Shown here: in pieces, positions 1-64,000 of the stretch
How the letters are laid out: each line of letters starts with the position of its first letter
Numbering within the stretch: the stretch's first letter is position 1
Source of the DNA: Ensifer aridi
Lineage (GTDB): Bacteria; Pseudomonadota; Alphaproteobacteria; Rhizobiales; Rhizobiaceae
Length of the DNA stretch: 64,000 nt
Direction of reading: 5' to 3'
Assembly: GCF_002078505.1 (NCBI RefSeq)
Contig: NZ_LUAV01000012.1
Span: 125,177-189,176 of the forward strand
The notes under the pieces: generated by a model
Databases searched by the model: none
The model's input: only the letters and a program-made list of their open reading frames with translations
What the model was told of the DNA's origin: nothing
Program-made: the position numbers and the translations under genes

Positions 1-11
1 ACGGAACCCTC

Positions 12-797
12 ATGCGCCGGCTTCTCCTGGTTTTGCTGCCAATCGCCACCATTCTTTCCGCCTGCACGTCCACCGACTACGATCTTGTGAGGACGGCCTC
101 GATACAGCCGCGCTTCCGCGACACCGATCCGCAGGATTTCGGCGAGCGCACGCCGCATCACCACAGCGTCCACGGCATTGATGTCTCCAAATGGAACGGC
201 GATATCGACTGGATGAAGGTCAAGAACTCCGGCGTGTCCTTCGCCTTCATCAAGGCGACCGAAGGCAAGGACCGGGTCGATACGCGCTTCCATGAATATT
301 GGCAGCAGGCACGCGCCGCCGGCATCGCCTATGCGCCTTACCATTTCTATTATTTCTGCTCGTCCGCAGACGCCCAGGCCGCCTGGTTCATCGCCAACGT
401 GCCGAGAAGCGCCGTTCATCTCCCGCCCGTTCTCGACGTCGAGTGGAACGGCGAATCGAAGACCTGCCGCTACCGGCCTTCGCCCGAGACGGTGCGGTCA
501 GAGATGAAGCGCTTCATGGACCGCCTGGAAGCCCATTACGGCAAGCGGCCGATCATCTACACGTCGGTCGACTTCCATCGCGACAATCTGGTCGGCGCCT
601 TCAACGATTACCATTTCTGGGTGCGGTCCGTTGCCAAGCATCCGAAGGATATATACGTCGATCGCCGTTGGGCCTTCTGGCAATACACCAGCACCGGCGT
701 GATCCCCGGCATACGCGGCAGCACCGACATCAATGCCTTTGCCGGCTCGGCGAAGAATTGGCAGAAGTGGGTCGCCGCCGTTTCCCAGCCGAGATAG
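12..797 (+). CDS. GH25-family lysozyme-like lipoprotein
   Basis: This 261-residue protein is predicted to be a glycoside hydrolase family 25 muramidase that cuts the glycan strands of peptidoglycan. An N-terminal hydrophobic segment ends in a lipobox (LSAC, Cys18), so the product is probably a lipoprotein anchored in the envelope. The GH25 domain fills about residues 53-255. It has the characteristic GIDVSKWNG start (Asp57) and the LDVEW motif (Asp142, Glu144), which carry the expected acidic active-site residues. The start has a weak upstream ACGGA. It is followed by a 240-bp gap and another peptidoglycan-cleaving enzyme on the same strand. The family call is firm; the physiological role (wall turnover or secreted lysozyme) is inference. 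Confidence 0.88.
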   Translation: MRRLLLVLLPIATILSACTSTDYDLVRTASIQPRFRDTDPQDFGERTPHHHSVHGIDVSKWNGDIDWMKVKNSGVSFAFIKATEGKDRVDTRFHEYWQQARAAGIAYAPYHFYYFCSSADAQAAWFIANVPRSAVHLPPVLDVEWNGESKTCRYRPSPETVRSEMKRFMDRLEAHYGKRPIIYTSVDFHRDNLVGAFNDYHFWVRSVAKHPKDIYVDRRWAFWQYTSTGVIPGIRGSTDINAFAGSAKNWQKWVAAVSQPR

Positions 798-1038
798 CGT
801 GGATCACGGGCAAAGGATCACTCGCGGCGGCCTGCATTTCTTCATTCCGTCATAATGCTCTGGAAGAGCATGGCAGATTTGATCCCGCAGCGCGATGGTC
901 CTGGCGACCGACCACGGCCGCTACAGCACTTGAATGGCTGCGTGTTCCCACAGTCGGCTCCGATCAAGGGAACATGCGGTAGACGGATTGCAGGCCGGCG
1001 GCCACTCCCAGGCGGCCCGGCCCAGGAAAGGAATTACG

Positions 1039-2256
1039 ATGACTGTCACAGCCCGCAAGGCACTCCTCACGCTTGGGTTGTTCGCCCTCACTGGCACTTC
1101 GGCACTGGCGCAAACCCCGGCCGGCTCGCAGAGCCCTGCCGTCGCTTGCGGCGGCGACCTCGCAACCTTTCTCGAGGGCGTCAAGTCGGAAGCGGTTGCG
1201 AAAGGGATTCCGGCCGACGTTGCCGACCGGGCGCTTGCGGGGGCACAGATCGACCTGAAGGTTCTGAGCCGCGACCGCGCCCAGGGCGTCTTCAAGCAGA
1301 CCTTCAGCGAGTTTTCGAAGCGGACCGTCAGCAAATCGCGCCTCGACATCGGCGCGCAGAAGATGAAGGAATACGCCGGTGTCTTCGCCCGGGCCGAGCA
1401 GGAATTCGGCGTGCCGGCGCCGGTGATCACCGCCTTCTGGGCAATGGAAACGGATTTCGGTGCCGTACAGGGCGACTTCAATACGCGTAACGCGCTGGTG
1501 ACGCTGGCCCACGATTGCCGCCGGCCGGAAATGTTCCGGCCGCAGCTTCTCTCTGCCATCGAGATGGTGCAGCACGGCGATCTCGATCCAGCGACGACGA
1601 CCGGCGCCTGGGCCGGCGAGATCGGCCAGGTGCAGATGCTGCCGGAGGATATCGTCGCCTATGGCGTCGATGGGGACGGCGACGGCCACGTCAACCTCAA
1701 GAAGAGCGCGCCGGACGCGATCCTCACGGCGGCGAAATTCATCCAGAGCCTCGGCTTCAAGGCCGGCGAGCCCTGGATCCAGGAAGTCAGCGTTCCGGAC
1801 CAACTCCCCTGGGAGAAGACGGGCTTGCAGCCCGGTATGAAGGCGGGCGACTGGTTTGCGCTCGGCGTCACCCCGCGCGACGGCGATACCTCCAACAGCG
1901 CTCTCGAGGCCTCGCTCGTACTGCCGCAGGGTCGAAAGGGGGTCGCCTTCCTGACCTATCCGAACTTCAAGATCTATCTCGAATGGAACCAATCCTTCAT
2001 CTACACGACCTCTGCCGCCTATTTCGCAACCCGCCTCGCCGGCGCCCCGCCCTACCAGCAGGGCAACCCGGAGCCGGGTCTTGGCGACGCGGAGATGAAA
2101 GCGCTGCAGACCAGATTGCAGGCACTCGGCCATAACGTCGGCAAGATTGACGGCATTCTCGGCTCCGGTACTCGCGCAGCGCTCCAAAAGGAGCAACTGA
2201 AGCTCGGCCTTCCAGCCGACGGCTGGGCGACGCCGGATCTGCTGAACGCGCTCTGA
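1039..2256 (+). CDS. Lytic murein transglycosylase, MltB type with peptidoglycan-binding domain
   Basis: This 405-residue exported enzyme is predicted to cleave peptidoglycan glycan strands non-hydrolytically, forming 1,6-anhydro ends. Residues 1-25 form a signal peptide ending ALAQ. The SLT_2/MltB catalytic domain follows at about residues 35-335, with the catalytic Glu137 in the WAMETDFG motif. A C-terminal peptidoglycan-binding repeat (PG_binding_1) covers about residues 348-405. The reading frame is open from position 934, but the ATG at 1039 is preferred because AGGAAAGG lies just upstream and the signal peptide begins there. A hairpin terminator follows the stop. The family assignment is firm; no paralogue number is assigned. 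Confidence 0.92.
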   Translation: MTVTARKALLTLGLFALTGTSALAQTPAGSQSPAVACGGDLATFLEGVKSEAVAKGIPADVADRALAGAQIDLKVLSRDRAQGVFKQTFSEFSKRTVSKSRLDIGAQKMKEYAGVFARAEQEFGVPAPVITAFWAMETDFGAVQGDFNTRNALVTLAHDCRRPEMFRPQLLSAIEMVQHGDLDPATTTGAWAGEIGQVQMLPEDIVAYGVDGDGDGHVNLKKSAPDAILTAAKFIQSLGFKAGEPWIQEVSVPDQLPWEKTGLQPGMKAGDWFALGVTPRDGDTSNSALEASLVLPQGRKGVAFLTYPNFKIYLEWNQSFIYTTSAAYFATRLAGAPPYQQGNPEPGLGDAEMKALQTRLQALGHNVGKIDGILGSGTRAALQKEQLKLGLPADGWATPDLLNAL

Positions 2257-2268
2257 CGGTATTGACAA

Positions 2269-2298
2269 GAAGCGGGTGGCCGCGCCCGCTTCGTTGTA
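2269..2298 (+). terminator. Probable intrinsic terminator after the lytic transglycosylase
   Basis: GAAGCGGG at 2269-2276 pairs with CCCGCTTC at 2285-2292 around an 8-nt loop, and T-rich sequence (GTTGTATT) follows. It begins 12 bp after the transglycosylase stop codon. Confidence 0.6.
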
Positions 2299-2377
2299 TT
2301 AGTGCTTGTACAATTCCCGATTGTCGGAGCCGATGCCCATCCGCTCCGGTCCTTTCCACTTGCGGCGCAGGCACGAC

Positions 2378-3322
2378 ATGGCTTCGACCACAAATTCAGT
2401 CAACACGCAGATGACGCTGCGCCTTTGGGCACTGCTGATGCTGCTCGGCCTCATCTGGGGCGGCTCCTTCTTCTTCGCGCGTGTGGCAGTCGGCTACGTT
2501 CCGCCTTTCACGCTCGTGTTTTTACGTTTGAGTCTCGCCGCCCTCGCCCTCCATCTCTATCTTCGTGGCCGCCACGGCATCTATCCGGCACTCCGCAAAC
2601 GCTGGCGTGAGTTTCTGTTGATGGGACTCATCAACAACGCCATACCGCACGCCTTCATCTTCCTCGGCCAGACGCATATCGGGGCCGGGCTCGCCGCCAT
2701 CTTGAACGCGACGACGCCGGTTTGGACGGTGCTCATCGCCAACATCGCGACGGAGGACGAGAAGCTGAGCGCTGCGAAACTCAGCGGCTGTCTGCTGGGT
2801 CTTGCCGGCACGGTCGTGCTCATCGGACCGAGCGCGCTTGCAGGCATCTTCGGCAGCAGCAGCGACGTGCCGCTCTGGGCGCTCATCCTGCCGGTACTGG
2901 CGGCCGTGAGCTACGGCTTCTCCGCCACCTACGGCAAACGCTTCCGTGACCTTGCACCGCCGGTCACGGCCACGGGACAATTGACTGCATCGACGCTCGT
3001 CATGTTGCCGGTCGCCGCTCTTGCGGATACCCCGTGGCTGCTGCCCGCGCCACCCCTCACGGCTGTGCTCGCGATCCTTGGACTTGCGCTCGTATCGACC
3101 GCCTATGCCTATATCCTCTTCTTCCGGATCATGGCTGAAGCGGGCGCCACCAACACATCTCTGGTGACCCTGCTCGTACCGCCAAGCGCCATCCTGCTCG
3201 GTTATCTCTTCCTTGGTGAAACGCTGCAAGCCATGGATATCGCCGGGATGGTGCTCATTGCTGCCGGCCTCGCCGTCCTGGACGGCCGTATCCTGAAGCG
3301 CGGATATGCTGCAGGCCGATAG
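2378..3322 (+). CDS. DMT-superfamily (EamA) transporter
   Basis: This 314-residue integral membrane protein belongs to the drug/metabolite transporter superfamily, with two EamA repeats (about residues 15-145 and 160-295) and about ten hydrophobic segments. The first helix carries the typical LIWGGSFFFARVAVG pattern. Members usually export metabolites or small toxic molecules; the substrate cannot be read from the sequence. The frame is open from 2306, but ATG 2378 places the first helix at the usual distance from the N terminus. The stop codon lies inside a short inverted repeat (GCAGGCC 3311-3317 with GGCCTGC 3322-3328). Confidence 0.82.
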   Translation: MASTTNSVNTQMTLRLWALLMLLGLIWGGSFFFARVAVGYVPPFTLVFLRLSLAALALHLYLRGRHGIYPALRKRWREFLLMGLINNAIPHAFIFLGQTHIGAGLAAILNATTPVWTVLIANIATEDEKLSAAKLSGCLLGLAGTVVLIGPSALAGIFGSSSDVPLWALILPVLAAVSYGFSATYGKRFRDLAPPVTATGQLTASTLVMLPVAALADTPWLLPAPPLTAVLAILGLALVSTAYAYILFFRIMAEAGATNTSLVTLLVPPSAILLGYLFLGETLQAMDIAGMVLIAAGLAVLDGRILKRGYAAGR

Positions 3323-3567
3323 GCCTGCATCCTGCGCCGATTCACTCGCCTCTCGCGCTCACGCAGCGTTACAAGCGTTTATATTAACCTGCCGGAAGCA
3401 AATGTGAAAGAAATGTGGCGCGCGGAAAAAAGGAAATAGCTCCAAGCACTTATGCCTGTGAACAAGAGTTGCCCGTGATCCGGATTTCGCAGTGCAGCAC
3501 AAGTTTCGCTTTTATGGGCCGTTTTTTCGCCCTATGTTTTACCCGTCAACGCAGGGAGGATCAGCCT

Positions 3568-3645
3568 ATGGGACTTACACACTCGTTGAACGTCCTCATG
3601 ATCAGTGCAGCGTTTGCGTTCGTGGCCGTAATGCTCTTCGTGTGA
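3568..3645 (+). CDS. 25-residue small hydrophobic membrane protein
   Basis: This short frame encodes MGLTHSLNVLMISAAFAFVA followed by VMLFV and a stop. It would be a single transmembrane segment with a very short polar N terminus. A strong Shine-Dalgarno (GGGAGGA, about 3554-3560) is placed correctly for the ATG at 3568, which favours translation. The 76-codon upstream extension of the same frame lacks such a signal and has poor composition. The gene stands alone, in a gap of about 500 bp between the DMT transporter and metF. I recall similar 25-residue peptides in other Rhizobiaceae but cannot confirm it. The function is unknown. Confidence 0.55.
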   Translation: MGLTHSLNVLMISAAFAFVAVMLFV

Positions 3646-3767
3646 TCAGGCTACTGAAAGTCCAGACCGAATTAGGGACTATAATTCCGGAAAATCCGCT
3701 TTTGCAGCAAGACAATGTCAGGCAGGCCGCTCCGAGAGCACCCCGATCGACATGCTGCAACAACGAT

Positions 3768-3801
3768 AAAGCCCATGAACGCGGAGCCGTGCGTGGGCTT
3801 T
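3768..3801 (-). terminator. Hairpin terminator between metF and the small-peptide gene
   Basis: AAAGCCCA (3768-3775) pairs with TGGGCTTT (3794-3801), with one further wobble and one further GC pair inside. On the minus strand it lies 40 bp after the metF stop and is followed by a mixed T-rich stretch. It could serve both convergent transcripts. Confidence 0.5.
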
Positions 3802-3839
3802 CACTTGTCTTGGGCCAGAGCGCCGGCTCCGACTGGGTA

Positions 3840-4775
3840 TCATCCGGTCGCAGCGGCCCTGCGGGGGCGCTCCGCGGCAAACTCCGCCGCCGGCCGGCGT
3901 TCATAGCCTAGAAGGTCGCAGACAGCCGCTATTAGCGGCGACCGGTTCATCGTATAGAGGTGGAAGTCGCCGATGCCACGCCTGACGAGATCGACGATCT
4001 GCTCAGCCGCAATATGCGTCGCCTCCTTGAAGCGCTCCTCCGGTCGATCGTCGAGATGGCCGAGCCGCGAAACGATCGATTCAGGGATCTTGGACCCGCA
4101 AAGACCGGCGAACTTCTGCACCTGCGCGAGATTGTTGATCGGCAATATCCCGGGCACGATCGGGATTTCGACGCCGGCGCTCCGCACGCGCTCCAGATAG
4201 CGCTCGAAATCGTCATTGTCGAAGAAGAACTGAGTGATTGCCCGCGTCGCGCCATTGTCGACCTTGCGCTTCAGCATGTCGATATCGGCAGCCACACTCG
4301 GGCTCTCGGGATGTTTCTCCGGATAGGCAGAGACGGAAATCTCGAAGTCGCCACGCGCACGGAGCGCCTTGACGAGAGCGGCGGCGTTTTCATAACCGCC
4401 CGGGAAGGGCTCATAGGCGCTGCCGATGCCGCCCTGCGGATCGCCCCTCAAGGCGACGAAATGGCGGACGCCTGAGGCGAGGAACTCTTCGATGACGGCA
4501 TCCACCTCCGCCTTCAGCGCGCCGACGCAGGTAAGATGGGCGGCCGTATTTGTGAGGCCCATCTCCTCGATCATCCGTCTGACGGTGGTCAGGGATCGCG
4601 CCTTGGTCGAACCGCCGGCGCCGTAGGTCACGGTCACGAATGCGGGTGCGAAGACGGAAAGATCCGACACCGTCTGGAAGAGCTGTGTTTCCATCTCCTC
4701 GTTCTTTGGAGGAAAATATTCGAAGGACAGCCTGACACTGGCGCACTCGGCGGGATGAAGCGTCCGTTCGTTCAT
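3840..4775 (-). CDS. metF: Methylenetetrahydrofolate reductase
   Basis: This 311-residue FAD enzyme reduces 5,10-methylene-THF to 5-methyl-THF, the methyl donor for methionine synthesis. The sequence has the family N terminus (SFEYFPPK), VTYGAGGS, LTCVGA and the FVALRGDPQGG loop, then a TIM-barrel fold to the end. The frame is open further upstream, but the ATG at 4775 gives the family's usual length. The stop of the upstream regulator gene (4778) is 2 bp before this start, so the two genes are co-transcribed. Control is therefore likely through the palindromic operator at 5816-5837, in line with regulation by methionine-cycle metabolites. Confidence 0.95.
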   Translation of the reverse strand: MNERTLHPAECASVRLSFEYFPPKNEEMETQLFQTVSDLSVFAPAFVTVTYGAGGSTKARSLTTVRRMIEEMGLTNTAAHLTCVGALKAEVDAVIEEFLASGVRHFVALRGDPQGGIGSAYEPFPGGYENAAALVKALRARGDFEISVSAYPEKHPESPSVAADIDMLKRKVDNGATRAITQFFFDNDDFERYLERVRSAGVEIPIVPGILPINNLAQVQKFAGLCGSKIPESIVSRLGHLDDRPEERFKEATHIAAEQIVDLVRRGIGDFHLYTMNRSPLIAAVCDLLGYERRPAAEFAAERPRRAAATG

Positions 4776-4777
4776 TC

Positions 4778-5800
4778 TCAAACTCCCCCTGCCTGAAGGC
4801 GCTGGCGCGGCATTTCGGCGATAGTGTCGACTGCGCGCTGATCGCGCGCCAGCCAGATCGTGACCGTCAGTTTTCCTTCCTGCCCGCCTTCCGGCGCCAG
4901 ATCGGTCGTCTTCTCCAGCGCGAGACCCGCCTTCTGCAGCCAATCGGCCATCACCTGATGCGAGAAGCCGAGGCGGGCATGGGCATGCTCGTCGCGCAAG
5001 TACTCGAGCCCGTGGGGCGCAAAGTCGATGATCACGAGCCGGCCGCCGGGCGCGAGCATACGGGCGGCCTCACTGATCGCCGCGTCCGGCTCCTCGAGGT
5101 AGTGCAACACCTGATGGATCGTGACGAGATCGAAGGACTGGCCGTCGAGCGGCAGATTGAAGATGTCGCCGTGGCGGATCGAAGCCTTGGTGATCCCGGC
5201 CTTGTCGAGATTGGAACGGGCGACCGCCAACATGTCGCGGCTCGCGTCGACGCCGATGCCGCGCCGGTAGATGCCTTCGAAAAGCTGCAGAATGCGTCCC
5301 GTGCCGGTACCGAGATCGAGCAGGCTGTCGACCTGTTCGTCGCCAACCATGGCCTTCAGCGCCGCCTCGACGTCACCCTCGGCGACATGCAGCCGCCGGA
5401 GTTCGTCCCACTCGGCGGCGTTGCGACTGAAATAGGCCTGCGCCTTCTCCGCGCGCGCCTTCTTCAGTGCCGCGAGCCGGGTCGCGTCCCTCGCGAGAAT
5501 TGCATCGTCGAAAGCGGCCGCCGCCAGGAGTTCACGCACCAGCGCCACGCGCCCGCCCTCTTGACGCAGGCGGAAATAGGCCCAGGCACCCTCCTGATAG
5601 CGATCGATGAGGGCGACTTCGGCAAGCAATTTCAGATGTCGGGAAATGCGCGGCTGAGACTGGCCGAGAATTTCGGTAAGATCGGTCACCGTGAGATCGC
5701 CGGCGGCAAGCAATGCGAGGAGGCGCATGCGCGTCGGCTCGCCGGCGGCCTTCAGCACATCGACCAGAGCATCCAAACCAAGCGTTCCTCTGTCACCCAT
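4778..5800 (-). CDS. ArsR-family regulator fused to a SAM-dependent methyltransferase domain
   Basis: This 340-residue protein has an N-terminal ArsR winged helix (about residues 5-95, with SQPRISRHLKLL as the recognition helix). A class I methyltransferase domain follows (about 135-300), with the SAM-binding LLDLGTGTGRIL motif, an acidic GVDAS strand end and a post-I GDIFNLPL motif. In proteobacteria such fusions sit with methionine-cycle genes and are thought to sense SAM or S-adenosylhomocysteine (SahR/SamR type). Here metF follows by 2 bp. ATG 5800 is preferred because GGGGAAAG precedes it; in-frame codons at 5812 and 5818 lack a ribosome site. Whether the methyltransferase domain is catalytic or only a ligand sensor is not visible. 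Confidence 0.85.
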   Translation of the reverse strand: MGDRGTLGLDALVDVLKAAGEPTRMRLLALLAAGDLTVTDLTEILGQSQPRISRHLKLLAEVALIDRYQEGAWAYFRLRQEGGRVALVRELLAAAAFDDAILARDATRLAALKKARAEKAQAYFSRNAAEWDELRRLHVAEGDVEAALKAMVGDEQVDSLLDLGTGTGRILQLFEGIYRRGIGVDASRDMLAVARSNLDKAGITKASIRHGDIFNLPLDGQSFDLVTIHQVLHYLEEPDAAISEAARMLAPGGRLVIIDFAPHGLEYLRDEHAHARLGFSHQVMADWLQKAGLALEKTTDLAPEGGQEGKLTVTIWLARDQRAVDTIAEMPRQRLQAGGV

Positions 5801-5815
5801 CGCTTTCCCCATCAA

Positions 5816-5837
5816 CACATAAAGATATCTTTATGTG
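5816..5837 (-). promoter_or_regulatory. Perfect 22-bp palindromic operator upstream of the ArsR-metF operon
   Basis: The half-site CACATAAAGAT is followed directly by its exact reverse complement, so all 11 base pairs are symmetric. It ends 16 bp before the preferred start codon of the ArsR-methyltransferase gene. Its form fits the operator of an ArsR-type methionine-cycle regulator, and autoregulation is inferred. Confidence 0.75.
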
Positions 5838-6130
5838 ATTTGCGGGAAGCGTGCAAGCGAATTTGCGCGGACGGGCAAGAGGATGACGTTCGGGAGACAG
5901 GTCCGCTTCCAGAAAGGCTCCGTGGACATCACACCGGAGCGCGCCGCGGCGCTCTACTGCTCGCAGGATGAACAGGCGAAATGCCTGCAAACCAGCGTGT
6001 GCAGAAGCCCGCCCCTTTTGGCCGCTAAAGCGCATCGCATCCATTCGTGCCATGCGCTTTAGTCTTTGCTTCTACCTACGTCGCCCATCCCAAAACCGCA
6101 GCGGGCTTTTGGACGACGAGCCGTCAAGCC
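5838..6130. other. Intergenic region containing a hairpin
   Basis: This 293-bp stretch lies between the ArsR operon promoter and the end of ettA. I see no convincing coding frame. It holds an 11-bp perfect inverted repeat at 6025-6062; the rest shows no recognisable signal. Confidence 0.5.
6025..6062. repeat. Inverted repeat with 11-bp arms
   Basis: CTAAAGCGCAT (6025-6035) pairs exactly with ATGCGCTTTAG (6052-6062) around a 16-nt loop. It lies downstream of ettA. No T-tract follows on either strand, so a dispersed palindromic repeat or an RNA-stabilising hairpin is more likely than a classical terminator. Confidence 0.6.
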
Positions 6131-7780
<1,650 letters not shown>

Positions 7781-7897
7781 AAGGGAATGCTCCGCATCGG
7801 AAGGGAAAATTTGCCCGCTATGTAGGCGAATTATGGTGGCGGGGCAATCCGGCAAAGGCTTGCCACGCCGACCCTTCGATGTGGCGACCCCGCCGGA

Positions 7898-8668
7898 TCA
7901 GCCCTGCCCGGCAGCGTCCGCTATCCCCTTTCCGCATTTGAACTCGGTCGGGCCGGCTGCCTGGATTAAGTCCGAAAGCCCGCTCTTGCCCGAGAGATCG
8001 CCGGAAAGCCCGATCGTAAGTCCGGTGATGATGCTGCGGCCGTTGACGCTTTGGCAGCGCATCCGCACCCGGTCGCCGGCACCTGCACCGAAGCTATGGT
8101 CGAAGGCCTGCTTGATCTGCTTTTCGTCGATCTCCTTGCCGATCTGGTCGGCAAAGAGCGCACGCACGGCCGAACGGTTGAGCTCATCCAATAGCCGGAG
8201 CTGCAACGTGAAGTAGTCGTCCGCATTTGACGCTTGGCAGGTGCCGCTGCGCAGCCACTGATGTCGGTCGAGGCCGGATTTGACGCCAGGCATGGCGACG
8301 AGCAAGCGCGCGGCCGTGTCGTCGGCCATGGCGGCCTTCGGCAGGTCCAGCCAATCACCCTTGCGGTCGCGGGCCTTCAGCTCCGCTTCCACGCCGCAAT
8401 AGCTCTTCCTGAGCGGCCACAGGCCATGAAGCGAAAAATGGGTGGCGTCGAACCGTTCCGCCGTCTGGTCGACGCATTCCATGCGCGTCGGCCGCGTCTC
8501 GCAAAAGCCTGGCTGCCAACTTACAGCGAGGACATATTCAGTCTTCCCGCCGCCGGCCCCGCCACCCTCGTCTCCTTCCTGCGCGGCGGCGAAGGTGGCA
8601 AATCCCAGCCCCACCGCCAGCGCCGCCATCCGCACCACGTTCACTAATGCCCTTGTCCGCATTGTCAT
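7898..8668 (-). CDS. Secreted ribonuclease T2 family protein with altered second active-site motif
   Basis: This 256-residue protein has a signal peptide (about residues 1-30, ending FAAAQ) and an RNase T2 fold. The first conserved active-site segment is present (THFSLHGLWP, His81). The second normally reads HEWxKHGTC and supplies a catalytic Glu and His; here it reads HQWLRSGTC, with Gln137 and Ser141 in their place. I checked this against the nucleotide sequence. The pattern suggests reduced or no classical RNase activity, perhaps a binding or inhibitor-type role. ATG 8668 is chosen because GGAGG lies 5 bp upstream; ATG 8662 is too far from it. Confidence 0.85.
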   Translation of the reverse strand: MTMRTRALVNVVRMAALAVGLGFATFAAAQEGDEGGGAGGGKTEYVLAVSWQPGFCETRPTRMECVDQTAERFDATHFSLHGLWPLRKSYCGVEAELKARDRKGDWLDLPKAAMADDTAARLLVAMPGVKSGLDRHQWLRSGTCQASNADDYFTLQLRLLDELNRSAVRALFADQIGKEIDEKQIKQAFDHSFGAGAGDRVRMRCQSVNGRSIITGLTIGLSGDLSGKSGLSDLIQAAGPTEFKCGKGIADAAGQG

Positions 8669-8893
8669 AACCGCCTCCAAACAGGAAAACAAAACGAGAA
8701 CAAATATCAATAAACGCGCGAAAATTGCAACCCCTAATCAACATTTTCGGAATCGTTGTGACCTCATGCGAAACGAGCAACAAGCGCCGATTGCCTTTAC
8801 CGTCCAAATCGATTTGATATCTGCGACGGCGTCCGCATCGAAGGGGCGACGACAAACAGGCGGTGTGACGGTTTTTTTGGGAGAGCGCATGGC

Positions 8894-9841
8894 ATGTTCG
8901 GGCAGGTGAGGACGCATCGAAGCCCGACAGGTGCGACGCTCGGCTGGCGTTATCGCGGCGCCGCAGGCGTGCCCCGCGGGATCCTCATCATCAGTCACGG
9001 CCTTGCGGAACATTCCGGCCGTTACGGCCGCTTTGCCGAGGTCATGGCCGCGCATGGCTTTCATGTCTATGCTCATGACCATCGCGGACACGGCGGGAGT
9101 AGCGCGCCGGACGCACTCTTCGCCATGTTCGCGCTCCGCGATGGCGCCCGGAAGGTCATCGCGGACCTTCGCGCCATTCGCGATATGGCGGTTGCCGACC
9201 ATCCAGGCCTGCCGGTCATCCTCTTCGGCCATTCGATGGGCGGGCTGATTGCTCTCAATGCGGCCGAAACCGATCCCGAGCTCTACGATGCACTCGCCGT
9301 CTGGAACTCCAACTTTCGACCGGGCCTTGCCGGCCGCGCCGGTCTATTGCTGCTCGCAATCGAGAAGATGTTGAAGGGCTCGGACGTGCCAAGCCCGCTG
9401 CTGACGAAGCTGACCTTCGGCGCCTGGAGCAAGAGCATTGCCGACCGGAAGACCGATTTCGACTGGCTCTCGCGCGACGAAGGCGAGGTCGCCAAATATA
9501 TCGGCGATCCGCTCTGCGGCTTCGATGCGACGGTGTCGCTGTGGATCGACGTCTTCACCTTCGCCTTTGCCGGCGCCCGCACCGATCGGCTGGCGCGGCT
9601 ACCCGCAACCCTGCCGGTCCACCTCGTCGGCGGCAGCGCCGATCCCTCCACGTTCAACGGCGCCGCCATCCGCTGGCTCGGCAACCGCATGAAAGCACGC
9701 GGCATGGCGGACGTCACCATCACCATTCATGAAGGCATGCGCCACGAGACGCTCAACGAAATCGACCGCGAGAAGGCGACGGAAGAATTCGCCGCCTGGT
9801 GTCTGGGGGCCGTCGGCGCCAAGCGTCGGGAAAAATCATGA
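8894..9841 (+). CDS. Alpha/beta hydrolase, lysophospholipase/monoacylglycerol lipase-like
   Basis: This 315-residue protein is predicted to be a serine hydrolase of the serine aminopeptidase S33/Hydrolase_4 group. It shows the oxyanion-region SHGLAEHSGRY, the HDHRGHGGS loop and the nucleophile elbow GHSMGG (Ser at about residue 115). A late GMRHETLNE supplies the catalytic His, and a GSADP segment the likely acid. These features are typical of bacterial monoacylglycerol lipases and lysophospholipases; the substrate is unproved. No signal peptide is seen, so it is cytoplasmic. Its stop overlaps the next gene's start (ATGA), which indicates an operon with a DMT transporter. An alternative ATG at 8889 is out of frame. 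Confidence 0.85.
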   Translation: MFGQVRTHRSPTGATLGWRYRGAAGVPRGILIISHGLAEHSGRYGRFAEVMAAHGFHVYAHDHRGHGGSSAPDALFAMFALRDGARKVIADLRAIRDMAVADHPGLPVILFGHSMGGLIALNAAETDPELYDALAVWNSNFRPGLAGRAGLLLLAIEKMLKGSDVPSPLLTKLTFGAWSKSIADRKTDFDWLSRDEGEVAKYIGDPLCGFDATVSLWIDVFTFAFAGARTDRLARLPATLPVHLVGGSADPSTFNGAAIRWLGNRMKARGMADVTITIHEGMRHETLNEIDREKATEEFAAWCLGAVGAKRREKS

Positions 9842-10791
9842 CCGACATCGCCCTCACCAGGATCGCGGCCGCTCACCGCCGGATCTCCTACGGCCTGACG
9901 CTGATGGTCCTTTCCGTGTTGATCTCGCCTGGGATCGACATCCTGTCCAAGCTCGCCGTTGCAACCCTACCATCGGCCGAGATCACCGCGGCGCGTTTCC
10001 TGCTCCAGGTCGTCTTCATCCTGCCGGTCGTGCTGGTGCGCGGCACGCTTTTCGACCTCACCTGGCGAAAAAGCGCGCTGCATGCGTTGCGTGGCGGGCT
10101 GCTCCTGCTGACGATGCTTTCCTTCGTTACCGCGCTCAAAGTGATGGAAGTTGCCGACGCGATCGCAATCTTCTTCGTCGAGCCGATCATCCTCACCATT
10201 CTCGGCAGCGTCTTCCTGAAGGAGACGATCGGCTGGCGGCGTTATACGGCCTGCGGCGTCGGCTTCCTCGGCGCGCTGCTCGTCATCCAGCCGAGCATGC
10301 AGGAAGTCGGCCTGATCGCGCTCCTGCCGATCGTAACCGCCTTCAGCCTCGCCTTATTCCTGCTCGTGACGCGCATGGTCGCCCAGAATGAGGACCCCTG
10401 GTCAATGCAGTTCCATGCGGGCATATGGGGCGGTCTTTTCTGTCTCGTTCTGATGTGGCTCGGGGAGGGTAGCGGTTCGGACGTGTTCGATCCCGTGTGG
10501 CCCGAGGGCCTCACGTGGATCTATCTGCTCGGCGTCGGCGTCACCGCGACGATCTCCGGCGTCCTCGGAGTCTATGCCTATCGCGCCGCACCCGCCTCGG
10601 TGCTTGCGCCGTTGCAATATTTGGAGATCGTCTCAGCGACAATCTTGGGCTGGCTCGTCTTCGGCGACCTGCCGGACGCGTTGAAGTGGCTGGGCATCGC
10701 GATCATCATCGGCTCCGGCCTCTATATCATCTGGCGCGAGCGGCAGGTGCAGAAGACAGCGACCGTCGCGCCGGTATCGCCGGCAATCTGA
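9838..10791 (+). CDS. DMT-superfamily (EamA) transporter
   Basis: This 317-residue membrane protein has two EamA repeats and about ten transmembrane segments (first at about residues 20-40, last at about 275-300). It resembles the RhaT/EamA carriers of rhizobia; the substrate is unknown. Its ATG overlaps the stop of the alpha/beta hydrolase gene by four bases (ATGA), and a ThDP enzyme begins 36 bp downstream on the same strand. The three probably form one transcript. The C terminus is short and polar, as in other family members. Confidence 0.85.
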   Translation: MTDIALTRIAAAHRRISYGLTLMVLSVLISPGIDILSKLAVATLPSAEITAARFLLQVVFILPVVLVRGTLFDLTWRKSALHALRGGLLLLTMLSFVTALKVMEVADAIAIFFVEPIILTILGSVFLKETIGWRRYTACGVGFLGALLVIQPSMQEVGLIALLPIVTAFSLALFLLVTRMVAQNEDPWSMQFHAGIWGGLFCLVLMWLGEGSGSDVFDPVWPEGLTWIYLLGVGVTATISGVLGVYAYRAAPASVLAPLQYLEIVSATILGWLVFGDLPDALKWLGIAIIIGSGLYIIWRERQVQKTATVAPVSPAI

Positions 10792-10827
10792 AACCGGCGG
10801 AGTAAACCGGCATTGGGAGGTGCTGAC

Positions 10828-12474
10828 ATGAAAACGGGTGGGCAACTGGTGGTGGAGGCGCTTGTCGCGAACGGGGTGAAGCGCATCTCCTGCGTGCCGG
10901 GCGAAAGCTATCTCGCCGTGCTGGATGCGCTTTACGGTACTGACATCGACATCCTCGTCTGCCGACAGGAAGGAGGGGCGGCAATGATGGCCGACGCCTG
11001 GGGCCGACTGACGGGCGAGCCCGGCATCTGCATGGTCACGCGTGGTCCTGGCGCGACCAACGCATCCGCCGGCCTGCATGTGGCGCGGCAGGATTCGATT
11101 CCGATGATCCTGTTCATCGGCCAGGTGCAGCGCGACGCGCGCGAACGCGAGGCCTTCCAGGAAATCGAGTATCGCCGCGCCTTCAGCGAAGTCGCGAAAT
11201 GGGTTGGCGAAATCGACGATCCGGCCCGCATTCCCGAATTCGTCACGCGCGCCTTCGCCGTCGCCACCTCAGGCCGTCCTGGTCCCGTGGTGCTGACCTT
11301 GCCGGAAGACATGCTCACCGAGAGCGCGGAAGCCCCGGCGGCACGCGCCTATCAGCCGGTTGAAAGCCATCCGGGCCCGGGCCAGATCGCCCGGCTCGCG
11401 GAGCTGCTCTCTGCCGCGAAAAAGCCGGTGGCCATTCTCGGCGGTACACGTTGGTCAATCGAGTCCGTTGCCGGGTTTCGAAGCTTCGCCGAACGCTGGC
11501 ATCTCCCCGTCGGCTGCTCCTTCCGCCGCCAAATGCTCTTCGATCACCTGCATCCGAACTATGCCGGCGATGTCGGTATCGGCATCAATCCGGCGCTCGC
11601 GAGCGAGATCAAAGAGGCCGATCTCGTCCTTCTCATCGGCGGCCGTTTCTCGGAAATGCCCTCTTCCGGCTACACGCTGATGGACGTGCCCTACCCCAGG
11701 CAGACGCTGGTCCATGTCCATCCGGATCCGGCCGAACTCGGCCGCGTTTATCGGCCAGATCTCCCGCTCGCCGCAAGCCCGCGCGATTTCGTCGCCGCGC
11801 TCGCCGACCTCGCGCCTGCGGAAGAGCCTGCCTGGTCCGCCCGCACCGCCGCCATGCACGCGGCCTATCTCAGATGGTCGACACCGCCGGAAAAGGGTCC
11901 GGGCGACGTGCAGATGGGGCCGATCATGAACTGGCTGGAGGCGAACACCGCGCCGGACACGATCTTCACCAACGGCGCCGGCAACTACGCTACCTGGCTG
12001 CACCGCTTCCACCGCTTCCGCCGTTACGGCACTCAGGCCGCTCCCGTGTCAGGCTCGATGGGCTACGGCCTGCCGGCGGCAGTCGCGGCCAAGCATCTCC
12101 ATCCCGATCGCGAGGTCATCTGCTTCGCCGGCGACGGCTGTTTCCTGATGCACGGGCAGGAATTCGCGACCGCGATCCGCCATGAGCTGCCGATCATCGT
12201 GCTCGTCATCAACAACGGCATCTACGGTACGATCCGCATGCATCAGGAGCGCGAATATCCCGGCCGCGTCAGCGCCACGGACCTGACCAATCCGGATTTC
12301 GCCGCCCTCGCCCGCGCCTATGGCGGGCACGGCGAAACGGTGGCGCGGACCGAAGAATTTGCCGGGGCGTTCCTGCGGGCCCGCGCCAGCGGCAAGCCGG
12401 CGATCATCGAGATCAAGCTCGACCCGGAAGCGATCACGCCGACGCGGACGCTGAGCGATATCCGCAACGGTTGA
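10828..12474 (+). CDS. Acetolactate-synthase-like thiamine diphosphate enzyme
   Basis: This 548-residue protein has the three-domain layout of ThDP enzymes: an N-terminal pyrimidine-binding domain (about 4-170, with the activating Glu in CRQEGGAAMMADAW), a central domain (about 190-320) and a C-terminal pyrophosphate-binding domain (about 370-535). The cofactor motif starts at FAGDGCFLM and ends at NNGIYG. It resembles the large subunit of acetolactate synthase, but no small subunit is adjacent. Such stand-alone homologues include enzymes with other 2-oxo-acid substrates, so the reaction is open. GGGAGG precedes the ATG at 10828. It follows the DMT gene closely and probably shares its transcript. 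Confidence 0.82.
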   Translation: MKTGGQLVVEALVANGVKRISCVPGESYLAVLDALYGTDIDILVCRQEGGAAMMADAWGRLTGEPGICMVTRGPGATNASAGLHVARQDSIPMILFIGQVQRDAREREAFQEIEYRRAFSEVAKWVGEIDDPARIPEFVTRAFAVATSGRPGPVVLTLPEDMLTESAEAPAARAYQPVESHPGPGQIARLAELLSAAKKPVAILGGTRWSIESVAGFRSFAERWHLPVGCSFRRQMLFDHLHPNYAGDVGIGINPALASEIKEADLVLLIGGRFSEMPSSGYTLMDVPYPRQTLVHVHPDPAELGRVYRPDLPLAASPRDFVAALADLAPAEEPAWSARTAAMHAAYLRWSTPPEKGPGDVQMGPIMNWLEANTAPDTIFTNGAGNYATWLHRFHRFRRYGTQAAPVSGSMGYGLPAAVAAKHLHPDREVICFAGDGCFLMHGQEFATAIRHELPIIVLVINNGIYGTIRMHQEREYPGRVSATDLTNPDFAALARAYGGHGETVARTEEFAGAFLRARASGKPAIIEIKLDPEAITPTRTLSDIRNG

Positions 12475-12564
12475 GAGAACGTCCGCCCCTCGTCCCGGCC
12501 CAGGGCTTTCAGGCACCATCGCGGCGCTTGGGAAATTGCGCGGTTTCTCTCGGGAATAAGCGCC

Positions 12565-12903
12565 TCAGCCGCGAATGTGCAGCGTATGCTGGTAAACCGC
12601 TGTGGAGCGAGCGCCGGAGCGGCAATAGCCGAGCATCGGCCGCGGGAATTCGTCGAGCGCGTCAACCATGCGCGTCACCGCATCCGCGGTCACGCCCATC
12701 GGTCCGACCGGAATATGGGTAATTTCCAGCCCCAGTTCCTGAGCGCGCGCGGCGATCGCATCGAAGGTCGGCTGCTCGGGCACCTCGAAATCCGGTCGGT
12801 GGCAGACGACGGACTTGAAGCCGAGCGCCTTGATCTCGTCGAGATCCTCGACCGTGATCTGGCCGGAGACCGAATACTCATCGTTGATCTGGCGAATGTC
12901 CAT
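12565..12903 (-). CDS. DUF442 / TIGR01244 family phosphatase-like protein
   Basis: This 112-residue protein matches the TIGR01244/DUF442 family, found alone or fused to beta-lactamase-like sulfur dioxygenases (Blh). The fold is that of a dual-specificity phosphatase. The signature CRSGARS near residues 95-101 has the CX5R form with the reactive Cys and Arg. In rhizobia such proteins have been linked to sulfide or persulfide handling, but here no dioxygenase is adjacent and the substrate is unknown. ATG 12903 is preferred to the longer frame because MDIRQINDEYSVSGQ is the family N terminus. It lies 71 bp downstream of the epimerase-like gene on the same strand. Confidence 0.8.
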   Translation of the reverse strand: MDIRQINDEYSVSGQITVEDLDEIKALGFKSVVCHRPDFEVPEQPTFDAIAARAQELGLEITHIPVGPMGVTADAVTRMVDALDEFPRPMLGYCRSGARSTAVYQHTLHIRG

Positions 12904-12974
12904 GTTGCGTTCCTCAAGAAAAGCGTTGCCCTGATGTAGGCCCGGCGTCAAACGGCGTCAATCGACAAGCGCTT

Positions 12975-13814
12975 TCAGGCGACCGCGAAGGCTAGTGCGT
13001 AGTCCCGCGATTGGCCAGGCTCCAGCAGCGGGAGCTCTCCACCTGCGGTGAGCTCCGGCCGCTTCGCCAGACGATGCGATGCCGGTTCGATGCTGATGAC
13101 ATTGGCGCCGCCGCGCTGACAGCGCCACATCTGCAGGTGCGGCAGCGTGTCCGTCCGGAACCTCACACGGAGAGTGCGGCCCTGAAGACCGGATATCGCG
13201 GTCAGCGCCACCTCCGACAATTGCCCGTCGCTGGCGACGGCCGGTCGGCAGAAATGCGCACTCTCCCCCTCGCCGAACCGCCAGGCGAGCGATCCGCCAT
13301 CGACCGACGCACTTTCGATTCGCGTTTCGTCGGCAAGCAGCCGACCGGCGATGTTGATGTGGTACATCATCATCGGCGCGAAGGCGGACGTACCGATGTT
13401 GATGATGCGATCCGCGAGCGTGACGCTCCGTGTGGCCTCATCGATTTGCCATAGGCGCTTGACCGCGGCCCGCCCACCGCAAGCGAGATCCAGTTCGATG
13501 TCGGCGCTGCAGCGATCGCCGGCGACCGACATCTCCGACCGGCTGACGGGTGTTCCTGCGAGCGACCCATGCAACGGATAATGTCCATCCACGCGCCCAT
13601 CCACCAGTTCCGGATGGCGGATATGGTCGGGGCCGCAGGTGAAGAGAAAGCCCGCAAGGGCACGCTCGATGCGCGGATCGCCGTCCGAGGGGATTGCATC
13701 ACCGGGTGACAGATCGACGCCGGCGACAACGAAGGCGGCGATATCGAGCGCCGAGGAACGGTCGAAAAGGAGATGGCTCTCAATGTCCTCGCCGGCGCGA
13801 AGCGTGGTCTGCAT
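12975..13814 (-). CDS. Aldose 1-epimerase-like protein (DUF4432-type)
   Basis: This 279-residue cytoplasmic protein has the beta-sandwich pattern of galactose-mutarotase-like proteins. It includes a PLHGSLAGTPV motif in the region of the first active-site His, and MMMYHINIAG carrying a second His. It is closest in character to the DUF4432 branch of aldose 1-epimerases; the sugar is unknown. No sugar kinase or transporter is adjacent. The ATG at 13814 is the first in the frame. A 231-bp gap separates it from the divergent L,D-transpeptidase gene. Confidence 0.7.
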   Translation of the reverse strand: MQTTLRAGEDIESHLLFDRSSALDIAAFVVAGVDLSPGDAIPSDGDPRIERALAGFLFTCGPDHIRHPELVDGRVDGHYPLHGSLAGTPVSRSEMSVAGDRCSADIELDLACGGRAAVKRLWQIDEATRSVTLADRIINIGTSAFAPMMMYHINIAGRLLADETRIESASVDGGSLAWRFGEGESAHFCRPAVASDGQLSEVALTAISGLQGRTLRVRFRTDTLPHLQMWRCQRGGANVISIEPASHRLAKRPELTAGGELPLLEPGQSRDYALAFAVA

Positions 13815-14045
13815 TCGTCTCGCTCCAGAATCAGGCGGATGAAAGCATAATAGCAGCCCGGCGGGCGCCGGCGTCCCGAGCGAACCAATGCGGACGAAAA
13901 AACGTTATGGATTCAAGGAGGTCAAAAGGTCGACAGCCGCTCACGACGGCGAGCGCCGTTGCAACGCGCGGGCAGGTCGCCTAACTAGGATTTAAGGGAA
14001 TGTTCATGATGAATTCATTTTTTCCACATTAACGTCGGAATCGGC

Positions 14046-15446
14046 ATGTACCGCGCCAGGGAAACCACCAGAAAGACGGGTTCTATCGTGACGTCAGCGC
14101 CTCGCATTGGCCTTTCGCTTGTAACCGCACTCGGCCTTTTTGCCGCGGAGTTCGCTCCGGCCCACGCGCAGGAGGGCTACGGCGGCTATTGGAGCGATGG
14201 CGATGTGATGCTGGTGACCCCGGAAGGGGATATTCTCGACTATATGCCGGGTCGGGACGAGGTCCAGGTCATGCGTGATCGGCGCGGTCGCACCGTATTG
14301 GTCGATCCCTGGGGCAATATCGTCGCGACCGTGGTGCCGAATGACGGCTACGGCGCGGCCCGCCGCCGGGAGTATGACGCCGAAAGCTACTCGGACCGCG
14401 ACCGCGGCTACGGCTATTCCGAGCCCGGCGAGTTCACCGGCACCGTTCCCGACTATGGCGATGTCACCCCTGCTCCAGTCGAGCGTGAGGAGCTTCCAAA
14501 TAGCCTTCCGTCGCTCTCCGGGCGCGAGGAGGCCGCCTATGATCCGCAATACGACGATCCGTTGGCGCAGCCGATGCCGCCGGCGATCACGCTAAAGGGC
14601 AAGTCCCGCGCCGAGATCACCGCCCTTCAGGTCTTCCTCGATCGCGAAGGCTTTTCGCCGGGCGTCATCGACGGCAAGATGGGCTCGAACGTCACCAAGG
14701 CGATCGAGGCCTGGCAGCAGGCGACAGGCGAGACGCTCGACCCGAACAACACCGAAGATACCCTCGAACGCCTGCGCTTCAACGGCGGCCTGCCGATCAC
14801 CAGTTATACAATTACCGCAGCCGACGCAGCCGGCCCCTATGTCGCCTCAATCCCGGAGGACTACGCCCACAAGGCAATGCTCCCACATCTGTCCTTCACT
14901 TCCACCGCCGAAATGCTCGGCGAAAAGTTCCACATGGACGAGAACTACCTGCGTGAGCTCAATCCCGGCGTCGATTTCTCCATTCCGGGAACGACGATCA
15001 AGGTCATCAATCCCGGTCCGAACAAGGCGGGCAAGGTCACGCGGATCGTCGCGGACAAGGGTCGCAAGCAGGTGCTCGCTTATGACGAAGCGGGAAAACT
15101 GATCGCCGCCTATCCGGCCACCATCGGCTCAGCCGACACGCCCTCGCCGTCCGGCACCGTGGCGGTCGAGCGCATCGCCTTCGATCCGGGTTATACCTAC
15201 AACCCGAAGATCAATTTCCGGCAGGGTGCGAACGATAAGATCCTGCAATTGCAGCCGGGCCCGAACGGCCCCGTGGGCACCGTCTGGATCGCGCTTTCGA
15301 AGCCGACCTACGGCATCCACGGAACGCCGGATCCCTCAAAAATCGGCAAGACCCAGAGCCATGGCTGCATCCGCCTGACCAACTGGGACGCGACCGAGCT
15401 CGGCAAGATGGTGAGCCCCGGCGTGACCGTCGAATTCGTCGATTAG
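14046..15446 (+). CDS. L,D-transpeptidase (YkuD domain) with peptidoglycan-binding domain
   Basis: This 466-residue exported enzyme is predicted to form 3-3 crosslinks in peptidoglycan or to attach proteins to it. A signal peptide ends at about residue 42 (APAHA). A Tyr/Arg/Asp-rich linker covers about 100-180, a peptidoglycan-binding repeat about 195-240, and the YkuD catalytic domain about 335-465, with the HGTPD and SHGCIRLTNWD motifs (catalytic Cys, His). Translation may instead begin at GTG 14088, which would give a neater signal peptide; neither start has a strong ribosome site. A stem-loop follows the stop. The family call is firm. Confidence 0.9.
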   Translation: MYRARETTRKTGSIVTSAPRIGLSLVTALGLFAAEFAPAHAQEGYGGYWSDGDVMLVTPEGDILDYMPGRDEVQVMRDRRGRTVLVDPWGNIVATVVPNDGYGAARRREYDAESYSDRDRGYGYSEPGEFTGTVPDYGDVTPAPVEREELPNSLPSLSGREEAAYDPQYDDPLAQPMPPAITLKGKSRAEITALQVFLDREGFSPGVIDGKMGSNVTKAIEAWQQATGETLDPNNTEDTLERLRFNGGLPITSYTITAADAAGPYVASIPEDYAHKAMLPHLSFTSTAEMLGEKFHMDENYLRELNPGVDFSIPGTTIKVINPGPNKAGKVTRIVADKGRKQVLAYDEAGKLIAAYPATIGSADTPSPSGTVAVERIAFDPGYTYNPKINFRQGANDKILQLQPGPNGPVGTVWIALSKPTYGIHGTPDPSKIGKTQSHGCIRLTNWDATELGKMVSPGVTVEFVD

Positions 15447-15450
15447 TCGC

Positions 15451-15476
15451 TTCAGACGCCCTGCGGCGCTGAATTT
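15451..15476 (+). terminator. Probable terminator after the L,D-transpeptidase
   Basis: TTCAG-A-CGCC (15451-15460) pairs with GGCGCTGAA (15465-15473) with one bulged A and a 4-nt loop, followed by TTTG. It starts 5 bp after the stop codon. Confidence 0.5.
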
Positions 15477-15658
15477 GCGCGCCCCCTATCGGACCATCAT
15501 GTCACGCCTCGCACGCGGTGTCTAAACGCCTGTCGCCGCGACGGAAAGTGCGCCATTGCGACCCTCATGACATCATGAAACATTGTCATGAAAAACTTTG
15601 CCGCATTGGCTCTATCACAGGCGAAAATATCCTCGATCACCACAAAGGAACGTCCGCG

Positions 15659-16948
15659 ATGGCGACGGAGCGCCCTCTCCCCAATCTCTGGCATGCGACG
15701 GCACCGGCAGGGCCGCAAACGGCTCCGCTTGCGGGTGACCTGACGACAGAGGTGGCCATTATCGGGGGCGGCTTTACCGGGCTCTCGGCTGCCCTCCACC
15801 TTGCCGAGATGGGCGTGAAGGCAACGGTAATCGAGGCGCGAATGATCGGATTCGGCGGTTCGGGCCGCAATGTCGGTCTCGTCAATGCCGGCATGTGGGT
15901 GAAGCCGGACGACCTGATCGCAACCCTCGGAGCAGCCGCGGGAAACCGGCTGCTCAATGAGCTTGGTGACGGCCCGTCGCTCGTCTATGACCTCGTCGTC
16001 AAGCACGGCATCGAGTGCGAAGCCGTTCGCAACGGCACGCTGCACATGGCTGTCGGCGCCGAAGGGCTGAAGGAGATCCGGGAGCGCGAGACGCAATGGA
16101 AGAAGCGCGGCGCGCCGGTCGACGTGCTTTCGGCCGAAAAGGCGCACGTGCTTTCGGGTGCGGAAGGCTTCACCGGAGCGCTGCTCGACCGGCGCGCCGG
16201 AACGATCCAGCCGCTCGCCTATGCGCGGGGGCTCGCCCGCGCGGCGCTTGCCGCCGGGGCCGATATTTTCACCGATACGCCGCTTCTTGCCGCCAAGCGG
16301 CAAGGCGATCTCTGGAAGCTGCAGGCCGGGCGAGGCACCCTCACCGCCCGCCACGTCATTCTCGCGACCAATGCCTATGGCAGCCTTGTGGCCGATGTGC
16401 CGTGGAAGGAATACCGGCAGGAACTGACGATTCTCCCCTATTTCCAGTTCGCGACCAATCCCCTCCCGGACCACATCTCCGCGAAGATATTGCCGGAGCG
16501 CCAAGGCGCCTGGGACACGGGTCTCGTCATGACGTCCTTCCGCATGGACCGGCAGAACCGTCTGATCTTCGGCTCGATCGGCAGGCTCGACGCATTGGCC
16601 GCAGGCACGCACCGGGCTTTTGCCGCCCGTTCACTACGCAAGCTCTTCCCCTATATCGGTGATTTCCGCTTCGAATACTGGTGGGACGGCCGCATCGGCA
16701 TGACCACGAACAACCTGCCGGCGATGCACGTGCTCGCCCCCAATGTCATATCGGTGAGCGGCTATAACGGCCGCGGCATCGCGCCGGGTACCGTCTTCGG
16801 CCGCGCACTCGCCCGCCATGTCATCGGCGACACATCCGCCGTTCCGCTTGCGGAAACGCCGATCACGCCGGATCCGTGGCGGAGCCTGAAATCGGCCTTC
16901 TACCACGCCGGCGCCCAGGCCAAGCATTTTATCGACTGGCGGTTCTGA
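15659..16948 (+). CDS. FAD-dependent amine/amino-acid oxidoreductase, PuuB/OrdL type
   Basis: This 429-residue flavoprotein of the DAO (glycine oxidase/gamma-glutamylputrescine oxidase) group has the N-terminal dinucleotide fold EVAIIGGGFTGLSAALHLAE at about residues 28-47, a GFGGSGRNVGLVNAGMW flavin loop, and a C-terminal GYNGRGIAPG segment. PuuB homologues oxidise gamma-glutamylated or free amines to aldehydes, giving ammonia and hydrogen peroxide. ATG 15659 is chosen for the AAAGGA upstream and the family-typical N terminus; the frame is open from 15518. The downstream cluster (aldehyde dehydrogenase, glutamine-synthetase-like ligase, permease) supports amine catabolism, although a ParA gene on the other strand intervenes. 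Confidence 0.85.
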   Translation: MATERPLPNLWHATAPAGPQTAPLAGDLTTEVAIIGGGFTGLSAALHLAEMGVKATVIEARMIGFGGSGRNVGLVNAGMWVKPDDLIATLGAAAGNRLLNELGDGPSLVYDLVVKHGIECEAVRNGTLHMAVGAEGLKEIRERETQWKKRGAPVDVLSAEKAHVLSGAEGFTGALLDRRAGTIQPLAYARGLARAALAAGADIFTDTPLLAAKRQGDLWKLQAGRGTLTARHVILATNAYGSLVADVPWKEYRQELTILPYFQFATNPLPDHISAKILPERQGAWDTGLVMTSFRMDRQNRLIFGSIGRLDALAAGTHRAFAARSLRKLFPYIGDFRFEYWWDGRIGMTTNNLPAMHVLAPNVISVSGYNGRGIAPGTVFGRALARHVIGDTSAVPLAETPITPDPWRSLKSAFYHAGAQAKHFIDWRF

Positions 16949-17013
16949 CAGGCTCTGCTTGTCACAGGATCCCGCGGGCGCCGCGTCTGCGGTGCAGGTA
17001 ACCGCCCCTGCGG

Positions 17014-17730
17014 CTAGGCCGCCCGCGGCAAGGCCGAGCGCAAGCGAGACATCAGTGCGCGGCGTGCGGTTACGGGAAGCAGGCTCTGCACCTCGCTGGC
17101 AAGCGCGAAGGCGTTTTCGCGCGCCTTGTCGAGATTGCTGACGCGGTTCGGGTCCATCGTCTGCAAGGTGCCGCCGCATTCGAAGATTTCGCGATAGGCG
17201 ACGCGCTCGACGATCGGCGTGTCGAGGACCGAGACGCCGCGAGAGGCGAGCAGCGCCTTGATCGTCTGCAGCGCTCGCGTCGTCACCAGCGAATTGACGC
17301 GGGTCAACACGACCGAGTGATTGATGCGGACCCTCGCCTTCTGCTCGATCTGGCGGATGAGCTCCAGAATCTGCACCGCGCCGCGCGCATCCATGGCGCA
17401 GCCCTGAACCGGGATCAGCACTTGGTCGGAGAGTCCGAGTGCCAGCGCGACAATCGCGTCCTTGGCGCCGGCCAGATCGATGATGATGAAATCGACCTCG
17501 CCCTTGAGTTCGCGGATATGACAGGGCAGCGAGGCCGGCGTGACATGCGAGATCACTTCCAGGTTGGCGACATGGCCGGATACCTCGGACCAGCTCGTGA
17601 TCCAGCGCTGCGGATCGGCATCGAGAACCACGACGCGGTTCCCCTGCCTCGCCAGTTCCGTCGACAAGATCAGCGCCGCAGTCGTCTTGCCCGCACCGCC
17701 TTTCGCATTGGCAAATGTGATGACCGCCAT
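17014..17730 (-). CDS. Orphan ParA/VirC1-like ATPase
   Basis: This 238-residue P-loop ATPase of the ParA/MinD class has the deviant Walker A KGGAGKTT at residues 10-17, Walker A' VVVLDADPQRW (about 38-48) and Walker B FIIIDLAGAK (about 87-96). The tail region (TRVNSL, then IVERVAYREIF) resembles VirC1 and other stand-alone ParA proteins of Rhizobiales. No parB, repABC or centromere-like repeat is adjacent, so partition of a replicon is not supported. It lies convergent to the FAD oxidoreductase and inside an amine-catabolism region, with no obvious functional link. ATG 17730 is preferred because the P-loop then sits at the standard distance. Confidence 0.85.
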   Translation of the reverse strand: MAVITFANAKGGAGKTTAALILSTELARQGNRVVVLDADPQRWITSWSEVSGHVANLEVISHVTPASLPCHIRELKGEVDFIIIDLAGAKDAIVALALGLSDQVLIPVQGCAMDARGAVQILELIRQIEQKARVRINHSVVLTRVNSLVTTRALQTIKALLASRGVSVLDTPIVERVAYREIFECGGTLQTMDPNRVSNLDKARENAFALASEVQSLLPVTARRALMSRLRSALPRAA

Positions 17731-17889
17731 TTCTCCACCTCGTCCTTGCATGTTCCGTTTGCGGGCCCGCCCAGCAGGACGGGCGCGCCGGTTTCTTAAT
17801 AGAACCTTTCAGATCATGGTTAACAAAATGGAAAGTTTGGCTCCCAAAGATTAATCAAAACGCCTTTCCCGTCACTGACGCGTAATGAA

Positions 17890-17921
17890 AAAGCCCGGAA
17901 TACCAAAACTTTCCGGGCTTT
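17890..17921 (-). terminator. Intrinsic terminator of the alcohol dehydrogenase operon
   Basis: AAAGCCCGGAA (17890-17900) and TTCCGGGCTTT (17911-17921) form a perfect 11-bp stem with a 10-nt loop. On the minus strand the stem ends in a run of five T followed by CATT. It begins 24 bp after the alcohol dehydrogenase stop. Confidence 0.85.
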
Positions 17922-17944
17922 GAAAAAATTAACGCGACTTACCG

Positions 17945-19090
17945 TCAGATGCACTCGGCAAAGAGCTTCTTCGCCGCTTCGAGCGTCAATTCGATCGGGT
18001 TGCCGCCTGCGGTGGGGTCGACGATTGCCATTTCCGCCATCTCGTCGATGCGGTCGGTGCCGACACCGAGCGCGGAGAGTTTGTCCGGCACGCCGAGCTC
18101 CTCTCTGAGCCGCAGCACATAGTCATAGAAGCCATCGAAACCGCCGGCGATGCCAAGGTAAGCGGCGGCGCGGCCGATCTTGTCCTCGATCGCGGCGCGG
18201 TTGAAGCGCAGCACGGGCGGCATCACCACCGCATTGGTCATGCCGTGGTGCGTGTTGTAGATCGCCCCGACCGGATGCGACAGCGAGTGGATCGCCCCGA
18301 GCCCCTTCTGGAAGGCGACTGCGCCCATGGCCGCTGCACTCATCATATGGGCTCGGGCTTCGATGTCCGCCCCGTCCTTATAGGCGCGCGGCAGATATTC
18401 CTTGACGAGCCGCATGCCTTCGAGGGCGATCCCGGCCGACATCGGATGGTAGAAGGGAGACGAATAGGCCTCCAGGCAATGCGCGAAAGCGTCCATACCC
18501 GTGCCGGCGGTGATCACCTTCGGCATCCCGACCGTCAGTTCCGGATCGCAGATCGTGACGGCCGGCAGGAACTTCGGATGAAAGATCACCTTCTTCACGT
18601 GGCTTGCCGAATTGGTGATGACGCTGGCGCGGCCGACCTCGGAACCGGTGCCGGCCGTCGTCGGAACGGCGACGATCGGCGCGATGCCCTCGACACTCGC
18701 CCGCGTCCACCAGTCACCGATATCCTCGAAATCCCAGACCGGACGCGTCTGGCCGACCATGAATGCGACGCATTTGCCGAGATCGAGACCGGAGCCGCCG
18801 CCGAGGGCGACGACGCCGTCATGGCCGCCCTCTCGGAAGGCCCTTACGCCGGCTTCCAGGTTCTTGTCGTTCGGGTTCGGATCGACGTCGGCGAAAATGG
18901 CGCGACCGAGGCCGCCGGCCTCGAGTATATCGAGCGCATTCTGCGTGATCGCCATTGGCGCGAGCCCCCGGTCGGTCACGAGCAGCGGCTTCTTCATGCC
19001 GACCGCCTTGCAATGGTCGGCAAGCTCCTTGATCCGGCCGGCGCCGAACTTGACGGCGGTCGGATAGCTCCAGTTGGCGGTGATGGTCAT
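17945..19090 (-). CDS. Iron-containing alcohol dehydrogenase
   Basis: This 381-residue group III alcohol dehydrogenase interconverts an alcohol and an aldehyde with NAD(P)H. The GGGSGLDLGKC loop at about residues 96-106 binds the dinucleotide, and PTTAGTGSEVG follows. The metal ligands are provided by GMDAFAHCLEAY and by the His-rich segment HSLSHPVGAIYNTHHG. The start overlaps the stop of the aldehyde dehydrogenase by four bases (ATGA), so the two are translationally coupled and likely act in sequence. The substrate is unknown; the neighbours suggest an aldehyde or alcohol from amine breakdown. An intrinsic terminator follows. Confidence 0.9.
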   Translation of the reverse strand: MTITANWSYPTAVKFGAGRIKELADHCKAVGMKKPLLVTDRGLAPMAITQNALDILEAGGLGRAIFADVDPNPNDKNLEAGVRAFREGGHDGVVALGGGSGLDLGKCVAFMVGQTRPVWDFEDIGDWWTRASVEGIAPIVAVPTTAGTGSEVGRASVITNSASHVKKVIFHPKFLPAVTICDPELTVGMPKVITAGTGMDAFAHCLEAYSSPFYHPMSAGIALEGMRLVKEYLPRAYKDGADIEARAHMMSAAAMGAVAFQKGLGAIHSLSHPVGAIYNTHHGMTNAVVMPPVLRFNRAAIEDKIGRAAAYLGIAGGFDGFYDYVLRLREELGVPDKLSALGVGTDRIDEMAEMAIVDPTAGGNPIELTLEAAKKLFAECI

Positions 19091-20472
19091 GCGGTGACTT
19101 TCTTCAGGTGATAGGATTTCGGACGGGTGAGATTGTGGAAGCCGAGGACGGAAAGCGAACCGCCGCGGCCGGTCTCCTTGACGCCTGTCCAGCAGAGCGC
19201 CGGGTCGAGATAGTCAGCCCGGTTCATGAAGACGGTGCCGGTTTCGAGCTCACGCCCGATCCGCGCGGCCCGCTCGCCATCCTTCGTCCAGAGCGAAACG
19301 GTGAGCCCGTACTGACTGTCATTCATTAATTCGATCGCTTCGGCATCACTCTTCACCTTCATGATGCCGACGGCCGGACCGAAGGTCTCCTCCCGCATGA
19401 ACTCCATCGAATGGTCGACATCGACCAGGATTTGCGGCGCGAGATAGGCGCCGCCATCGTCCTGCGGGAAAAGCTTCGGATCGATCAGCGCCTTGGCGCC
19501 CCTGGAGACGGCATCGGCGATCTGGTTTCGGACGGTGGCAGCAAACCGCTTGTTGGCCATCGGCCCGAGCGTCGTTTCCGGATCGAGCGGATTGCCGAGC
19601 TTGTAGTTGGAGACCCAGGCGACCGATTTCTCGACAAAGGCGTCGTAGAGCGATTCATGCACATAGATGCGCTCGATGCCGCAGCAGCACTGGCCGGAAT
19701 TGTAGGTCGCCCCGTCCATCAGCGTGTCGACCGCCGCGTCGAGATCGGCATCCTCCATCACATAGCCTGGATCCTTGCCGCCGAGTTCGAGGCCGAGACC
19801 GGTAAAGGTGCCAGCCGCCGCGCGCTCGATCGAGCGGCCGCCTTCCACCGAGCCGGTGAAGTTGATGAAGTCGAAACTCTTGGCAGCGATCAGCGCCGCC
19901 GTCGTCTCGTGGTCGAGGAACAGGTTCTGGAAGACGTCCGCCGGAACGCCCGCCTCGACGAAGGCGCGCACCATGCGCTCGCCGACAAGGATCGTCTGAC
20001 TGGCGTGTTTGATGATGACCGTGTTGCCCGCCATCAGCGCTGGAGCGACCGTGTTGATCGCCGTCATGTAGGGGTAGTTCCAGGGCGCAATGACGAAGAT
20101 CACGCCATGCGGCTCGCGCTCTATGCGCCGCTCGAAGCGATCGCTCTCCTCGACGACGAGCGGCTTCAGCGCGTCTGCAGCGATCGAAGCGACGTAGTTG
20201 GAGCGCTCGTTGAAGCCTCTGAACTCGCCGCCATAACGGACCGGCCGGCCCATCTGCCAGGCGAGTTCCGGCACCACTTCATCGACCATTTCGTTGAGAC
20301 GCGCGACGCCGGCGAGCACCAGCTTGACCCGTTCATCGAGCGGGCGCTTCGCCCACGCTTTCTGTGCGAGCCGCGCATGTGTTACCGCCTGTTTGGCGAG
20401 CTCCAGCGGCATTGCCGGGCGCTCGGCATAGACCTCGCCATTCACCGGCGAAATACATTTGATCATCGTCAT
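19087..20472 (-). CDS. NAD(P)-dependent aldehyde dehydrogenase
   Basis: This 461-residue aldehyde dehydrogenase oxidises an aldehyde to its acid. It shows the VIAPWNYPYM segment (about residues 123-132), the LELGGKDPGYV motif with the general-base Glu, and a GQCCCG motif with the catalytic Cys; a late EETFGPAVGIM is the usual C-terminal motif. ATG 20472 is preferred because AGGAAG lies 7 bp upstream. It overlaps the alcohol dehydrogenase start and follows the glutamine-synthetase-like gene across a repeat. By context it could perform the PuuC step, oxidising a gamma-glutamyl aminoaldehyde, but this is inference. Confidence 0.9.
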   Translation of the reverse strand: MTMIKCISPVNGEVYAERPAMPLELAKQAVTHARLAQKAWAKRPLDERVKLVLAGVARLNEMVDEVVPELAWQMGRPVRYGGEFRGFNERSNYVASIAADALKPLVVEESDRFERRIEREPHGVIFVIAPWNYPYMTAINTVAPALMAGNTVIIKHASQTILVGERMVRAFVEAGVPADVFQNLFLDHETTAALIAAKSFDFINFTGSVEGGRSIERAAAGTFTGLGLELGGKDPGYVMEDADLDAAVDTLMDGATYNSGQCCCGIERIYVHESLYDAFVEKSVAWVSNYKLGNPLDPETTLGPMANKRFAATVRNQIADAVSRGAKALIDPKLFPQDDGGAYLAPQILVDVDHSMEFMREETFGPAVGIMKVKSDAEAIELMNDSQYGLTVSLWTKDGERAARIGRELETGTVFMNRADYLDPALCWTGVKETGRGGSLSVLGFHNLTRPKSYHLKKVTA

Positions 20473-20507
20473 GATCGTCTTCCTGTTCCTACTGCGAAAA
20501 CAAATTT

Positions 20508-20646
20508 CCCCTCCCCACCCCTTCCCCACAAGGGGAGAGCTTCCCTCTCGCAGCCTCGCCTGATCTCGGCTAATGCCACCTGCGGAGGCGCTGAGTTGGG
20601 CGGGCGGTGACGCCGCGAAGCCCTTGCGGAGAGGGGTTGGGGAGGG
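20508..20646. repeat. GC-rich palindromic intergenic repeat (RIME-like), copy 1
   Basis: This element of about 139 bp has imperfect terminal inverted repeats (CCCTCCCCACCCCTT at the left, GAGGGGTTGGGGAGGG at the right) and an internal CCCCACAAGGGG core at 20524-20535. The same 12-mer occurs in the opposite orientation at 62073-62084. Confidence 0.65.
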
Positions 20647-20651
20647 TTTAC

Positions 20652-22016
20652 CTACGCCCTCTCGAACCCCCGCGCGACTTCCCAGTCAGTCACGCGCCGG
20701 TCGTATTCCTGCTGCTCCCATTGGGCGGCATGCACATAATGGTCGATCACGTCCTCGCCGAAGGCCGCGCGCAGCATCTTCGACCCGGAAAGCGCCTCCG
20801 TTGCTGCCCTCAACGTATGCGGAATCTCTCGCACGTCCTTGCCATGGTATGCGTCGCCGACGAAGGGCGCCTCCAGTTCCATCTTGCTTTCGATACCGGA
20901 TATACCGGCCGCGATCAAAGCGGCAAAGGCAAGATAGGGGTTGAGGTCGGAGCCGCCGACGCGGCATTCGATGCGGATCGCCTTGGTGTCCTCGCCGCAG
21001 AGTCGGTAGCCGGCGGTGCGATTGTCCTTGCTCCAGATCGCCTTGGTCGGCGCGAAGGTGCCGGCCATGAAGCGCTTGTAGGAGTTGATGTAGGGCGCCA
21101 GGAAATAGGTGATCTCGCTGGCATGGGTGAGCAGGCCCGCCACGTAGTGCCGCATCAGCTCCGACATGCCGTGCGGCGCGTTCTTGTCGAAGAACAGCGG
21201 CGTCTCGCCGTCAAGGCTCCAGAGCGATTGGTGGATGTGCGACGATGAGCCCGCGGCCGAATAGTTCCACTTGGCGAGGAAGGTGATCGCCTTGCCCCGC
21301 TGCCAGGCGATCTCCTTGCAGCCGTTCTTGATGATCGCGTGCCGGTCCGCCATCGTCAGAGCGTCCGCATAGCGAACATTGATCTCCTCCTGCCCCGCGG
21401 AAGCCTCGCCCTTGGAATTCTCGACCGGAATGTCCGCGCCCTGAAGGCCATTGCGGATCGCCCGCATCACATCCTCTTCCTTCGTCGTCTGGAAGATGTG
21501 GTAATCCTCATTGTAGCCGCTGGCGAGTTGCAGGTCGCGGTATCCGGAGACCCTCGCCTCGTCATACGACTGATCGAACAGGAAGAATTCGAGCTCGCTC
21601 GCCATGAAGGGCTTGAAGCCCATGGCTTCGAGTCGCGCCACCTGCTTCTTCAAGATGGCACGTGGCGAATGCGGCACTTCCGCATGGGTATGGTGGTCGA
21701 GCACATCGCAAAGCACCAGCGCCGTGCCTTCAAGCCAGGGGATGCGGCGAAGCGTCGAGAGATCCGGCTTCATCGTGTAGTCGCCATAGCCCCTTTCCCA
21801 GCTCGTCGCCTTGTAACCGGGAACAGTCTCCATCTCCATGTCGGTCGCAAGCAGGTAGTTGCAGCTGTGCGTTTCCTTCCAGGCGCTGTCGACGAAGTAT
21901 TCCGCGTGAAAACGCTTGCCCATCAGCCGGCCCTGCATGTCCACTTGGCAGGCGAGCACCGTATCGATGCGGCCGGCGGCCACATCCTCTTTCAGTTCTT
22001 CGAACGAGTAGCTCAT
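20652..22016 (-). CDS. Glutamine-synthetase-family gamma-glutamyl ligase (PuuA-like)
   Basis: This 454-residue protein of the glutamine synthetase superfamily couples ATP hydrolysis to joining glutamate and an amine. The catalytic domain shows ASELEFFLFD (metal-binding Glu residues, about 135-145), SKGEASAGQEEIN, and AGSSSHIHQSLW with the active-site His. Its divergence from standard GlnA and its neighbours (FAD oxidase, aldehyde dehydrogenase, amine permease, amidohydrolase) point to gamma-glutamylation of an amine such as putrescine or ethanolamine rather than ammonia assimilation. The start at 22016 gives the MSYSFEELK N terminus. The actual amine is not identifiable from the sequence. Confidence 0.85.
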   Translation of the reverse strand: MSYSFEELKEDVAAGRIDTVLACQVDMQGRLMGKRFHAEYFVDSAWKETHSCNYLLATDMEMETVPGYKATSWERGYGDYTMKPDLSTLRRIPWLEGTALVLCDVLDHHTHAEVPHSPRAILKKQVARLEAMGFKPFMASELEFFLFDQSYDEARVSGYRDLQLASGYNEDYHIFQTTKEEDVMRAIRNGLQGADIPVENSKGEASAGQEEINVRYADALTMADRHAIIKNGCKEIAWQRGKAITFLAKWNYSAAGSSSHIHQSLWSLDGETPLFFDKNAPHGMSELMRHYVAGLLTHASEITYFLAPYINSYKRFMAGTFAPTKAIWSKDNRTAGYRLCGEDTKAIRIECRVGGSDLNPYLAFAALIAAGISGIESKMELEAPFVGDAYHGKDVREIPHTLRAATEALSGSKMLRAAFGEDVIDHYVHAAQWEQQEYDRRVTDWEVARGFERA

Positions 22017-22110
22017 GAAAGTGTCATCCCGTGTTGCGGCGCGGCCGTTCCCGAAGCCGCGAAAGTCAAGCGGGGATCGCAAACGCGATCCCCGCGCTCC
22101 TGTTACCCTC

Positions 22111-23658
22111 TCAGACTTCGCCTACGGCCTTTTCGGCGGCGACGATCTCCGCCTGGCGGCGGGCGACTTCATCGCCGATCGGCGGCCCGCGGAAGCGGCG
22201 GTTTTCAAATGCGAACCAGATGATCCCTGTCACAATCAGGAAACCGACGGTGATATAGAGCGCCCAATCATTCGGCGGCTGGATGCCGAGAACGAAGATC
22301 AGCACCATGGCGATGATCGACAGGATCGCGAAGAGCTTGAACATGCCTTCGCCGAGGTTCCACGGTCCCATCTTATCCCACTTCGAGGTTCCCCAGGCGA
22401 AAAGGCCGAGCGTGATCGGGATCGCGAAGGAGAAGAACAGGAAGATGACCGTGCACGAGACGACGATCGTGTAGACCGGCGTGTCGCCGATCGAGACCAG
22501 CGACGATCCCCAGACGAAGAGCACCGCAAGGATCGAACCTGTCCAGATCGCTGCAACCGGCGTGCGGTAGGTCGGGCTCACCTTCGACAGCGGCTTGGAG
22601 GCGGGCAGGCCGCCGTCACGCGAGAAAGCGAAAATCATACGGGAGACCGAGGTGACCGTCGCCAAACCGCACAGCCACTGGCTGACGAAGATGGCGAGGT
22701 AGAGAATGTCCTTGATGGCCGGATGGACCCGCGCGTCCATCGCCCAGAAGAAGACGTTCCAGCCCTGCTTGGCCGCCTCGTCCATGTTCGGGATCATCAG
22801 CACGAAGGAGCACAGCATGATGTAGCCGAAGAGCGCCGACCAGAGCACCGAAGAGACCATGCCGCGCGGCACCGACTCGGCAGCCTTCACCGTCTCCTCC
22901 GAGGTGTGGGCGGAAGCATCGTAACCGGTGATCGTGTAGATCGGCAGCAGCAGGCCAAGCAGAAACACCCAGGTGCCGGAAGTCTGCGGCCAGACATTGC
23001 CGCCCGCCTCGCCGGAATAGTTCGAGAAGGTGAAGAGCCGCCCGAACTCGTAAGAGTCCGCCGCTGCAAGGCAAACGATCGCCAGCAGGATCGAGGTCGC
23101 GAAGATCAGATAGCCCGAGAAGTCCGTGAGCTTCGCCGTGAGGCCGATCCCCATATGGTTCACCAGGGCCTGCACGCCGGTGATGATCGCCAGGAAGACG
23201 ATACGAGTGGTCGTCGTGTCTTCCAGCCCCAGATAGGGCGTGCCGAACGAACCCATGAAGAAATAGTAGGTGCCGACATTGATGGCGCCGAGAACCGTCA
23301 CCAGCCCAAGCAGGTTGAACCAGGCCGTGAGCCAGCCGGTGAAGCGGTTGCCGAGGATCGAGCCCCAGTGATAGAGGCCGCCGGCGGTCGGGTAGGCAGA
23401 ACCGATCTGCGCCATGGCAACGGCGAAGACGAGCGAAATGAAGCATCCGAGCGGCCAGCCGATGCCGATCGAGGCGCCGCCTGCGCCGGAAGTCGCCTGC
23501 GCAAGCGAATTGATACCACCCGAGAGGATGCAAATGATCGAAAAGGATACGGCGAAATTCGAGAACTGGCTCATTCGCCGCTCGAGTTCCTGGGCATAGC
23601 CCATGGAATGCAGAATCTGCAGATCCTGCTTCTTATCGATTTCGGTATAGTCTGACAT
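22111..23658 (-). CDS. APC-family amino acid/amine permease
   Basis: This 515-residue membrane protein of the amino acid-polyamine-organocation superfamily has about 12-13 hydrophobic segments. The first helix region has SIICILSGGINS, with the glycine-rich unwound part, and AYPTAGGLYHWGS follows in the second; both are typical of the eukaryotic-like AAT/GABA permease branch. It probably imports the amine or amino acid used by the adjacent ligase pathway. ATG 23658 has GGGGA upstream. It lies 94 bp before the glutamine-synthetase-like gene on the same strand. The substrate is inference only. Confidence 0.88.
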   Translation of the reverse strand: MSDYTEIDKKQDLQILHSMGYAQELERRMSQFSNFAVSFSIICILSGGINSLAQATSGAGGASIGIGWPLGCFISLVFAVAMAQIGSAYPTAGGLYHWGSILGNRFTGWLTAWFNLLGLVTVLGAINVGTYYFFMGSFGTPYLGLEDTTTTRIVFLAIITGVQALVNHMGIGLTAKLTDFSGYLIFATSILLAIVCLAAADSYEFGRLFTFSNYSGEAGGNVWPQTSGTWVFLLGLLLPIYTITGYDASAHTSEETVKAAESVPRGMVSSVLWSALFGYIMLCSFVLMIPNMDEAAKQGWNVFFWAMDARVHPAIKDILYLAIFVSQWLCGLATVTSVSRMIFAFSRDGGLPASKPLSKVSPTYRTPVAAIWTGSILAVLFVWGSSLVSIGDTPVYTIVVSCTVIFLFFSFAIPITLGLFAWGTSKWDKMGPWNLGEGMFKLFAILSIIAMVLIFVLGIQPPNDWALYITVGFLIVTGIIWFAFENRRFRGPPIGDEVARRQAEIVAAEKAVGEV

Positions 23659-23766
23659 CTTTTTCCCCTGTTTCTCCGGACCCTCCGCGCCATTGCGAAA
23701 GGTCGCGTCACCCACTGCTCCAGAGAACGGAACAGCACCGCGGCTTTGCCGCTCCCCCAGGTCTTT

Positions 23767-24540
23767 TTATTTTGCCGGAAGCGCCGCTACGCCCGTGGTG
23801 AGCAGCCCTTCCAGATAATCGGCCACGACCCTTTGGCCGATCTCGTTGCGGATGAGATCGTTGCGGATCTCGATCATGACGTTCGGCACGCCAAAGCGGA
23901 TGCCGTATTCGATCAAGCTGTGCGTCACGCCGTCGGCCGGTCCATAGGGCTCGTTGCGGCGGATATCGTAGCCCACGTCTCCAACGGCTGCAGCGGCAAG
24001 CATGCGGTCCGCCAGCCGACTGTCGGCGTCGTGCAAAATGCCGATTTCGACAGAGCGGGGCTCGCCGAAATAGACCGGCGTGAAGCTGTGCATGGTGACG
24101 AGAACAGGCCGCCTGCCCGAAGCCCGGCGGTCGCTGATGAGCTGAGAGACCGCTTCTTTAAACGGCAGGTAGATCTCGTCCACCCTCGCCCGCCGCTCGG
24201 CTGCCGACATCGTCCTGTTGCCCGGGACCTCATAGACCTCGCTGACGACAGGCGTTGCCGCATCGGATTCCGGCGGCCTGTTGCAGTCGTAGACTAGGCG
24301 TGAAAAACGCTGATGGACGAGCGTGGCGTCGAGCCGCTTCGCGAGAAATCTGCATACCGCCAGAGCTCCCGGGTCCCAGGCGATATGGCTCTCGAGCGCC
24401 TCTTCGGAAAGGCCGAGCGTACCGAGACGTTCCGGCAGGCGGCGGGACGCGTGCTCGCAGACGAAGAGGAATTCTCCCTTCGCATCGGCATTCTCGATGG
24501 CGACCGGGCCGCCCTCTGCCTGCGTCAAAAGCCCCGTCAA
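23767..24540 (-). CDS. N-formylglutamate amidohydrolase family protein
   Basis: This 257-residue protein matches the N-formylglutamate amidohydrolase (HutG-type FGase) family of zinc amidases. It shows FVCEHASRRLP near residues 26-36, YDCNRPP, a central VTMHSFTPVYFGEPR carrying a metal His, and a C-terminal MIEIRNDL. No hut genes are nearby, so histidine degradation is unlikely. Placed beside a PuuA-like ligase and permease it may hydrolyse a gamma-glutamyl amide, the step PuuD does elsewhere. The start is a TTG at 24540 with a strong AGGGGAG about 7 bp upstream; no better ATG exists in the frame. Confidence 0.85.
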   Translation of the reverse strand: MTGLLTQAEGGPVAIENADAKGEFLFVCEHASRRLPERLGTLGLSEEALESHIAWDPGALAVCRFLAKRLDATLVHQRFSRLVYDCNRPPESDAATPVVSEVYEVPGNRTMSAAERRARVDEIYLPFKEAVSQLISDRRASGRRPVLVTMHSFTPVYFGEPRSVEIGILHDADSRLADRMLAAAAVGDVGYDIRRNEPYGPADGVTHSLIEYGIRFGVPNVMIEIRNDLIRNEIGQRVVADYLEGLLTTGVAALPAK

Positions 24541-24712
24541 AACCGGCTCCCCTGTGCCTCGTCAGACGATATTTGTGAAAAGAATTCTTCACGAATCGAC
24601 CAGTGTCAATCAGAATCTGAAACGATCTCTTCAAGAATGTGATTGACTCTGATTGTGACAGCGATGTTTAATTTCTCACAAGCTGGCGAAGACCGGCCGA
24701 GGGGCAAGAGCA

Positions 24713-25591
24713 TTGAACGGCAACGCAACATCTATGACCGTGTCGGATGTGATCAACGCACATTTCGCCGCGCTGACGCGCGCGGAAAGGCGGCTGGCGG
24801 AGACACTTCTCGATAACTATCCGGTTTCCGGCCTCGGCTCGATCACCACGGTCGCCGAGAATGCCGGCGTTTCGACCCCGACGGTCGCCCGCATGGTCCA
24901 GAAGCTCGGCTTCCGCGGATTTCCGGATTTCCAGGCAAGGCTCCACCAGGAACTCGAGGCGACGATCTCCAATCCAATCGCCAAGCATGATCGCTGGGCG
25001 GCGAGCGCGCCGGGCACCCATACGCTCAACCGTTTCGCCGACGCGATCATGGGCAATATGCGCCAGACGCTTTCTCAGATCGAACCCCGCGAATTCGACG
25101 CGGCCGCAGCAGTCGTCGCCGACCGCAAGCGCAATGTCTATCTGGTCGGCGGGCGCATCACCCGCTCGCTTGCAGACTATCTCTTCACCCATCTCCAGGT
25201 CATCCGCACCGGCGTCACCCGGATCGCCGTCAATCCGAGCTCCTGGCCGCACTATGTGCTCGACATGAAGCAGGGCGACGTCCTGATCCTGTTCGACATC
25301 CGCCGTTACGAGCAGGAGATGGAAACGCTCGCCCGTTTCGCCCGCGAGCGTGGCGTCGAGATCATCCTCTTCACCGATCAATGGGGCTCGCCGGTCGCCA
25401 AGTCCTCCTCCAAGGTCTTCCGCGCCCAGATCGAAGTGCCCTCGGCCTGGGATAGTTCCGTGATGCTGCTCTTCCTCGTCGAGGCACTGATCGAGGCCGT
25501 GCAGAGCACGAACTGGGACGAAACCCGCGATCGTATGAAGACGCTCGAAGGCCTGTTCGATTCAACGCGCATCTTCCGTAAGCCGGTCTAG
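24713..25591 (+). CDS. RpiR-family transcriptional regulator
   Basis: This 292-residue protein has an RpiR/MurR N-terminal HTH_6 domain (about 10-85, with STPTVARMVQKLGFRGFPDF as the recognition part) and a C-terminal SIS sugar-isomerase-like domain (about 125-265). The SIS domain usually binds a phosphosugar, but RpiR homologues in amine or amino acid clusters bind other ligands. The frame begins with TTG at 24713, 8 bp after AGGGG; an ATG at 24734 is possible but lacks a ribosome site. It is transcribed away from the amidohydrolase gene and toward the ABC importer, so it probably controls one or both. Confidence 0.85.
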   Translation: MNGNATSMTVSDVINAHFAALTRAERRLAETLLDNYPVSGLGSITTVAENAGVSTPTVARMVQKLGFRGFPDFQARLHQELEATISNPIAKHDRWAASAPGTHTLNRFADAIMGNMRQTLSQIEPREFDAAAAVVADRKRNVYLVGGRITRSLADYLFTHLQVIRTGVTRIAVNPSSWPHYVLDMKQGDVLILFDIRRYEQEMETLARFARERGVEIILFTDQWGSPVAKSSSKVFRAQIEVPSAWDSSVMLLFLVEALIEAVQSTNWDETRDRMKTLEGLFDSTRIFRKPV

Positions 25592-25791
25592 GAGGGACCG
25601 CCCGAGGGTTGAAGTTTCCGAAACGAAAGACATCAAGGAGGTGCAAAACGCCGTCACGCACGGGCTCGAAAGCGGGTCATTCCGAAGCCGACACGTTTGG
25701 CGCGAACAGGACAGAGCCTGTCACACAAGCTTCATCGCATCTCTTTAACAGCATCGCCGAAATTGGCTGAAAACCCATAAGGAGAACACCA

Positions 25792-26892
25792 GTGATTTCA
25801 AAGACTCAACGCCTGCTCTCGCTCTCGACCGCAATGCTGCTTGCAACGACGGCCATCGCCGCCGAGCCGAGCGAGGAGCTCATCGCCGCCGCCAAGAAGG
25901 AAGGCACGCTGACCACGATCGCCCTTCCCCACAGCTGGTGCGGATACGGCGATCTCATTGCCGGCTTCAAGGCCAAGTACGGCATCGAAGTCAATGAGCT
26001 GAACCCCGACGCCAGCTCCGGCGACGAGATCGAGGCCATCAAGGCCAACAAGGGCAACACCGGCCCGCAGGCCCCTGACGTCATCGACGTCGGCCTCTCC
26101 TTCGGTCCGTCGGCCAAGGCCGAAGGCCTGATCCAGCCCTACAAGGTCTCGACCTGGGACACGATCCCGGACAGCGCCAAGGACGCCGACGGCTACTGGT
26201 ACGGCGACTATTACGGCGTTCTCTCCTTCGTCGTGAATACCGATATCGTCAAGGATGTGCCGAAGGACTGGGCCGACCTCAAGAAGTCGGACTATGCGAA
26301 CTCGGTCGCGCTCGCCGGCGATCCGCGCACCTCGAACCAGGCCGTGCAGGCGGTCTATGCCGCCGGTCTCGCCGCCGGTGAAAAGGATCCGGCAAAGGCT
26401 GGCGAAGCAGGTCTCGCTTTCTTCGCCGAAGTCAACAAGGCGGGCAACTTCGTTCCGGTTATCGGCAAGTCCGCCTCGCTCGCGCAGGGCTCGACGCCGA
26501 TCATCATCGCCTGGGACTACAACGGTCTCTCCTGGCGCGACAGCCTGAACGGCAATCCGCCGGTCGAGGTCGTCGTTCCGGCCTCCGGCGTCGTCGCCGG
26601 CGTTTACGTCCAGGCGATCTCCGCCTTCGCACCGCATCCGAACGCGGCCAAGCTCTGGATGGAATACCTCTATTCGGACGAAGGTCAGCTCGGCTGGCTG
26701 AAGGGCTATTGCCACCCGATCCGCTTCAACGATCTCGCCAAGAACGGCAAGATCCCGCAGGAACTGCTCGACAAGCTGCCGCCGGCAGAGGCCTACGAAA
26801 AAGCCGTCTTCCCGACGCTTGAAGAACAGGAAGCCGGCAAGACACCAATCACCACCAAGTGGGACAGCGTCGTCGGCGCAAACGTACAGTAA
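25792..26892 (+). CDS. ABC transporter periplasmic substrate-binding protein (family 1)
   Basis: This 366-residue periplasmic binding protein has a signal peptide ending at about residue 24 (AIAA) and two lobes of the iron/polyamine-type extracellular solute-binding family. Motifs such as GTLTTIALPHSWCGYGDLI and VNTDIVKDVPKDWADL fit the AfuA/PotD-like branch. It starts with GTG at 25792, with AAGGAG correctly spaced. Two permeases and an ATPase follow in the same direction, but a strong hairpin at 26904-26939 separates it from them, which would raise its level relative to the membrane parts. The ligand is unknown; an amine linked to the upstream pathway is possible. Confidence 0.88.
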   Translation: MISKTQRLLSLSTAMLLATTAIAAEPSEELIAAAKKEGTLTTIALPHSWCGYGDLIAGFKAKYGIEVNELNPDASSGDEIEAIKANKGNTGPQAPDVIDVGLSFGPSAKAEGLIQPYKVSTWDTIPDSAKDADGYWYGDYYGVLSFVVNTDIVKDVPKDWADLKKSDYANSVALAGDPRTSNQAVQAVYAAGLAAGEKDPAKAGEAGLAFFAEVNKAGNFVPVIGKSASLAQGSTPIIIAWDYNGLSWRDSLNGNPPVEVVVPASGVVAGVYVQAISAFAPHPNAAKLWMEYLYSDEGQLGWLKGYCHPIRFNDLAKNGKIPQELLDKLPPAEAYEKAVFPTLEEQEAGKTPITTKWDSVVGANVQ

Positions 26893-26903
26893 TCGCTATC
26901 TCG

Positions 26904-26939
26904 GCCTCCTCGCCCCGACGGGCGGGGAGGCTTTTCTCT
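26904..26939 (+). terminator. Strong intra-operon hairpin between the binding-protein and permease genes
   Basis: GCCTCCTCGCCC (26904-26915) pairs with GGGCGGGGAGGC (26920-26931) over 12 bp (one T-G wobble) around a CGAC tetraloop. TTTTCTCT follows. It starts 11 bp after the binding-protein stop and could act as an attenuator or a 3'-end stabiliser. Confidence 0.75.
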
Positions 26940-26963
26940 GACGCCGGGACGGCCGAAGCCTCG

Positions 26964-27854
26964 ATGACCACGACAACAACAGCAACAACGACAGCACCCC
27001 TGATCAGCAAACGGGCGATCATCGATTGGCTCGGCATCGCGCCCTTCATGATCTTCGCGCTGATGTTCCTGGTCGTGCCGACGCTTTACCTCGTGACCGG
27101 CGCCTTTCTGACGCCCGCGGGCGAGTTCACGCTCAAGAATATCGCCGACCTGTTCACGCCTTCGATCCTCTCCGCCTATTGGATCTCGATCCGGGTGTCG
27201 GTCGCCTCGTCGCTCGGCGGCGCGCTGATCGGCTTCTTTCTCGCCTGGGCGATCGTACTCGGCGGCGTGCCGAGTTGGGTCCGCTCCGGCCTGCTCACCT
27301 TTTCGGGCGTTGCGTCGAACTTCGCCGGCGTGCCGCTCGCCTTCGCCTTTCTGGCGACGCTCGGCCGTACAGGTCTCGTCACCGTGTTCCTGCGCGACTG
27401 GTTCGGCTTCAACCTCTATTCGACCGGCTTCAATCTCCTAAGCTTCTTCGGGCTGACCATCACCTATATGTATTTCCAGATCCCGCTGATGGTCCTGATC
27501 CTGACGCCGGCGCTGGACGGCCTAAAGCGAGAGTGGCGCGAAGCGGCCGAAATCCTCGGCGCCTCCCACTGGCAATATTGGCGCATGGTGGCACTGCCGA
27601 TCCTCTGGCCGAGCCTGCTGGGCACGACGCTTTTGCTTTTCGCCAACGCCTTCGGCGCCATCGCGACGGCCTACGCGCTGACCGGCAGTTCGCTCAACAT
27701 CGTGCCGATCCTCCTTTACGCCCAGATCCGCGGCGACGTGCTGCACAACCCGAATCTCGGCTATGCGCTCGCCCTCGGCATGATCGTCATCACCGGGATT
27801 TCCAACATTCTCTATATCTGGCTGCGGATGCGCGCCGAACGGTGGCAGAAATGA
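26964..27854 (+). CDS. ABC transporter permease (PotB-like)
   Basis: This 296-residue inner-membrane permease has about six transmembrane segments and the cytoplasmic EAA loop (LKREWREAAEILGAS then a Pro-containing end) that contacts the ATPase. A Thr-rich N-terminal tail precedes the first helix. ATG 26964 is the likely start, since the longer frame has no membrane protein character. The stop overlaps the next permease start (ATGA), so the two subunits are translated together. It forms the channel with the following gene. Confidence 0.88.
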   Translation: MTTTTTATTTAPLISKRAIIDWLGIAPFMIFALMFLVVPTLYLVTGAFLTPAGEFTLKNIADLFTPSILSAYWISIRVSVASSLGGALIGFFLAWAIVLGGVPSWVRSGLLTFSGVASNFAGVPLAFAFLATLGRTGLVTVFLRDWFGFNLYSTGFNLLSFFGLTITYMYFQIPLMVLILTPALDGLKREWREAAEILGASHWQYWRMVALPILWPSLLGTTLLLFANAFGAIATAYALTGSSLNIVPILLYAQIRGDVLHNPNLGYALALGMIVITGISNILYIWLRMRAERWQK

Positions 27855-28639
27855 AAGCACAGCGCCTGGGCGCCTGGATCGCCATCGCCGTCGGAGCGAG
27901 CTATTTCATCATCCCGCTGCTCGGCACGCTGGAGTTCTCGCTGCGCATGCGGCGCGGCGCCTATTCCTTCGATGCTTACCAGTCGGTTTTCTCCGACATC
28001 CAGTTCCGCGAGACCTTCGGCTATTCGATCATAATGGCGCTGCTAACCATCGTCTTCGGCATGCTGCTCGTGGTGCCGACGGCCTATTGGGTGCGCCTGC
28101 GCCTGCCGCAGGTCCGCCCCGTCGTGGAGTTCGTGACACTGCTACCGCTCGTCATTCCGGCGATCGTCATCGTCTTCGGCTATCTGAGGCTCTACAATTC
28201 CTCGTCGATCCTGCCACTTACCGGCTCGACCTCCGGCACGAATGCGCTGCTCATGTTCTCCTACATGACGCTGTCGCTTCCCTACATGTACCGCGCCGTC
28301 GATACCGCCATGCGGGCAATCGATGTCCGGACGCTGACGGAAGCGGCCGAGAGCCTCGGCGCCAAATGGCCGACGATCCTTTTCCGCTGCATCTTCCCGA
28401 ACGTGATGAGCGGGGTGCTTTCCGGCGCCTTCATCACCTTCGCGATCGTAATGGGCGAATTCACCATGGCGGCGCTGCTCAACCGGCCGGCCTTTGGCCC
28501 CTATCTGCAGCTCGTCGGCGCCAACAAGGCCTACGAGCCCTCGGCGCTCGCGGTCATCGCCTTCGCCATCACCTGGCTCAGCATGGGGCTGATTCAGCTC
28601 GTGTCCCGCTTCCAGCAATCCGCTTCGCCCAAGGCTTGA
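27851..28639 (+). CDS. ABC transporter permease (PotC-like)
   Basis: This 262-residue second permease subunit has about six transmembrane segments and an EAA loop (LTEAAESLGAKWPTILFRCI). Its ATG at 27851 lies within the stop of the first permease. A longer same-frame extension beginning at 27026 is only an overlap with the upstream gene and is not real. The next gene, the ATPase, starts 4 bp after the stop. Confidence 0.9.
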   Translation: MKAQRLGAWIAIAVGASYFIIPLLGTLEFSLRMRRGAYSFDAYQSVFSDIQFRETFGYSIIMALLTIVFGMLLVVPTAYWVRLRLPQVRPVVEFVTLLPLVIPAIVIVFGYLRLYNSSSILPLTGSTSGTNALLMFSYMTLSLPYMYRAVDTAMRAIDVRTLTEAAESLGAKWPTILFRCIFPNVMSGVLSGAFITFAIVMGEFTMAALLNRPAFGPYLQLVGANKAYEPSALAVIAFAITWLSMGLIQLVSRFQQSASPKA

Positions 28640-28643
28640 TCAC

Positions 28644-29705
28644 ATGGCATTCCTGACGCTGACGAACATCCAAAAATCCTTCGGCCCGGTTCAGGTCGTG
28701 CACAACTTCAACATGGGCATCGACAGGGGCGAATTCGTTTCCTTTCTCGGCCCTTCCGGTTGCGGCAAGACGACCATCCTGCGCATGATCGCCGGCTTCG
28801 AGACGCCGTCCGGCGGCTCGATCGTCATCAACGGCAAGAATCAGGGCACGCTGAAGCCAAACCAGCGCAATATCGGCATGGTGTTCCAGGCTTATGCGCT
28901 GTTCCCGAACATGAACGTTCACGACAATGTCGCCTTCGGCCTCAAGGTCGCAGGCGCCTCCAAAACGGATATTGATATGCGGGTGAAGCAGATGCTCGGG
29001 CTCATCAAGCTCGAGCACCTGGCGGACCGCTTCCCCTATCAATTGTCCGGCGGCCAGCAGCAACGTGTGGCGCTCGCCCGCGCGATTGCCGTCAAGCCGC
29101 AAGTGCTGCTGCTCGACGAGCCGCTCTCCGCACTCGATGCGAAGATCCGCATCTCGCTACGAGAGGAGATACGGCAGATCCAGCAGCAGCTCGGAATCAC
29201 GACGGTATTCGTCACGCATGACCAAGAGGAGGCGCTCTCGATCTCCGACCGGATCGTCGTCATGAATGCCGGCCGCGCCGACCAGATCGGCACTCCCTTC
29301 GAGATCTACAATACGCCGGCGACCCGGTTCGTCGCCTCCTTCGTCGGCACGCTCAATATTATCGAGGGCAAGGTGGCCGATCCCGCGACCGGCGCCGTCA
29401 CCATCGGCGACCAGCGGATTTCTCTGAAAGAGCCCATTGCCGGCGTCAAAGGCGGCGACAGCATCTCGCTGGCGCTCAGGCCGGAGGCTGGCTCGATCGC
29501 CGAAGGTGCGCCAGGCGATACGGCCCTTCCCGGCGAAGTGGTCTCCACGAGCTTTCTCGGCTCCGTCATTCGCACCAAGCTGCGCGTCGGCGGCGACATC
29601 ATCTCCTTCGACATGTTCAACAATCCGGGCATGACCCCTCCGGTCGCCGGCGAACACGTCACGCTACGCTTCGCCGCCAAGGACCTGCTCGTCATCCGCG
29701 AGTAG
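28644..29705 (+). CDS. ABC transporter ATP-binding protein (PotA/FbpC-like)
   Basis: This 353-residue ATPase energises the importer. It contains Walker A GPSGCGKTT (about residues 38-46), Q-loop FQAYALFPNM, signature LSGGQQQRVALARA, Walker B LLLLDEPLSALD and the VTHDQEEA switch His. A TOBE domain follows at about 280-350. All catalytic residues are canonical, unlike the ATPases of the polyol locus downstream. It completes the SBP-permease-permease-ATPase operon that starts at 25792. Confidence 0.92.
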   Translation: MAFLTLTNIQKSFGPVQVVHNFNMGIDRGEFVSFLGPSGCGKTTILRMIAGFETPSGGSIVINGKNQGTLKPNQRNIGMVFQAYALFPNMNVHDNVAFGLKVAGASKTDIDMRVKQMLGLIKLEHLADRFPYQLSGGQQQRVALARAIAVKPQVLLLDEPLSALDAKIRISLREEIRQIQQQLGITTVFVTHDQEEALSISDRIVVMNAGRADQIGTPFEIYNTPATRFVASFVGTLNIIEGKVADPATGAVTIGDQRISLKEPIAGVKGGDSISLALRPEAGSIAEGAPGDTALPGEVVSTSFLGSVIRTKLRVGGDIISFDMFNNPGMTPPVAGEHVTLRFAAKDLLVIRE

Positions 29706-29830
29706 GTGGGCGCCCTGCCGGAACGATTTATCCGACACGCCGATGTCCTTGGAAAGATCTGTCGCGATTTCCCGCTTTTTCGTCGCTCGGCGCGTTTGAC
29801 CGCAGCCGAGTGGCCGATATAGTCGCAAGC

Positions 29831-30564
<734 letters not shown>

Positions 30565-30581
30565 GCAGCTTCCTCTAAAAG

Positions 30582-30627
30582 AAATGCGAAGGGGCGCGGC
30601 TGGCATCGGTCGCGCCCCTTCGCATTT
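30582..30627 (+). terminator. Intrinsic terminator after ribH2
   Basis: AAATGCGAAGGGGCGCG (30582-30598) pairs with CGCGCCCCTTCGCATTT (30611-30627): a perfect 17-bp stem and 12-nt loop, beginning 17 bp after the stop. Confidence 0.85.
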
Positions 30628-30722
30628 GCGCCGATTGAAAATTCGTGCGACCACGTTAGTAAACTTGACAAAATCTGAAAGATTATCCTTGCCGGCTGTG
30701 GGTGCCGGCCGAGAAAACGACC

Positions 30723-31607
30723 ATGACATTTCAGCCGCGCATGCAGAACAAGATCAGCGGTTTTTCGATCATAGGCGGCCTCAACCGCCGCGAATGGAAT
30801 GGTGTGGTCGCGGATGTCTGGGACGTGGAGTGCGTTCCGCATGCCGGCGGCTATTACGTTGCCGAGGACCCGCGCATGTTCATCGTCCTCGACGCCAAAG
30901 GTGGCGGCAATTGCAGGGTGAAGCTGGCCGCAAACGGCAAGGGTGTCGTCCAGAACTATCATCGGCAAGCCCTCTCCTATATTCCTGCCGGGATGGAATT
31001 GTGGACCGATGTGGTCGACGTCCACTATATCCGGCATCTCGATCTGCACTTCGATGTCGATGCGCTCAGCCGGCGCCTGAAGGAAGATCTGGACTCCGCC
31101 GCTATCGACAGGCCCCGGCTGATGTTCCAGGACGAGCGCTTTCTCCGGCTTGCAGGTCTGATCGCGGCCGAATGCCTCAATCCGCAACCGCTTCATGATC
31201 TCTACGGCGACGGGCTGACGGTAGCGCTCTTCGTCGACCTCATGAAAATCGGCAAGCGCGAGCCCCGCAAGCGCAGCCAGTTGGCGGGCTGGCAGTTGCG
31301 CCGTGCGATCGACTTCATCGAGGAGAACTTCGCCCGCAACGTCCGGCTGGAGGAACTTGCAAACCTCACCGGCCTCTCCCAATCACATTTCAGCCATGCC
31401 TTCAAATCCTCGACCGGTGTCGCCCCTCACCAGTGGCACATGAATGCCCGGGTCGAGCGGGCAAAGCAGATGCTGCTCAAGACCGACGTGTCGCTCACGA
31501 CGGTCGCCGCGGAGACCGGCTTTGCAGATCAGGCCCATTTCACCCGCGTCTTTCGCAAGACGATCGGCACGACTCCGGCCCTCTGGAAAAAGAGCCGCGG
31601 GGCCTAA
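30723..31607 (+). CDS. AraC-family transcriptional regulator
   Basis: This 294-residue regulator has an N-terminal ligand-type region (about 1-180) and two C-terminal AraC helix-turn-helix units (about 190-290: LEELANLTGLSQSHFSHAFK and VAAETGFADQAHFTRVFRK). The family activates transcription when it binds a small ligand. It lies 175 bp upstream of a TonB-dependent siderophore receptor on the same strand, an arrangement in which such regulators sense the imported ferric siderophore. ATG 30723 is chosen over a GTG at 30702; both lack a strong ribosome site. Confidence 0.85.
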   Translation: MTFQPRMQNKISGFSIIGGLNRREWNGVVADVWDVECVPHAGGYYVAEDPRMFIVLDAKGGGNCRVKLAANGKGVVQNYHRQALSYIPAGMELWTDVVDVHYIRHLDLHFDVDALSRRLKEDLDSAAIDRPRLMFQDERFLRLAGLIAAECLNPQPLHDLYGDGLTVALFVDLMKIGKREPRKRSQLAGWQLRRAIDFIEENFARNVRLEELANLTGLSQSHFSHAFKSSTGVAPHQWHMNARVERAKQMLLKTDVSLTTVAAETGFADQAHFTRVFRKTIGTTPALWKKSRGA

Positions 31608-31696
31608 CAAACGCGACGCCCGCCTGTGTGCACTGCGCAAAATTTGCCCAGGATCGTTCAATTTTCCCCGACTGCGACAAGCCGGGCCCGTATAGT

Positions 31697-31711
31697 TGAT
31701 TTAATCACTCA
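31697..31711 (+). promoter_or_regulatory. Candidate RirA iron-responsive (IRO) box before the siderophore receptor
   Basis: TGATTTAATCACTCA fits TGA-N9-TCA, the core of the IRO box bound by RirA in rhizobia. It lies 86 bp before the receptor start. A partly overlapping TGATTTAATCA is itself a palindrome. The motif is short, so chance matches are possible. Confidence 0.45.
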
Positions 31712-31782
31712 CCTTATCATTGAACAAAACCGGTAATGGTGCGATGGGCGCGCTCGGCCGAATTCGTGGCAGGAATGAAGAC

Positions 31783-34005
31783 ATGAAGCGCAAGGATCAT
31801 GGGGCACATCTGAAGCATGTCTTGGCGAGCGGAGCGGCACTTGCCACGTTGATGGCTGCGGGCGTGGCGCTGGCGCAGGATGGAAGCGCCACTCAGCTTG
31901 AACGGCTCGTCGTCGAGGGCGGGAATGTTGCGGACGACGGCGCCACCGGGCCAGTCGACGGCTACGTCGCCAAGGCCACGGCGACCGGTTCGAAAACGGC
32001 CACTCCCCTCACCGAGATTCCGCAATCGATATCCGTAGTCGGCCGCGAGGAACTGGACGACCGAGCCGTCGTCAACAAGGTCGACGAGGCGCTGCGTTAT
32101 ACGCCCGGCGTGATGGCCGCGCCCTTCGGTGTCGATCCCGACACCGACTGGTTCTACGTCCGAGGCTTCGACGCCGCGCAGACAGGTGTCTTTCTCGACG
32201 GCCTCTCCCTCTACAGCTACGCTTTCGGCAATTTCCAGATCGATCCTTTCATGCTGGAGCGGATCGAGGTGCTGAAGGGGCCGGCCTCCGTGCTCTATGG
32301 CGGCGCCAATCCGGGCGGTATCATCAATCTGATCAGCAAGCGGCCGCTCGACGAGCCTCTCTACTATAACGAGCTCGGCATCAACAGCGACGGCAACGCC
32401 TTCACCGGCTTCGACGTTAACGACCGGCTGACCGAGGATGGAACGTTACTCTATCGCCTGACCGGTAAGATCGCCGGCGGGGACAACTACTCGGATGTTT
32501 CCAAAGACGTGCGCGGTTTCATCCTTCCTCAAGTGACCTATGCGCCCGACGAAGCAACCAGCCTTACTGTCTATGGTTTGCTGCAGGGACTCGATCAAGT
32601 CCATGTCGGCAACGGCTTCCTGCCCTATGTGGGAACCGTAGTCGATGCGCCCTTCGGCAAGATCGACCGGGATGCCTACTTCGGCGAGCCGGATATCGAC
32701 GAGGGAACCTACACCCAGCAGATGCTCGGCTACGAGTTCAAGCACGACTTCGATAACGGCTGGACCTTCACCCAGAACGCGCGCTACGCCCATCTCCACA
32801 AGCACGAGAAGTACCCCTATCCCTATGGCTATGTCGGCCCGGGCTTTGGCAATGTCGAGCCCATCGGTCCGGACTACCTCCTGAACCGCATCGGCTTCGA
32901 GGCGACGTCGAAGGTGGACAGCTTCTCAATCGACAACCGGGCCGAGACGGACTTCGATCTCGGCGGCACGACCCACACTTTTCTCGCCGGCCTCGACTAC
33001 AAATACTACCGGCTTGACCATGTCGGGGCGTCGGGAGGCGCGACGCCGATCAGCCCCACTGATCCGGTCTACGGTGTGCCGCAGGGGCCAACCGCCGTCT
33101 ACATCAACCAAATTTTCACCCAGCAGCAGCTCGGCATCTACGTCCAGGACCAGATTCGCTTCGGCGGCGGTTGGCTTGTCACGCTCAACGGCCGCTACGA
33201 CTATGTGGACACCGACCTCAAGAACGGCCCTACCGCCTGGTCCGGGCCTTCCAACTTTGGATATGATGACGGCGCGCTCAGCGGCCGCGCTGGTCTCGCC
33301 TACGAGTTCGAGAACGGCCTCACGCCTTATGTGAGCGTCGCCACCTTCTTCAACCCGCTCGTGGGCTCGCGCGACTCGGACCCGGATCCTCTGGTCACGA
33401 TTCTGATTCCCCTGAAACCCGAAGAAGGCCTCCAGTACGAAGCAGGAATCAAATACGAGCCGACCTTTATCGACGGCTTGTTCACCGCCTCCGTCTTCGA
33501 GATAACCAAGCGGAATGTCCAGGTGACCGACACCCTTGGGATCTCCACCCAGCGGGGTGAAGTGCGCTCCCGCGGGATCGAACTCGAGGGCAAGATCAAC
33601 CTTGATGAAAACTGGAAGGTCATCTCCGCTTTCAGCTATACCGACATCGAGATTACGGAAGACACAAATCCGTCGCTGCTCGGCAAGTCGCCCTATCTCA
33701 TCCCCGAAACGCAGGCCTCGCTTTGGCTCGACTACACGGTTCCGACCGGAGCGCTCGAAGGCGTAAGCCTCGGCGCCGGCGTCCGGCACCAGGGCGAATC
33801 CTGGGCCGACTCAGAGAACACGAAGAAAGTTCCGGCTGCGACGCTGGTCGATGCTGCCATACGCTACGAGAAGAACGACTGGGCGGCATCGCTCAACGTC
33901 GCCAACCTCTTCGACAAGGAATATGTCAAAGGATGCCAGGGCCTCCTGACCTGCGGCTACGGCGAAAGCAGGACGTTCACGCTGAAGCTCAGCAAGACAT
34001 GGTGA
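31783..34005 (+). CDS. TonB-dependent siderophore receptor
   Basis: This 740-residue outer-membrane protein is predicted to import a ferric siderophore, energised by TonB. A signal peptide ends at about residue 32 (GVALAQ). A TonB-box-like LERLVVEG is near residues 40-47. The plug domain (about 60-185) has IPQSISVVGREEL and VLYGGANPGGIINLISKRP. A 22-strand type barrel follows to the C-terminal LSKTW, ending in Trp as usual. The family is close to FhuA/FoxA-type hydroxamate receptors; the exact siderophore is not readable. ATG 31783 is preferred because AGGA precedes it; the frame is open from 31720. Confidence 0.92.
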   Translation: MKRKDHGAHLKHVLASGAALATLMAAGVALAQDGSATQLERLVVEGGNVADDGATGPVDGYVAKATATGSKTATPLTEIPQSISVVGREELDDRAVVNKVDEALRYTPGVMAAPFGVDPDTDWFYVRGFDAAQTGVFLDGLSLYSYAFGNFQIDPFMLERIEVLKGPASVLYGGANPGGIINLISKRPLDEPLYYNELGINSDGNAFTGFDVNDRLTEDGTLLYRLTGKIAGGDNYSDVSKDVRGFILPQVTYAPDEATSLTVYGLLQGLDQVHVGNGFLPYVGTVVDAPFGKIDRDAYFGEPDIDEGTYTQQMLGYEFKHDFDNGWTFTQNARYAHLHKHEKYPYPYGYVGPGFGNVEPIGPDYLLNRIGFEATSKVDSFSIDNRAETDFDLGGTTHTFLAGLDYKYYRLDHVGASGGATPISPTDPVYGVPQGPTAVYINQIFTQQQLGIYVQDQIRFGGGWLVTLNGRYDYVDTDLKNGPTAWSGPSNFGYDDGALSGRAGLAYEFENGLTPYVSVATFFNPLVGSRDSDPDPLVTILIPLKPEEGLQYEAGIKYEPTFIDGLFTASVFEITKRNVQVTDTLGISTQRGEVRSRGIELEGKINLDENWKVISAFSYTDIEITEDTNPSLLGKSPYLIPETQASLWLDYTVPTGALEGVSLGAGVRHQGESWADSENTKKVPAATLVDAAIRYEKNDWAASLNVANLFDKEYVKGCQGLLTCGYGESRTFTLKLSKTW

Positions 34006-34090
34006 CCTCCGCTCAAGAAGCTGAATCGCCGTGTGAAGGACCTGAATCCAAGTATTGGAAGATCACCAAGCCACTGATCCGATTCGACAT

Positions 34091-35377
34091 TCAACGGGTA
34101 GAGATCGGTTGCTGATCCGGGTGCAGCTCCTCCCTCAGCGCATCCTGCAACGCCCGCACACGGTTCTGGTGGCCCGCAAACTCATAACCAACGATCGTCA
34201 CGACCGGCGCCAGCATCAGGATGATGAGGCATATCGTCATGGGGATGCCCGCTGCCGCTGCAGCAACCGATGCGGCCAGCACGAACGCCGTGCCGGCCAG
34301 AAGCCAAATGTGGAGACGGTCCGAACGGCGCAGCAGATAGGTATACATAGCATAGATCAGCGCCACATAGATCGCCACGGGAACAACCACCGTCATCACC
34401 GTTGCCACCGAGGAAATATGCGCCTTGTGCTCGATGTAATAGGCGGCGACATGCAAGCCAGCGCCGGTAGCGACGATCGCGGCGAAGATCAGCATGTGAC
34501 CGTAGCCCCAAACGAAGGCGCGCTTGCGGAACCGGTGCAGGATCTCCGCGCTCGGAAGCATGAAATAGATCCACCACATGCCGAAGGTCAGTCCCGTGCC
34601 AGCGATGCAGACGAGGGCGACGTCAGGGTTCCAGCCGTGCCCTTCGACAACGGCCGTGACCGAAGCGACCGTTCCGACCACGCCTTCGCCGAGGGCAATG
34701 ATAGCGAGCAGGCTATAGCGCTCGGCGATATGGTGGGCATGCCAGGGCGTTCCTCCCTGAAACGATTCCGCGATTACCGGCCCCGCCATCTCGACTGCCG
34801 TCAACACCACGACGAAGGCCAAGGTCACAAGTAGCGAGAAATCGATGAAGATCAGGATGACCCAGCCTAGCTGGGCGATGGAAACGGCCGTTGCATAGGT
34901 CATGCAGGCTTTGCGGCGGGAAGGATCCTGACGGGCCGCCCGAAGCCACTGGAATACCATGGCAACGCGCATCACCACATAGCCGAGCACCATGACGCCG
35001 TTGTTGAGGTATTCACCTTTGTCGATCGACTCGAACATCGGCGGCAGTCCGATGGCGAGGATCAGCACCCCGACCATCTGCACCATCGTCACTGAGCGGA
35101 ATACCCAGTCATCCGTGTCGTAGGCGGAAGCGAACCAGGAGAAGTTCACCCAGGCCCAGCAGATCGCGAAACTGGCGAAGCCGAAACCGATCAGCCCGGC
35201 CTTGAAATGCCCTTCCGCCAGCAGATGCGCGAGCTGCGACGCGGCAAGGCTGAAGGCGATGACGAAGGTCAGGTCGAAGAGCAATTCGAGCGGCGTCGCC
35301 GCGCGATGTCCCTCATGCGGGTCGCGCCCGCTCATTCTTGATACGTGATGCGCGCCCGGCTGTTTGGTCTCGGACAT
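34091..35377 (-). CDS. Low temperature requirement protein A (LtrA) family membrane protein
   Basis: This 428-residue integral membrane protein of the LtrA family has about ten or eleven hydrophobic segments. The N-terminal motif TPLELLFDLTFVIAFS and the central ERYSLLAIIALGEG are the characteristic conserved segments. The name comes from a Listeria cold-growth mutant; the biochemical role is unknown. It lies between the convergent siderophore receptor and the terminator of the polyol locus, with its own transcript. No functional link to either neighbour is seen. Confidence 0.85.
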   Translation of the reverse strand: MSETKQPGAHHVSRMSGRDPHEGHRAATPLELLFDLTFVIAFSLAASQLAHLLAEGHFKAGLIGFGFASFAICWAWVNFSWFASAYDTDDWVFRSVTMVQMVGVLILAIGLPPMFESIDKGEYLNNGVMVLGYVVMRVAMVFQWLRAARQDPSRRKACMTYATAVSIAQLGWVILIFIDFSLLVTLAFVVVLTAVEMAGPVIAESFQGGTPWHAHHIAERYSLLAIIALGEGVVGTVASVTAVVEGHGWNPDVALVCIAGTGLTFGMWWIYFMLPSAEILHRFRKRAFVWGYGHMLIFAAIVATGAGLHVAAYYIEHKAHISSVATVMTVVVPVAIYVALIYAMYTYLLRRSDRLHIWLLAGTAFVLAASVAAAAAGIPMTICLIILMLAPVVTIVGYEFAGHQNRVRALQDALREELHPDQQPISTR

Positions 35378-35439
35378 GAAATGCTCCTCGCTGATGCGCG
35401 GGCATCTTCAAGTCTTTGCCGAAAATCCGTCAAGGCCGC

Positions 35440-35470
35440 AAAAGCGAAAACACCCGGCATTGCTGCCGGG
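35440..35470 (-). terminator. Intrinsic terminator of the polyol (ery) locus
   Basis: On the minus strand CCCGGCA and TGCCGGG form a 7-bp stem with a 4-nt loop (35453-35470), followed by TGTTTTCGCTTTT. It lies 58 bp after the rpiB stop and marks the end of the 17-gene locus. Confidence 0.7.
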
Positions 35471-35527
35471 CGCCTCGCTACAGGCCCATGAGGGAGGATC
35501 AGCCTGAGCCTGCAGAAATCGCGGTCG

Positions 35528-35965
35528 TCACCTTGCGGCGTCGAGACGGTCGATCGCCTGCACATTGGCGGCCGAAGGCCCGTTCGGGTCGAACTCCGAG
35601 GCAAGCCAGGTATCGACGATCGATTTCGCCAGCTCCGGCCCGATGACGCGCGCGCCCATGGTGATGATCTGGGCATTGTTGGACTTCGCCGCGCGCTCGG
35701 CGGAATAGGTGTCGTGGGTCAGCGCCGCACGGATGCCCGGCACCTTGTTGGCCGAGATGCAGACGCCGATGCCGGTGCCGCAGATCAGGATGCCGCGGTC
35801 GTTCTCGCCGGCCGTGATCGTCTGCGCCAGATCGCGAGAGAGATCGGCATAATAGCCGGCATGGCTCAAGTCCTTCACCTCGATATCGGCTTTGCCGGCG
35901 AGATGCGCGGCGATGACGTCGAGCAAGGGCTTGCCTGCGCTGTCAGCTCCGATCGCGATTTTCAT
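35528..35965 (-). CDS. rpiB: RpiB/EryI-type isomerase (D-erythrose-4-phosphate isomerase)
   Basis: This 145-residue protein belongs to the ribose-5-phosphate isomerase B family, with [12 protein letters not shown] at the N terminus, the [13 protein letters not shown] loop carrying the catalytic Cys, and a [16 protein letters not shown] motif. In Brucella the homologue next to a TpiA-like protein (EryI) converts D-erythrulose-4-phosphate to D-erythrose-4-phosphate in erythritol breakdown. The position here, directly after tpiB, is the same. ATG 35965 gives the standard N terminus. It is the last gene of the locus. The name rpiB follows Sinorhizobium usage. Confidence 0.9.
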
Positions 35966-36008
35966 GGATGTTTCCTTTCCGCACTTGTTGGAGACCATGT
36001 GGCGATTC

Positions 36009-36776
36009 TCAAATCGCCTTGGCCACGCGTTGCAAAATGTCGAGATAGCCGCCGACGTCCCAAGCCGAACGGCCGATGAAAAGACCGTCGATATGGGGCT
36101 CAGCGATCAGTTCCTCGCAGTTCTCAGGGTGGACGCTGCCGCCGTAGAGCACCGGCACTACGACGCCGAGCGCGGCTTTTGCGACCTCGGCGATCAGTCT
36201 GTGGCGAGCATCTGCATAATCGGCGGTCGCCGGTATGCCGTTTACCCCGATCGCCCAGACGGGCTCGTAGGCGAGCAGGATCGGCGCATTCGTGGCCGCT
36301 CCTTCGAGGAAGGCGAAGGCGCCTTCCACCTGACGCGTCAACACCGCATCCGCCTGGCCGGCCTCCCGTTCGGCGAGCGTTTCGCCGATGCAGATCAGCG
36401 GAACGAGACCGTGCTTCACGGCAGCCGCGGTCTTCAGCCCCACGGTGCGGTCGGTCTCGCCGAAATGTTCACGGCGCTCGCTGTGACCGAGCTCGACGAT
36501 GTCGAGATGGCAGTCCTTGAGCATCAGGGGGGAGATCTCTCCGGTCCAGGCCCCTGCATCTTCCCAATGCATGTTTTGCGCACCGACCTTGACGCTCGTC
36601 GCCTTCAGCCTCTCCTTCACCTGCCGAACCGCCGTAAAAGGCGGAATGACGAAACGTTGGATGCGCGGGTCGCGCGAAGCATCGGCGGCGGCAAGACCGT
36701 CGGCGAAGGTCATCGCCTCCGCCAGCGTCTTGTTCATCTTCCAGCTCGTGCCGACCCAGAGCCCTGACTTGCTCAT
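36009..36776 (-). CDS. tpiB: TpiB/EryH-type triose-phosphate-isomerase-like enzyme (D-3-tetrulose-4-phosphate isomerase)
   Basis: This 255-residue TIM-barrel enzyme has the triosephosphate isomerase catalytic residues: Lys in TSWKMNKT, His in [13 protein letters not shown], and Glu in [10 protein letters not shown], with the YGGSV phosphate site near the end. The Brucella homologue (TpiA2, renamed EryH) isomerises D-3-tetrulose-4-phosphate in the erythritol pathway. It overlaps the stop of the DeoR gene by four bases (ATGA) and precedes rpiB by 43 bp. The isomerase role is inferred from context and homology; some glycolytic activity cannot be excluded. Confidence 0.9.
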
Positions 36777-37558
36777 GCCTTCTCCGATATCCTTTGATTG
36801 CTGACCCTGATGAGCTTAACCCCGGTATCGTCGAGAACCGCCGCGTGTTGGTCCGAAACGCCGTCGCTGCTCAGCACGGCATCGAAGGCCTCAAGCCCGG
36901 TCAGGAAATGCAGAGCCGAGCGCCCGAACTTGCCATGATCCACGAGCAGGTATTTGCGGCTTGCCGATTTCACCATCTGGCGCTTTGTCTGCACGACCTC
37001 CTGATCCTGATGGAAAGCGATCGCGCCCTCGATCGCCGAACTCGACAGGAAGGCCACGTCGGCGCGGAGCGACCGTAACGCCTCCTCGGTAACGATGCCG
37101 AAGAACCCGTTGAATTTCTTGCTGTAATGCCCGCCGAGCGCGATCAGATTGATGCCCGGCGCGCCGGAAAGCTCGGCGATCACCCCGAGATTGTTGGTGA
37201 TGACGGTGAGCGGGCGGATATCCTTGAGAAAGGCGGCAATCGCGCCGGTGGTCGAGCTGTCGTCGATGATGATGCTCTGGCCGGGCTCGATCAGCGTTGC
37301 CGCGTGCTCGGCGATCCGCCGCTTCTCGCTCGCCGCGATCTTTTCCCGATAGCGGAAATCGCTTTCGAATTGCGGGCTCGATTGAATCGAGGCGCCCCCA
37401 TGGACCTTGCGCAACAGCCCCGCCTGCTCAAGGTCGTCGAGATCGCGGTGAACGGTCATCTTGCTGACGCCGAAGCGCAGCGCAAGATCCTCGACGGAGG
37501 CCGTTCCCGCCTCCATCAGCACCTCCATGATCGCCTCTCGCCTGTCTTCCGGTTTCAT
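36773..37558 (-). CDS. DeoR-family transcriptional regulator of the polyol locus
   Basis: This 261-residue repressor has a DeoR N-terminal helix-turn-helix (about residues 5-60, with SKMTVHRDLDDLEQAGLLRK) and a C-terminal sugar-phosphate-sensing domain (IDDSSTTGAIAAFL, then VTNNLGV and KYLLVDHGKFGR). It is the first gene of the deoR-tpiB-rpiB unit, and its start is followed by an overlap with tpiB. In S. meliloti I recall the equivalent gene being called eryR. Direct repeats just upstream (37619-37674) are candidate operators. ATG 37558 is preferred over an upstream GTG at 37600. Confidence 0.88.
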   Translation of the reverse strand: MKPEDRREAIMEVLMEAGTASVEDLALRFGVSKMTVHRDLDDLEQAGLLRKVHGGASIQSSPQFESDFRYREKIAASEKRRIAEHAATLIEPGQSIIIDDSSTTGAIAAFLKDIRPLTVITNNLGVIAELSGAPGINLIALGGHYSKKFNGFFGIVTEEALRSLRADVAFLSSSAIEGAIAFHQDQEVVQTKRQMVKSASRKYLLVDHGKFGRSALHFLTGLEAFDAVLSSDGVSDQHAAVLDDTGVKLIRVSNQRISEKA

Positions 37559-37618
37559 CGCACGTCCCGAGCCCAGCGCAACCTGCCTCCGCGCCACCAC
37601 GGAGAAGATAACATGAAG

Positions 37619-37674
37619 ATGTGATACTTCAACTTAAATTGTGAGTTTTTGTTACGTCTGAATGTGATATTTCA
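37619..37674 (-). promoter_or_regulatory. Direct repeats upstream of the DeoR-tpiB-rpiB unit (candidate operator)
   Basis: ATGTGATACTTCA (37619-37631) and ATGTGATATTTCA (37662-37674) match at 12 of 13 positions and start 43 bp apart. A weaker ATTGTGAG copy sits at 37638. The second overlaps the eryC stop codon. They flank the likely promoter of the DeoR gene. Confidence 0.5.
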
Positions 37675-38598
37675 GAGGTGATTAAAGCCGGTATCGATAT
37701 ACGGTTCCCAGAACTCGACCGACTCCCGGATCATCTCGACGACCTTGTGATCGGTCGGCTCGCGCTCGCGGAACGAGAGCTCGAGGCAGATCTCGTTGTC
37801 CGTCCCGCCGCCCCTTCTTACGGCTTCGATCAGGCGCTCCGGCGTGATGCGGCCGTCCTTGTTGTATGCCGCGGTGAAGGGCCAGTGGCCGCCCTTGTTC
37901 ATCGACGACTGCTTGATGTGAATGATCGGGGACTGCCGCGGAAAGGCCTCGGCCCAGGCATAGGGATCGACATCGGCGGCGTTCGGCGATGTGACGTCGC
38001 CATGATCGATGTCGACCATCACCTTCATCGGGATGGGCAGTTCGGCGGCCTCCAGCCGCCGGTCGAGCGCCCTGCACTCTTCGATTGTGTGACCGAATTC
38101 GCGGCCGACCGACATCGGCTCCCAGAAGACGTAGGAAAGCCCGGCCGCCTTGGCGTGCTCGGCGACCTCGCGCCAGCATTCGATGGCGATCGCCACCAGC
38201 TCCTCCCGGCGCACCGGATCGTCATAGTCCTTGAGCGTGAAGATCGCGAACTGCGTGCCCATTCCGGAAGCGCCGAGTTCGGCGGAAATATCGGCGAAAG
38301 TCTTGAACCAATCGACATAGTAGCGCCGGACGTCCGGGTCGGGATGACCGAAATGATTGAGCCGGCCGTAAGGCCCGGTCATGCCGGAGGTGACTTTCAA
38401 GCCGGTGCGGGCAAGCGCTGCTCGGAACTGCCGAAGCGTCTTGTTGATCGTCGCCGCCGGCCAGCCCGGATTCACGAATTCATGGGTGAGCTGGACATAG
38501 CCGATGCGGATCTTCTCGGCGATCGTGTCGATCAGGTCGTCCGGCTCGGCAAAACGATTGACGAGAGGATTGGTGTTGAGCGACAGCGTGAAGGCCAT
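37672..38598 (-). CDS. eryC: Xylose-isomerase-superfamily tetrulose-4-phosphate racemase
   Basis: This 308-residue TIM-barrel protein of the AP_endonuc_2/xylose isomerase group has metal-ligand-type segments YVFWEPMSVGREFG, VMVDIDHGDV and EICLELSFRERE. The Brucella homologue EryC, once thought a dehydrogenase, racemises L-3-tetrulose-4-phosphate to the D form. The match in length and neighbours (eryA, eryB, tpiB, rpiB) supports the same step here. It starts 14 bp after the HAD gene's stop, which suggests co-transcription. Confidence 0.88.
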   Translation of the reverse strand: MAFTLSLNTNPLVNRFAEPDDLIDTIAEKIRIGYVQLTHEFVNPGWPAATINKTLRQFRAALARTGLKVTSGMTGPYGRLNHFGHPDPDVRRYYVDWFKTFADISAELGASGMGTQFAIFTLKDYDDPVRREELVAIAIECWREVAEHAKAAGLSYVFWEPMSVGREFGHTIEECRALDRRLEAAELPIPMKVMVDIDHGDVTSPNAADVDPYAWAEAFPRQSPIIHIKQSSMNKGGHWPFTAAYNKDGRITPERLIEAVRRGGGTDNEICLELSFREREPTDHKVVEMIRESVEFWEPYIDTGFNHL

Positions 38599-38612
38599 GG
38601 CCGGGCTCCTTG

Positions 38613-39458
38613 CTACCAGAGAAATTTCGGGAGGATGAAATCGGGCGCGGCACCATGCTCCACGAAGAGGAGCCGGCGCTCCTCGTCCGACTGGCGTTCG
38701 AGAATGCCGGTCGTCACCAGGACGGAGGCGAGCCCGACGGCTGCCGCCCCCGCAATGTCGTGCTCGACGCTATCGCCGATGGCGCAGACCCGCGCCGGAT
38801 CGGGCCGACCGAGGAAGTCGAGCGCGAAGTCGTAGATGTCGGGAAAGGGCTTGCCGATCCAGCGCACCTTGCCGCCAAGCTCTTCGTAAAGCTCGGCGAT
38901 CCGCCCCGCGCCGAAAGCGTCGCCGGTCTTCGTCAGCATCACCTTGTCGGGGTTGGTGCAAAGGCATGGGACGCCGCGCTCCGCGGCCGGTCGAAGCAGA
39001 TGCTCGTAATAGGACAGCGGATTAATATCGCCTTCGCTTCCCGCCAGGAGCACAATATCGGCATCCTCGCCATTTTCGGTGCGGACAAGATCCAACCCCT
39101 TCAGCGGAGAAAGATCACCATCGCGACTGACGAGCAGGCATTTTCGCGCAACCCTGCCTCCTGTCTCAGCCTCGCGCCTGAGCATCTGCCAGGCGACCTC
39201 CCCCGAGGTCAGAAACCAGTTCCAGCTTCTTGGCTCGAAACCGAGTTCTGCCAGCCGGTGGTCGTTTTCCATCGAGCGCTTGCCCGAGTTCGAGAGAATG
39301 ATGACCCGCTTGCCGGCCTCTTTCAGACGGACGAGCGTCTCCGGCGCACCGGGATAGGGCCCACGCCCGTCTCGGAGCACCCCATACTGGTCTATCAGAA
39401 AGGCATCATAAGCGCCGGCGATCGCGGAGACGCCGGGTATTGTCCGGATGCCGTTCAT
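38613..39458 (-). CDS. HAD-family phosphatase (TIGR01459/NagD-like)
   Basis: This 281-residue HAD hydrolase has motif I FLIDQYGVLRDG (nucleophile Asp at about residue 23), motif II ILSNSGKR, a Lys region WIGKPFPDIYDFAL and motif IV AIGDSVEHDIAGA. It is the TIGR01459/NagD class with a C2 cap, which usually dephosphorylates small sugar or cofactor phosphates. It lies directly between eryC and the FGGY kinase, overlapping the kinase stop (ATGA). By position it matches the gene I recall as rbtC in S. meliloti, but I do not assign the symbol. The substrate is probably a pentulose or tetrulose phosphate. Confidence 0.8.
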   Translation of the reverse strand: MNGIRTIPGVSAIAGAYDAFLIDQYGVLRDGRGPYPGAPETLVRLKEAGKRVIILSNSGKRSMENDHRLAELGFEPRSWNWFLTSGEVAWQMLRREAETGGRVARKCLLVSRDGDLSPLKGLDLVRTENGEDADIVLLAGSEGDINPLSYYEHLLRPAAERGVPCLCTNPDKVMLTKTGDAFGAGRIAELYEELGGKVRWIGKPFPDIYDFALDFLGRPDPARVCAIGDSVEHDIAGAAAVGLASVLVTTGILERQSDEERRLLFVEHGAAPDFILPKFLW

Positions 39459-40738
39459 AGCACGCCCGCCTCCCTCGCTCCGGAGAGCGCCAGGCGCGCC
39501 GTGCCGGCCGCCGCCTCTTCCGAAAGTGCCGGCAGGAAGGGGACGGCGAGCTTACGCTCGCGGATCGCCGTCCAGGTCGTGTTCTTCGCGCCGCCGCCGA
39601 CCGTGCGGACCGAGCGAAGCTCCGGGCTGCCGAGGGAGACGAGCCGTTCATAGGCGAGACGCTCTACACCGGCGATCCCCTCGAGGATCGCCTGCAGGAA
39701 TTCCGCGTCGTCCGCGGGCCGCGGCTCCATTCGCGGCGCGAGCTGAGGATCGGCTATAGGAAACCGCTCGCCGGGCTTCGTCAGCGGATAGTAGTCCAGG
39801 CCTGTTTCGGTCCTCGGATCGATCCTTGCTGAAAGTTCGGCGATCCGCTCCGCACTGAAATGCGCGGCGAGCACTGCCCCGCCCGAATTGGAGGCGCCAC
39901 CGGCAAGCCACATATCGCCGATCCGGTGGCTATAGAGCCCGTATTCCGGGGCGAAGAGCGGCTTGTCGGACAGCATCTTGACGGTGAGCGTGGTGCCGAG
40001 CGCGCTGACGCCATCGCCGGGCCGGTCGGCACCAGTCGCCAGGAACGAGGCGCAGCCATCGGTTGTGCCCGCGACAACGACGACGTCACGCGGCAAGCCC
40101 AAGGCTTCCGCCGCCGGAGGCGAGATCGTCGCCACCGGGCCACCTGCCGGCAACACCTCCGGCAGCAGATCGACGCGCGCACCGGTCCGCGCCAGCCAAT
40201 CCGGCCAGCAACGGGCGACTGGGTCGTAGCCGGTCTTCAGCGCGTTGTTCTCGTCACTGACGTCATAGAGGCCGGTGAAATGCCCGGCGAGCCAATCCGC
40301 CTGGTGGATGACACGGAAGACGCCGGGCAGCGACTGAAACGAGAGCACCTTTGCGAGACCCGAGGTCGCGCCATGGGCGGCGCTCTCCTTCGGCGCGTGG
40401 GCGGCAATGGTTTCAAGAATGGCCGCATCGTCGACGGGATCGTTGTACATTAGCGGCGTCGCGAGGGGCGCACCGTCCGCGGCGACCGGCAGCATTGTGC
40501 CCGATGTGCCGTCGATGCCGATCGCGCGCACCCGCATCGGATCGATTGCGGCAAGCGTGTCCTCGAGCGCCGCCTGCACCGCTTGCCACCAGCCGAGCGG
40601 ATCACGATGGTGATCGGAAAAAGCGGCGAGTTTCGCTGAAGCGGATGCGACGATCTCGCCGGCAGCCGTCATCGCAACGGCACGCGCTCCCGATGTGCCC
40701 ATGTCGACGCCGAGGACAAGATGACTCTGTCCGTTCAT
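39455..40738 (-). CDS. FGGY-family carbohydrate kinase (second polyol-locus kinase)
   Basis: This 427-residue kinase has the N-terminal GVDMGTSGARAV phosphate-binding motif, IGIDGTSGTMLPV, and a C-terminal VRTVGGGAKNTTW. It is shorter than EryA and resembles the ribulokinase-like branch of FGGY kinases. It presumably phosphorylates a ketose such as D-ribulose or L-xylulose formed from adonitol or L-arabitol. It overlaps both neighbours by four bases (aldolase and HAD). I recall rbtB as the S. meliloti gene in this position; this is memory, not proof. Confidence 0.82.
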   Translation of the reverse strand: MNGQSHLVLGVDMGTSGARAVAMTAAGEIVASASAKLAAFSDHHRDPLGWWQAVQAALEDTLAAIDPMRVRAIGIDGTSGTMLPVAADGAPLATPLMYNDPVDDAAILETIAAHAPKESAAHGATSGLAKVLSFQSLPGVFRVIHQADWLAGHFTGLYDVSDENNALKTGYDPVARCWPDWLARTGARVDLLPEVLPAGGPVATISPPAAEALGLPRDVVVVAGTTDGCASFLATGADRPGDGVSALGTTLTVKMLSDKPLFAPEYGLYSHRIGDMWLAGGASNSGGAVLAAHFSAERIAELSARIDPRTETGLDYYPLTKPGERFPIADPQLAPRMEPRPADDAEFLQAILEGIAGVERLAYERLVSLGSPELRSVRTVGGGAKNTTWTAIRERKLAVPFLPALSEEAAAGTARLALSGAREAGVL

Positions 40739-41790
40739 TGCAGCACCTGCCCCGCCCGGTTCAGCTGCTGGCGGTATTTCTCCGCGTCCCAGCCGAGAAG
40801 CTCGGCATTTTCCGTATCAGTGAGATAACGCAGCCGTGCGCCGGCGGGGATGCGCGCCGTCACATCCGAAAGGCAGCGCGCCATGGCGAGCGCCCCGGCG
40901 GAGATATCCTTGAGCACCAGCGCTCCCTTGCCCGGGAAAAGGAGAACCGGCGGCAGGCTCTGGCCGGCGCCGCGGAAGCGATCTTCAAGAGAGAGGGCGC
41001 TCTCTCCCGGAGCGGCAATGACCGACCCCTTGCCAAGGAAGATGACATGGTCGGGATAGAGGCTTCCGCCGGCGGCGATCCTGCAGCTTTCGAGATCGGT
41101 CGCAGCGTCATGCAGCCTCTCGTCCTCGGGCAGCCGGTAGGCGCTGTTGACGGCAAGGCGGGAAAGCGCTGAAAGATCGGGAGATGGAGCCTCGCGGACG
41201 GGCCCGGCAAAGCGGTCTGAGATCGCGGAAAGGAGAATTTGAGCATCCTCGACCGTCTCCGCGGCAACGGCAAGCCCATGATTGCCGAGGACGAGCACCG
41301 ACGTGTCCGCGGCGATCCGCTCCGCGATGGCCTTGGCGAGTGGCAGGCCTGGCCGGGCGTAGGGAACGAAAGCATGGGGAATCCCGCTTAGCTTTTTTGC
41401 CGCGATCGCCGCGGCATTGGTCTGCACCGCGGTCGAGATGGTCGCGACGCAATGCACATGAATTACCACCTTCTGCGGCATCAGTGCATGAACCGTGGTC
41501 TCGATCGATGGCCTGAGGCCCGAGGGATTGAGCCCCTTGACCACGAAATCCTGCGCCTTTTCCGCCGCCGGGTCGTCACGTTCGAGAGCATCGAGCAATG
41601 GATCGAGCGCGACCGGCACCATCACATCGCGCATGCGGGCATGGGCAAGCCACAGGCCCGAGGCCTTGATCCAGAGGGTGCCGCCCTCCTTGATCGAGGT
41701 GTTGCCGCCCGCACCCTGGACGAGTTCAGGATCAGCGCCGACGCGCGCCGAAAGGTCCAGAAGCGCCTCGAAATCGGAGCTTCGCAACAT
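40735..41790 (-). CDS. Class II aldolase/adducin-family protein (longer form)
   Basis: This 351-residue protein begins with the class II aldolase domain (about 1-215). It has GAGGNTSIK (substrate-phosphate loop), IHVHCVATIS with metal-binding His residues, and LGNHGLAVAAETVEDA. About 130 further residues form a tail of unknown role, so it is longer than the fuculose-phosphate aldolase type. ATG 41790 is chosen because AAAGGAG precedes it. It is coupled by ATGA overlap to the FGGY kinase, suggesting that they act on the same sugar. It corresponds by position to a gene I recall as lalA (L-arabitol use) in S. meliloti. Confidence 0.8.
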   Translation of the reverse strand: MLRSSDFEALLDLSARVGADPELVQGAGGNTSIKEGGTLWIKASGLWLAHARMRDVMVPVALDPLLDALERDDPAAEKAQDFVVKGLNPSGLRPSIETTVHALMPQKVVIHVHCVATISTAVQTNAAAIAAKKLSGIPHAFVPYARPGLPLAKAIAERIAADTSVLVLGNHGLAVAAETVEDAQILLSAISDRFAGPVREAPSPDLSALSRLAVNSAYRLPEDERLHDAATDLESCRIAAGGSLYPDHVIFLGKGSVIAAPGESALSLEDRFRGAGQSLPPVLLFPGKGALVLKDISAGALAMARCLSDVTARIPAGARLRYLTDTENAELLGWDAEKYRQQLNRAGQVLQ

Positions 41791-41804
41791 CGTCTGCTCC
41801 TTTC

Positions 41805-43319
41805 TCATGCCGCCGCCTGCTGTCCCTCGAGCCAGCCGCTGAAGGCCCGCTTCTCCGCCTCGCTCATATGCAGGCCGTGCTTGGTACGGCGTTCGATGAG
41901 GTCTTCCGCCGTGCGTGCCCATTCGGTCTCGATGAGGAAGCGGGCCTCACGCTCGCGGAAGAGTGGGCCGAAGGCCGTGCCGAGGTCGTCAAGCGACGTG
42001 GCGTCGTCAATGAGTTCATAGGTCCTCGTGCCGTAAAGGCGCGCGTAATGTTTGGCGAGATCGGCCGGCAGCCAGCGATAGCGGGCACGTAGATCGCCGA
42101 GGAACTGGTCGAAATCCGCATCCGCCATGTCGCCGCCCGGGAGGTGAGCGCGCGCGGTCCAGGCAGGGCCCATCTTCGGAAAGAAAGGCTTCAGCCGCTC
42201 GAGCGCGTGCTCGGACAGCTTGCGAAAGGTGGTGATCTTGCCGCCGAACACCGAGAGCAGCGGGGCCTCGCCCTTGCCGCCATCGAGCTCAAAAATATAG
42301 TCGCGCGTCACCGCCGACGGGTTTTCGGCATTATCGTCGTAAAGCGGGCGCACGCCGGAGAAGCTGTGCAGGATGTCGCCTTCGCTAAGCTGCTGCTTGA
42401 AGTAGCGGTTCACCGATTTGAGCAGATAGGCAATTTCGTTGCGGTCCGCGGCCACGTCCTCCGGCCGGCCCTCATAGGGAATGTCCGTGGTCCCGATCAG
42501 CGCCAAGTCGTTCTGGTAGGGATTGATGAAGATGACGCGCTTGTCGGGATTCTGGACGAGATAGGCCTGTCTTCCTTCCCAGAACTTCGGCACGACGATA
42601 TGGCTGCCCTTGACGAGGCGGACGCTGCGGCGGGAGTTGAGCCCCGCTATGCGGCCGATCACGTCATTGACCCAGGGCCCGGCGGTGTTGACCACACAGC
42701 GTGCATTGACCTCCGTCTTCGCACCGGTCTCAGTATCCGTCATCTCGACATGCCAGAGATCGCCGCGGCGGCGAATGCTGCTGCAGGCGGTACGGGTCAG
42801 AATTCGGGCGCCGCTCTTACCAGCGTCGAGGGCGTTCAAGACGACAAGCCGTGAGTCGTCGACCCAACAGTCGGAATATTCGAAGGCCTTGCCATAGGCC
42901 GGTTTGATCGGCGCGCCTTCGGGTGCGGTGCGCAGATCGAGCGTCCGTGTTCCGGGAAGACGCTTGCGGCCGCCGAGATGATCGTAGAGGAAAAGCCCGA
43001 GCCGAACGAGCCAGGCCGGCCGGTCAGCGGGGTTGTGCGGCAGCACGAAGCGCATCGGCCAGATGATGTGCGGTGCAGACTCTAGAAGGACCTCGCGCTC
43101 GATCAGCGCCTCGCGCACCAGGCGGAACTCGTAGTATTCCAGATAGCGCAGGCCCCCATGCACCAGCTTGCCCGAACGCGAACTGGTGCCCTGCGCCAGG
43201 TCGTCCTTTTCGCAGAGCAGGACCGAAAGCCCCCTTCCCGCTGCGTCACGGGCAATGCCCGCGCCGTTAATGCCGCCGCCGATGACGAAAAGATCGTATG
43301 TCCCGGTTTCGGTACTCAC
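41805..43319 (-). CDS. eryB: FAD-dependent erythritol-4-phosphate dehydrogenase (GlpD family)
   Basis: This 504-residue flavoprotein of the glycerol-3-phosphate dehydrogenase (GlpD) family has the FAD fold FVIGGGINGAGIARDAAGRG and a SGKLVHGGLRYLEY segment typical of GlpD. The C-terminal GlpD domain covers about 390-500. In Brucella and rhizobia EryB oxidises L-erythritol-4-phosphate to L-3-tetrulose-4-phosphate. The start is taken as GTG 43319 because AGGAGA lies 7 bp upstream; an in-frame ATG at 43346 overlaps the preceding gene and lacks a ribosome site. Its position among ery genes supports the role over glycerol use. Confidence 0.9.
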   Translation of the reverse strand: MSTETGTYDLFVIGGGINGAGIARDAAGRGLSVLLCEKDDLAQGTSSRSGKLVHGGLRYLEYYEFRLVREALIEREVLLESAPHIIWPMRFVLPHNPADRPAWLVRLGLFLYDHLGGRKRLPGTRTLDLRTAPEGAPIKPAYGKAFEYSDCWVDDSRLVVLNALDAGKSGARILTRTACSSIRRRGDLWHVEMTDTETGAKTEVNARCVVNTAGPWVNDVIGRIAGLNSRRSVRLVKGSHIVVPKFWEGRQAYLVQNPDKRVIFINPYQNDLALIGTTDIPYEGRPEDVAADRNEIAYLLKSVNRYFKQQLSEGDILHSFSGVRPLYDDNAENPSAVTRDYIFELDGGKGEAPLLSVFGGKITTFRKLSEHALERLKPFFPKMGPAWTARAHLPGGDMADADFDQFLGDLRARYRWLPADLAKHYARLYGTRTYELIDDATSLDDLGTAFGPLFREREARFLIETEWARTAEDLIERRTKHGLHMSEAEKRAFSGWLEGQQAAA

Positions 43320-43342
43320 GTGCCTGTCTCCTGTCACGCTGG

Positions 43343-44014
43343 TCATGCAGCTGCGGTACCGTCGCGCTTGTCCTGCAGCCCGTAGCTGGCAAAGCCCTCG
43401 AGAACGCCGGCGATCTCTGCGTCCGGCAGGATCACCGGTCCGCCGATCAACAGCGTGTGGTAATACTGCTTGGCGATCGTCTCGAGCTCGATCCCCGCCC
43501 ACATCGCCTTCTCGAGGCTTGGCCCGGTCGCGATCATGCCGTGATTGGCCATGAGACAGGCCGAACGCCCCTCCATCGCTTTCAGCACATTTTCCGAAAG
43601 CGCCTTGGTGCCATAGCGGGCGTAATCGGCGACGCGAACATCGACTCCGCCAAAGGCTGCGATCATGTAGTGGCAAGCGGGAATGGGTTTACCCGCGATC
43701 GCGAGGATTGTCGAAAAGGTCGCGTGCGTATGGACAACTGCGCAGACTTCCGGCCGCGCCCGCATGATGTCGAGGTGAAAGGGCCACTCGACCGACGGTT
43801 TCCTGGGCCCGGACCAGGCGCCATACTCGCCGTCGATCGGCATCGCGACGATCATTTCCGGCGTCATATCGGCATAGGGGATGGCGGACGGCGTTATCAG
43901 CATCGTGTCGCCGTGGCGCACACTGATATTGCCCGACGTGCCCTGATTGAGGCCGATCGCATTCATGTGGCGGCAATGGTCGATGATCGACCGGCGCAGT
44001 TGAAGTTCGCTCAT
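43343..44014 (-). CDS. Class II aldolase, L-fuculose-phosphate-aldolase type
   Basis: This 223-residue protein matches the L-fuculose-1-phosphate/ribulose-5-phosphate epimerase aldolase family. It has GTSGNISVR (phosphate loop), a VHTHATFSTI motif with two metal His residues, and MANHGMIATG. It would cleave a ketose phosphate to a triose or glycolaldehyde fragment, or epimerise it. It lies between the hydroxyacid dehydrogenase and eryB. I recall fucA1 for this position in S. meliloti, but the erythritol route itself needs no aldolase, so another polyol is probably the target. Confidence 0.85.
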   Translation of the reverse strand: MSELQLRRSIIDHCRHMNAIGLNQGTSGNISVRHGDTMLITPSAIPYADMTPEMIVAMPIDGEYGAWSGPRKPSVEWPFHLDIMRARPEVCAVVHTHATFSTILAIAGKPIPACHYMIAAFGGVDVRVADYARYGTKALSENVLKAMEGRSACLMANHGMIATGPSLEKAMWAGIELETIAKQYYHTLLIGGPVILPDAEIAGVLEGFASYGLQDKRDGTAAA

Positions 44015-44023
44015 CGCCTCACC

Positions 44024-45061
44024 TCAGCACGGATTGACCGGCGGCAGGCCGGCGATGTAGCGGCGCACCTCTTCCGCCGCCATCTCCGCGGCATAGGTGA
44101 CGGTACGCACGGAGGCGCCGGCGATATGCGGCGTCAGCGTCACATTGGGGAGCTTCAGGAGCGGCCACTCTTCCGGCACCGGCTCCACCGCGAAGGTCTC
44201 CAGCATGGCGCTTGCGAGATGACCGTTGATGAGATTCTCGTAAAGCGCGTCGTAATCGCAAAGCGGCCCGCGCGCAGTGTTCACGAAGATCGCCCCCGGC
44301 TTCATCTTCGCGAAAGTCTCCGCGTTCATTATGTTCTTTGTCTCTTCCGTCACGCGCGGATGCAGCGTCACCACGTCGGAGCGCTCCAGCAATTCATTGA
44401 GCGAGACATGCTCGACGCCGGCGTTCCGGTCTTCGGCGCTGAGCTGCACATAGGGGTCATGGACGAGCACCTTGGTGCCGAAGGCGCGGAGCAGCCGGAC
44501 GACCTTGGTGCCGATATTGCCGTAACCGATGACGCCTACCGTCATTTCAGAGAGCTCGCGCCCCGTGCGATCGGCACGATAGAGATCGCCGCGCCATTCG
44601 CCCCGCCTCAGCGCCTCATGCCCAACGCGGATCAGCCGAGTCTCGGCAAGGATGGCGCCTATGGTGAACTCGGCGACTGCACTCGCATTGCGACCGGGCG
44701 TGTTGACGACGCGGACGCCCGCATCGCGAGCGGCCTTCATGTCGATATTGACCGGACCGCCGCGCGACACAGCAACAAGCTTCAAGCTCGGCAGGTCCGC
44801 CAACATAGTGCGCGACAGCGGCGCGAGCTGGGTCACCAGGATTTCGGCGTCGCCGATGAAGCGGACGATCTCGTCCGGCTTGCCAAGATATTCCTTTAGC
44901 CCGTCCATGCCCTCGACCGCATAGCCGTGCTCCATCGGCACATCCGGCCAGGGCTGTTCAAGCAACCGTATCTCGTGCCCATCGCCGCAGGCCTCGACGA
45001 TCTTGTCGCGAAACACATCCGGCAGCATGAACCGGTCGCCGATAATGGCTATCTTCTTCAT
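44024..45061 (-). CDS. D-isomer-specific 2-hydroxyacid dehydrogenase (SerA-like)
   Basis: This 345-residue NAD-dependent dehydrogenase has an N-terminal catalytic domain (SRGGPVNIDMKAARDAG), the nucleotide-binding GVIGYGNIGTKVV at about residues 158-170, and the catalytic Arg, Glu and His region ending in LTPHIAGASVRTVTY. It resembles 3-phosphoglycerate dehydrogenase but lacks an ACT tail. Within the polyol locus it may oxidise or reduce a hydroxy-acid by-product. Its start overlaps the stop of eryA (ATGA), so it is translated with it. In S. meliloti I recall the gene at this position as rbtA. Confidence 0.83.
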   Translation of the reverse strand: MKKIAIIGDRFMLPDVFRDKIVEACGDGHEIRLLEQPWPDVPMEHGYAVEGMDGLKEYLGKPDEIVRFIGDAEILVTQLAPLSRTMLADLPSLKLVAVSRGGPVNIDMKAARDAGVRVVNTPGRNASAVAEFTIGAILAETRLIRVGHEALRRGEWRGDLYRADRTGRELSEMTVGVIGYGNIGTKVVRLLRAFGTKVLVHDPYVQLSAEDRNAGVEHVSLNELLERSDVVTLHPRVTEETKNIMNAETFAKMKPGAIFVNTARGPLCDYDALYENLINGHLASAMLETFAVEPVPEEWPLLKLPNVTLTPHIAGASVRTVTYAAEMAAEEVRRYIAGLPPVNPC

Positions 45062-46635
45062 TGCGGTCTTTCCTGTGGAGTTCCCGTTCCGGCGGCGTGG
45101 GAGAGCGCGTGCCAGACGGGTCTGAGCGCGAGGCGCGACTGCTGGTAGGCTGGGAAAAGCGCGTCGTAGCGACGGACAAGATCCTCATCGGCCAGCTCTG
45201 CCGTGCGATGATGCGGCCGCACCCAATCGTCGACGCACTCAGCCATCGAGGGATAAATGCCAAGCGAAACGGCGGCAATCATCGCCGCCCCGGCCGCACC
45301 CGCCTCTTCGCGTTCGCTCGTCTGGACGCTGGCGCCGAGCGCACCGCCGAGGATGCGGCGGAGAGAAGCACTGCGGGCGGCACCGCCCGTCAGGCGAATG
45401 CATTTCGGCAGCGGCCCCATCTCGGCATAGCAATCCCGGGCGGCAAGGGCGAGGCCGTCGAAGACCGCGCGCAGCATGTCGCCGAAACCATGCGCCATCG
45501 AAAGCCCTACGAAGGAGGCGCGAGCCGAGGCATCGACAAAGGGGCCGCGCTCACCCGCCTCCGAGATGTAGGGCTGGAAGAGAAGCGGCGCGTCCTTCGC
45601 GTCGGCGAGCCAGCCATCCACATGGGCAAGCAGATCGCTCTTGGACTTCTCGACCCCCATGCCCTTGAGCACGCCGCCCGCAAGCGACAGAATCCAGTCG
45701 ATGTTGAGCGTCGCAGCCATGTTCGACTGCATCTGCGTATAGGTGTCCGGGATCGGCATGCACATGGTGTAGCCGGTGAGATCGCGGTTGAGGCGCACGT
45801 CGTCGGCACTCGTCGCCAGGCGCATATGCATGCCGGTCGAGCCGATGATGGAGCAGCCGGTGTCGGTTCCGGGATCGTAGAGACCCGCCCCGAGCGCGGT
45901 GCAGACGACGTCTACATAGCCAAGCACCACCGGAATCCCCGCGGGCAGCCCCGTCACGGCAGCGGCGGCCGACGAGAGGGCGTGATACGCCGTCGCCCCG
46001 TCGACGATTTCCGGCAGCAGGTGCTTGAGTTTTTCAAGGCCAAGGAAGGCGATCACATCGTCGCAATATTGCCGCGTGCGGAAATCGCCGAAGGTGAAAT
46101 TCGCCTCCGAGGGATCGGTGGCGCGCCTGTCCGTGAGGTTGAAGTAGAGCCAGTCCTTGCAGTGAAAGGCGGTCGCAGCACCTTCGAGCATTTCCGGCGC
46201 ATGCTCCTGCATCCAGCGCAGTTGCGGCCCCTGTTGGCAGGCGGCAAGCCCGGATCCGGTGCGCGCGAAGCGCTCGACGTCACCGCTCTCGCCGCGCAGC
46301 CGCTCGACGACCGCGCTGGCACGCGCATCGAGCCAGAGCCAGCCCTTGCCGACCGGCTCCCCATCCTTATCGATCAACCAGGTGCCGTCCCCCTGACCGG
46401 TCACCGCGATCGCGGCAACACGGCCAGGGAGGTTCTCGATCCTGGCCGAGAGCTCGACCAGGGTTTTCACTGTATCCGCCCAGGTGCGCCGGAGGTCCTG
46501 GACGGCACCGGCGCGGCCCACCGCCTCATAGCTGTTCGGAACCGCGGCCATGGCGAGCTGCCGGCCGCCGAGATCGAAGGCGACCGACTTGATGACCGAC
46601 GTCCCGGCATCGATGCCGATCAGGATGTCGCGCAT
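45058..46635 (-). CDS. eryA: Erythritol kinase (FGGY family)
   Basis: This 525-residue FGGY kinase closely resembles Brucella EryA. It shares IGIDAGTSVIKSVAFDL, IAVTGQGDGTWL, FHCKDWLYFNLTDRRATDPS, SEAGERGPFVDA and LTGGAARSASLR. EryA phosphorylates erythritol to L-erythritol-4-phosphate, the entry step, and in Sinorhizobium is reported to accept adonitol and L-arabitol as well. The length (about 519 in Brucella) agrees. Its ATG at 46635 shares one base with the stop of the upstream ATPase, and it overlaps the next gene by four bases. It is the second-step gene after the importer in the same long transcript. Confidence 0.93.
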   Translation of the reverse strand: MRDILIGIDAGTSVIKSVAFDLGGRQLAMAAVPNSYEAVGRAGAVQDLRRTWADTVKTLVELSARIENLPGRVAAIAVTGQGDGTWLIDKDGEPVGKGWLWLDARASAVVERLRGESGDVERFARTGSGLAACQQGPQLRWMQEHAPEMLEGAATAFHCKDWLYFNLTDRRATDPSEANFTFGDFRTRQYCDDVIAFLGLEKLKHLLPEIVDGATAYHALSSAAAAVTGLPAGIPVVLGYVDVVCTALGAGLYDPGTDTGCSIIGSTGMHMRLATSADDVRLNRDLTGYTMCMPIPDTYTQMQSNMAATLNIDWILSLAGGVLKGMGVEKSKSDLLAHVDGWLADAKDAPLLFQPYISEAGERGPFVDASARASFVGLSMAHGFGDMLRAVFDGLALAARDCYAEMGPLPKCIRLTGGAARSASLRRILGGALGASVQTSEREEAGAAGAAMIAAVSLGIYPSMAECVDDWVRPHHRTAELADEDLVRRYDALFPAYQQSRLALRPVWHALSHAAGTGTPQERPQ

Positions 46636-47759
46636 CAGGCGAGCTCCTCTCCATGCGAGATCGCATTGCCGCTCTCGCTGTCGAAGACATGCAGGCTCGA
46701 TGGCTCGAGCCGGATGCCGATCGGTTGACCGATCTCGAGGCTCGTCCGGTCATGTTCGACGAGAACCATCGTGCCGCCGGCGAAGTCGGCCGCGATGTGG
46801 GTTTGATCTCCAAGCCACTGGTTAACGGCGACGCGGCCAGTGACTCCGTCGGCACTGCGCCGAACGGCATAGGGTCGAACGCCGAGAACCACTTTCTGCC
46901 GCTTCAAAAGCGCTTCCCGAACCGGATGCGAGAAATCGGAGGTGTGATAGTCGAGGTGTACTCCGTCCTTGAGACCGAAGCGGATGCCGGTGCCCGATCC
47001 GCTGACGCTCGCCTCGAAGACGTTCATCGGCGGCTCGCCGACGAACGTGCCGGTGAAGAGATTTGCCGGCCTTTCCTTGATCTTCTTGGGCGTGTCGAAC
47101 TGCTGCAGCACGCCCCCTTCCATCACGGCGATGCGATCCGCAAGCGCGTTCGCCTCGGTCTGGTCGTGGGTGACGAGGATCGCCGTGAGCCCGCGCTCCT
47201 TGATGTAGTGCTTGATGCGGCCGCGCAGCACGGCACGCAATTGCGGTTCGAGCTGGCCCATCGGCTCGTCGAGAAGATGCAGGGCGGCATCGCGGATCAG
47301 CGCTCGCCCGAGGGAGGCACGCTGCTGCTGGCCGCCGGAGATCGAGCTTGGATAGCGGCCGAGGATGTCCTCGATCTCGAGCAGCTTGGCGATGCTCGCG
47401 ACCTTCTCGTCGACAACGGCTTGCGACAGCTTCGATGCCTTCAGCGCGAAGCCGATGTTCTCGCGCACCGTCAGCGGCGGATAGAGCGAATAGCCCTCAA
47501 AGGCCATGGCGACGTTGCGGCGGACCGGCGGAAGCGTTTGCACCTGCCGGCTGCCAAGCGAGATCGTGCCACGCGAGACGGGCTCGAAGCCGGCAATCAT
47601 CCTGAGGGTCGAGGTCTTGCCGCAGCCGGACGAACCGAGAAGCGCGATGATCTCGCCCTTCTTGACCTCCATGCTGAGCCTCTTCACGGCGTGAACGCCG
47701 TAGTCGACCGGACCGTAGAACTTGTCGACGTTATCGATCGAAAGAGCGGTATCGTTCAT
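46635..47759 (-). CDS. Polyol ABC transporter ATP-binding protein, second of a pair (altered Q-loop and D-loop)
   Basis: This 374-residue MalK/UgpC-like ATPase has Walker A GSSGCGKT, a full signature SISGGQQQRASLGRAL, Walker B LHLLDEP with the catalytic Glu, and switch VTHDQTEA. The Q-loop, usually FQ, reads FEGYSLYP (Gln to Glu). The D-loop, usually SALDAKLR, reads GQLEPQLR. A TOBE-type regulatory region follows from about residue 285. It is paired by ATGA overlap with another ATPase (47756-48874) that carries complementary changes. Together they probably form a heterodimer that powers the polyol importer. Confidence 0.88.
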   Translation of the reverse strand: MNDTALSIDNVDKFYGPVDYGVHAVKRLSMEVKKGEIIALLGSSGCGKTSTLRMIAGFEPVSRGTISLGSRQVQTLPPVRRNVAMAFEGYSLYPPLTVRENIGFALKASKLSQAVVDEKVASIAKLLEIEDILGRYPSSISGGQQQRASLGRALIRDAALHLLDEPMGQLEPQLRAVLRGRIKHYIKERGLTAILVTHDQTEANALADRIAVMEGGVLQQFDTPKKIKERPANLFTGTFVGEPPMNVFEASVSGSGTGIRFGLKDGVHLDYHTSDFSHPVREALLKRQKVVLGVRPYAVRRSADGVTGRVAVNQWLGDQTHIAADFAGGTMVLVEHDRTSLEIGQPIGIRLEPSSLHVFDSESGNAISHGEELA

Positions 47760-48874
47760 GCCGCTTCTCCGTTGCGCTTGGATGTGACTTCGGAAGGCCG
47801 GATGCGCTGTCCGCTCGCCCTGTCGAAGAGGAAGGCCGCTCGGCCGTTGACGGCGATGTGTGCAGGCCCGGCGGTGGGGCCGGGTGTGCCGGCGGGGCGT
47901 GAAACCAGAATCTCGCGACCGCGCGCGGTCAGCGCCAGCGTCACGGTCTTCTCGTTGAGCGGCGTTTCCGCCTCGACCGTCACCGGGACCGCACCGAGCG
48001 TTGAGGCTTCAGTGAAGGCGATCGTCTCCGGACGCAGCCCGAGGACGCATTCCTTGCCGACGATCTCGGCGCCGAAGCCCGGAAGGCGGACACGGACGCC
48101 GGAGAGTTCGACAAAGGCGCCGTCCGGTCCGCGTTGCGGCACGACATCGAGGAGGTTGATGGTCGGGTCGCCGAAGAGGCGGGCGATCTCAATATCGGCC
48201 GGTGAATTGTAGATCTCCGCCGGCGTGCCGATCTGTCGAATGCGCCCCTCTGCCATGACGGCGATGCGGTCGCCGAGTGCCATCGCTTCCTTGTAGTCCT
48301 GGGTGACGTAGATCACGGTCGCGCCCTGGGCGGCGAGCAGCCGGGGCAGTTCCAGCCGCATCTCGAAACGCAGCTTGGCGTCGACGTTGCGGAGCGGGTC
48401 GTCTAGCAGCAGCAGCGGCGGCGAACCGACGAGCGCGCGGGCGAGCGCCGTACGCTGTTTCTGCCCGTTCGAGAGCGCCTTTGGATGGTGGCTCAGCACA
48501 TGATCTATCTTCAACAGCTTCGCCACTTTCTGCACGCCTCCGGCGATCGCCTCCTTGGAAGACTTCCGCGAGGTCAGCGCACTGGCGATATTGTCGGAGG
48601 CGCTCATATGCGGGAACAGCGCGAAGTTCTGGAAAGCCATGCCGACGCCGCGATGCTCGGCATCGACCGCCGTCATGTCTTCGCCGCCGATCAGCACCCT
48701 GCCCTCGTCCGGATCGATGACGCCGGCGATCAGCCGGAGCAGCACGGTCTTGCCGGAACCCGACGGTCCGAAGAGCACCAGCCGCTCGCCATCCGCGACT
48801 TCGAGCGACAGGTCGTCGAGAACCGTCTGGCTCTTGTAGCGCTTGACGATGTTCTTCAATTGCAGCGTGGTCAT
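47756..48874 (-). CDS. Polyol ABC transporter ATP-binding protein, first of a pair (degenerate catalytic site)
   Basis: This 372-residue ATPase has an intact Walker A GPSGSGKT and Q-loop FQNFALFP. The signature reads LSNGQKQRTALARAL instead of LSGGQ. Walker B ends LLLLDDPLRNVD, with Asp for the catalytic Glu. The switch motif reads VTQDYKEA, with Gln for the switch His. I checked the Glu-to-Asp and His-to-Gln changes in the nucleotide sequence. The enzyme should bind ATP but hydrolyse it poorly by itself. With the partner encoded downstream, one composite site would be canonical and one degenerate. A TOBE-like tail follows from about residue 290. Confidence 0.88.
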   Translation of the reverse strand: MTTLQLKNIVKRYKSQTVLDDLSLEVADGERLVLFGPSGSGKTVLLRLIAGVIDPDEGRVLIGGEDMTAVDAEHRGVGMAFQNFALFPHMSASDNIASALTSRKSSKEAIAGGVQKVAKLLKIDHVLSHHPKALSNGQKQRTALARALVGSPPLLLLDDPLRNVDAKLRFEMRLELPRLLAAQGATVIYVTQDYKEAMALGDRIAVMAEGRIRQIGTPAEIYNSPADIEIARLFGDPTINLLDVVPQRGPDGAFVELSGVRVRLPGFGAEIVGKECVLGLRPETIAFTEASTLGAVPVTVEAETPLNEKTVTLALTARGREILVSRPAGTPGPTAGPAHIAVNGRAAFLFDRASGQRIRPSEVTSKRNGEAA

Positions 48875-48880
48875 TGTCGA

Positions 48881-49738
48881 TTATCCCTTCACCGCGCCAA
48901 GCGACAGGCCCTCGACGAGGTAGCGCTGGGCGTAGAGTGCGAGTGCCAGCGTCGGCGTGATCGAGAGCACGATCGCGGCGGCGATCTGGCCGTACTGGAT
49001 GCCGGAAGCCGTGACGAAAGCGAGCGCACCGACGGTGACTGGCTGCTTGTCGGCGGAGGCCAGCACCAGCGCGAAGACGAAATTGTTCCAGGCGAAGATG
49101 AAGGCGAGCAGGCCGGCCGCCGCGATCCCAGGGCCGGCGAGCGGCAGGGCGATCTTGCGGAAGGTCGAGAACCAGGAATGGCCGGCGATGCGATAGGCAT
49201 ATTCGACGTCGGCCGAGATGTCCTCGAAATAGCCGCGCACGATCCAGAGGATGAGCGGCAGGCAAATCAGCTGGTAGACCCAGATGAGACCGAAATAGGT
49301 ATTCGAGAGGCCAAGCCACTGGAAATATTGCGTCAGCGGCAACAGTACGAGCAGCGGCGGCGCGAAGCGGAAGGAGAGCAGCGTGAAAGCGATGTCCTCC
49401 GATCCCCTGAACTTGTGCCGTGCGAAGGCGTAAGCAGCGGGAACGCCCAGCACCAAAGCCAGCGCTACTGAAGCGACCGACAGGAACACCGAGTTGCCGA
49501 GATTGCGCATGAAGGCGATGTCGAGCGTACCAGCGGCCGTCGTGAGCTTGCCGGTGATCAGCGCCGCATAGTTGTCGAGCGTCGGCGTGAAGATCACCGA
49601 GGGAGGAATTCTGAGGATTGTCTCGTTCGTCTGGAAGGACATGAGGAAGATCCAGACGATCGGGAACATGAAGAAGATGACCACCAGAGTCAGGGCGATG
49701 CCGCGCAGGATACGTTCGAGCGGAGACATAGTTTCCAT
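48881..49738 (-). CDS. Polyol ABC transporter permease (MalG/UgpE-like)
   Basis: This 285-residue permease of the carbohydrate uptake-1 class has about six membrane segments. An EAA-type loop is at about residues 185-205 (VEYAYRIAGHSWFSTFRKIA), followed by a Pro. An N-terminal cytoplasmic MET-SPLERIL tail precedes helix 1, and the C terminus is short (LVEGLSLGAVKG), as in MalG-type subunits. It lies 6 bp upstream of the first ATPase gene and 10 bp after the partner permease. Confidence 0.88.
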   Translation of the reverse strand: METMSPLERILRGIALTLVVIFFMFPIVWIFLMSFQTNETILRIPPSVIFTPTLDNYAALITGKLTTAAGTLDIAFMRNLGNSVFLSVASVALALVLGVPAAYAFARHKFRGSEDIAFTLLSFRFAPPLLVLLPLTQYFQWLGLSNTYFGLIWVYQLICLPLILWIVRGYFEDISADVEYAYRIAGHSWFSTFRKIALPLAGPGIAAAGLLAFIFAWNNFVFALVLASADKQPVTVGALAFVTASGIQYGQIAAAIVLSITPTLALALYAQRYLVEGLSLGAVKG

Positions 49739-49748
49739 GGGAACCTCC

Positions 49749-50672
49749 TTACGCCTCGCCGCGGGCGCGTTCGCGCAGCCGGAGCCAGTTCTTGATGAAG
49801 ACGTTCGAGAGAATGTAGGTGATCGCCCAGAGGATGATCAGCAGCGCGGCGGAGCGCCCGACATTGGTCGACTGGAAGAAGTTGAGGTAGGCCTCGACCT
49901 GGAAGACGGTCAGCGTGTCGCCAGGCCCGCCCTGCGTCATCGCATAGATGATATCGAATTGCTGGATTGAGTCGAGCAAACGGAAGAGCGTCGCCGTCAG
50001 GATGTAGGGCGTCAGCATCGGCAAGGTGATGCGGAAGAAGACGAAGGTGCGCGGCACGCCGTCGAGCGCCGCCGCTTCGAAGGGCTGCGTCGGCAGCGAG
50101 CGCAGTCCAGCGAGAAGCAGGATCATGATAAATGGCGTGTAGACCCAGATGTCGACGAGCACGACTGTGAGCAACGCCGTATCTGGCGACGAGGCCCAGC
50201 GGAAATTCTCAAGACCGACAAGGCTCGCGAAGTAGCTAAGAATTCCGAAGCCGGGATTGGTCATCAGCTTCCACATCAGCGCGGCGAGCGCCGGCGCCGT
50301 CATCAGCGGCAGAAGCAGCATGATCGAGATGAAGTTGTTGACCGTCGTACGCCGTTGCAGGAGCAGCGCGATCCCGAGCCCGAGCAAGAGCTCTAGGCCG
50401 ACGGTGACGCCCGCATAGACCAGCGAGATCCTCAGCGTGTTCCAGAAGCCGGGATCGGTGAAGAAGTTCAGATAGTTCTCACCCCAGTTGAACTGGCGTG
50501 CCCATGGCTGGCTCAGTCGGTAGCGCTGGAAGGAATAGATCACCGCCGTGAAAAACGGGATCAGGATACCGATGCAGACAAGAAGCGCCGGCAAGGAGAG
50601 CACATAGGGAAGAACCCTCTTGCTGATCCTGAATCCGCCGGTCCTTGCACCGGGTTGCGTCACAGAAGCCAT
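49749..50672 (-). CDS. Polyol ABC transporter permease (MalF/UgpA-like)
   Basis: This 307-residue permease has about six membrane segments and a MalF/UgpA-type EAA loop (LRSLPTQPFEAAALDGVPRT). ATG 50672 is preferred because CGGAG lies 8 bp upstream; the longer frame adds 12 residues. With the next gene it forms the channel for polyols. Family and context support an importer of erythritol, adonitol and L-arabitol (the Mpt system of S. meliloti); the ligand is inferred from the locus. Confidence 0.87.
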   Translation of the reverse strand: MASVTQPGARTGGFRISKRVLPYVLSLPALLVCIGILIPFFTAVIYSFQRYRLSQPWARQFNWGENYLNFFTDPGFWNTLRISLVYAGVTVGLELLLGLGIALLLQRRTTVNNFISIMLLLPLMTAPALAALMWKLMTNPGFGILSYFASLVGLENFRWASSPDTALLTVVLVDIWVYTPFIMILLLAGLRSLPTQPFEAAALDGVPRTFVFFRITLPMLTPYILTATLFRLLDSIQQFDIIYAMTQGGPGDTLTVFQVEAYLNFFQSTNVGRSAALLIILWAITYILSNVFIKNWLRLRERARGEA

Positions 50673-50810
50673 GGCCAGCTCCGTTCGGAATGCTTGTCTC
50701 GATGACATGAAGGGGTCGGCCGCGGCTGGCGCAGCCAGACCCCCTCCTCGTGCTTGTGCATGTTATCGATACGCCGACCGCCGCGGGCGAGCCGACGCAC
50801 CCTCTCGAGC

Positions 50811-52256
50811 TTAACCGAGCCCGGCTTCCGCGAGCTGCCGGTTGATGCTCTCGGCGAGCTTGTCGAGCCCCTCATCGACCGGCACCTCCTTCGCCACCAT
50901 TTTCTGCAGCGTCGCTGCCCATTCGGTGGTGAGGTCGAAGAAGAGCGGCTGGGCAGTGAAGTGGATCTTCGCGCCGGGTGCGGAAATATCATGCATTTCC
51001 ACATAGCCCGGATAGCTCTTGTTCAGCCGTTCGCGGAAGATTTCGTCCTTCCAGACCGAAGCACGGACCGGGTTGACGAAGTCCATCTTCGTCGCACCGA
51101 AGATCGCGTGCTCCAGACCGGTTGCCCATTGCAGGAAATACCAGGTCGCGTCCTTGTCCTTGGAGAAGTTGGACATCGACAGCGACCAGATCCAGATGTT
51201 CGGCGTTGGCGCGGTGGCGGCCGGATTGGCGGCGAAAGGCGCGTAAGCGAGCTTGCCCGCCATCTTGTTGTCGCCGCCGTTCATGAAATAGCCGAGGATA
51301 TCGGCGTCGTAGATCATGGCGGAAGCGCCGGCGCCGAGGTCGGTGCCGACCTGATACCAGGTATAGGTCGACCAGTCCTTCGGACCGCTTTCCTGAATCA
51401 TCTGCACCCATTTGGCGTGGAAGGCCTTCGATTCCGGCGTGTTCATCGCGGCAGAAAGCTTGCCGTCGGCCGAGACGTTCAGATCCTTCTGGCCGAAATT
51501 GGCATAGCCGGAAAGGAAGCCCGGATGGATCGTCGCCCAGGAGCGCGAGCCGCGCACGCCGATGCCGTAGACACCGCCACCGACATCCTTGGTGAGCTTC
51601 GCTGCAGTTACCAGAAGCTCATCGAGGTTCTTCGGAACGCTGACCCCGACCTTGTCGAACATCTCCTTGTTATAGGAGAGGTTGTTCTGCTCGTAGCCCC
51701 ACGGAATGCACCACTGCTTGGCATCTTCCGAACCGAGCGCCCCGCCCGGCTGGCCATTCCAGGCGCAGGATGCCTTGACGCCCGGCAGGAAGTCGTCCCA
51801 CCCATATTGCGGGTTGGTCTTCGACGGATCCTTGATCCATTCGTTGAGGTCGGTGATCCAGCCGGCCGGACCATAGGTCCAGGTCATATAGGCGCCGGTC
51901 ATGAAGGCATCGTACTCCGACGAGCTCGATGAGAGCGCCGCCGTCACCTTGTCGAAATAGACGTCCTCGGGGAAGACGTCATAGGTGACTTCGATGCCGG
52001 TCAGATCCTTGAAGGTCTGAAGATTTGCAATCATCGCATCGGCATAGGGGTGCTTGTTCAGAAGCAGCTTCAGCGATTTGCCCGAATGCGCCTTCCAGTC
52101 GAAATCGGCTGCGAGCGCCTGCGTCGACATCATGTTGAACAGGGTGCCGGCGGTGCCTGCCGTCAAGCCTGCCGCGCCGAGACCTTTCAACAGGCCGCGA
52201 CGGTCCACCTCTCCGCGCAGGAATGCGCTAATGAGGTCTTTCTCCTTATCGTACAT
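50811..52256 (-). CDS. Polyol ABC transporter substrate-binding protein with Tat-like signal
   Basis: This 481-residue binding protein of extracellular family 1 begins with a 17-residue polar stretch, then DRRGLLKGLGAAGLTAG, which resembles a Tat signal with twin Arg, and a cleavage region near ALAAD (about residue 50). The mature part has the family pattern (TYDVFPEDVYFDKVTAAL, GYEQNNLSYNKEMFDKVGV). It is followed, in order, by two permeases and two ATPases, all on the minus strand. The substrate is a polyol by context; the paired catabolic genes make erythritol the best candidate. Confidence 0.88.
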   Translation of the reverse strand: MYDKEKDLISAFLRGEVDRRGLLKGLGAAGLTAGTAGTLFNMMSTQALAADFDWKAHSGKSLKLLLNKHPYADAMIANLQTFKDLTGIEVTYDVFPEDVYFDKVTAALSSSSSEYDAFMTGAYMTWTYGPAGWITDLNEWIKDPSKTNPQYGWDDFLPGVKASCAWNGQPGGALGSEDAKQWCIPWGYEQNNLSYNKEMFDKVGVSVPKNLDELLVTAAKLTKDVGGGVYGIGVRGSRSWATIHPGFLSGYANFGQKDLNVSADGKLSAAMNTPESKAFHAKWVQMIQESGPKDWSTYTWYQVGTDLGAGASAMIYDADILGYFMNGGDNKMAGKLAYAPFAANPAATAPTPNIWIWSLSMSNFSKDKDATWYFLQWATGLEHAIFGATKMDFVNPVRASVWKDEIFRERLNKSYPGYVEMHDISAPGAKIHFTAQPLFFDLTTEWAATLQKMVAKEVPVDEGLDKLAESINRQLAEAGLG

Positions 52257-52376
52257 CTGTTCTCTCCTCCACTAAGGGTAGAACTGCTCGACTGAGCTGG
52301 CCGGCTACCCCAACCGGTATTGCCTCCCTGGACCTCGCGCGTCGGCTCTCTGCCGCCGTGTGGGTTCCGCATATTC

Positions 52377-53336
52377 TCAGGCGACGAGCGCTTGCGCGGT
52401 GCGCTCGTCGGTAATGAGCCCGCTCAGGAATCCGCTTTCGAGCACCGCGCGAATGGCGCGCGCCTTGATCCTTCCGCCCGCGACCGCCACGGCGCGGCGG
52501 TTCTTCAGGTCCTCGCGGCCAAGTGTAAAGGTGCGATTGGAGAGCGCCGTCTCGATCGGCCGGCCCTTCTCGTCGAAGAAGTGGCCGAGCAATTCGCCCA
52601 TGCCGCCGCCCTTCTGGATTTCCTCGATCTCGCTCATCTCGATCATGCCGGTCGCCACCAGCGACGCCTCACGCTCCGCCGTGCCGATGCCGACCATCAG
52701 AAGATCGGCCGATTTCGCGAGATCGAAAACTTCGCGTACGCCGCGCTGGCTGAAAAGAACGTCGCGGTCCTCCACCGTGTTGGCGAAGAAAGGCACCGGC
52801 ATCACAAAGGCCTCGGCGCCGGTGCGTTCCGCCAGGCGATGGATCACGTCATGCGGATTGGCGGAGAATTTGCGGGTGAGACCGCCGAGCAAGGAGACGA
52901 AGCGGGTGTTGTTGCCTGGAGTGCGCGGCAGGTATTCGACGCAGGCCGCGAGCGTACGCCCATGGCCGACGCCGATCAGCGCCGTTTCGCCGCGTTCGAT
53001 CTCGCGCCTCAGGAATTGTGCGCCCGAGATCCCGAGCGCCTTCAGCGGCAGGTCGTCGCTGTCGAAATCGGGAACAACCTCGCAATAGTCGAGGCCGTAT
53101 CGGCTTGAAAGCCTCTGCTCCAGCTCGACGCATTCGGAGACGTCGCCGTCGATATAGACCTTCACCAGACCTTCCTGGTTCGCCTTCATGATCAGCCGGT
53201 GCGCTTTGAGCGACGTGAGACCGAGACGCTTGGCGACCTCCGCCTGAGTCAATCCACCGGCGTAATGCAGCCACGCCGCGCGCGTCGCCATGCTCGCCTC
53301 GTCGTCGCGGACTGCCATTCCCCCGATGAATGCCAT
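52377..53336 (-). CDS. eryD: EryD, SorC-family erythritol regulator
   Basis: This 319-residue regulator has a SorC/DeoR-type N-terminal HTH (about residues 15-65, with LTQAEVAKRLGLTSLKAHRLI) and a C-terminal sugar-binding domain (about 70-315). The domain has LIGVGHGRTLAACVEYLPR and VSLLGGLTRKF segments typical of Brucella EryD. In Brucella EryD represses the ery operon until erythritol is present. Here the gene is first in the same-strand locus. Four tandem repeats upstream (53360-53430) are likely its own operator. ATG 53336 is chosen over GTG 53345 because GGTGGAG precedes it. Confidence 0.92.
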   Translation of the reverse strand: MAFIGGMAVRDDEASMATRAAWLHYAGGLTQAEVAKRLGLTSLKAHRLIMKANQEGLVKVYIDGDVSECVELEQRLSSRYGLDYCEVVPDFDSDDLPLKALGISGAQFLRREIERGETALIGVGHGRTLAACVEYLPRTPGNNTRFVSLLGGLTRKFSANPHDVIHRLAERTGAEAFVMPVPFFANTVEDRDVLFSQRGVREVFDLAKSADLLMVGIGTAEREASLVATGMIEMSEIEEIQKGGGMGELLGHFFDEKGRPIETALSNRTFTLGREDLKNRRAVAVAGGRIKARAIRAVLESGFLSGLITDERTAQALVA

Positions 53337-53359
53337 CGTCTCCACCCATGCTGCGCTGC

Positions 53360-53430
53360 ATGAAAAATTTTGCGGCGCATGAAATTTTTATCAGATATGA
53401 AATAATTTTCACGGCATGAAAAAATTGTCA
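53360..53430 (-). promoter_or_regulatory. Four tandem operator-like repeats upstream of eryD, with overlapping promoter
   Basis: On the minus strand the 15-bp unit TGANAATTTTTTCAT occurs at 53416-53430 (TGACAATTTTTTCAT), 53397-53411 (TGAAAATTATTTCAT), 53379-53393 (TGATAAAAATTTCAT) and 53360-53374 (CGCAAAATTTTTCAT, more degenerate). The starts are 19, 18 and 19 bp apart, close to two helical turns. A TTGACA -35 hexamer (53426-53431) overlaps the outermost unit. This arrangement suggests cooperative binding of EryD, a tetrameric family. Confidence 0.7.
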
Positions 53431-53454
53431 AGCGCGACATGGTTGCGCCTCCGC

Positions 53455-53482
53455 AAAAAAGCCGCCTCCTTTGTCCGGCGGC
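53455..53482 (-). terminator. Intrinsic terminator downstream of the LuxR-type gene
   Basis: On the minus strand GCCGCC and GGCGGC (53461-53482) form a 6-bp stem with a 10-nt loop, followed by TTTTTTGCGG. It should end the transcript of the LuxR-family gene before the eryD promoter. The rest of the 300-bp gap 53337-53636 holds only the eryD repeats and no coding frame that I support. Confidence 0.7.
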
Positions 53483-53636
53483 AGCAGCTTCGCGGCTACG
53501 GGTCAGAAAAGAACACGTGATTTCAAAAGCTTGGCGGATTTGTCGAGTTACGGGGCTCGGATCAGCGGAATCGCGGCTTCGGCCGCCCTGAACCGGTGGT
53601 TCGGGTTTCTCTCGAGAATGAGACCGGCTCACGGTG

Positions 53637-54440
53637 TCAGTGGCCGAGATTCTTGATGTAAAGCGAGAGCAGTTGCGTCTGCGAGGAGATGCCGAGCTTG
53701 CGATAAACGTTGCGGCGGTGGACTTTGACCGTGCCGGTCGAGATACCGAGCTTCAATCCGATCGATTCGGATGAATGCCCCTGGAGCACGAGTTCGATGA
53801 TCGCTGCCTCGCGCTCGGTCAGATTGAGGTGCTGCCAGACGCCGTCGGCCGGCGGATGCACAGCCTTGCGCCGGGTTCGTCCGGTTCTCGCGAGCGCCGC
53901 GTCGAAGCGGCGGTCGAGCTCGCCCCAATGATGACGAACCAGTGCCGCAACCAGCGGCTCCACCTTCCTGAGCAAGGCAAATTCCACCCCGCTGAACGCG
54001 CCGGTCGCCTCACGCCGCATGAGCGAAAGCACCACGGTGACCTGGTCCCTGACCGGAACGAAAAAGCCCACCTCTTCGGCAAGCCCTGTCTGGACATAAT
54101 AGGTGCGATAATATTCGCTGGAGAAGAAACGGTCGGGCGCGAGTTCCCGCATCCGCCACACGCCGGGCTTCGGCGCGCATGCGGCGTGGTAGAACGGGTC
54201 GAGCAGATAGGGTCCGGCCTGATAGAGGCTCACGAAGAGCACGTGGTCCTTGGCGTCGAAGGTGCTGTAGAGATCGATCGGCCGCTCCTTGCCTCGATAG
54301 GCGAAGACGACGACGTAGTCAAAGCTCATCAGGGTCGACACCAGCAGCCGGAAGGTGCTGCCGACCGCCTGGTCGTCCATAGGCGCGCCGCTGATCAGCG
54401 GCGACAAGGCTTGAAAAAGTCTCTCGAGGTCGATGACCAA
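53637..54440 (-). CDS. LuxR-family (GerE HTH) transcriptional regulator
   Basis: This 267-residue protein has a C-terminal GerE/LuxR helix-turn-helix (about residues 205-265: LTEREAAIIELVLQGHSSES and IGLKLGISTGTVKVHRRNVYRKL). The N-terminal part (about 20-180) shows no recognised domain, only a loosely GAF-like hydrophobic pattern. It is transcribed away from the polyamine-type ABC operon, across a 180-bp region with palindromic GTATAC/GGTATATACC motifs. That arrangement suggests that it controls the transporter. It has no acyl-homoserine-lactone domain that I can recognise. The ligand is unknown. Confidence 0.82.
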   Translation of the reverse strand: MVIDLERLFQALSPLISGAPMDDQAVGSTFRLLVSTLMSFDYVVVFAYRGKERPIDLYSTFDAKDHVLFVSLYQAGPYLLDPFYHAACAPKPGVWRMRELAPDRFFSSEYYRTYYVQTGLAEEVGFFVPVRDQVTVVLSLMRREATGAFSGVEFALLRKVEPLVAALVRHHWGELDRRFDAALARTGRTRRKAVHPPADGVWQHLNLTEREAAIIELVLQGHSSESIGLKLGISTGTVKVHRRNVYRKLGISSQTQLLSLYIKNLGH

Positions 54441-54466
54441 ACCGTTCCCCCGCCGCTACTGTTGCA

Positions 54467-54524
54467 GGGTATACTCCTTCCACGAGGCAATCTGCGGTGA
54501 AATACCTCTCTTGGGGTATATACC
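54467..54524. promoter_or_regulatory. Palindromic motifs between the LuxR-type regulator and the ABC operon
   Basis: GGGTATACTCC at 54467-54477 and the perfect palindrome GGTATATACC at 54515-54524 share the GGTATA core about 47 bp apart. A looser inverted repeat ATACC-N8-GGTAT (54502-54519) overlaps the second. They are candidate binding sites for the divergent LuxR-family regulator. Confidence 0.4.
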
Positions 54525-54620
54525 GGCTCGGTAACCTTTGACTAGGCTACCTGACAATGACGGTGGGAAGCGCCGGCGCAAAACCGCGAGCGATTCCAAA
54601 AACAACCGCAGGGAACAGAC

Positions 54621-55694
54621 GTGACATCCGCTTCGACGAACGACATCGAATTCCGTTCGGTCGCCAAACGCTATGGCAGCGTGACGGCCGTGTCGGACAT
54701 CAACCTCGCGGTGCCGCAGGGTGCCTTCGTGGCGCTGCTTGGACCTTCCGGCTGCGGTAAGACCACATGCCTGCGCATGATCGGGGGCTTCGAACAACCG
54801 AGCGAGGGCATGGTCTATATCGGCGGCCAGCCGATGAACGGCGTGCCGGCCTACCGCCGGCCAGTCAACATGGTCTTCCAGCAATATGCCCTCTTCCCGC
54901 ATCTCGATGTCGAGCAGAACGTCGCCTATGGCTTGAAGCAGATGCGCCCGCGCGCCGCCACCGCCGAGATCGTGCGCCGCACGCAGGAGGCGCTCGAAAT
55001 GGTTCGCCTCGGCGGCTTCGGCAAGCGCCGTATCCACGAGATGTCCGGCGGCCAGCAGCAGCGCGTGGCGCTCGCCCGCGCCATCGTCAACAAGCCGAAG
55101 GTGCTGCTCCTCGACGAGCCGCTCGCGGCGCTCGACAAGAAGCTGCGCACCGCCATGCAGATCGAGCTTCAGAGCCTGCAGCGCGAGCTCGGCATCACCT
55201 TCCTCCTCGTCACACACGATCAGGAAGAGGCGCTTTCGATGAGCGATCTCGTCTGCGTCATGAGCACCGGCCGCGTCGTGCAGATGGGACCGCCGCAGGA
55301 GATCTACGATCGCCCGGCAAGTCTGTTCGTCGCCGATTTCGTCGGCAAGACCAACCGCATCGCCGCCACGATCGAACCGGGCGCAGGCTCGGTGCGGCTT
55401 GCCAACGGCGTCGGTCTTTCAAAACCTGCGCGCGCCAACGGCACGGTCGGGGCTGCCATGGTCGCCGTGCGGCCGGAAGCGATCAGCCTCGTCCGAAATG
55501 GCACTGCAACACTGCAGGGGACGGTGACACACCGCATGTTTCTGGGTTCTACCGTAGAATACTCGGTCGAAGTCGAGGGCCTTGGTGATTTCCTCGTCAC
55601 TGCCGACCGGCGCAATGAAAGCGAACTTGCCGAGCCCGGTGAACGGATCGGGCTCAACTTCGATCCGAACGCAATGCATGTCTTCCCGGCCTGA
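54621..55694 (+). CDS. ABC transporter ATP-binding protein (PotA-like)
   Basis: This 357-residue ATPase of the spermidine/putrescine importer class has Walker A GPSGCGKTT, Q-loop FQQYALFPHL, signature MSGGQQQRVALARA, Walker B LLLLDEPLAALD and switch VTHDQEEA, all canonical. A TOBE_2 domain fills about 285-355. It starts with GTG at 54621, with AGGGA upstream. It heads an operon with a binding protein, two permeases and a dehydrogenase. The substrate, polyamine-like by family, is not proved. Confidence 0.9.
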   Translation: MTSASTNDIEFRSVAKRYGSVTAVSDINLAVPQGAFVALLGPSGCGKTTCLRMIGGFEQPSEGMVYIGGQPMNGVPAYRRPVNMVFQQYALFPHLDVEQNVAYGLKQMRPRAATAEIVRRTQEALEMVRLGGFGKRRIHEMSGGQQQRVALARAIVNKPKVLLLDEPLAALDKKLRTAMQIELQSLQRELGITFLLVTHDQEEALSMSDLVCVMSTGRVVQMGPPQEIYDRPASLFVADFVGKTNRIAATIEPGAGSVRLANGVGLSKPARANGTVGAAMVAVRPEAISLVRNGTATLQGTVTHRMFLGSTVEYSVEVEGLGDFLVTADRRNESELAEPGERIGLNFDPNAMHVFPA

Positions 55695-55744
55695 ACGACC
55701 GGTCTGCCGCAATCAATGCACATCAACGATAAGGGAACAGCATT

Positions 55745-56905
55745 ATGACCAAGTGGTACAGAGACAATGCCCCGATTACCGCGGACAGGCTCGCCGACGA
55801 GTTGATGCGCCTGAAGCGCGGCTCGGTTACCCGCCGCCATTTCCTCGGCGTCACCGGTCTCGGCCTGGCGACGGCCGTACTCGCGCGCCAGCCTGGTCTC
55901 TTCAATTCGACCGCATTCGCCGAGGAGCTCGGCACGCAGATGTCGATCGCGACCTGGCCGAACTATCATGATCCCGCCACCTTCGAGGCCTTCACGGCCG
56001 CGACAGGTGTTGCCGTCGAAGTCAACGTCTTCGGCTCGAACGAGGAGATGCTGGCGAAGCTGCAGGCCGGCGGTACCGGCTGGGACCTCTTCGTGCCCAC
56101 CAACTACACGATCTCCACCTATGTGAAGCTCGGCCTCATCGACGAACTCGATATGGCGAAACTGCCGAAGTACGACGCCTCGACCGAGAACCCGCGCTTC
56201 ACCAATGAAGGCATCGTCGACGGCAAGACCTATGCCGTGCCGAAGAACTGGGGAACGACCGGCATCGCGGTGAACTCCAGCAAGATCAAGACGCCGGTAG
56301 CGAGCTGGAAGGACTTCTTCGAGGTCGCGATGACCGAGGCCGACGGCCGCACTATGGTGCACGACTATCAGCTCACCACCATCGGCAATGCCCTGGTCTC
56401 GCTCGGCTTTTCTTTCAACTCGGTCAAGCCCGAAGAACTCGCCAAGGCCGAAGAGCTCCTGATCAAGGTGAAGCCGCATCTCTACGCGATCAACAGCGAC
56501 TACCAGCCAGCAATGCGGGCGACCGACGCCTGGATGACGATGTGCTGGACCAATGACGGTGCCCAGCTCAACCGCGATATGCCGGAAATCAAGTTCGTAC
56601 TCGGCAAGGACGGCGGCGAGATCTGGTCGGACTTCTACGCGATCCCGAACAGTGCGGCCAACAAAGCGGCTGGATATGCACTGCTCAACTACCTGATGGC
56701 GCCTGAAAACGCCGTCAAGGAGCACATCGCCAACGGGGCGCCGACGACCGACAGCCGGGTCATGAAGCTGCTGCCGGCGGAAGTGACGTCCAACAAGATC
56801 GTCTATCCGGACGAGGCCGCGCTGACCCCGCTCGAATTCGGCGCTGCCGTGACGCTGACGGATCCCGGCCGCGCCGAGCTTATGGCGCGGTTCAAGGCAG
56901 CTTGA
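55745..56905 (+). CDS. ABC transporter substrate-binding protein (PotD-like) with Tat signal
   Basis: This 386-residue binding protein has a long N-terminal leader (about 30 residues) followed by VTRRHFLGVTGLGLATAVLA, a Tat-type twin-arginine signal cleaved near residue 60 (AFAEE). The mature part is PotD-like: IATWPNYHDPATFEAFTAATG and GTGWDLFVPTNYTIS. This export of a folded protein suggests a bound cofactor or ligand. It follows the ATPase gene and precedes two permeases, with a palindromic repeat (56930-57002) in between. A polyamine or related cation is the likely ligand. Confidence 0.88.
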   Translation: MTKWYRDNAPITADRLADELMRLKRGSVTRRHFLGVTGLGLATAVLARQPGLFNSTAFAEELGTQMSIATWPNYHDPATFEAFTAATGVAVEVNVFGSNEEMLAKLQAGGTGWDLFVPTNYTISTYVKLGLIDELDMAKLPKYDASTENPRFTNEGIVDGKTYAVPKNWGTTGIAVNSSKIKTPVASWKDFFEVAMTEADGRTMVHDYQLTTIGNALVSLGFSFNSVKPEELAKAEELLIKVKPHLYAINSDYQPAMRATDAWMTMCWTNDGAQLNRDMPEIKFVLGKDGGEIWSDFYAIPNSAANKAAGYALLNYLMAPENAVKEHIANGAPTTDSRVMKLLPAEVTSNKIVYPDEAALTPLEFGAAVTLTDPGRAELMARFKAA

Positions 56906-56929
56906 TTTTCGGCTCGGTGGCAAAATTTG

Positions 56930-57002
56930 CCCCTCGTCCCGCTGCCGCGACCCTCTCCCCGTTTTTGACGGGGAGAAGGTGGCCCGCAGGCCGGATGAGG
57001 GG
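56930..57002. repeat. GC-rich palindromic intergenic repeat (RIME-like), copy 2
   Basis: The termini CCCCTCGTCC (56930-56939) and GGATGAGGGG (56993-57002) are inverted copies of each other with one mismatch. Inside is a stem CTCCCCGT/ACGGGGAG. GGTGGCCCGCAGG at 56978-56990 recurs exactly at 62087-62099. It lies inside an ABC-transporter operon. Confidence 0.7.
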
Positions 57003-57037
57003 CGGATCTTGAGCCTGCATTCTGACGGACCAACTCC

Positions 57038-57904
57038 ATGCGCGCGGCAATGAACACGAAGAGGAACCTGGTGACGGCGGCGCTGGTTGCGCCGGCGGCC
57101 GCGTGGCTGACCGTCTTCCTGGTCCTCCCCTTCATCGCCATGCTTGTCTTCGCCTTCGGCGAGCGGGCGCCCGAAGGCGGATACCAGGTGGCCTTCACCT
57201 TCGCTCAGTTCGCCAACCTGCCGACGCGTGCCGCCGCCTTCTGGAATACGCTGCTCCTGGCGCCGACGGGTGCCCTGCTCTGCCTGATCGTGGCCTATCC
57301 AGTCGCCTACTATCTGGCCGTTAAGGCGAACCCGCGCTACCGCCTCATCCTCGTCTCTCTCGTCGTGGTGCCCTTCTGGACGAGTCTGCTCGTGCGCACC
57401 TATGCCTGGATGTACATTCTCGGCTCGCGCGGCATTCCCAATCTCCTGTCGATGATCGGCATCGAGGACGTCCGCATGCTGAACACGCCCGGGGCCGTGC
57501 TGCTCGGCATTGTCTACGGTTATCTGCCGCTGATGATCATGCCGATCTATGTGAGCCTCGAAAGACTCGACCGCCGGCTGCTGGAGGCCTCCGCCGATCT
57601 CGGCGCGAAGCCCGTCTCGACCTTTTTCGGCGTCACGCTGCCGCTGTCGCTGCCGGGGGTCATGACCGGTGTCGCGCTCGTCACCATCCTGCTACTCGGC
57701 GAATATCTGATCCCGCAGCTCTTGGGCGGCGGCAAGGTCTTCTTCATCGGCAACGCGCTCGTCGACCTCTTCCTGCAATCGCGCAACTGGCCTTTCGGCT
57801 CGGCCATCGCCGTCACTCTCGTCGCTGTTGTCGTCGTTGTTCTGATGGTAGCGATGCGGATCGCCTGGAGGGTCGCCGGAACAAGACAGGTGGATCTCGT
57901 CTGA
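57038..57904 (+). CDS. ABC transporter permease (PotB-like)
   Basis: This 288-residue permease has about six transmembrane segments and a conserved EAA loop (RRLLEASADLGAKPVSTFFG). The PotB family usually works with a PotC partner, encoded next. An in-frame ATG at 57050 is an alternative start; neither has a good ribosome site. It lies 132 bp after the binding-protein gene, behind a palindromic repeat that may reduce read-through. Its stop shares one base with the start of the next gene. Confidence 0.88.
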   Translation: MRAAMNTKRNLVTAALVAPAAAWLTVFLVLPFIAMLVFAFGERAPEGGYQVAFTFAQFANLPTRAAAFWNTLLLAPTGALLCLIVAYPVAYYLAVKANPRYRLILVSLVVVPFWTSLLVRTYAWMYILGSRGIPNLLSMIGIEDVRMLNTPGAVLLGIVYGYLPLMIMPIYVSLERLDRRLLEASADLGAKPVSTFFGVTLPLSLPGVMTGVALVTILLLGEYLIPQLLGGGKVFFIGNALVDLFLQSRNWPFGSAIAVTLVAVVVVVLMVAMRIAWRVAGTRQVDLV

Positions 57905-58722
57905 TGCGCGCCTTCATCTCCTCCGTCTACCTCTTCCTCTATGCACCGATCGCACTGGTCGTGCTCTTCTCCTTCAATGCGGGCCGCAATGCGAGCGAGT
58001 TCACCGGCTTTTCGACCGCATGGTATGCCAAGGCGCTGAGTAACACCTTTCTTGTCTCGGCGCTCCAAAACAGCCTGATCATCGCCTTTACGAGCGCCGC
58101 ACTTGCCGCGGTTTTCGGCACCATGGCCGCGCTTGGCATGGAGCGGTTGAGCTCCCGCATGCGCGCGCTCTTCGATGCACTCTTCGCGGCAGCGATTGTC
58201 GTACCCGGCGTCGTGATCGGCATTGCGACGCTGGTCGCGCTCGTCGCGGTATTCTCCTTCGTCAATCCGACAATTGCAGCCCTCTGGCCTGGCGATCAGC
58301 CGCCGCGGCTCGGGCTCGGTTATGGCTCGATCATTGCCGCTCACGGGCTCTTCTCGATGGCGCTCGTCGCGATGATCGTCAAGGCGCGCATCGCGAGCCT
58401 CGGCCGCGACATCGTTGAGGCCTCGAGCGATCTTTATGCGACGCCGCTCACCACCTTCCGGTTGATCGTGCTACCGCAGATTCTGCCGTCGATTCTCGCG
58501 GGCTTTCTGCTCGCCTTCACCTTCTCCTTCGACGATTTCATCATCGCCTTTTTTGTCGCCGGCTCGAAGACGACCCTGCCGATTTATGTCTTCGCCTCGA
58601 TTCGCCGCGGCGTGACGCCGGAGATCAACGCCATCGCGACGCTCGTGCTGGTCGCCTCGTTGCTCCTGATCCTGACCGCACGGGTGCTCATGCGCGAAAA
58701 GAAAAGCAAATCCGGGGAGTGA
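57904..58722 (+). CDS. ABC transporter permease (PotC-like)
   Basis: This 272-residue permease has about six membrane segments and an EAA loop (VEASSDLYATPLTTFRLIVL). It begins at the last base of the preceding stop codon, so the two permeases are translated as a unit. The C-terminal segment (LREKKSKSGE-like, charged) is cytoplasmic. The short-chain dehydrogenase gene starts 4 bp after its stop. Confidence 0.88.
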   Translation: MRAFISSVYLFLYAPIALVVLFSFNAGRNASEFTGFSTAWYAKALSNTFLVSALQNSLIIAFTSAALAAVFGTMAALGMERLSSRMRALFDALFAAAIVVPGVVIGIATLVALVAVFSFVNPTIAALWPGDQPPRLGLGYGSIIAAHGLFSMALVAMIVKARIASLGRDIVEASSDLYATPLTTFRLIVLPQILPSILAGFLLAFTFSFDDFIIAFFVAGSKTTLPIYVFASIRRGVTPEINAIATLVLVASLLLILTARVLMREKKSKSGE

Positions 58723-58726
58723 AACC

Positions 58727-59488
58727 ATGATCCTCAAAGACCGGATCGCGATCGTGACCGGAGCAGGCTCCGGGATCGGCCAGGGGGGTGCCGCCATCAT
58801 GGCGCGCGAAGGCGCTCATGTGGTGGTCGTCGACCGCAGCGCGACCGCCGCGAACGATACCGTCGCTGCGATTGCCGCCAAGGGCGGCAGTGCCGAGGCG
58901 CTCGCGATCGACGTCACGGATGACGACGCCCTGTCGCACGGCATTTCCGACGTCCTTTACCGGCACGGCCGCATCGACATCCTGCACAATCATGCCGGCG
59001 CGCAGGTCGCGGGCGACCTCGAGACGGTCGAGGTGGCGGGTTTCGACCGATCCTGGAGCCTCAATGTCCGCGCCCATTTCATGGCCGCCCGCCTGGTGGT
59101 GCCGTCGATGAAGGCGGCGCGCCGCGGCGTGATCGTCAACACCTCCTCGTCCTCCGGTGTACTCTATGATCGGGAGATGATCGCCTACACGACCACAAAG
59201 CATGCGGTCATCGCCATGACCCGGCAGATGGCCGGCGACTACGCGAAATACGGCGTGCGCGTGAATGCCCTCTGCCCGGGCTGGGTCGATACACCCTTCA
59301 ACGAGCCCTTCATCGCCCAGATGGGCGGGCGAAGCGCCATCGAGGCTTATATCCGCGAGAGAGTGCCGCTCGGCCGCTGGGCCAGCGTCGACGAAATCGC
59401 CGAGTCGATCCTGTACCTCGTCTCCGATCGCTCGTCCTACATGACCGGCCAGATCCTCGTGGTCGACGGCGGCGAGACGGTCGTCTGA
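58727..59488 (+). CDS. Short-chain dehydrogenase/reductase
   Basis: This 253-residue classical SDR has the cofactor loop VTGAGSGIGQGGA (about residues 10-22), a NHAG motif, the catalytic Ser in NTSSSSGVLYD, and YTTTKHA (Tyr and Lys of the active site). It is NAD(P)-dependent and probably oxidises an alcohol group of the compound brought in by the neighbouring ABC importer. It is the last gene of that operon, 4 bp after the second permease. The substrate is unknown. Confidence 0.9.
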   Translation: MILKDRIAIVTGAGSGIGQGGAAIMAREGAHVVVVDRSATAANDTVAAIAAKGGSAEALAIDVTDDDALSHGISDVLYRHGRIDILHNHAGAQVAGDLETVEVAGFDRSWSLNVRAHFMAARLVVPSMKAARRGVIVNTSSSSGVLYDREMIAYTTTKHAVIAMTRQMAGDYAKYGVRVNALCPGWVDTPFNEPFIAQMGGRSAIEAYIRERVPLGRWASVDEIAESILYLVSDRSSYMTGQILVVDGGETVV

Positions 59489-59550
59489 CACGGCGAGGTA
59501 TCGCCTCCACCCAGTTTTCGAAAGCGGATGAGAGAGCAAAGCCGTCCTCG

Positions 59551-59877
59551 TCACTTCGGCGGAAGCGACAGCGCATAGCTGAGCGCCGCCTCAATGAGGC
59601 TTCTGCGCAGGGCGTCGTCGCCATAGGTTTTCGCGCCGGCGCGCACCCAGCCATGCATTCGGCGCTCGCCCATCACCATCTGGACGACGCCTGGCAGCTC
59701 CAGCGCCCAACCGTCATTGCCCTTGCCCAGCCTCACCAGCATACCGTCCTCGCGCGCGCCGCAGAGGAGGTTGCCGTTGACGAGAAAGGCCAGGCCGCCG
59801 AACATCGGCTTCTCGGAAAGCCCCGGCTGATCGCCGAGTTCCTGCCTGACCAACTCCTCAAGCCCCTTATCGCGCAT
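59551..59877 (-). CDS. TfoX/Sxy N-terminal-domain protein
   Basis: This 108-residue protein matches the TfoX N-terminal domain: KPMFGGLAFLVNGNLLCG near residues 24-41, then EDGMLVRLGKG. In gamma-proteobacteria TfoX/Sxy activates competence genes; in rhizobia the small, single-domain members have no known function. ATG 59877 is chosen because GAGGAAA lies a few bases upstream. It is transcribed toward the SDR operon and has no linked partner. Confidence 0.8.
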   Translation of the reverse strand: MRDKGLEELVRQELGDQPGLSEKPMFGGLAFLVNGNLLCGAREDGMLVRLGKGNDGWALELPGVVQMVMGERRMHGWVRAGAKTYGDDALRRSLIEAALSYALSLPPK

Positions 59878-59995
59878 CGATTTTCCTCGCTCTTCCAAGG
59901 CTCGCAGCTGAATCATTTTCCGAAAGAGCCGAGTATAAAGCGCTGATTCGATTCGATGTATCGGCCCAGCTGAACCGTCCTCTGAAATTCTTGAT

Positions 59996-60967
59996 TCAGC
60001 TCTTGAGCTTCAGACGCCGGCGCGTCTCGCTGGGGCTTTCGCGATAGTGGGCGCGGTAGCTGCGCGAAAACGACGACGACGAATTGAACCCGGAGATCGC
60101 TGCGATGTCAGCGAACTCCATCCGCGTTTCGATCACCTTGCGGCGTGCCGCATTGAGCCTCAGCGCCAGATAGTGCTCATGCGGGGCGGCGCCCATCGTC
60201 TCCTTGAAGAGGTCTTGCAGATGCCGGGCGCTGACACCCACCCGGCGCGCAAGGCGATGAAGCGTCAGCGGCGCCTCGACCGTTTCCTCCATGAGCTTGA
60301 CCGCCGCGCCGACGCGCGTATCGAGAATGCGCATATTGCCGATCGCCGGCATCTGCAGCAGGTCGCCACGCGTGCGCTCCTGCTCGTAGATAAAGAGCCG
60401 CGACACTTCGAGGGCCAGCGAATAGCCATGCGCCCGACGGATCAGCTCCAGCATCAGGTCCAGCGTCGGCAAGGAGCCGCCGGTGGTGATGCGCTTGCCG
60501 TCGATGACAAACCGCTCGCGCACCATGGTCACCTGCGGATAGGCGGCGGCGAAATCCTCGAAATCCTCCCAGTGGGTGGTGGCGGAAAAATTGTCGAGCA
60601 GGCTCGTCTCGGCCAGCAGCCAGGACCCGGATTCGATTCCAGCCATTACCTCCCGATATCGAGCCGTCTGCGAGAGCAGCATCTTGAGCTGCGACGTGGC
60701 GCTGCACTGCCAATTGTAACTCGACAGCACGAAAAGCGGCGACGTTTCGCGCTGCGGCCGGAACGGCCCCGCGACCGGGATCGGGATGCCGCTCTTCGTC
60801 TCGATCGCCTCGCCGTTCGGGCTGAACATCGTCCAGCTATAAAGCGTGCGCCCGGCGATGCGGTTGGCGGCGCGCAGCGGCTCGATGACCGAGGCGACTA
60901 GGATCAGATTGGTCTCCGGCAAGACGAGCAGATCGACATGCTGCGCCTGCGAAACGGCGGCTTCCAC
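59996..60967 (-). CDS. cdhR: GlxA-family (DJ-1/PfpI plus AraC) regulator, CdhR-type
   Basis: This 323-residue regulator has an N-terminal DJ-1/PfpI-like domain (about 10-180, VDLLVLPETNLILVASVIEP) and a C-terminal AraC helix-turn-helix pair (about 225-320: LHRLARRVGVSARHLQDLFK and FADIAAISGFNSSSSFSRSY). This matches the CdhR regulator of carnitine degradation in Pseudomonas and rhizobia. The start is a GTG at 60967 with a very strong GGAGGAGG 8 bp upstream; the long same-frame extension to 61987 is antisense to the next gene and is not coding. It diverges from the beta-keto-acid cleavage enzyme, its probable target. Confidence 0.87.
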   Translation of the reverse strand: MEAAVSQAQHVDLLVLPETNLILVASVIEPLRAANRIAGRTLYSWTMFSPNGEAIETKSGIPIPVAGPFRPQRETSPLFVLSSYNWQCSATSQLKMLLSQTARYREVMAGIESGSWLLAETSLLDNFSATTHWEDFEDFAAAYPQVTMVRERFVIDGKRITTGGSLPTLDLMLELIRRAHGYSLALEVSRLFIYEQERTRGDLLQMPAIGNMRILDTRVGAAVKLMEETVEAPLTLHRLARRVGVSARHLQDLFKETMGAAPHEHYLALRLNAARRKVIETRMEFADIAAISGFNSSSSFSRSYRAHYRESPSETRRRLKLKS

Positions 60968-61075
60968 GGTGTAACTTCCTCCTCCTTCTGCCGAAAATGT
61001 ATAGAATGGCTCCGAACTTGGAAAGCAGGCTGGCGCTTTCTGGCTCCTAATAGGCTCATCAAAAGGGAGACAGCC
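60968..61075. promoter_or_regulatory. Divergent promoter region of the carnitine locus
   Basis: This 108-bp region separates the divergent GlxA-type regulator and the cleavage-enzyme gene and must contain both promoters and the operator. I see the two ribosome sites (GGAGGAGG on the minus strand, AAGGGAGA on the plus) but no certain operator palindrome. Confidence 0.5.
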
Positions 61076-61978
61076 ATGCCACTCAGCATGAACCGCGAGG
61101 TGTTCGTCACCTGTGCCGTCACCGGCGCCGGCGACACCGTTTCGAAATCCCCTCATGTGCCGGTCACGCCGAAACAGATTGCCGAAGCGGCGATTGAAGC
61201 TGCCAAGGCGGGCGCCGCGATCGTCCACTGTCACGTCCGCGATCCCGACACCGGCGCACCGACGCGGCGCCGCGATCTCTATAAGGAAGTGACCGACCGC
61301 ATCCGCTCCGCCGATATCGACGTGGTCCTCAATCTGACCGCCGGCATGGGCGGAGACCTGGTCTTCGGCAATGTCGAGAGCCCCTTCCCGGTCAACGAAA
61401 AAGGAACGGACATGGCCGGCGCCACCGAGCGCGTCGCCCACGTGGCCGAATGCCTGCCGGAAATCTGCACGCTCGACTGCGGCACGATGAACTTCTCGCT
61501 CGGTGACTACGTTATGACCAATACGCCGTCGATGCTGCGCGAAATGGCACGCCAGATGACGGCACTCGGCGTCCGCCCGGAGATCGAGGCCTTCGACACC
61601 GGCCATCTGTGGTTCGCGAAGCAACTCGTCGAGGAAGGCCTGATCGAAGACCCGGTCCTCATCCAGCTCTGTATGGGCATTCCGTGGGGCGCGCCGGACG
61701 ACCTCAACACCTTCATGGCGATGGTCAACAACGTGCCCTCGAACTGGACCTTCTCGGCCTTTTCGATCGGCCGCAACGCCATGGCCTATCCGGCGGCGGC
61801 GATTCTTGCCGGCGGCAACGTCCGCGTCGGCCTCGAGGACAACCTCTATGTCGGCAAGGGCCAACTCGCGACCAATGCCCAACTCGTTGAAAAGGCGGTA
61901 GCCGTCGTCGAGAACATGGGCGCCAAGATCATCGGGCCGGAAGAGGTGCGCAACAAGCTGAAGCTGACGAAGCGGTGA
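61076..61978 (+). CDS. cdhB: Beta-keto acid cleavage enzyme (BKACE, DUF849), 3-dehydrocarnitine type
   Basis: This 300-residue TIM-barrel zinc enzyme has the DUF849 hallmarks: FVTCAVTGAGDT, VHCHVRDPDTGAPTRR with metal-binding His residues, and FDTGHLWF. BKACE proteins transfer a two-carbon unit from a beta-keto acid to acetyl-CoA. In carnitine degradation the substrate is 3-dehydrocarnitine, giving betainyl-CoA and acetoacetate. The following carnitine dehydrogenase supports that substrate. ATG 61076 has AAGGGAGA upstream. The length is typical for the family. Confidence 0.88.
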   Translation: MPLSMNREVFVTCAVTGAGDTVSKSPHVPVTPKQIAEAAIEAAKAGAAIVHCHVRDPDTGAPTRRRDLYKEVTDRIRSADIDVVLNLTAGMGGDLVFGNVESPFPVNEKGTDMAGATERVAHVAECLPEICTLDCGTMNFSLGDYVMTNTPSMLREMARQMTALGVRPEIEAFDTGHLWFAKQLVEEGLIEDPVLIQLCMGIPWGAPDDLNTFMAMVNNVPSNWTFSAFSIGRNAMAYPAAAILAGGNVRVGLEDNLYVGKGQLATNAQLVEKAVAVVENMGAKIIGPEEVRNKLKLTKR

Positions 61979-62067
61979 AGGGTCCACGGCAATCTCGAAC
62001 TCCGAGGTTGCCGCGGCGGCAGGGGCGAGCGGCTAAAGAGCGAAGTAGAGGATCCGGAGCCGCCTAT

Positions 62068-62110
62068 CCCTCCCCCTTGTGGGGAGGGTGGCCCGCAGGG
62101 CCGGGAGGGG
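62068..62110. repeat. GC-rich palindromic intergenic repeat (RIME-like), copy 3
   Basis: CCCTCCCCC...GGGGAGGG forms a stem with the core CCCCTTGTGGGG at 62073-62084. GGTGGCCCGCAGG (62087-62099) is shared exactly with copy 2. It sits between the cleavage enzyme and the dehydrogenase. Confidence 0.65.
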
Positions 62111-62142
62111 TTCCCACGGTACAACGGGATGGAGAGGGGAGA

Positions 62143-63633
62143 ATGACCACCATCACCAAGGCCGCCTGCATCGGCGGCGGCGTCATCGGCGGGGCCTGGG
62201 CGGCGCGCTTCGCGCTTGCCGGCATAGACGTCAACATCTTCGATCCGCATCCGGAAGCCGAGCGGATCATCGGCGAGGTCATGGCCAATGCGGAGCGCGC
62301 CTATGGCATGCTGACCATGGCGCCGCTGCCGCCGCGCGGAAAATTCATCTTCTGCAAGAGCATCGAGGAAGCCGTCCAGGACGTTGACTGGATTCAGGAA
62401 AGCGTGCCCGAACGATTGGCGCTGAAGCGCGGTGTGATCACCGAGATCGACGCGGCCGCCCGGCCCGACGCGCTCATCGGCTCGTCGACCTCGGGCCTCC
62501 TGCCCTCCGACCTCCAGGCCGAGATGAAGCATCCCGAACGCATGTTCGTGGCGCATCCCTACAATCCGGTCTACCTGCTGCCGCTGGTCGAACTCGTCGG
62601 CGGCAAGAAGACCGCGCCGGAGACGATCAAGCGCGCCGAGGAAGCAGTTGCCGAGATCGGCATGAAGGGCGTCGTCATCGCCAAGGAGATCGAGGCCTTT
62701 GTCGGCGATCGCCTGCTCGAAGCGCTCTGGCGCGAGGCGTTGTGGCTGATCCAGGACGATATCTGCGATACCGAGACGCTCGATAATGTCATGCGCTATT
62801 CGTTCGGCATGCGCTGGGCGCAGATGGGGCTCTTCGAGACCTATCGCATCGCTGGCGGCGAGGCCGGCATGCGGCACTTCTTGGCGCAGTTCGGCCCCTG
62901 CCTCAAGTGGCCCTGGACCAAGTTCACCGACGTCGTCGACCTCGACGACGCGCTGGTCGAAAAGATCGGCGCGCAGTCGGACGCCCAGGCGGCCGGCCGC
63001 TCCATCCGCGAACTCGAACGCATCCGCGACGAGAACCTCGTCGGCATCATGCATGCGCTGAAGGCCAGTAATGGCGGTGAAGGCTGGGGCGCCGGCAAGC
63101 TGCTCGCCGATTTCGAGAAACGCCTCTGGGCGAAGGGCGGCAACCAGTCGAAAAGCTACGACGCTTCCGGGCCGCTGCGTCTCGTCGAGACAAAGGTCAA
63201 TGCCGCCTGGGTCGACTATAACGGTCACATGACCGAGCACCGCTACCTGCAACTCTTCGGCGACACCTCCGACGCGTTGCTCAGACTGATCGGCGTCAAC
63301 TTCGACTATGTCGAGGCCGGCCACAGCTACTACACCGTCGAGACGCATATCCGCCATCTCGGCGAGGCCAAGCTCGGCCAGGCGCTCTACACGACGCTGC
63401 AAGTTCTCGCCTCTGACCAGAAGCGCATCCACTTCTTCACGCGGATCCACGATGCTGGCTCCGATGACGTCATCGCTACTGCCGAGCAGATGATGCTGCA
63501 CGTTGATGCCGAGGCCGGCAAGTCCGTGCCAGCGCCGGCGGAGGTGCTGGCGAAGCTGAAGCCGATCGCCGACGGGCATGCGAAGCTCAACGTGCCGGAA
63601 GGTGCGGGGCGGCATGTGGGGCAGAAGCGGTGA
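62143..63633 (+). CDS. L-carnitine dehydrogenase fused to a betainyl-CoA thioesterase domain
   Basis: This 496-residue fusion has an NAD-binding 3-hydroxyacyl-CoA-dehydrogenase-type domain (about 1-190: CIGGGVIGGAWAARFALAG), a C-terminal dehydrogenase domain (about 195-320) and a hotdog thioesterase domain (about 345-490: WVDYNGHMTEHRYLQLFGDT). The first half oxidises L-carnitine to 3-dehydrocarnitine. The second probably releases glycine betaine from betainyl-CoA formed by the BKACE, as reported for Sinorhizobium. ATG 62143 has GGAGAGGGGAGA upstream. Stand-alone dehydrogenases are about 320 residues, so the tail is a genuine extra domain in one open frame. Confidence 0.9.
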   Translation: MTTITKAACIGGGVIGGAWAARFALAGIDVNIFDPHPEAERIIGEVMANAERAYGMLTMAPLPPRGKFIFCKSIEEAVQDVDWIQESVPERLALKRGVITEIDAAARPDALIGSSTSGLLPSDLQAEMKHPERMFVAHPYNPVYLLPLVELVGGKKTAPETIKRAEEAVAEIGMKGVVIAKEIEAFVGDRLLEALWREALWLIQDDICDTETLDNVMRYSFGMRWAQMGLFETYRIAGGEAGMRHFLAQFGPCLKWPWTKFTDVVDLDDALVEKIGAQSDAQAAGRSIRELERIRDENLVGIMHALKASNGGEGWGAGKLLADFEKRLWAKGGNQSKSYDASGPLRLVETKVNAAWVDYNGHMTEHRYLQLFGDTSDALLRLIGVNFDYVEAGHSYYTVETHIRHLGEAKLGQALYTTLQVLASDQKRIHFFTRIHDAGSDDVIATAEQMMLHVDAEAGKSVPAPAEVLAKLKPIADGHAKLNVPEGAGRHVGQKR

Positions 63634-63655
63634 AGGGGATGACGGCGGGGCGACG

Positions 63656-63735
63656 CCCTCATCCCGCTGCGGCATGTCCCCTCTCCCCGCGCGCGGGGAG
63701 AGGGTTAGTCCTCGGGTTAAACTCGAGGAGAGGGA
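63656..63735. repeat. GC-rich palindromic intergenic repeat (RIME-like), copy 4
   Basis: It contains a perfect 26-bp palindrome at 63679-63704 (half-site CCCTCTCCCCGCG) flanked by GCCCTCATCCCGCTGC and a second short inverted repeat. It belongs to the same intergenic repeat class as copies 1-3. Confidence 0.65.
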
Positions 63736-63819
63736 CAACCCCGATACGCAGCCGCCAGCGGACCGATGAGGAGCGATCCGCAAGGCGAATGCAGCGGATC
63801 AAAATTACGAGGGAGAACA

Positions 63820-64000
63820 ATGAATTTCGCACTGACCGAAGAACAGCAGATGATCGTCGACACGGTCCGCAGCTTCGTCGAAACCGAAATCTATCCGCAT
63901 GAAAACGAAGTGGAGCGCACCGGCGTCGTGCCGCGCGAGCTGGGCCTCGAGATCGCCCGCAAATGCAAGGAACTCGGCTTCTTCGCCTGCAACTTTCCCG
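63820..64000 (+). CDS. Acyl-CoA dehydrogenase, N-terminal part (cut by the window end)
   Basis: The first 60 residues are visible. They begin MNFALTEEQQMIVDTVRSFV and show the N-terminal alpha-helical domain of acyl-CoA dehydrogenases (ELGLEIARKCKELGFFA). GGGAG lies 5 bp upstream of the ATG. Placed after the carnitine dehydrogenase, it may be a gamma-butyrobetainyl-CoA or crotonobetainyl-CoA dehydrogenase of the wider carnitine pathway; the flavin and catalytic regions lie outside the window. Confidence 0.8.
   Translation, partial: MNFALTEEQQMIVDTVRSFVETEIYPHENEVERTGVVPRELGLEIARKCKELGFFACNFP

Follow-up and report, generated by a model that had tools for sequence, protein, structure and literature searches.

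Two adjacent genes in the window (the whole 64,000-nucleotide stretch of Ensifer aridi DNA that was analysed), designated here A and B, encode unlike ATPases of a predicted polyol importer, and their five departures from canonical ATP-site motifs are fixed among the relatives compared. The natural reading of this pattern is likely a fixed asymmetric A-B heterodimer with two unlike ATP sites, which probably differ in the job that each performs in the importer.

Both proteins belong to the MalK/UgpC type (CUT1), combining an ABC_tran domain with an OB_MalK/TOBE C-terminus and lying beside an SBP_bac_1 binding protein and two BPD_transp_1 permeases (Table 1). The domains recognized are ABC_tran, TOBE_2 and OB_MalK (26.9 bits vs. 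a cut-off of 27) in A, and ABC_tran and OB_MalK (28.9 bits) in B. An identity as UgpC or MalK proper was rejected since the scores fall below the curated cut-offs (for the UgpC subfamily model NF008653, 309.7 bits for A and 301.3 bits for B vs. 432). Orthology with the MptABCDE system was established by 10 genes of 88–96% identity, beside the ery genes and with their order kept in locus L013 (a count that excludes the overlapping reverse ORF 42144+, two further query genes lying past the end of the locus). In S. meliloti 4H41, the MptABCDE order (binding protein, two permeases, two ATPases, then the FGGY kinase) is identical, and the two ATPases are 90.6% and 91.1% identical to the pair in the window. 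The kinase-ATPase order is the same in all four loci compared (L013, L014, L027, and L053), and the permeases could be identified in 79 of the 80 close loci. The TpiB candidate is one of three triosephosphate isomerase homologues in the genome. By operon order, rather than from an annotated record, A would correspond to MptE and B to MptD. By analogy with the S. meliloti orthologue, which transports erythritol, adonitol and L-arabitol (PMC3599248, PMC10433430), A and B are predicted to be the ATPases of an MptABCDE-type importer of these polyols; S. meliloti carrying a mutation in the permease gene mptB together with smo mutations is reported not to use erythritol (PMC10433430).

Table 1. Features of the importer operon and its neighbourhood, in positions of the window
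Feature	Coordinates	Strand	Remarks
Triosephosphate isomerase homologue	36009..36776	-	TpiB candidate; G000:C12:161206-161934
FAD-dependent (glycerol-3-phosphate dehydrogenase-like) oxidoreductase	41805..43676	-	EryB candidate; ORF start uncertain
FGGY kinase	45058..46635	-	Directly downstream of A; putative EryA position
ATPase A	46635..47759	-	ORF exactly at these coordinates, 374 aa
ATPase B	47756..48874	-	ORF exactly at these coordinates, 372 aa
Permease, MalG-like (BPD_transp_1)	48881..49738	-	Atypical coupling motif EYAYRIA
Permease, UgpA-like (BPD_transp_1)	49749..50708	-	Standard EAA motif FEAAALDG
Solute-binding protein (SBP_bac_1)	50811..52256	-	MptA position

The sequence-only reading of this DNA had described five complementary substitutions in the two ATPases, and all five are present as described. 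Two of them are in A, namely Glu88 in the Q-loop (FEGY) and Glu171 in the D-loop (GQLEP), alongside Walker A Lys48, a canonical ISGGQ signature (SISGGQ), Walker B Glu165 (LHLLDEP) and the switch His198 (VTHD). The other three are in B: Asn136 in the signature (LSNGQ), Asp159 in Walker B (LLLLDDP) and Gln192 replacing the switch His (VTQD), whereas its Walker A Lys42, Q-loop (FQNF, Gln82) and D-loop (RNVDA, Asp165) are intact. The motif readings thus bear out the complementarity of the changes: of the two subunits, A and not B retains the Walker A Lys, the catalytic Glu and the switch His together, and A (E165, H198) is the putative hydrolysis-competent core.

All of these substitutions are shared without exception by 81 of 81 close pairs (the window and 80 loci, taken from 292 confirmed relatives, with A only partly aligned in three loci of this set) and likewise by 14 of 14 diverged pairs of about 51–78% identity (the intact Walker B Glu of A being readable in 13 of the 14, and one pair, L103, 75–78% identical, possibly representing a species already within the 80). 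Four lone canonical ATPases from the diverged search (L105, L113, L114, and L115) stand outside the pair count. All five altered residues show synonymous codon variation, which places the invariance at the protein level, and pairwise dN/dS values of 0.07–0.21 for both genes (7 comparisons) indicate that B is not decaying. The expectation that the changes would be absent in relatives if they reflected recent decay or sequencing error thus failed: conservation in 95 pairs, silent codon variation and dN/dS well below 1 refute this explanation, to which we assign a negligible probability. Invariance by itself is weak proof of importance, given that 125 of 235 NBD columns in A and 127 of 235 in B are invariant among the 81 close pairs; the argument rests on the identity of the altered residues.

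The two genes also stay together, which is indirect evidence that their products pair in one dimer. A adjoins B in 80 of 80 loci scanned with B as the query, with a 4-bp gene overlap (ATGA) at 77 of them and none of this length at the other three; B adjoins A in 14 of 14 orthologous loci from genome searches with A as the query, and these searches returned no orthologue of A without a neighbouring B. This arrangement bears on the idea that A forms an active homodimer, with B as a regulatory ATPase-like subunit or inhibitor that is exchanged in and out. With Glu, His and an intact signature all present in A alone, a dimer of two A chains could be active; it would, however, deviate at both sites owing to the D-loop and Q-loop Glu residues, while the gene overlap suggests equal synthesis of A and B, and the constant company of B in the genome searches points the same way. 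We regard this scenario, with B exchanged in and out, as very improbable.

The assignment of motifs to sites is decisive for how the asymmetry is to be described. One ATP site combines the Walker A/B motifs and Q- and H-loops of one subunit with the signature of its partner (PMC7756269), and by this head-to-tail rule LSNGQ of B belongs to the site built on A (the A-core site). Thus, the A-core site keeps the Glu and His but is altered in the Q-loop (Glu88) and in the signature (Asn136 of B), whereas the B-core site has an intact Q-loop and signature but lacks the Glu and His (site rule from PMC7756269). Because the A-core site contains Asn136 from B as well as Glu88 from A, neither site is canonical. 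The earlier proposal of one canonical and one degenerate site, as in some exporters and CFTR, consequently had to be abandoned: the changes are spread over the two sites, unlike those of CFTR (ABCC7), in which every noncanonical motif lies at a single composite site, and more generally each degenerate site of the human proteins includes a signature change of the partner (PMC7756269). A strict exporter-like split is rejected on this site assignment. An exporter-style arrangement with one fully canonical site could be rescued if the third-position signature change were near neutral, as the SAGQ signature of A in 2 of 14 diverged pairs may suggest, and it would agree with the loss of both chemistry residues from B and their retention in A. 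It nevertheless appears unlikely, since Asn136 and Glu88, which share the A-core site, show no variation across all 95 pairs (81 + 14), unlike a neutral position.

Comparison with other ATPases of the same genome argues that these changes are not due to chance, as all five are exclusive to A and B among 47 CUT1/PotA-like ATPases (A, B and 45 taken from the better-scoring part of 152 matches). Canonical residues at all six tested positions were found in 43 of the 47, and the deviants besides A and B are a pair resembling GlpS and GlpT of GlpSTPQUV, the glycerol importer operon of Rhizobium leguminosarum (PMC7912956). Both systems are polyol importers with two unlike tandem ATPases, the first of which has no switch His; in the GlpS/GlpT-like pair this His is lost in the first subunit only, in 25 of 25 pairs (the motif readings cover 25 of 33 matching genomes). 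The His loss of GlpS and the signature loss of GlpT fall together at one site in all 25 of these pairs, in an exporter-like manner, whereas the Walker B, His and signature changes of Mpt are all in one subunit and are hence split over two sites; the pattern of His loss in the first and signature loss in the second subunit was not found in Mpt, where the signature change is in the first.

In a tree of 19 of the 95 Mpt pairs and 9 of the 25 Glp pairs (with the distant own-genome sequences L149, L153, and L154 excluded), B groups with GlpS (98/94), a split that joins two groups on long branches and amounts to a clade only under a root placed outside it. This grouping holds with the motif columns and the C-terminus removed (SH-aLRT 94), whereas a grouping of A with GlpT is neither supported nor rejected (p-AU 0.496). 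Within the genome, the permeases of Mpt resemble those of other systems more closely than those of the glycerol-type importer. They give no support to a common ancestry of Mpt and Glp as entire transporters, and the B-GlpS grouping may not mirror a shared transporter history.

MalK of MalFGK2, which shares with A and B the ATPase type with an OB/TOBE C-terminal domain, forms homodimers in which both sites are canonical. In the Mpt importer, we favour with reasonable confidence an obligate A-B heterodimer that would replace this usual MalK-type homodimer. Most or all ATP hydrolysis would take place at the A-core site (Walker A/B and His of A with LSNGQ of B), while the B-core site (Walker A, Asp159 and Gln192 of B with ISGGQ of A) would bind ATP, clamp and aid dimer closure, its own hydrolysis being slow or absent. 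The B-core site may retain some activity, given the residual activity of Asp and Gln sites elsewhere: sites with a Walker B Asp seem still capable of slow hydrolysis, and ABCC1 with Gln at the switch His of NBS2 shows wild-type-like transport (PMC7756269). The A-core site, with its two deviations (Q-loop Glu and LSNGQ), might be weakened. The same residual activities in exporters would suit an importer in which both sites hydrolyse ATP at lowered rates and the substitutions merely tune a slow, tightly coupled cycle; we judge this quite unlikely, as the loss of both Glu and His in one subunit, fixed in 95 pairs along with a D-loop Glu in the partner, seems excessive for tuning.

A more tentative possibility is that the ATP cycle is split by function rather than by site, the Glp and Mpt pairs representing alternative fates of a single ancestral subunit without the switch His. 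The A-core site would then keep the chemistry (Glu and His) with its phosphate-sensing and clamping elements altered (Q-loop Glu and, in trans, LSNGQ), the B-core site would keep sensing and clamping (Q-loop Gln and intact signature) with its chemistry lost, and the ATP held at one site would close the dimer while that at the other is spent. Such a layout would differ from that of exporters, in which the degenerate features cluster at one site.

Among known systems, TAP, CFTR and ABCC proteins share with Mpt an unlike NBD pair, a Walker B Glu-to-Asp change, loss of the switch His and a signature change (PMC7756269), but they are mostly exporters (CFTR is a channel) and Mpt is an importer. Degenerate sites in importers do have a precedent in RbsA-type systems: RbsA and NupO of Bacillus subtilis, which serve ribose and guanosine import, have one degenerate ATP site, although, unlike Mpt, they have two NBDs in a single chain, have lost the second Walker A Lys and are classed in the same source as type II importers (PMC11466899). 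The earlier view that the asymmetry is unusual for a carbohydrate importer thus holds only in part, in view of these systems and of the asymmetric glycerol-type importer of the same genome. No description of the Mpt ATPase asymmetry was found, judging by titles, abstract openings and selected passages, among the best matches listed from the open-access literature, a scope that does not include the 2012 papers on the mpt locus and on GlpSTPQUV. In the MptABCDE paper (Geddes, Hausner and Oresnik 2013, PMC3599248), the word ATPase is absent from the main text, and the transporter is represented in the comparisons by MptA alone.

According to the exporter review (PMC7756269), it is unclear what functional advantage retaining a single crippled ATP site brings. 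The sugar-alcohol importer of root-nodule bacteria offers a bacterial case, tractable in a laboratory strain, of fixed asymmetry with changes distributed over the two sites, and a second importer of this genome, which is GlpST-like, has its changes clustered in one site. Residue swaps in Mpt and GlpST, read out by a simple growth assay, would make it possible to tell the contributions of binding, clamping and hydrolysis apart.

The two adjacent ATPases of the polyol importer (A and B) carry, in translation, all of the motifs that the sequence-only reading had quoted for them, among these five substitutions: Glu88 in the Q-loop and Glu171 in the D-loop of A, and Asn136 (LSNGQ), the Walker-B Asp159 and Gln192 for the switch His in B. 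Both contain the Pfam ABC ATPase domain, together with TOBE_2 in A (OB_MalK being slightly below cut-off) and with OB_MalK in B, and both score too low to pass the UgpC model's curated cut-off. They are adjoined by a solute-binding protein and two permeases (Pfam), and ten window genes are collinear, at 88-96% identity, with a locus of S. meliloti 4H41, not counting a match to an overlapping reverse ORF. Given this gene order and identity as well as a triosephosphate isomerase homologue in the window (one of three in the genome), the locus is consistent with the polyol locus mptABCDE-ery described by Geddes and colleagues (PMC3599248); by operon order, B would be MptD and A MptE. The Mpt system itself is already known, and loss of erythritol use is described for S. 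meliloti mptB mutants built in smo mutants (PMC10433430). In the permease adjoining B the coupling motif is atypical, EYA(Y/H)RI(A/G), in 79/79 loci read, and the EAA motif of the other permease is standard; A's Q-loop Glu may have the atypical permease as its partner.

Location and gene content of the features discussed
Feature	Position	Strand	Content
ATPase A	window 46635-47759	-	
ATPase B	window 47756-48874	-	
Permease adjoining B	window 48881-49738		
Overlapping reverse ORF	window 42144+		
Collinear genes, L013 (S. meliloti 4H41)/window			In order: LuxR-type regulator, LsrR-like regulator, binding protein, two permeases, ATPase B, ATPase A, FGGY kinase, hydroxyacid dehydrogenase, FAD oxidoreductase
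GlpS/GlpT-like ATPases	L094:5272-7534; own genome (G000) contig 16, ~49.3-51.5 kb		
L094 locus (own genome)			By eye from translations: DeoR-type regulator, glycerol-3-phosphate dehydrogenase, two ATPases, two permeases, binding protein

The substitutions are conserved in relatives, both close and diverged. A genome scan with B (80 loci taken from 292 confirmed relatives) found A in all 80, with a 4-base overlap of B stop and A start in 77, and FEGY, GQLE, DEP and VTHD in A and LSNGQ, DDP, NVDA and VTQD in B were kept in 81/81 pairs including the window; the alignment covers A incompletely at L035, L057 and L084 and misplaces Walker A in one row. When whole genomes were searched with A, 11/199 at order level (E 1e-78), 6/385 at class level (E 1e-85) and 5/398 at phylum level (E 1e-78) had matches, own genome included each time; part of these matches are ordinary canonical ATPases. 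True diverged pairs came from 14 different genomes (~51-78% identity), one of which, L103, is possibly a species already within the 80 loci; all 14 keep the five substitutions, and A's intact Walker-B Glu is legible in 13. One diverged A (L110) has FEAY. The signature of two others (L101, L102) is SAGQ, which suggests drift at A's third signature position; B's Asn is the same in every pair read. Codons of the five substituted residues vary silently, and dN/dS is 0.07-0.21 (seven comparisons per gene).

Within the genome, A and B were compared with 45 relatives from the better-scoring part of 152 matches. Canonical residues among these 47 number 46 for the Q-loop Gln, 45 and 46 for the third and fourth signature Gly, 46 for the Walker-B Glu, 46 for the D-loop Asp and 45 for the His, all exceptions belonging to A, B or a GlpS/GlpT-like pair. 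Two tandem ATPase pairs (L093, L095; contigs 2 and 35) are canonical at the tested catalytic positions; their signatures read LSGGD, LSGGE or LAGGD. The GlpS/GlpT-like pair lies in a locus that, judged by eye, reads as a glpSTPQUV-type glycerol locus. Of 289 genomes searched, 33 gave a match, and pairs were read in 25. In every one of these pairs the switch His of S is replaced by Thr (21) or Ser (4) and the signature of S is intact; T, in which Glu and His are intact, lacks signature glycines, so that both changes would fall in one site, an exporter-like clustering. B and GlpS group together (98/94) and still do so once the C-terminal domain and the motif columns are taken out (SH-aLRT 94); a grouping of A with GlpT was neither supported nor rejected, and the permeases gave no support for a shared Mpt/Glp transporter history.

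Each ATP site takes its Walker A/B motifs, Q-loop and H-loop from one subunit and its signature from the partner (PMC7756269). Because this rule places the signature in trans, the A-core site (named after the subunit giving the core motifs) would comprise Glu165, His198, Q-loop Glu88 and B's LSNGQ, and the B-core site Asp159, Gln192, Q-loop Gln82 and A's ISGGQ. The earlier proposal of one canonical and one degenerate site therefore does not hold: the first has Glu88 and LSNGQ, the second lacks Glu and His, and neither is canonical. In CFTR, by contrast, noncanonical motifs all cluster at the degenerate site, and with every degenerate site in the human genome the signature of the partner NBD is changed as well (PMC7756269), whereas the A/B changes lie in both sites. 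Sugar importers with degenerate sites, RbsA and NupO, are already known (PMC11466899). The open-access literature searched yielded no CUT1-type importer with a fixed pair whose changes are distributed over both sites. As for the D-loops, Glu171 of A presumably points towards the B-core site and Asp165 of B towards the A-core site.

Our best reading of these motifs is a putative A-B heterodimer that would hydrolyse ATP mainly at the A-core site and bind it at the B-core site without effective turnover. Against an inert B-core site, activity may persist with an Asp in Walker B or a Gln in place of the switch His (PMC7756269). A bolder extension of the heterodimer reading is that chemistry and sensing/clamping may be shared out between the two sites.
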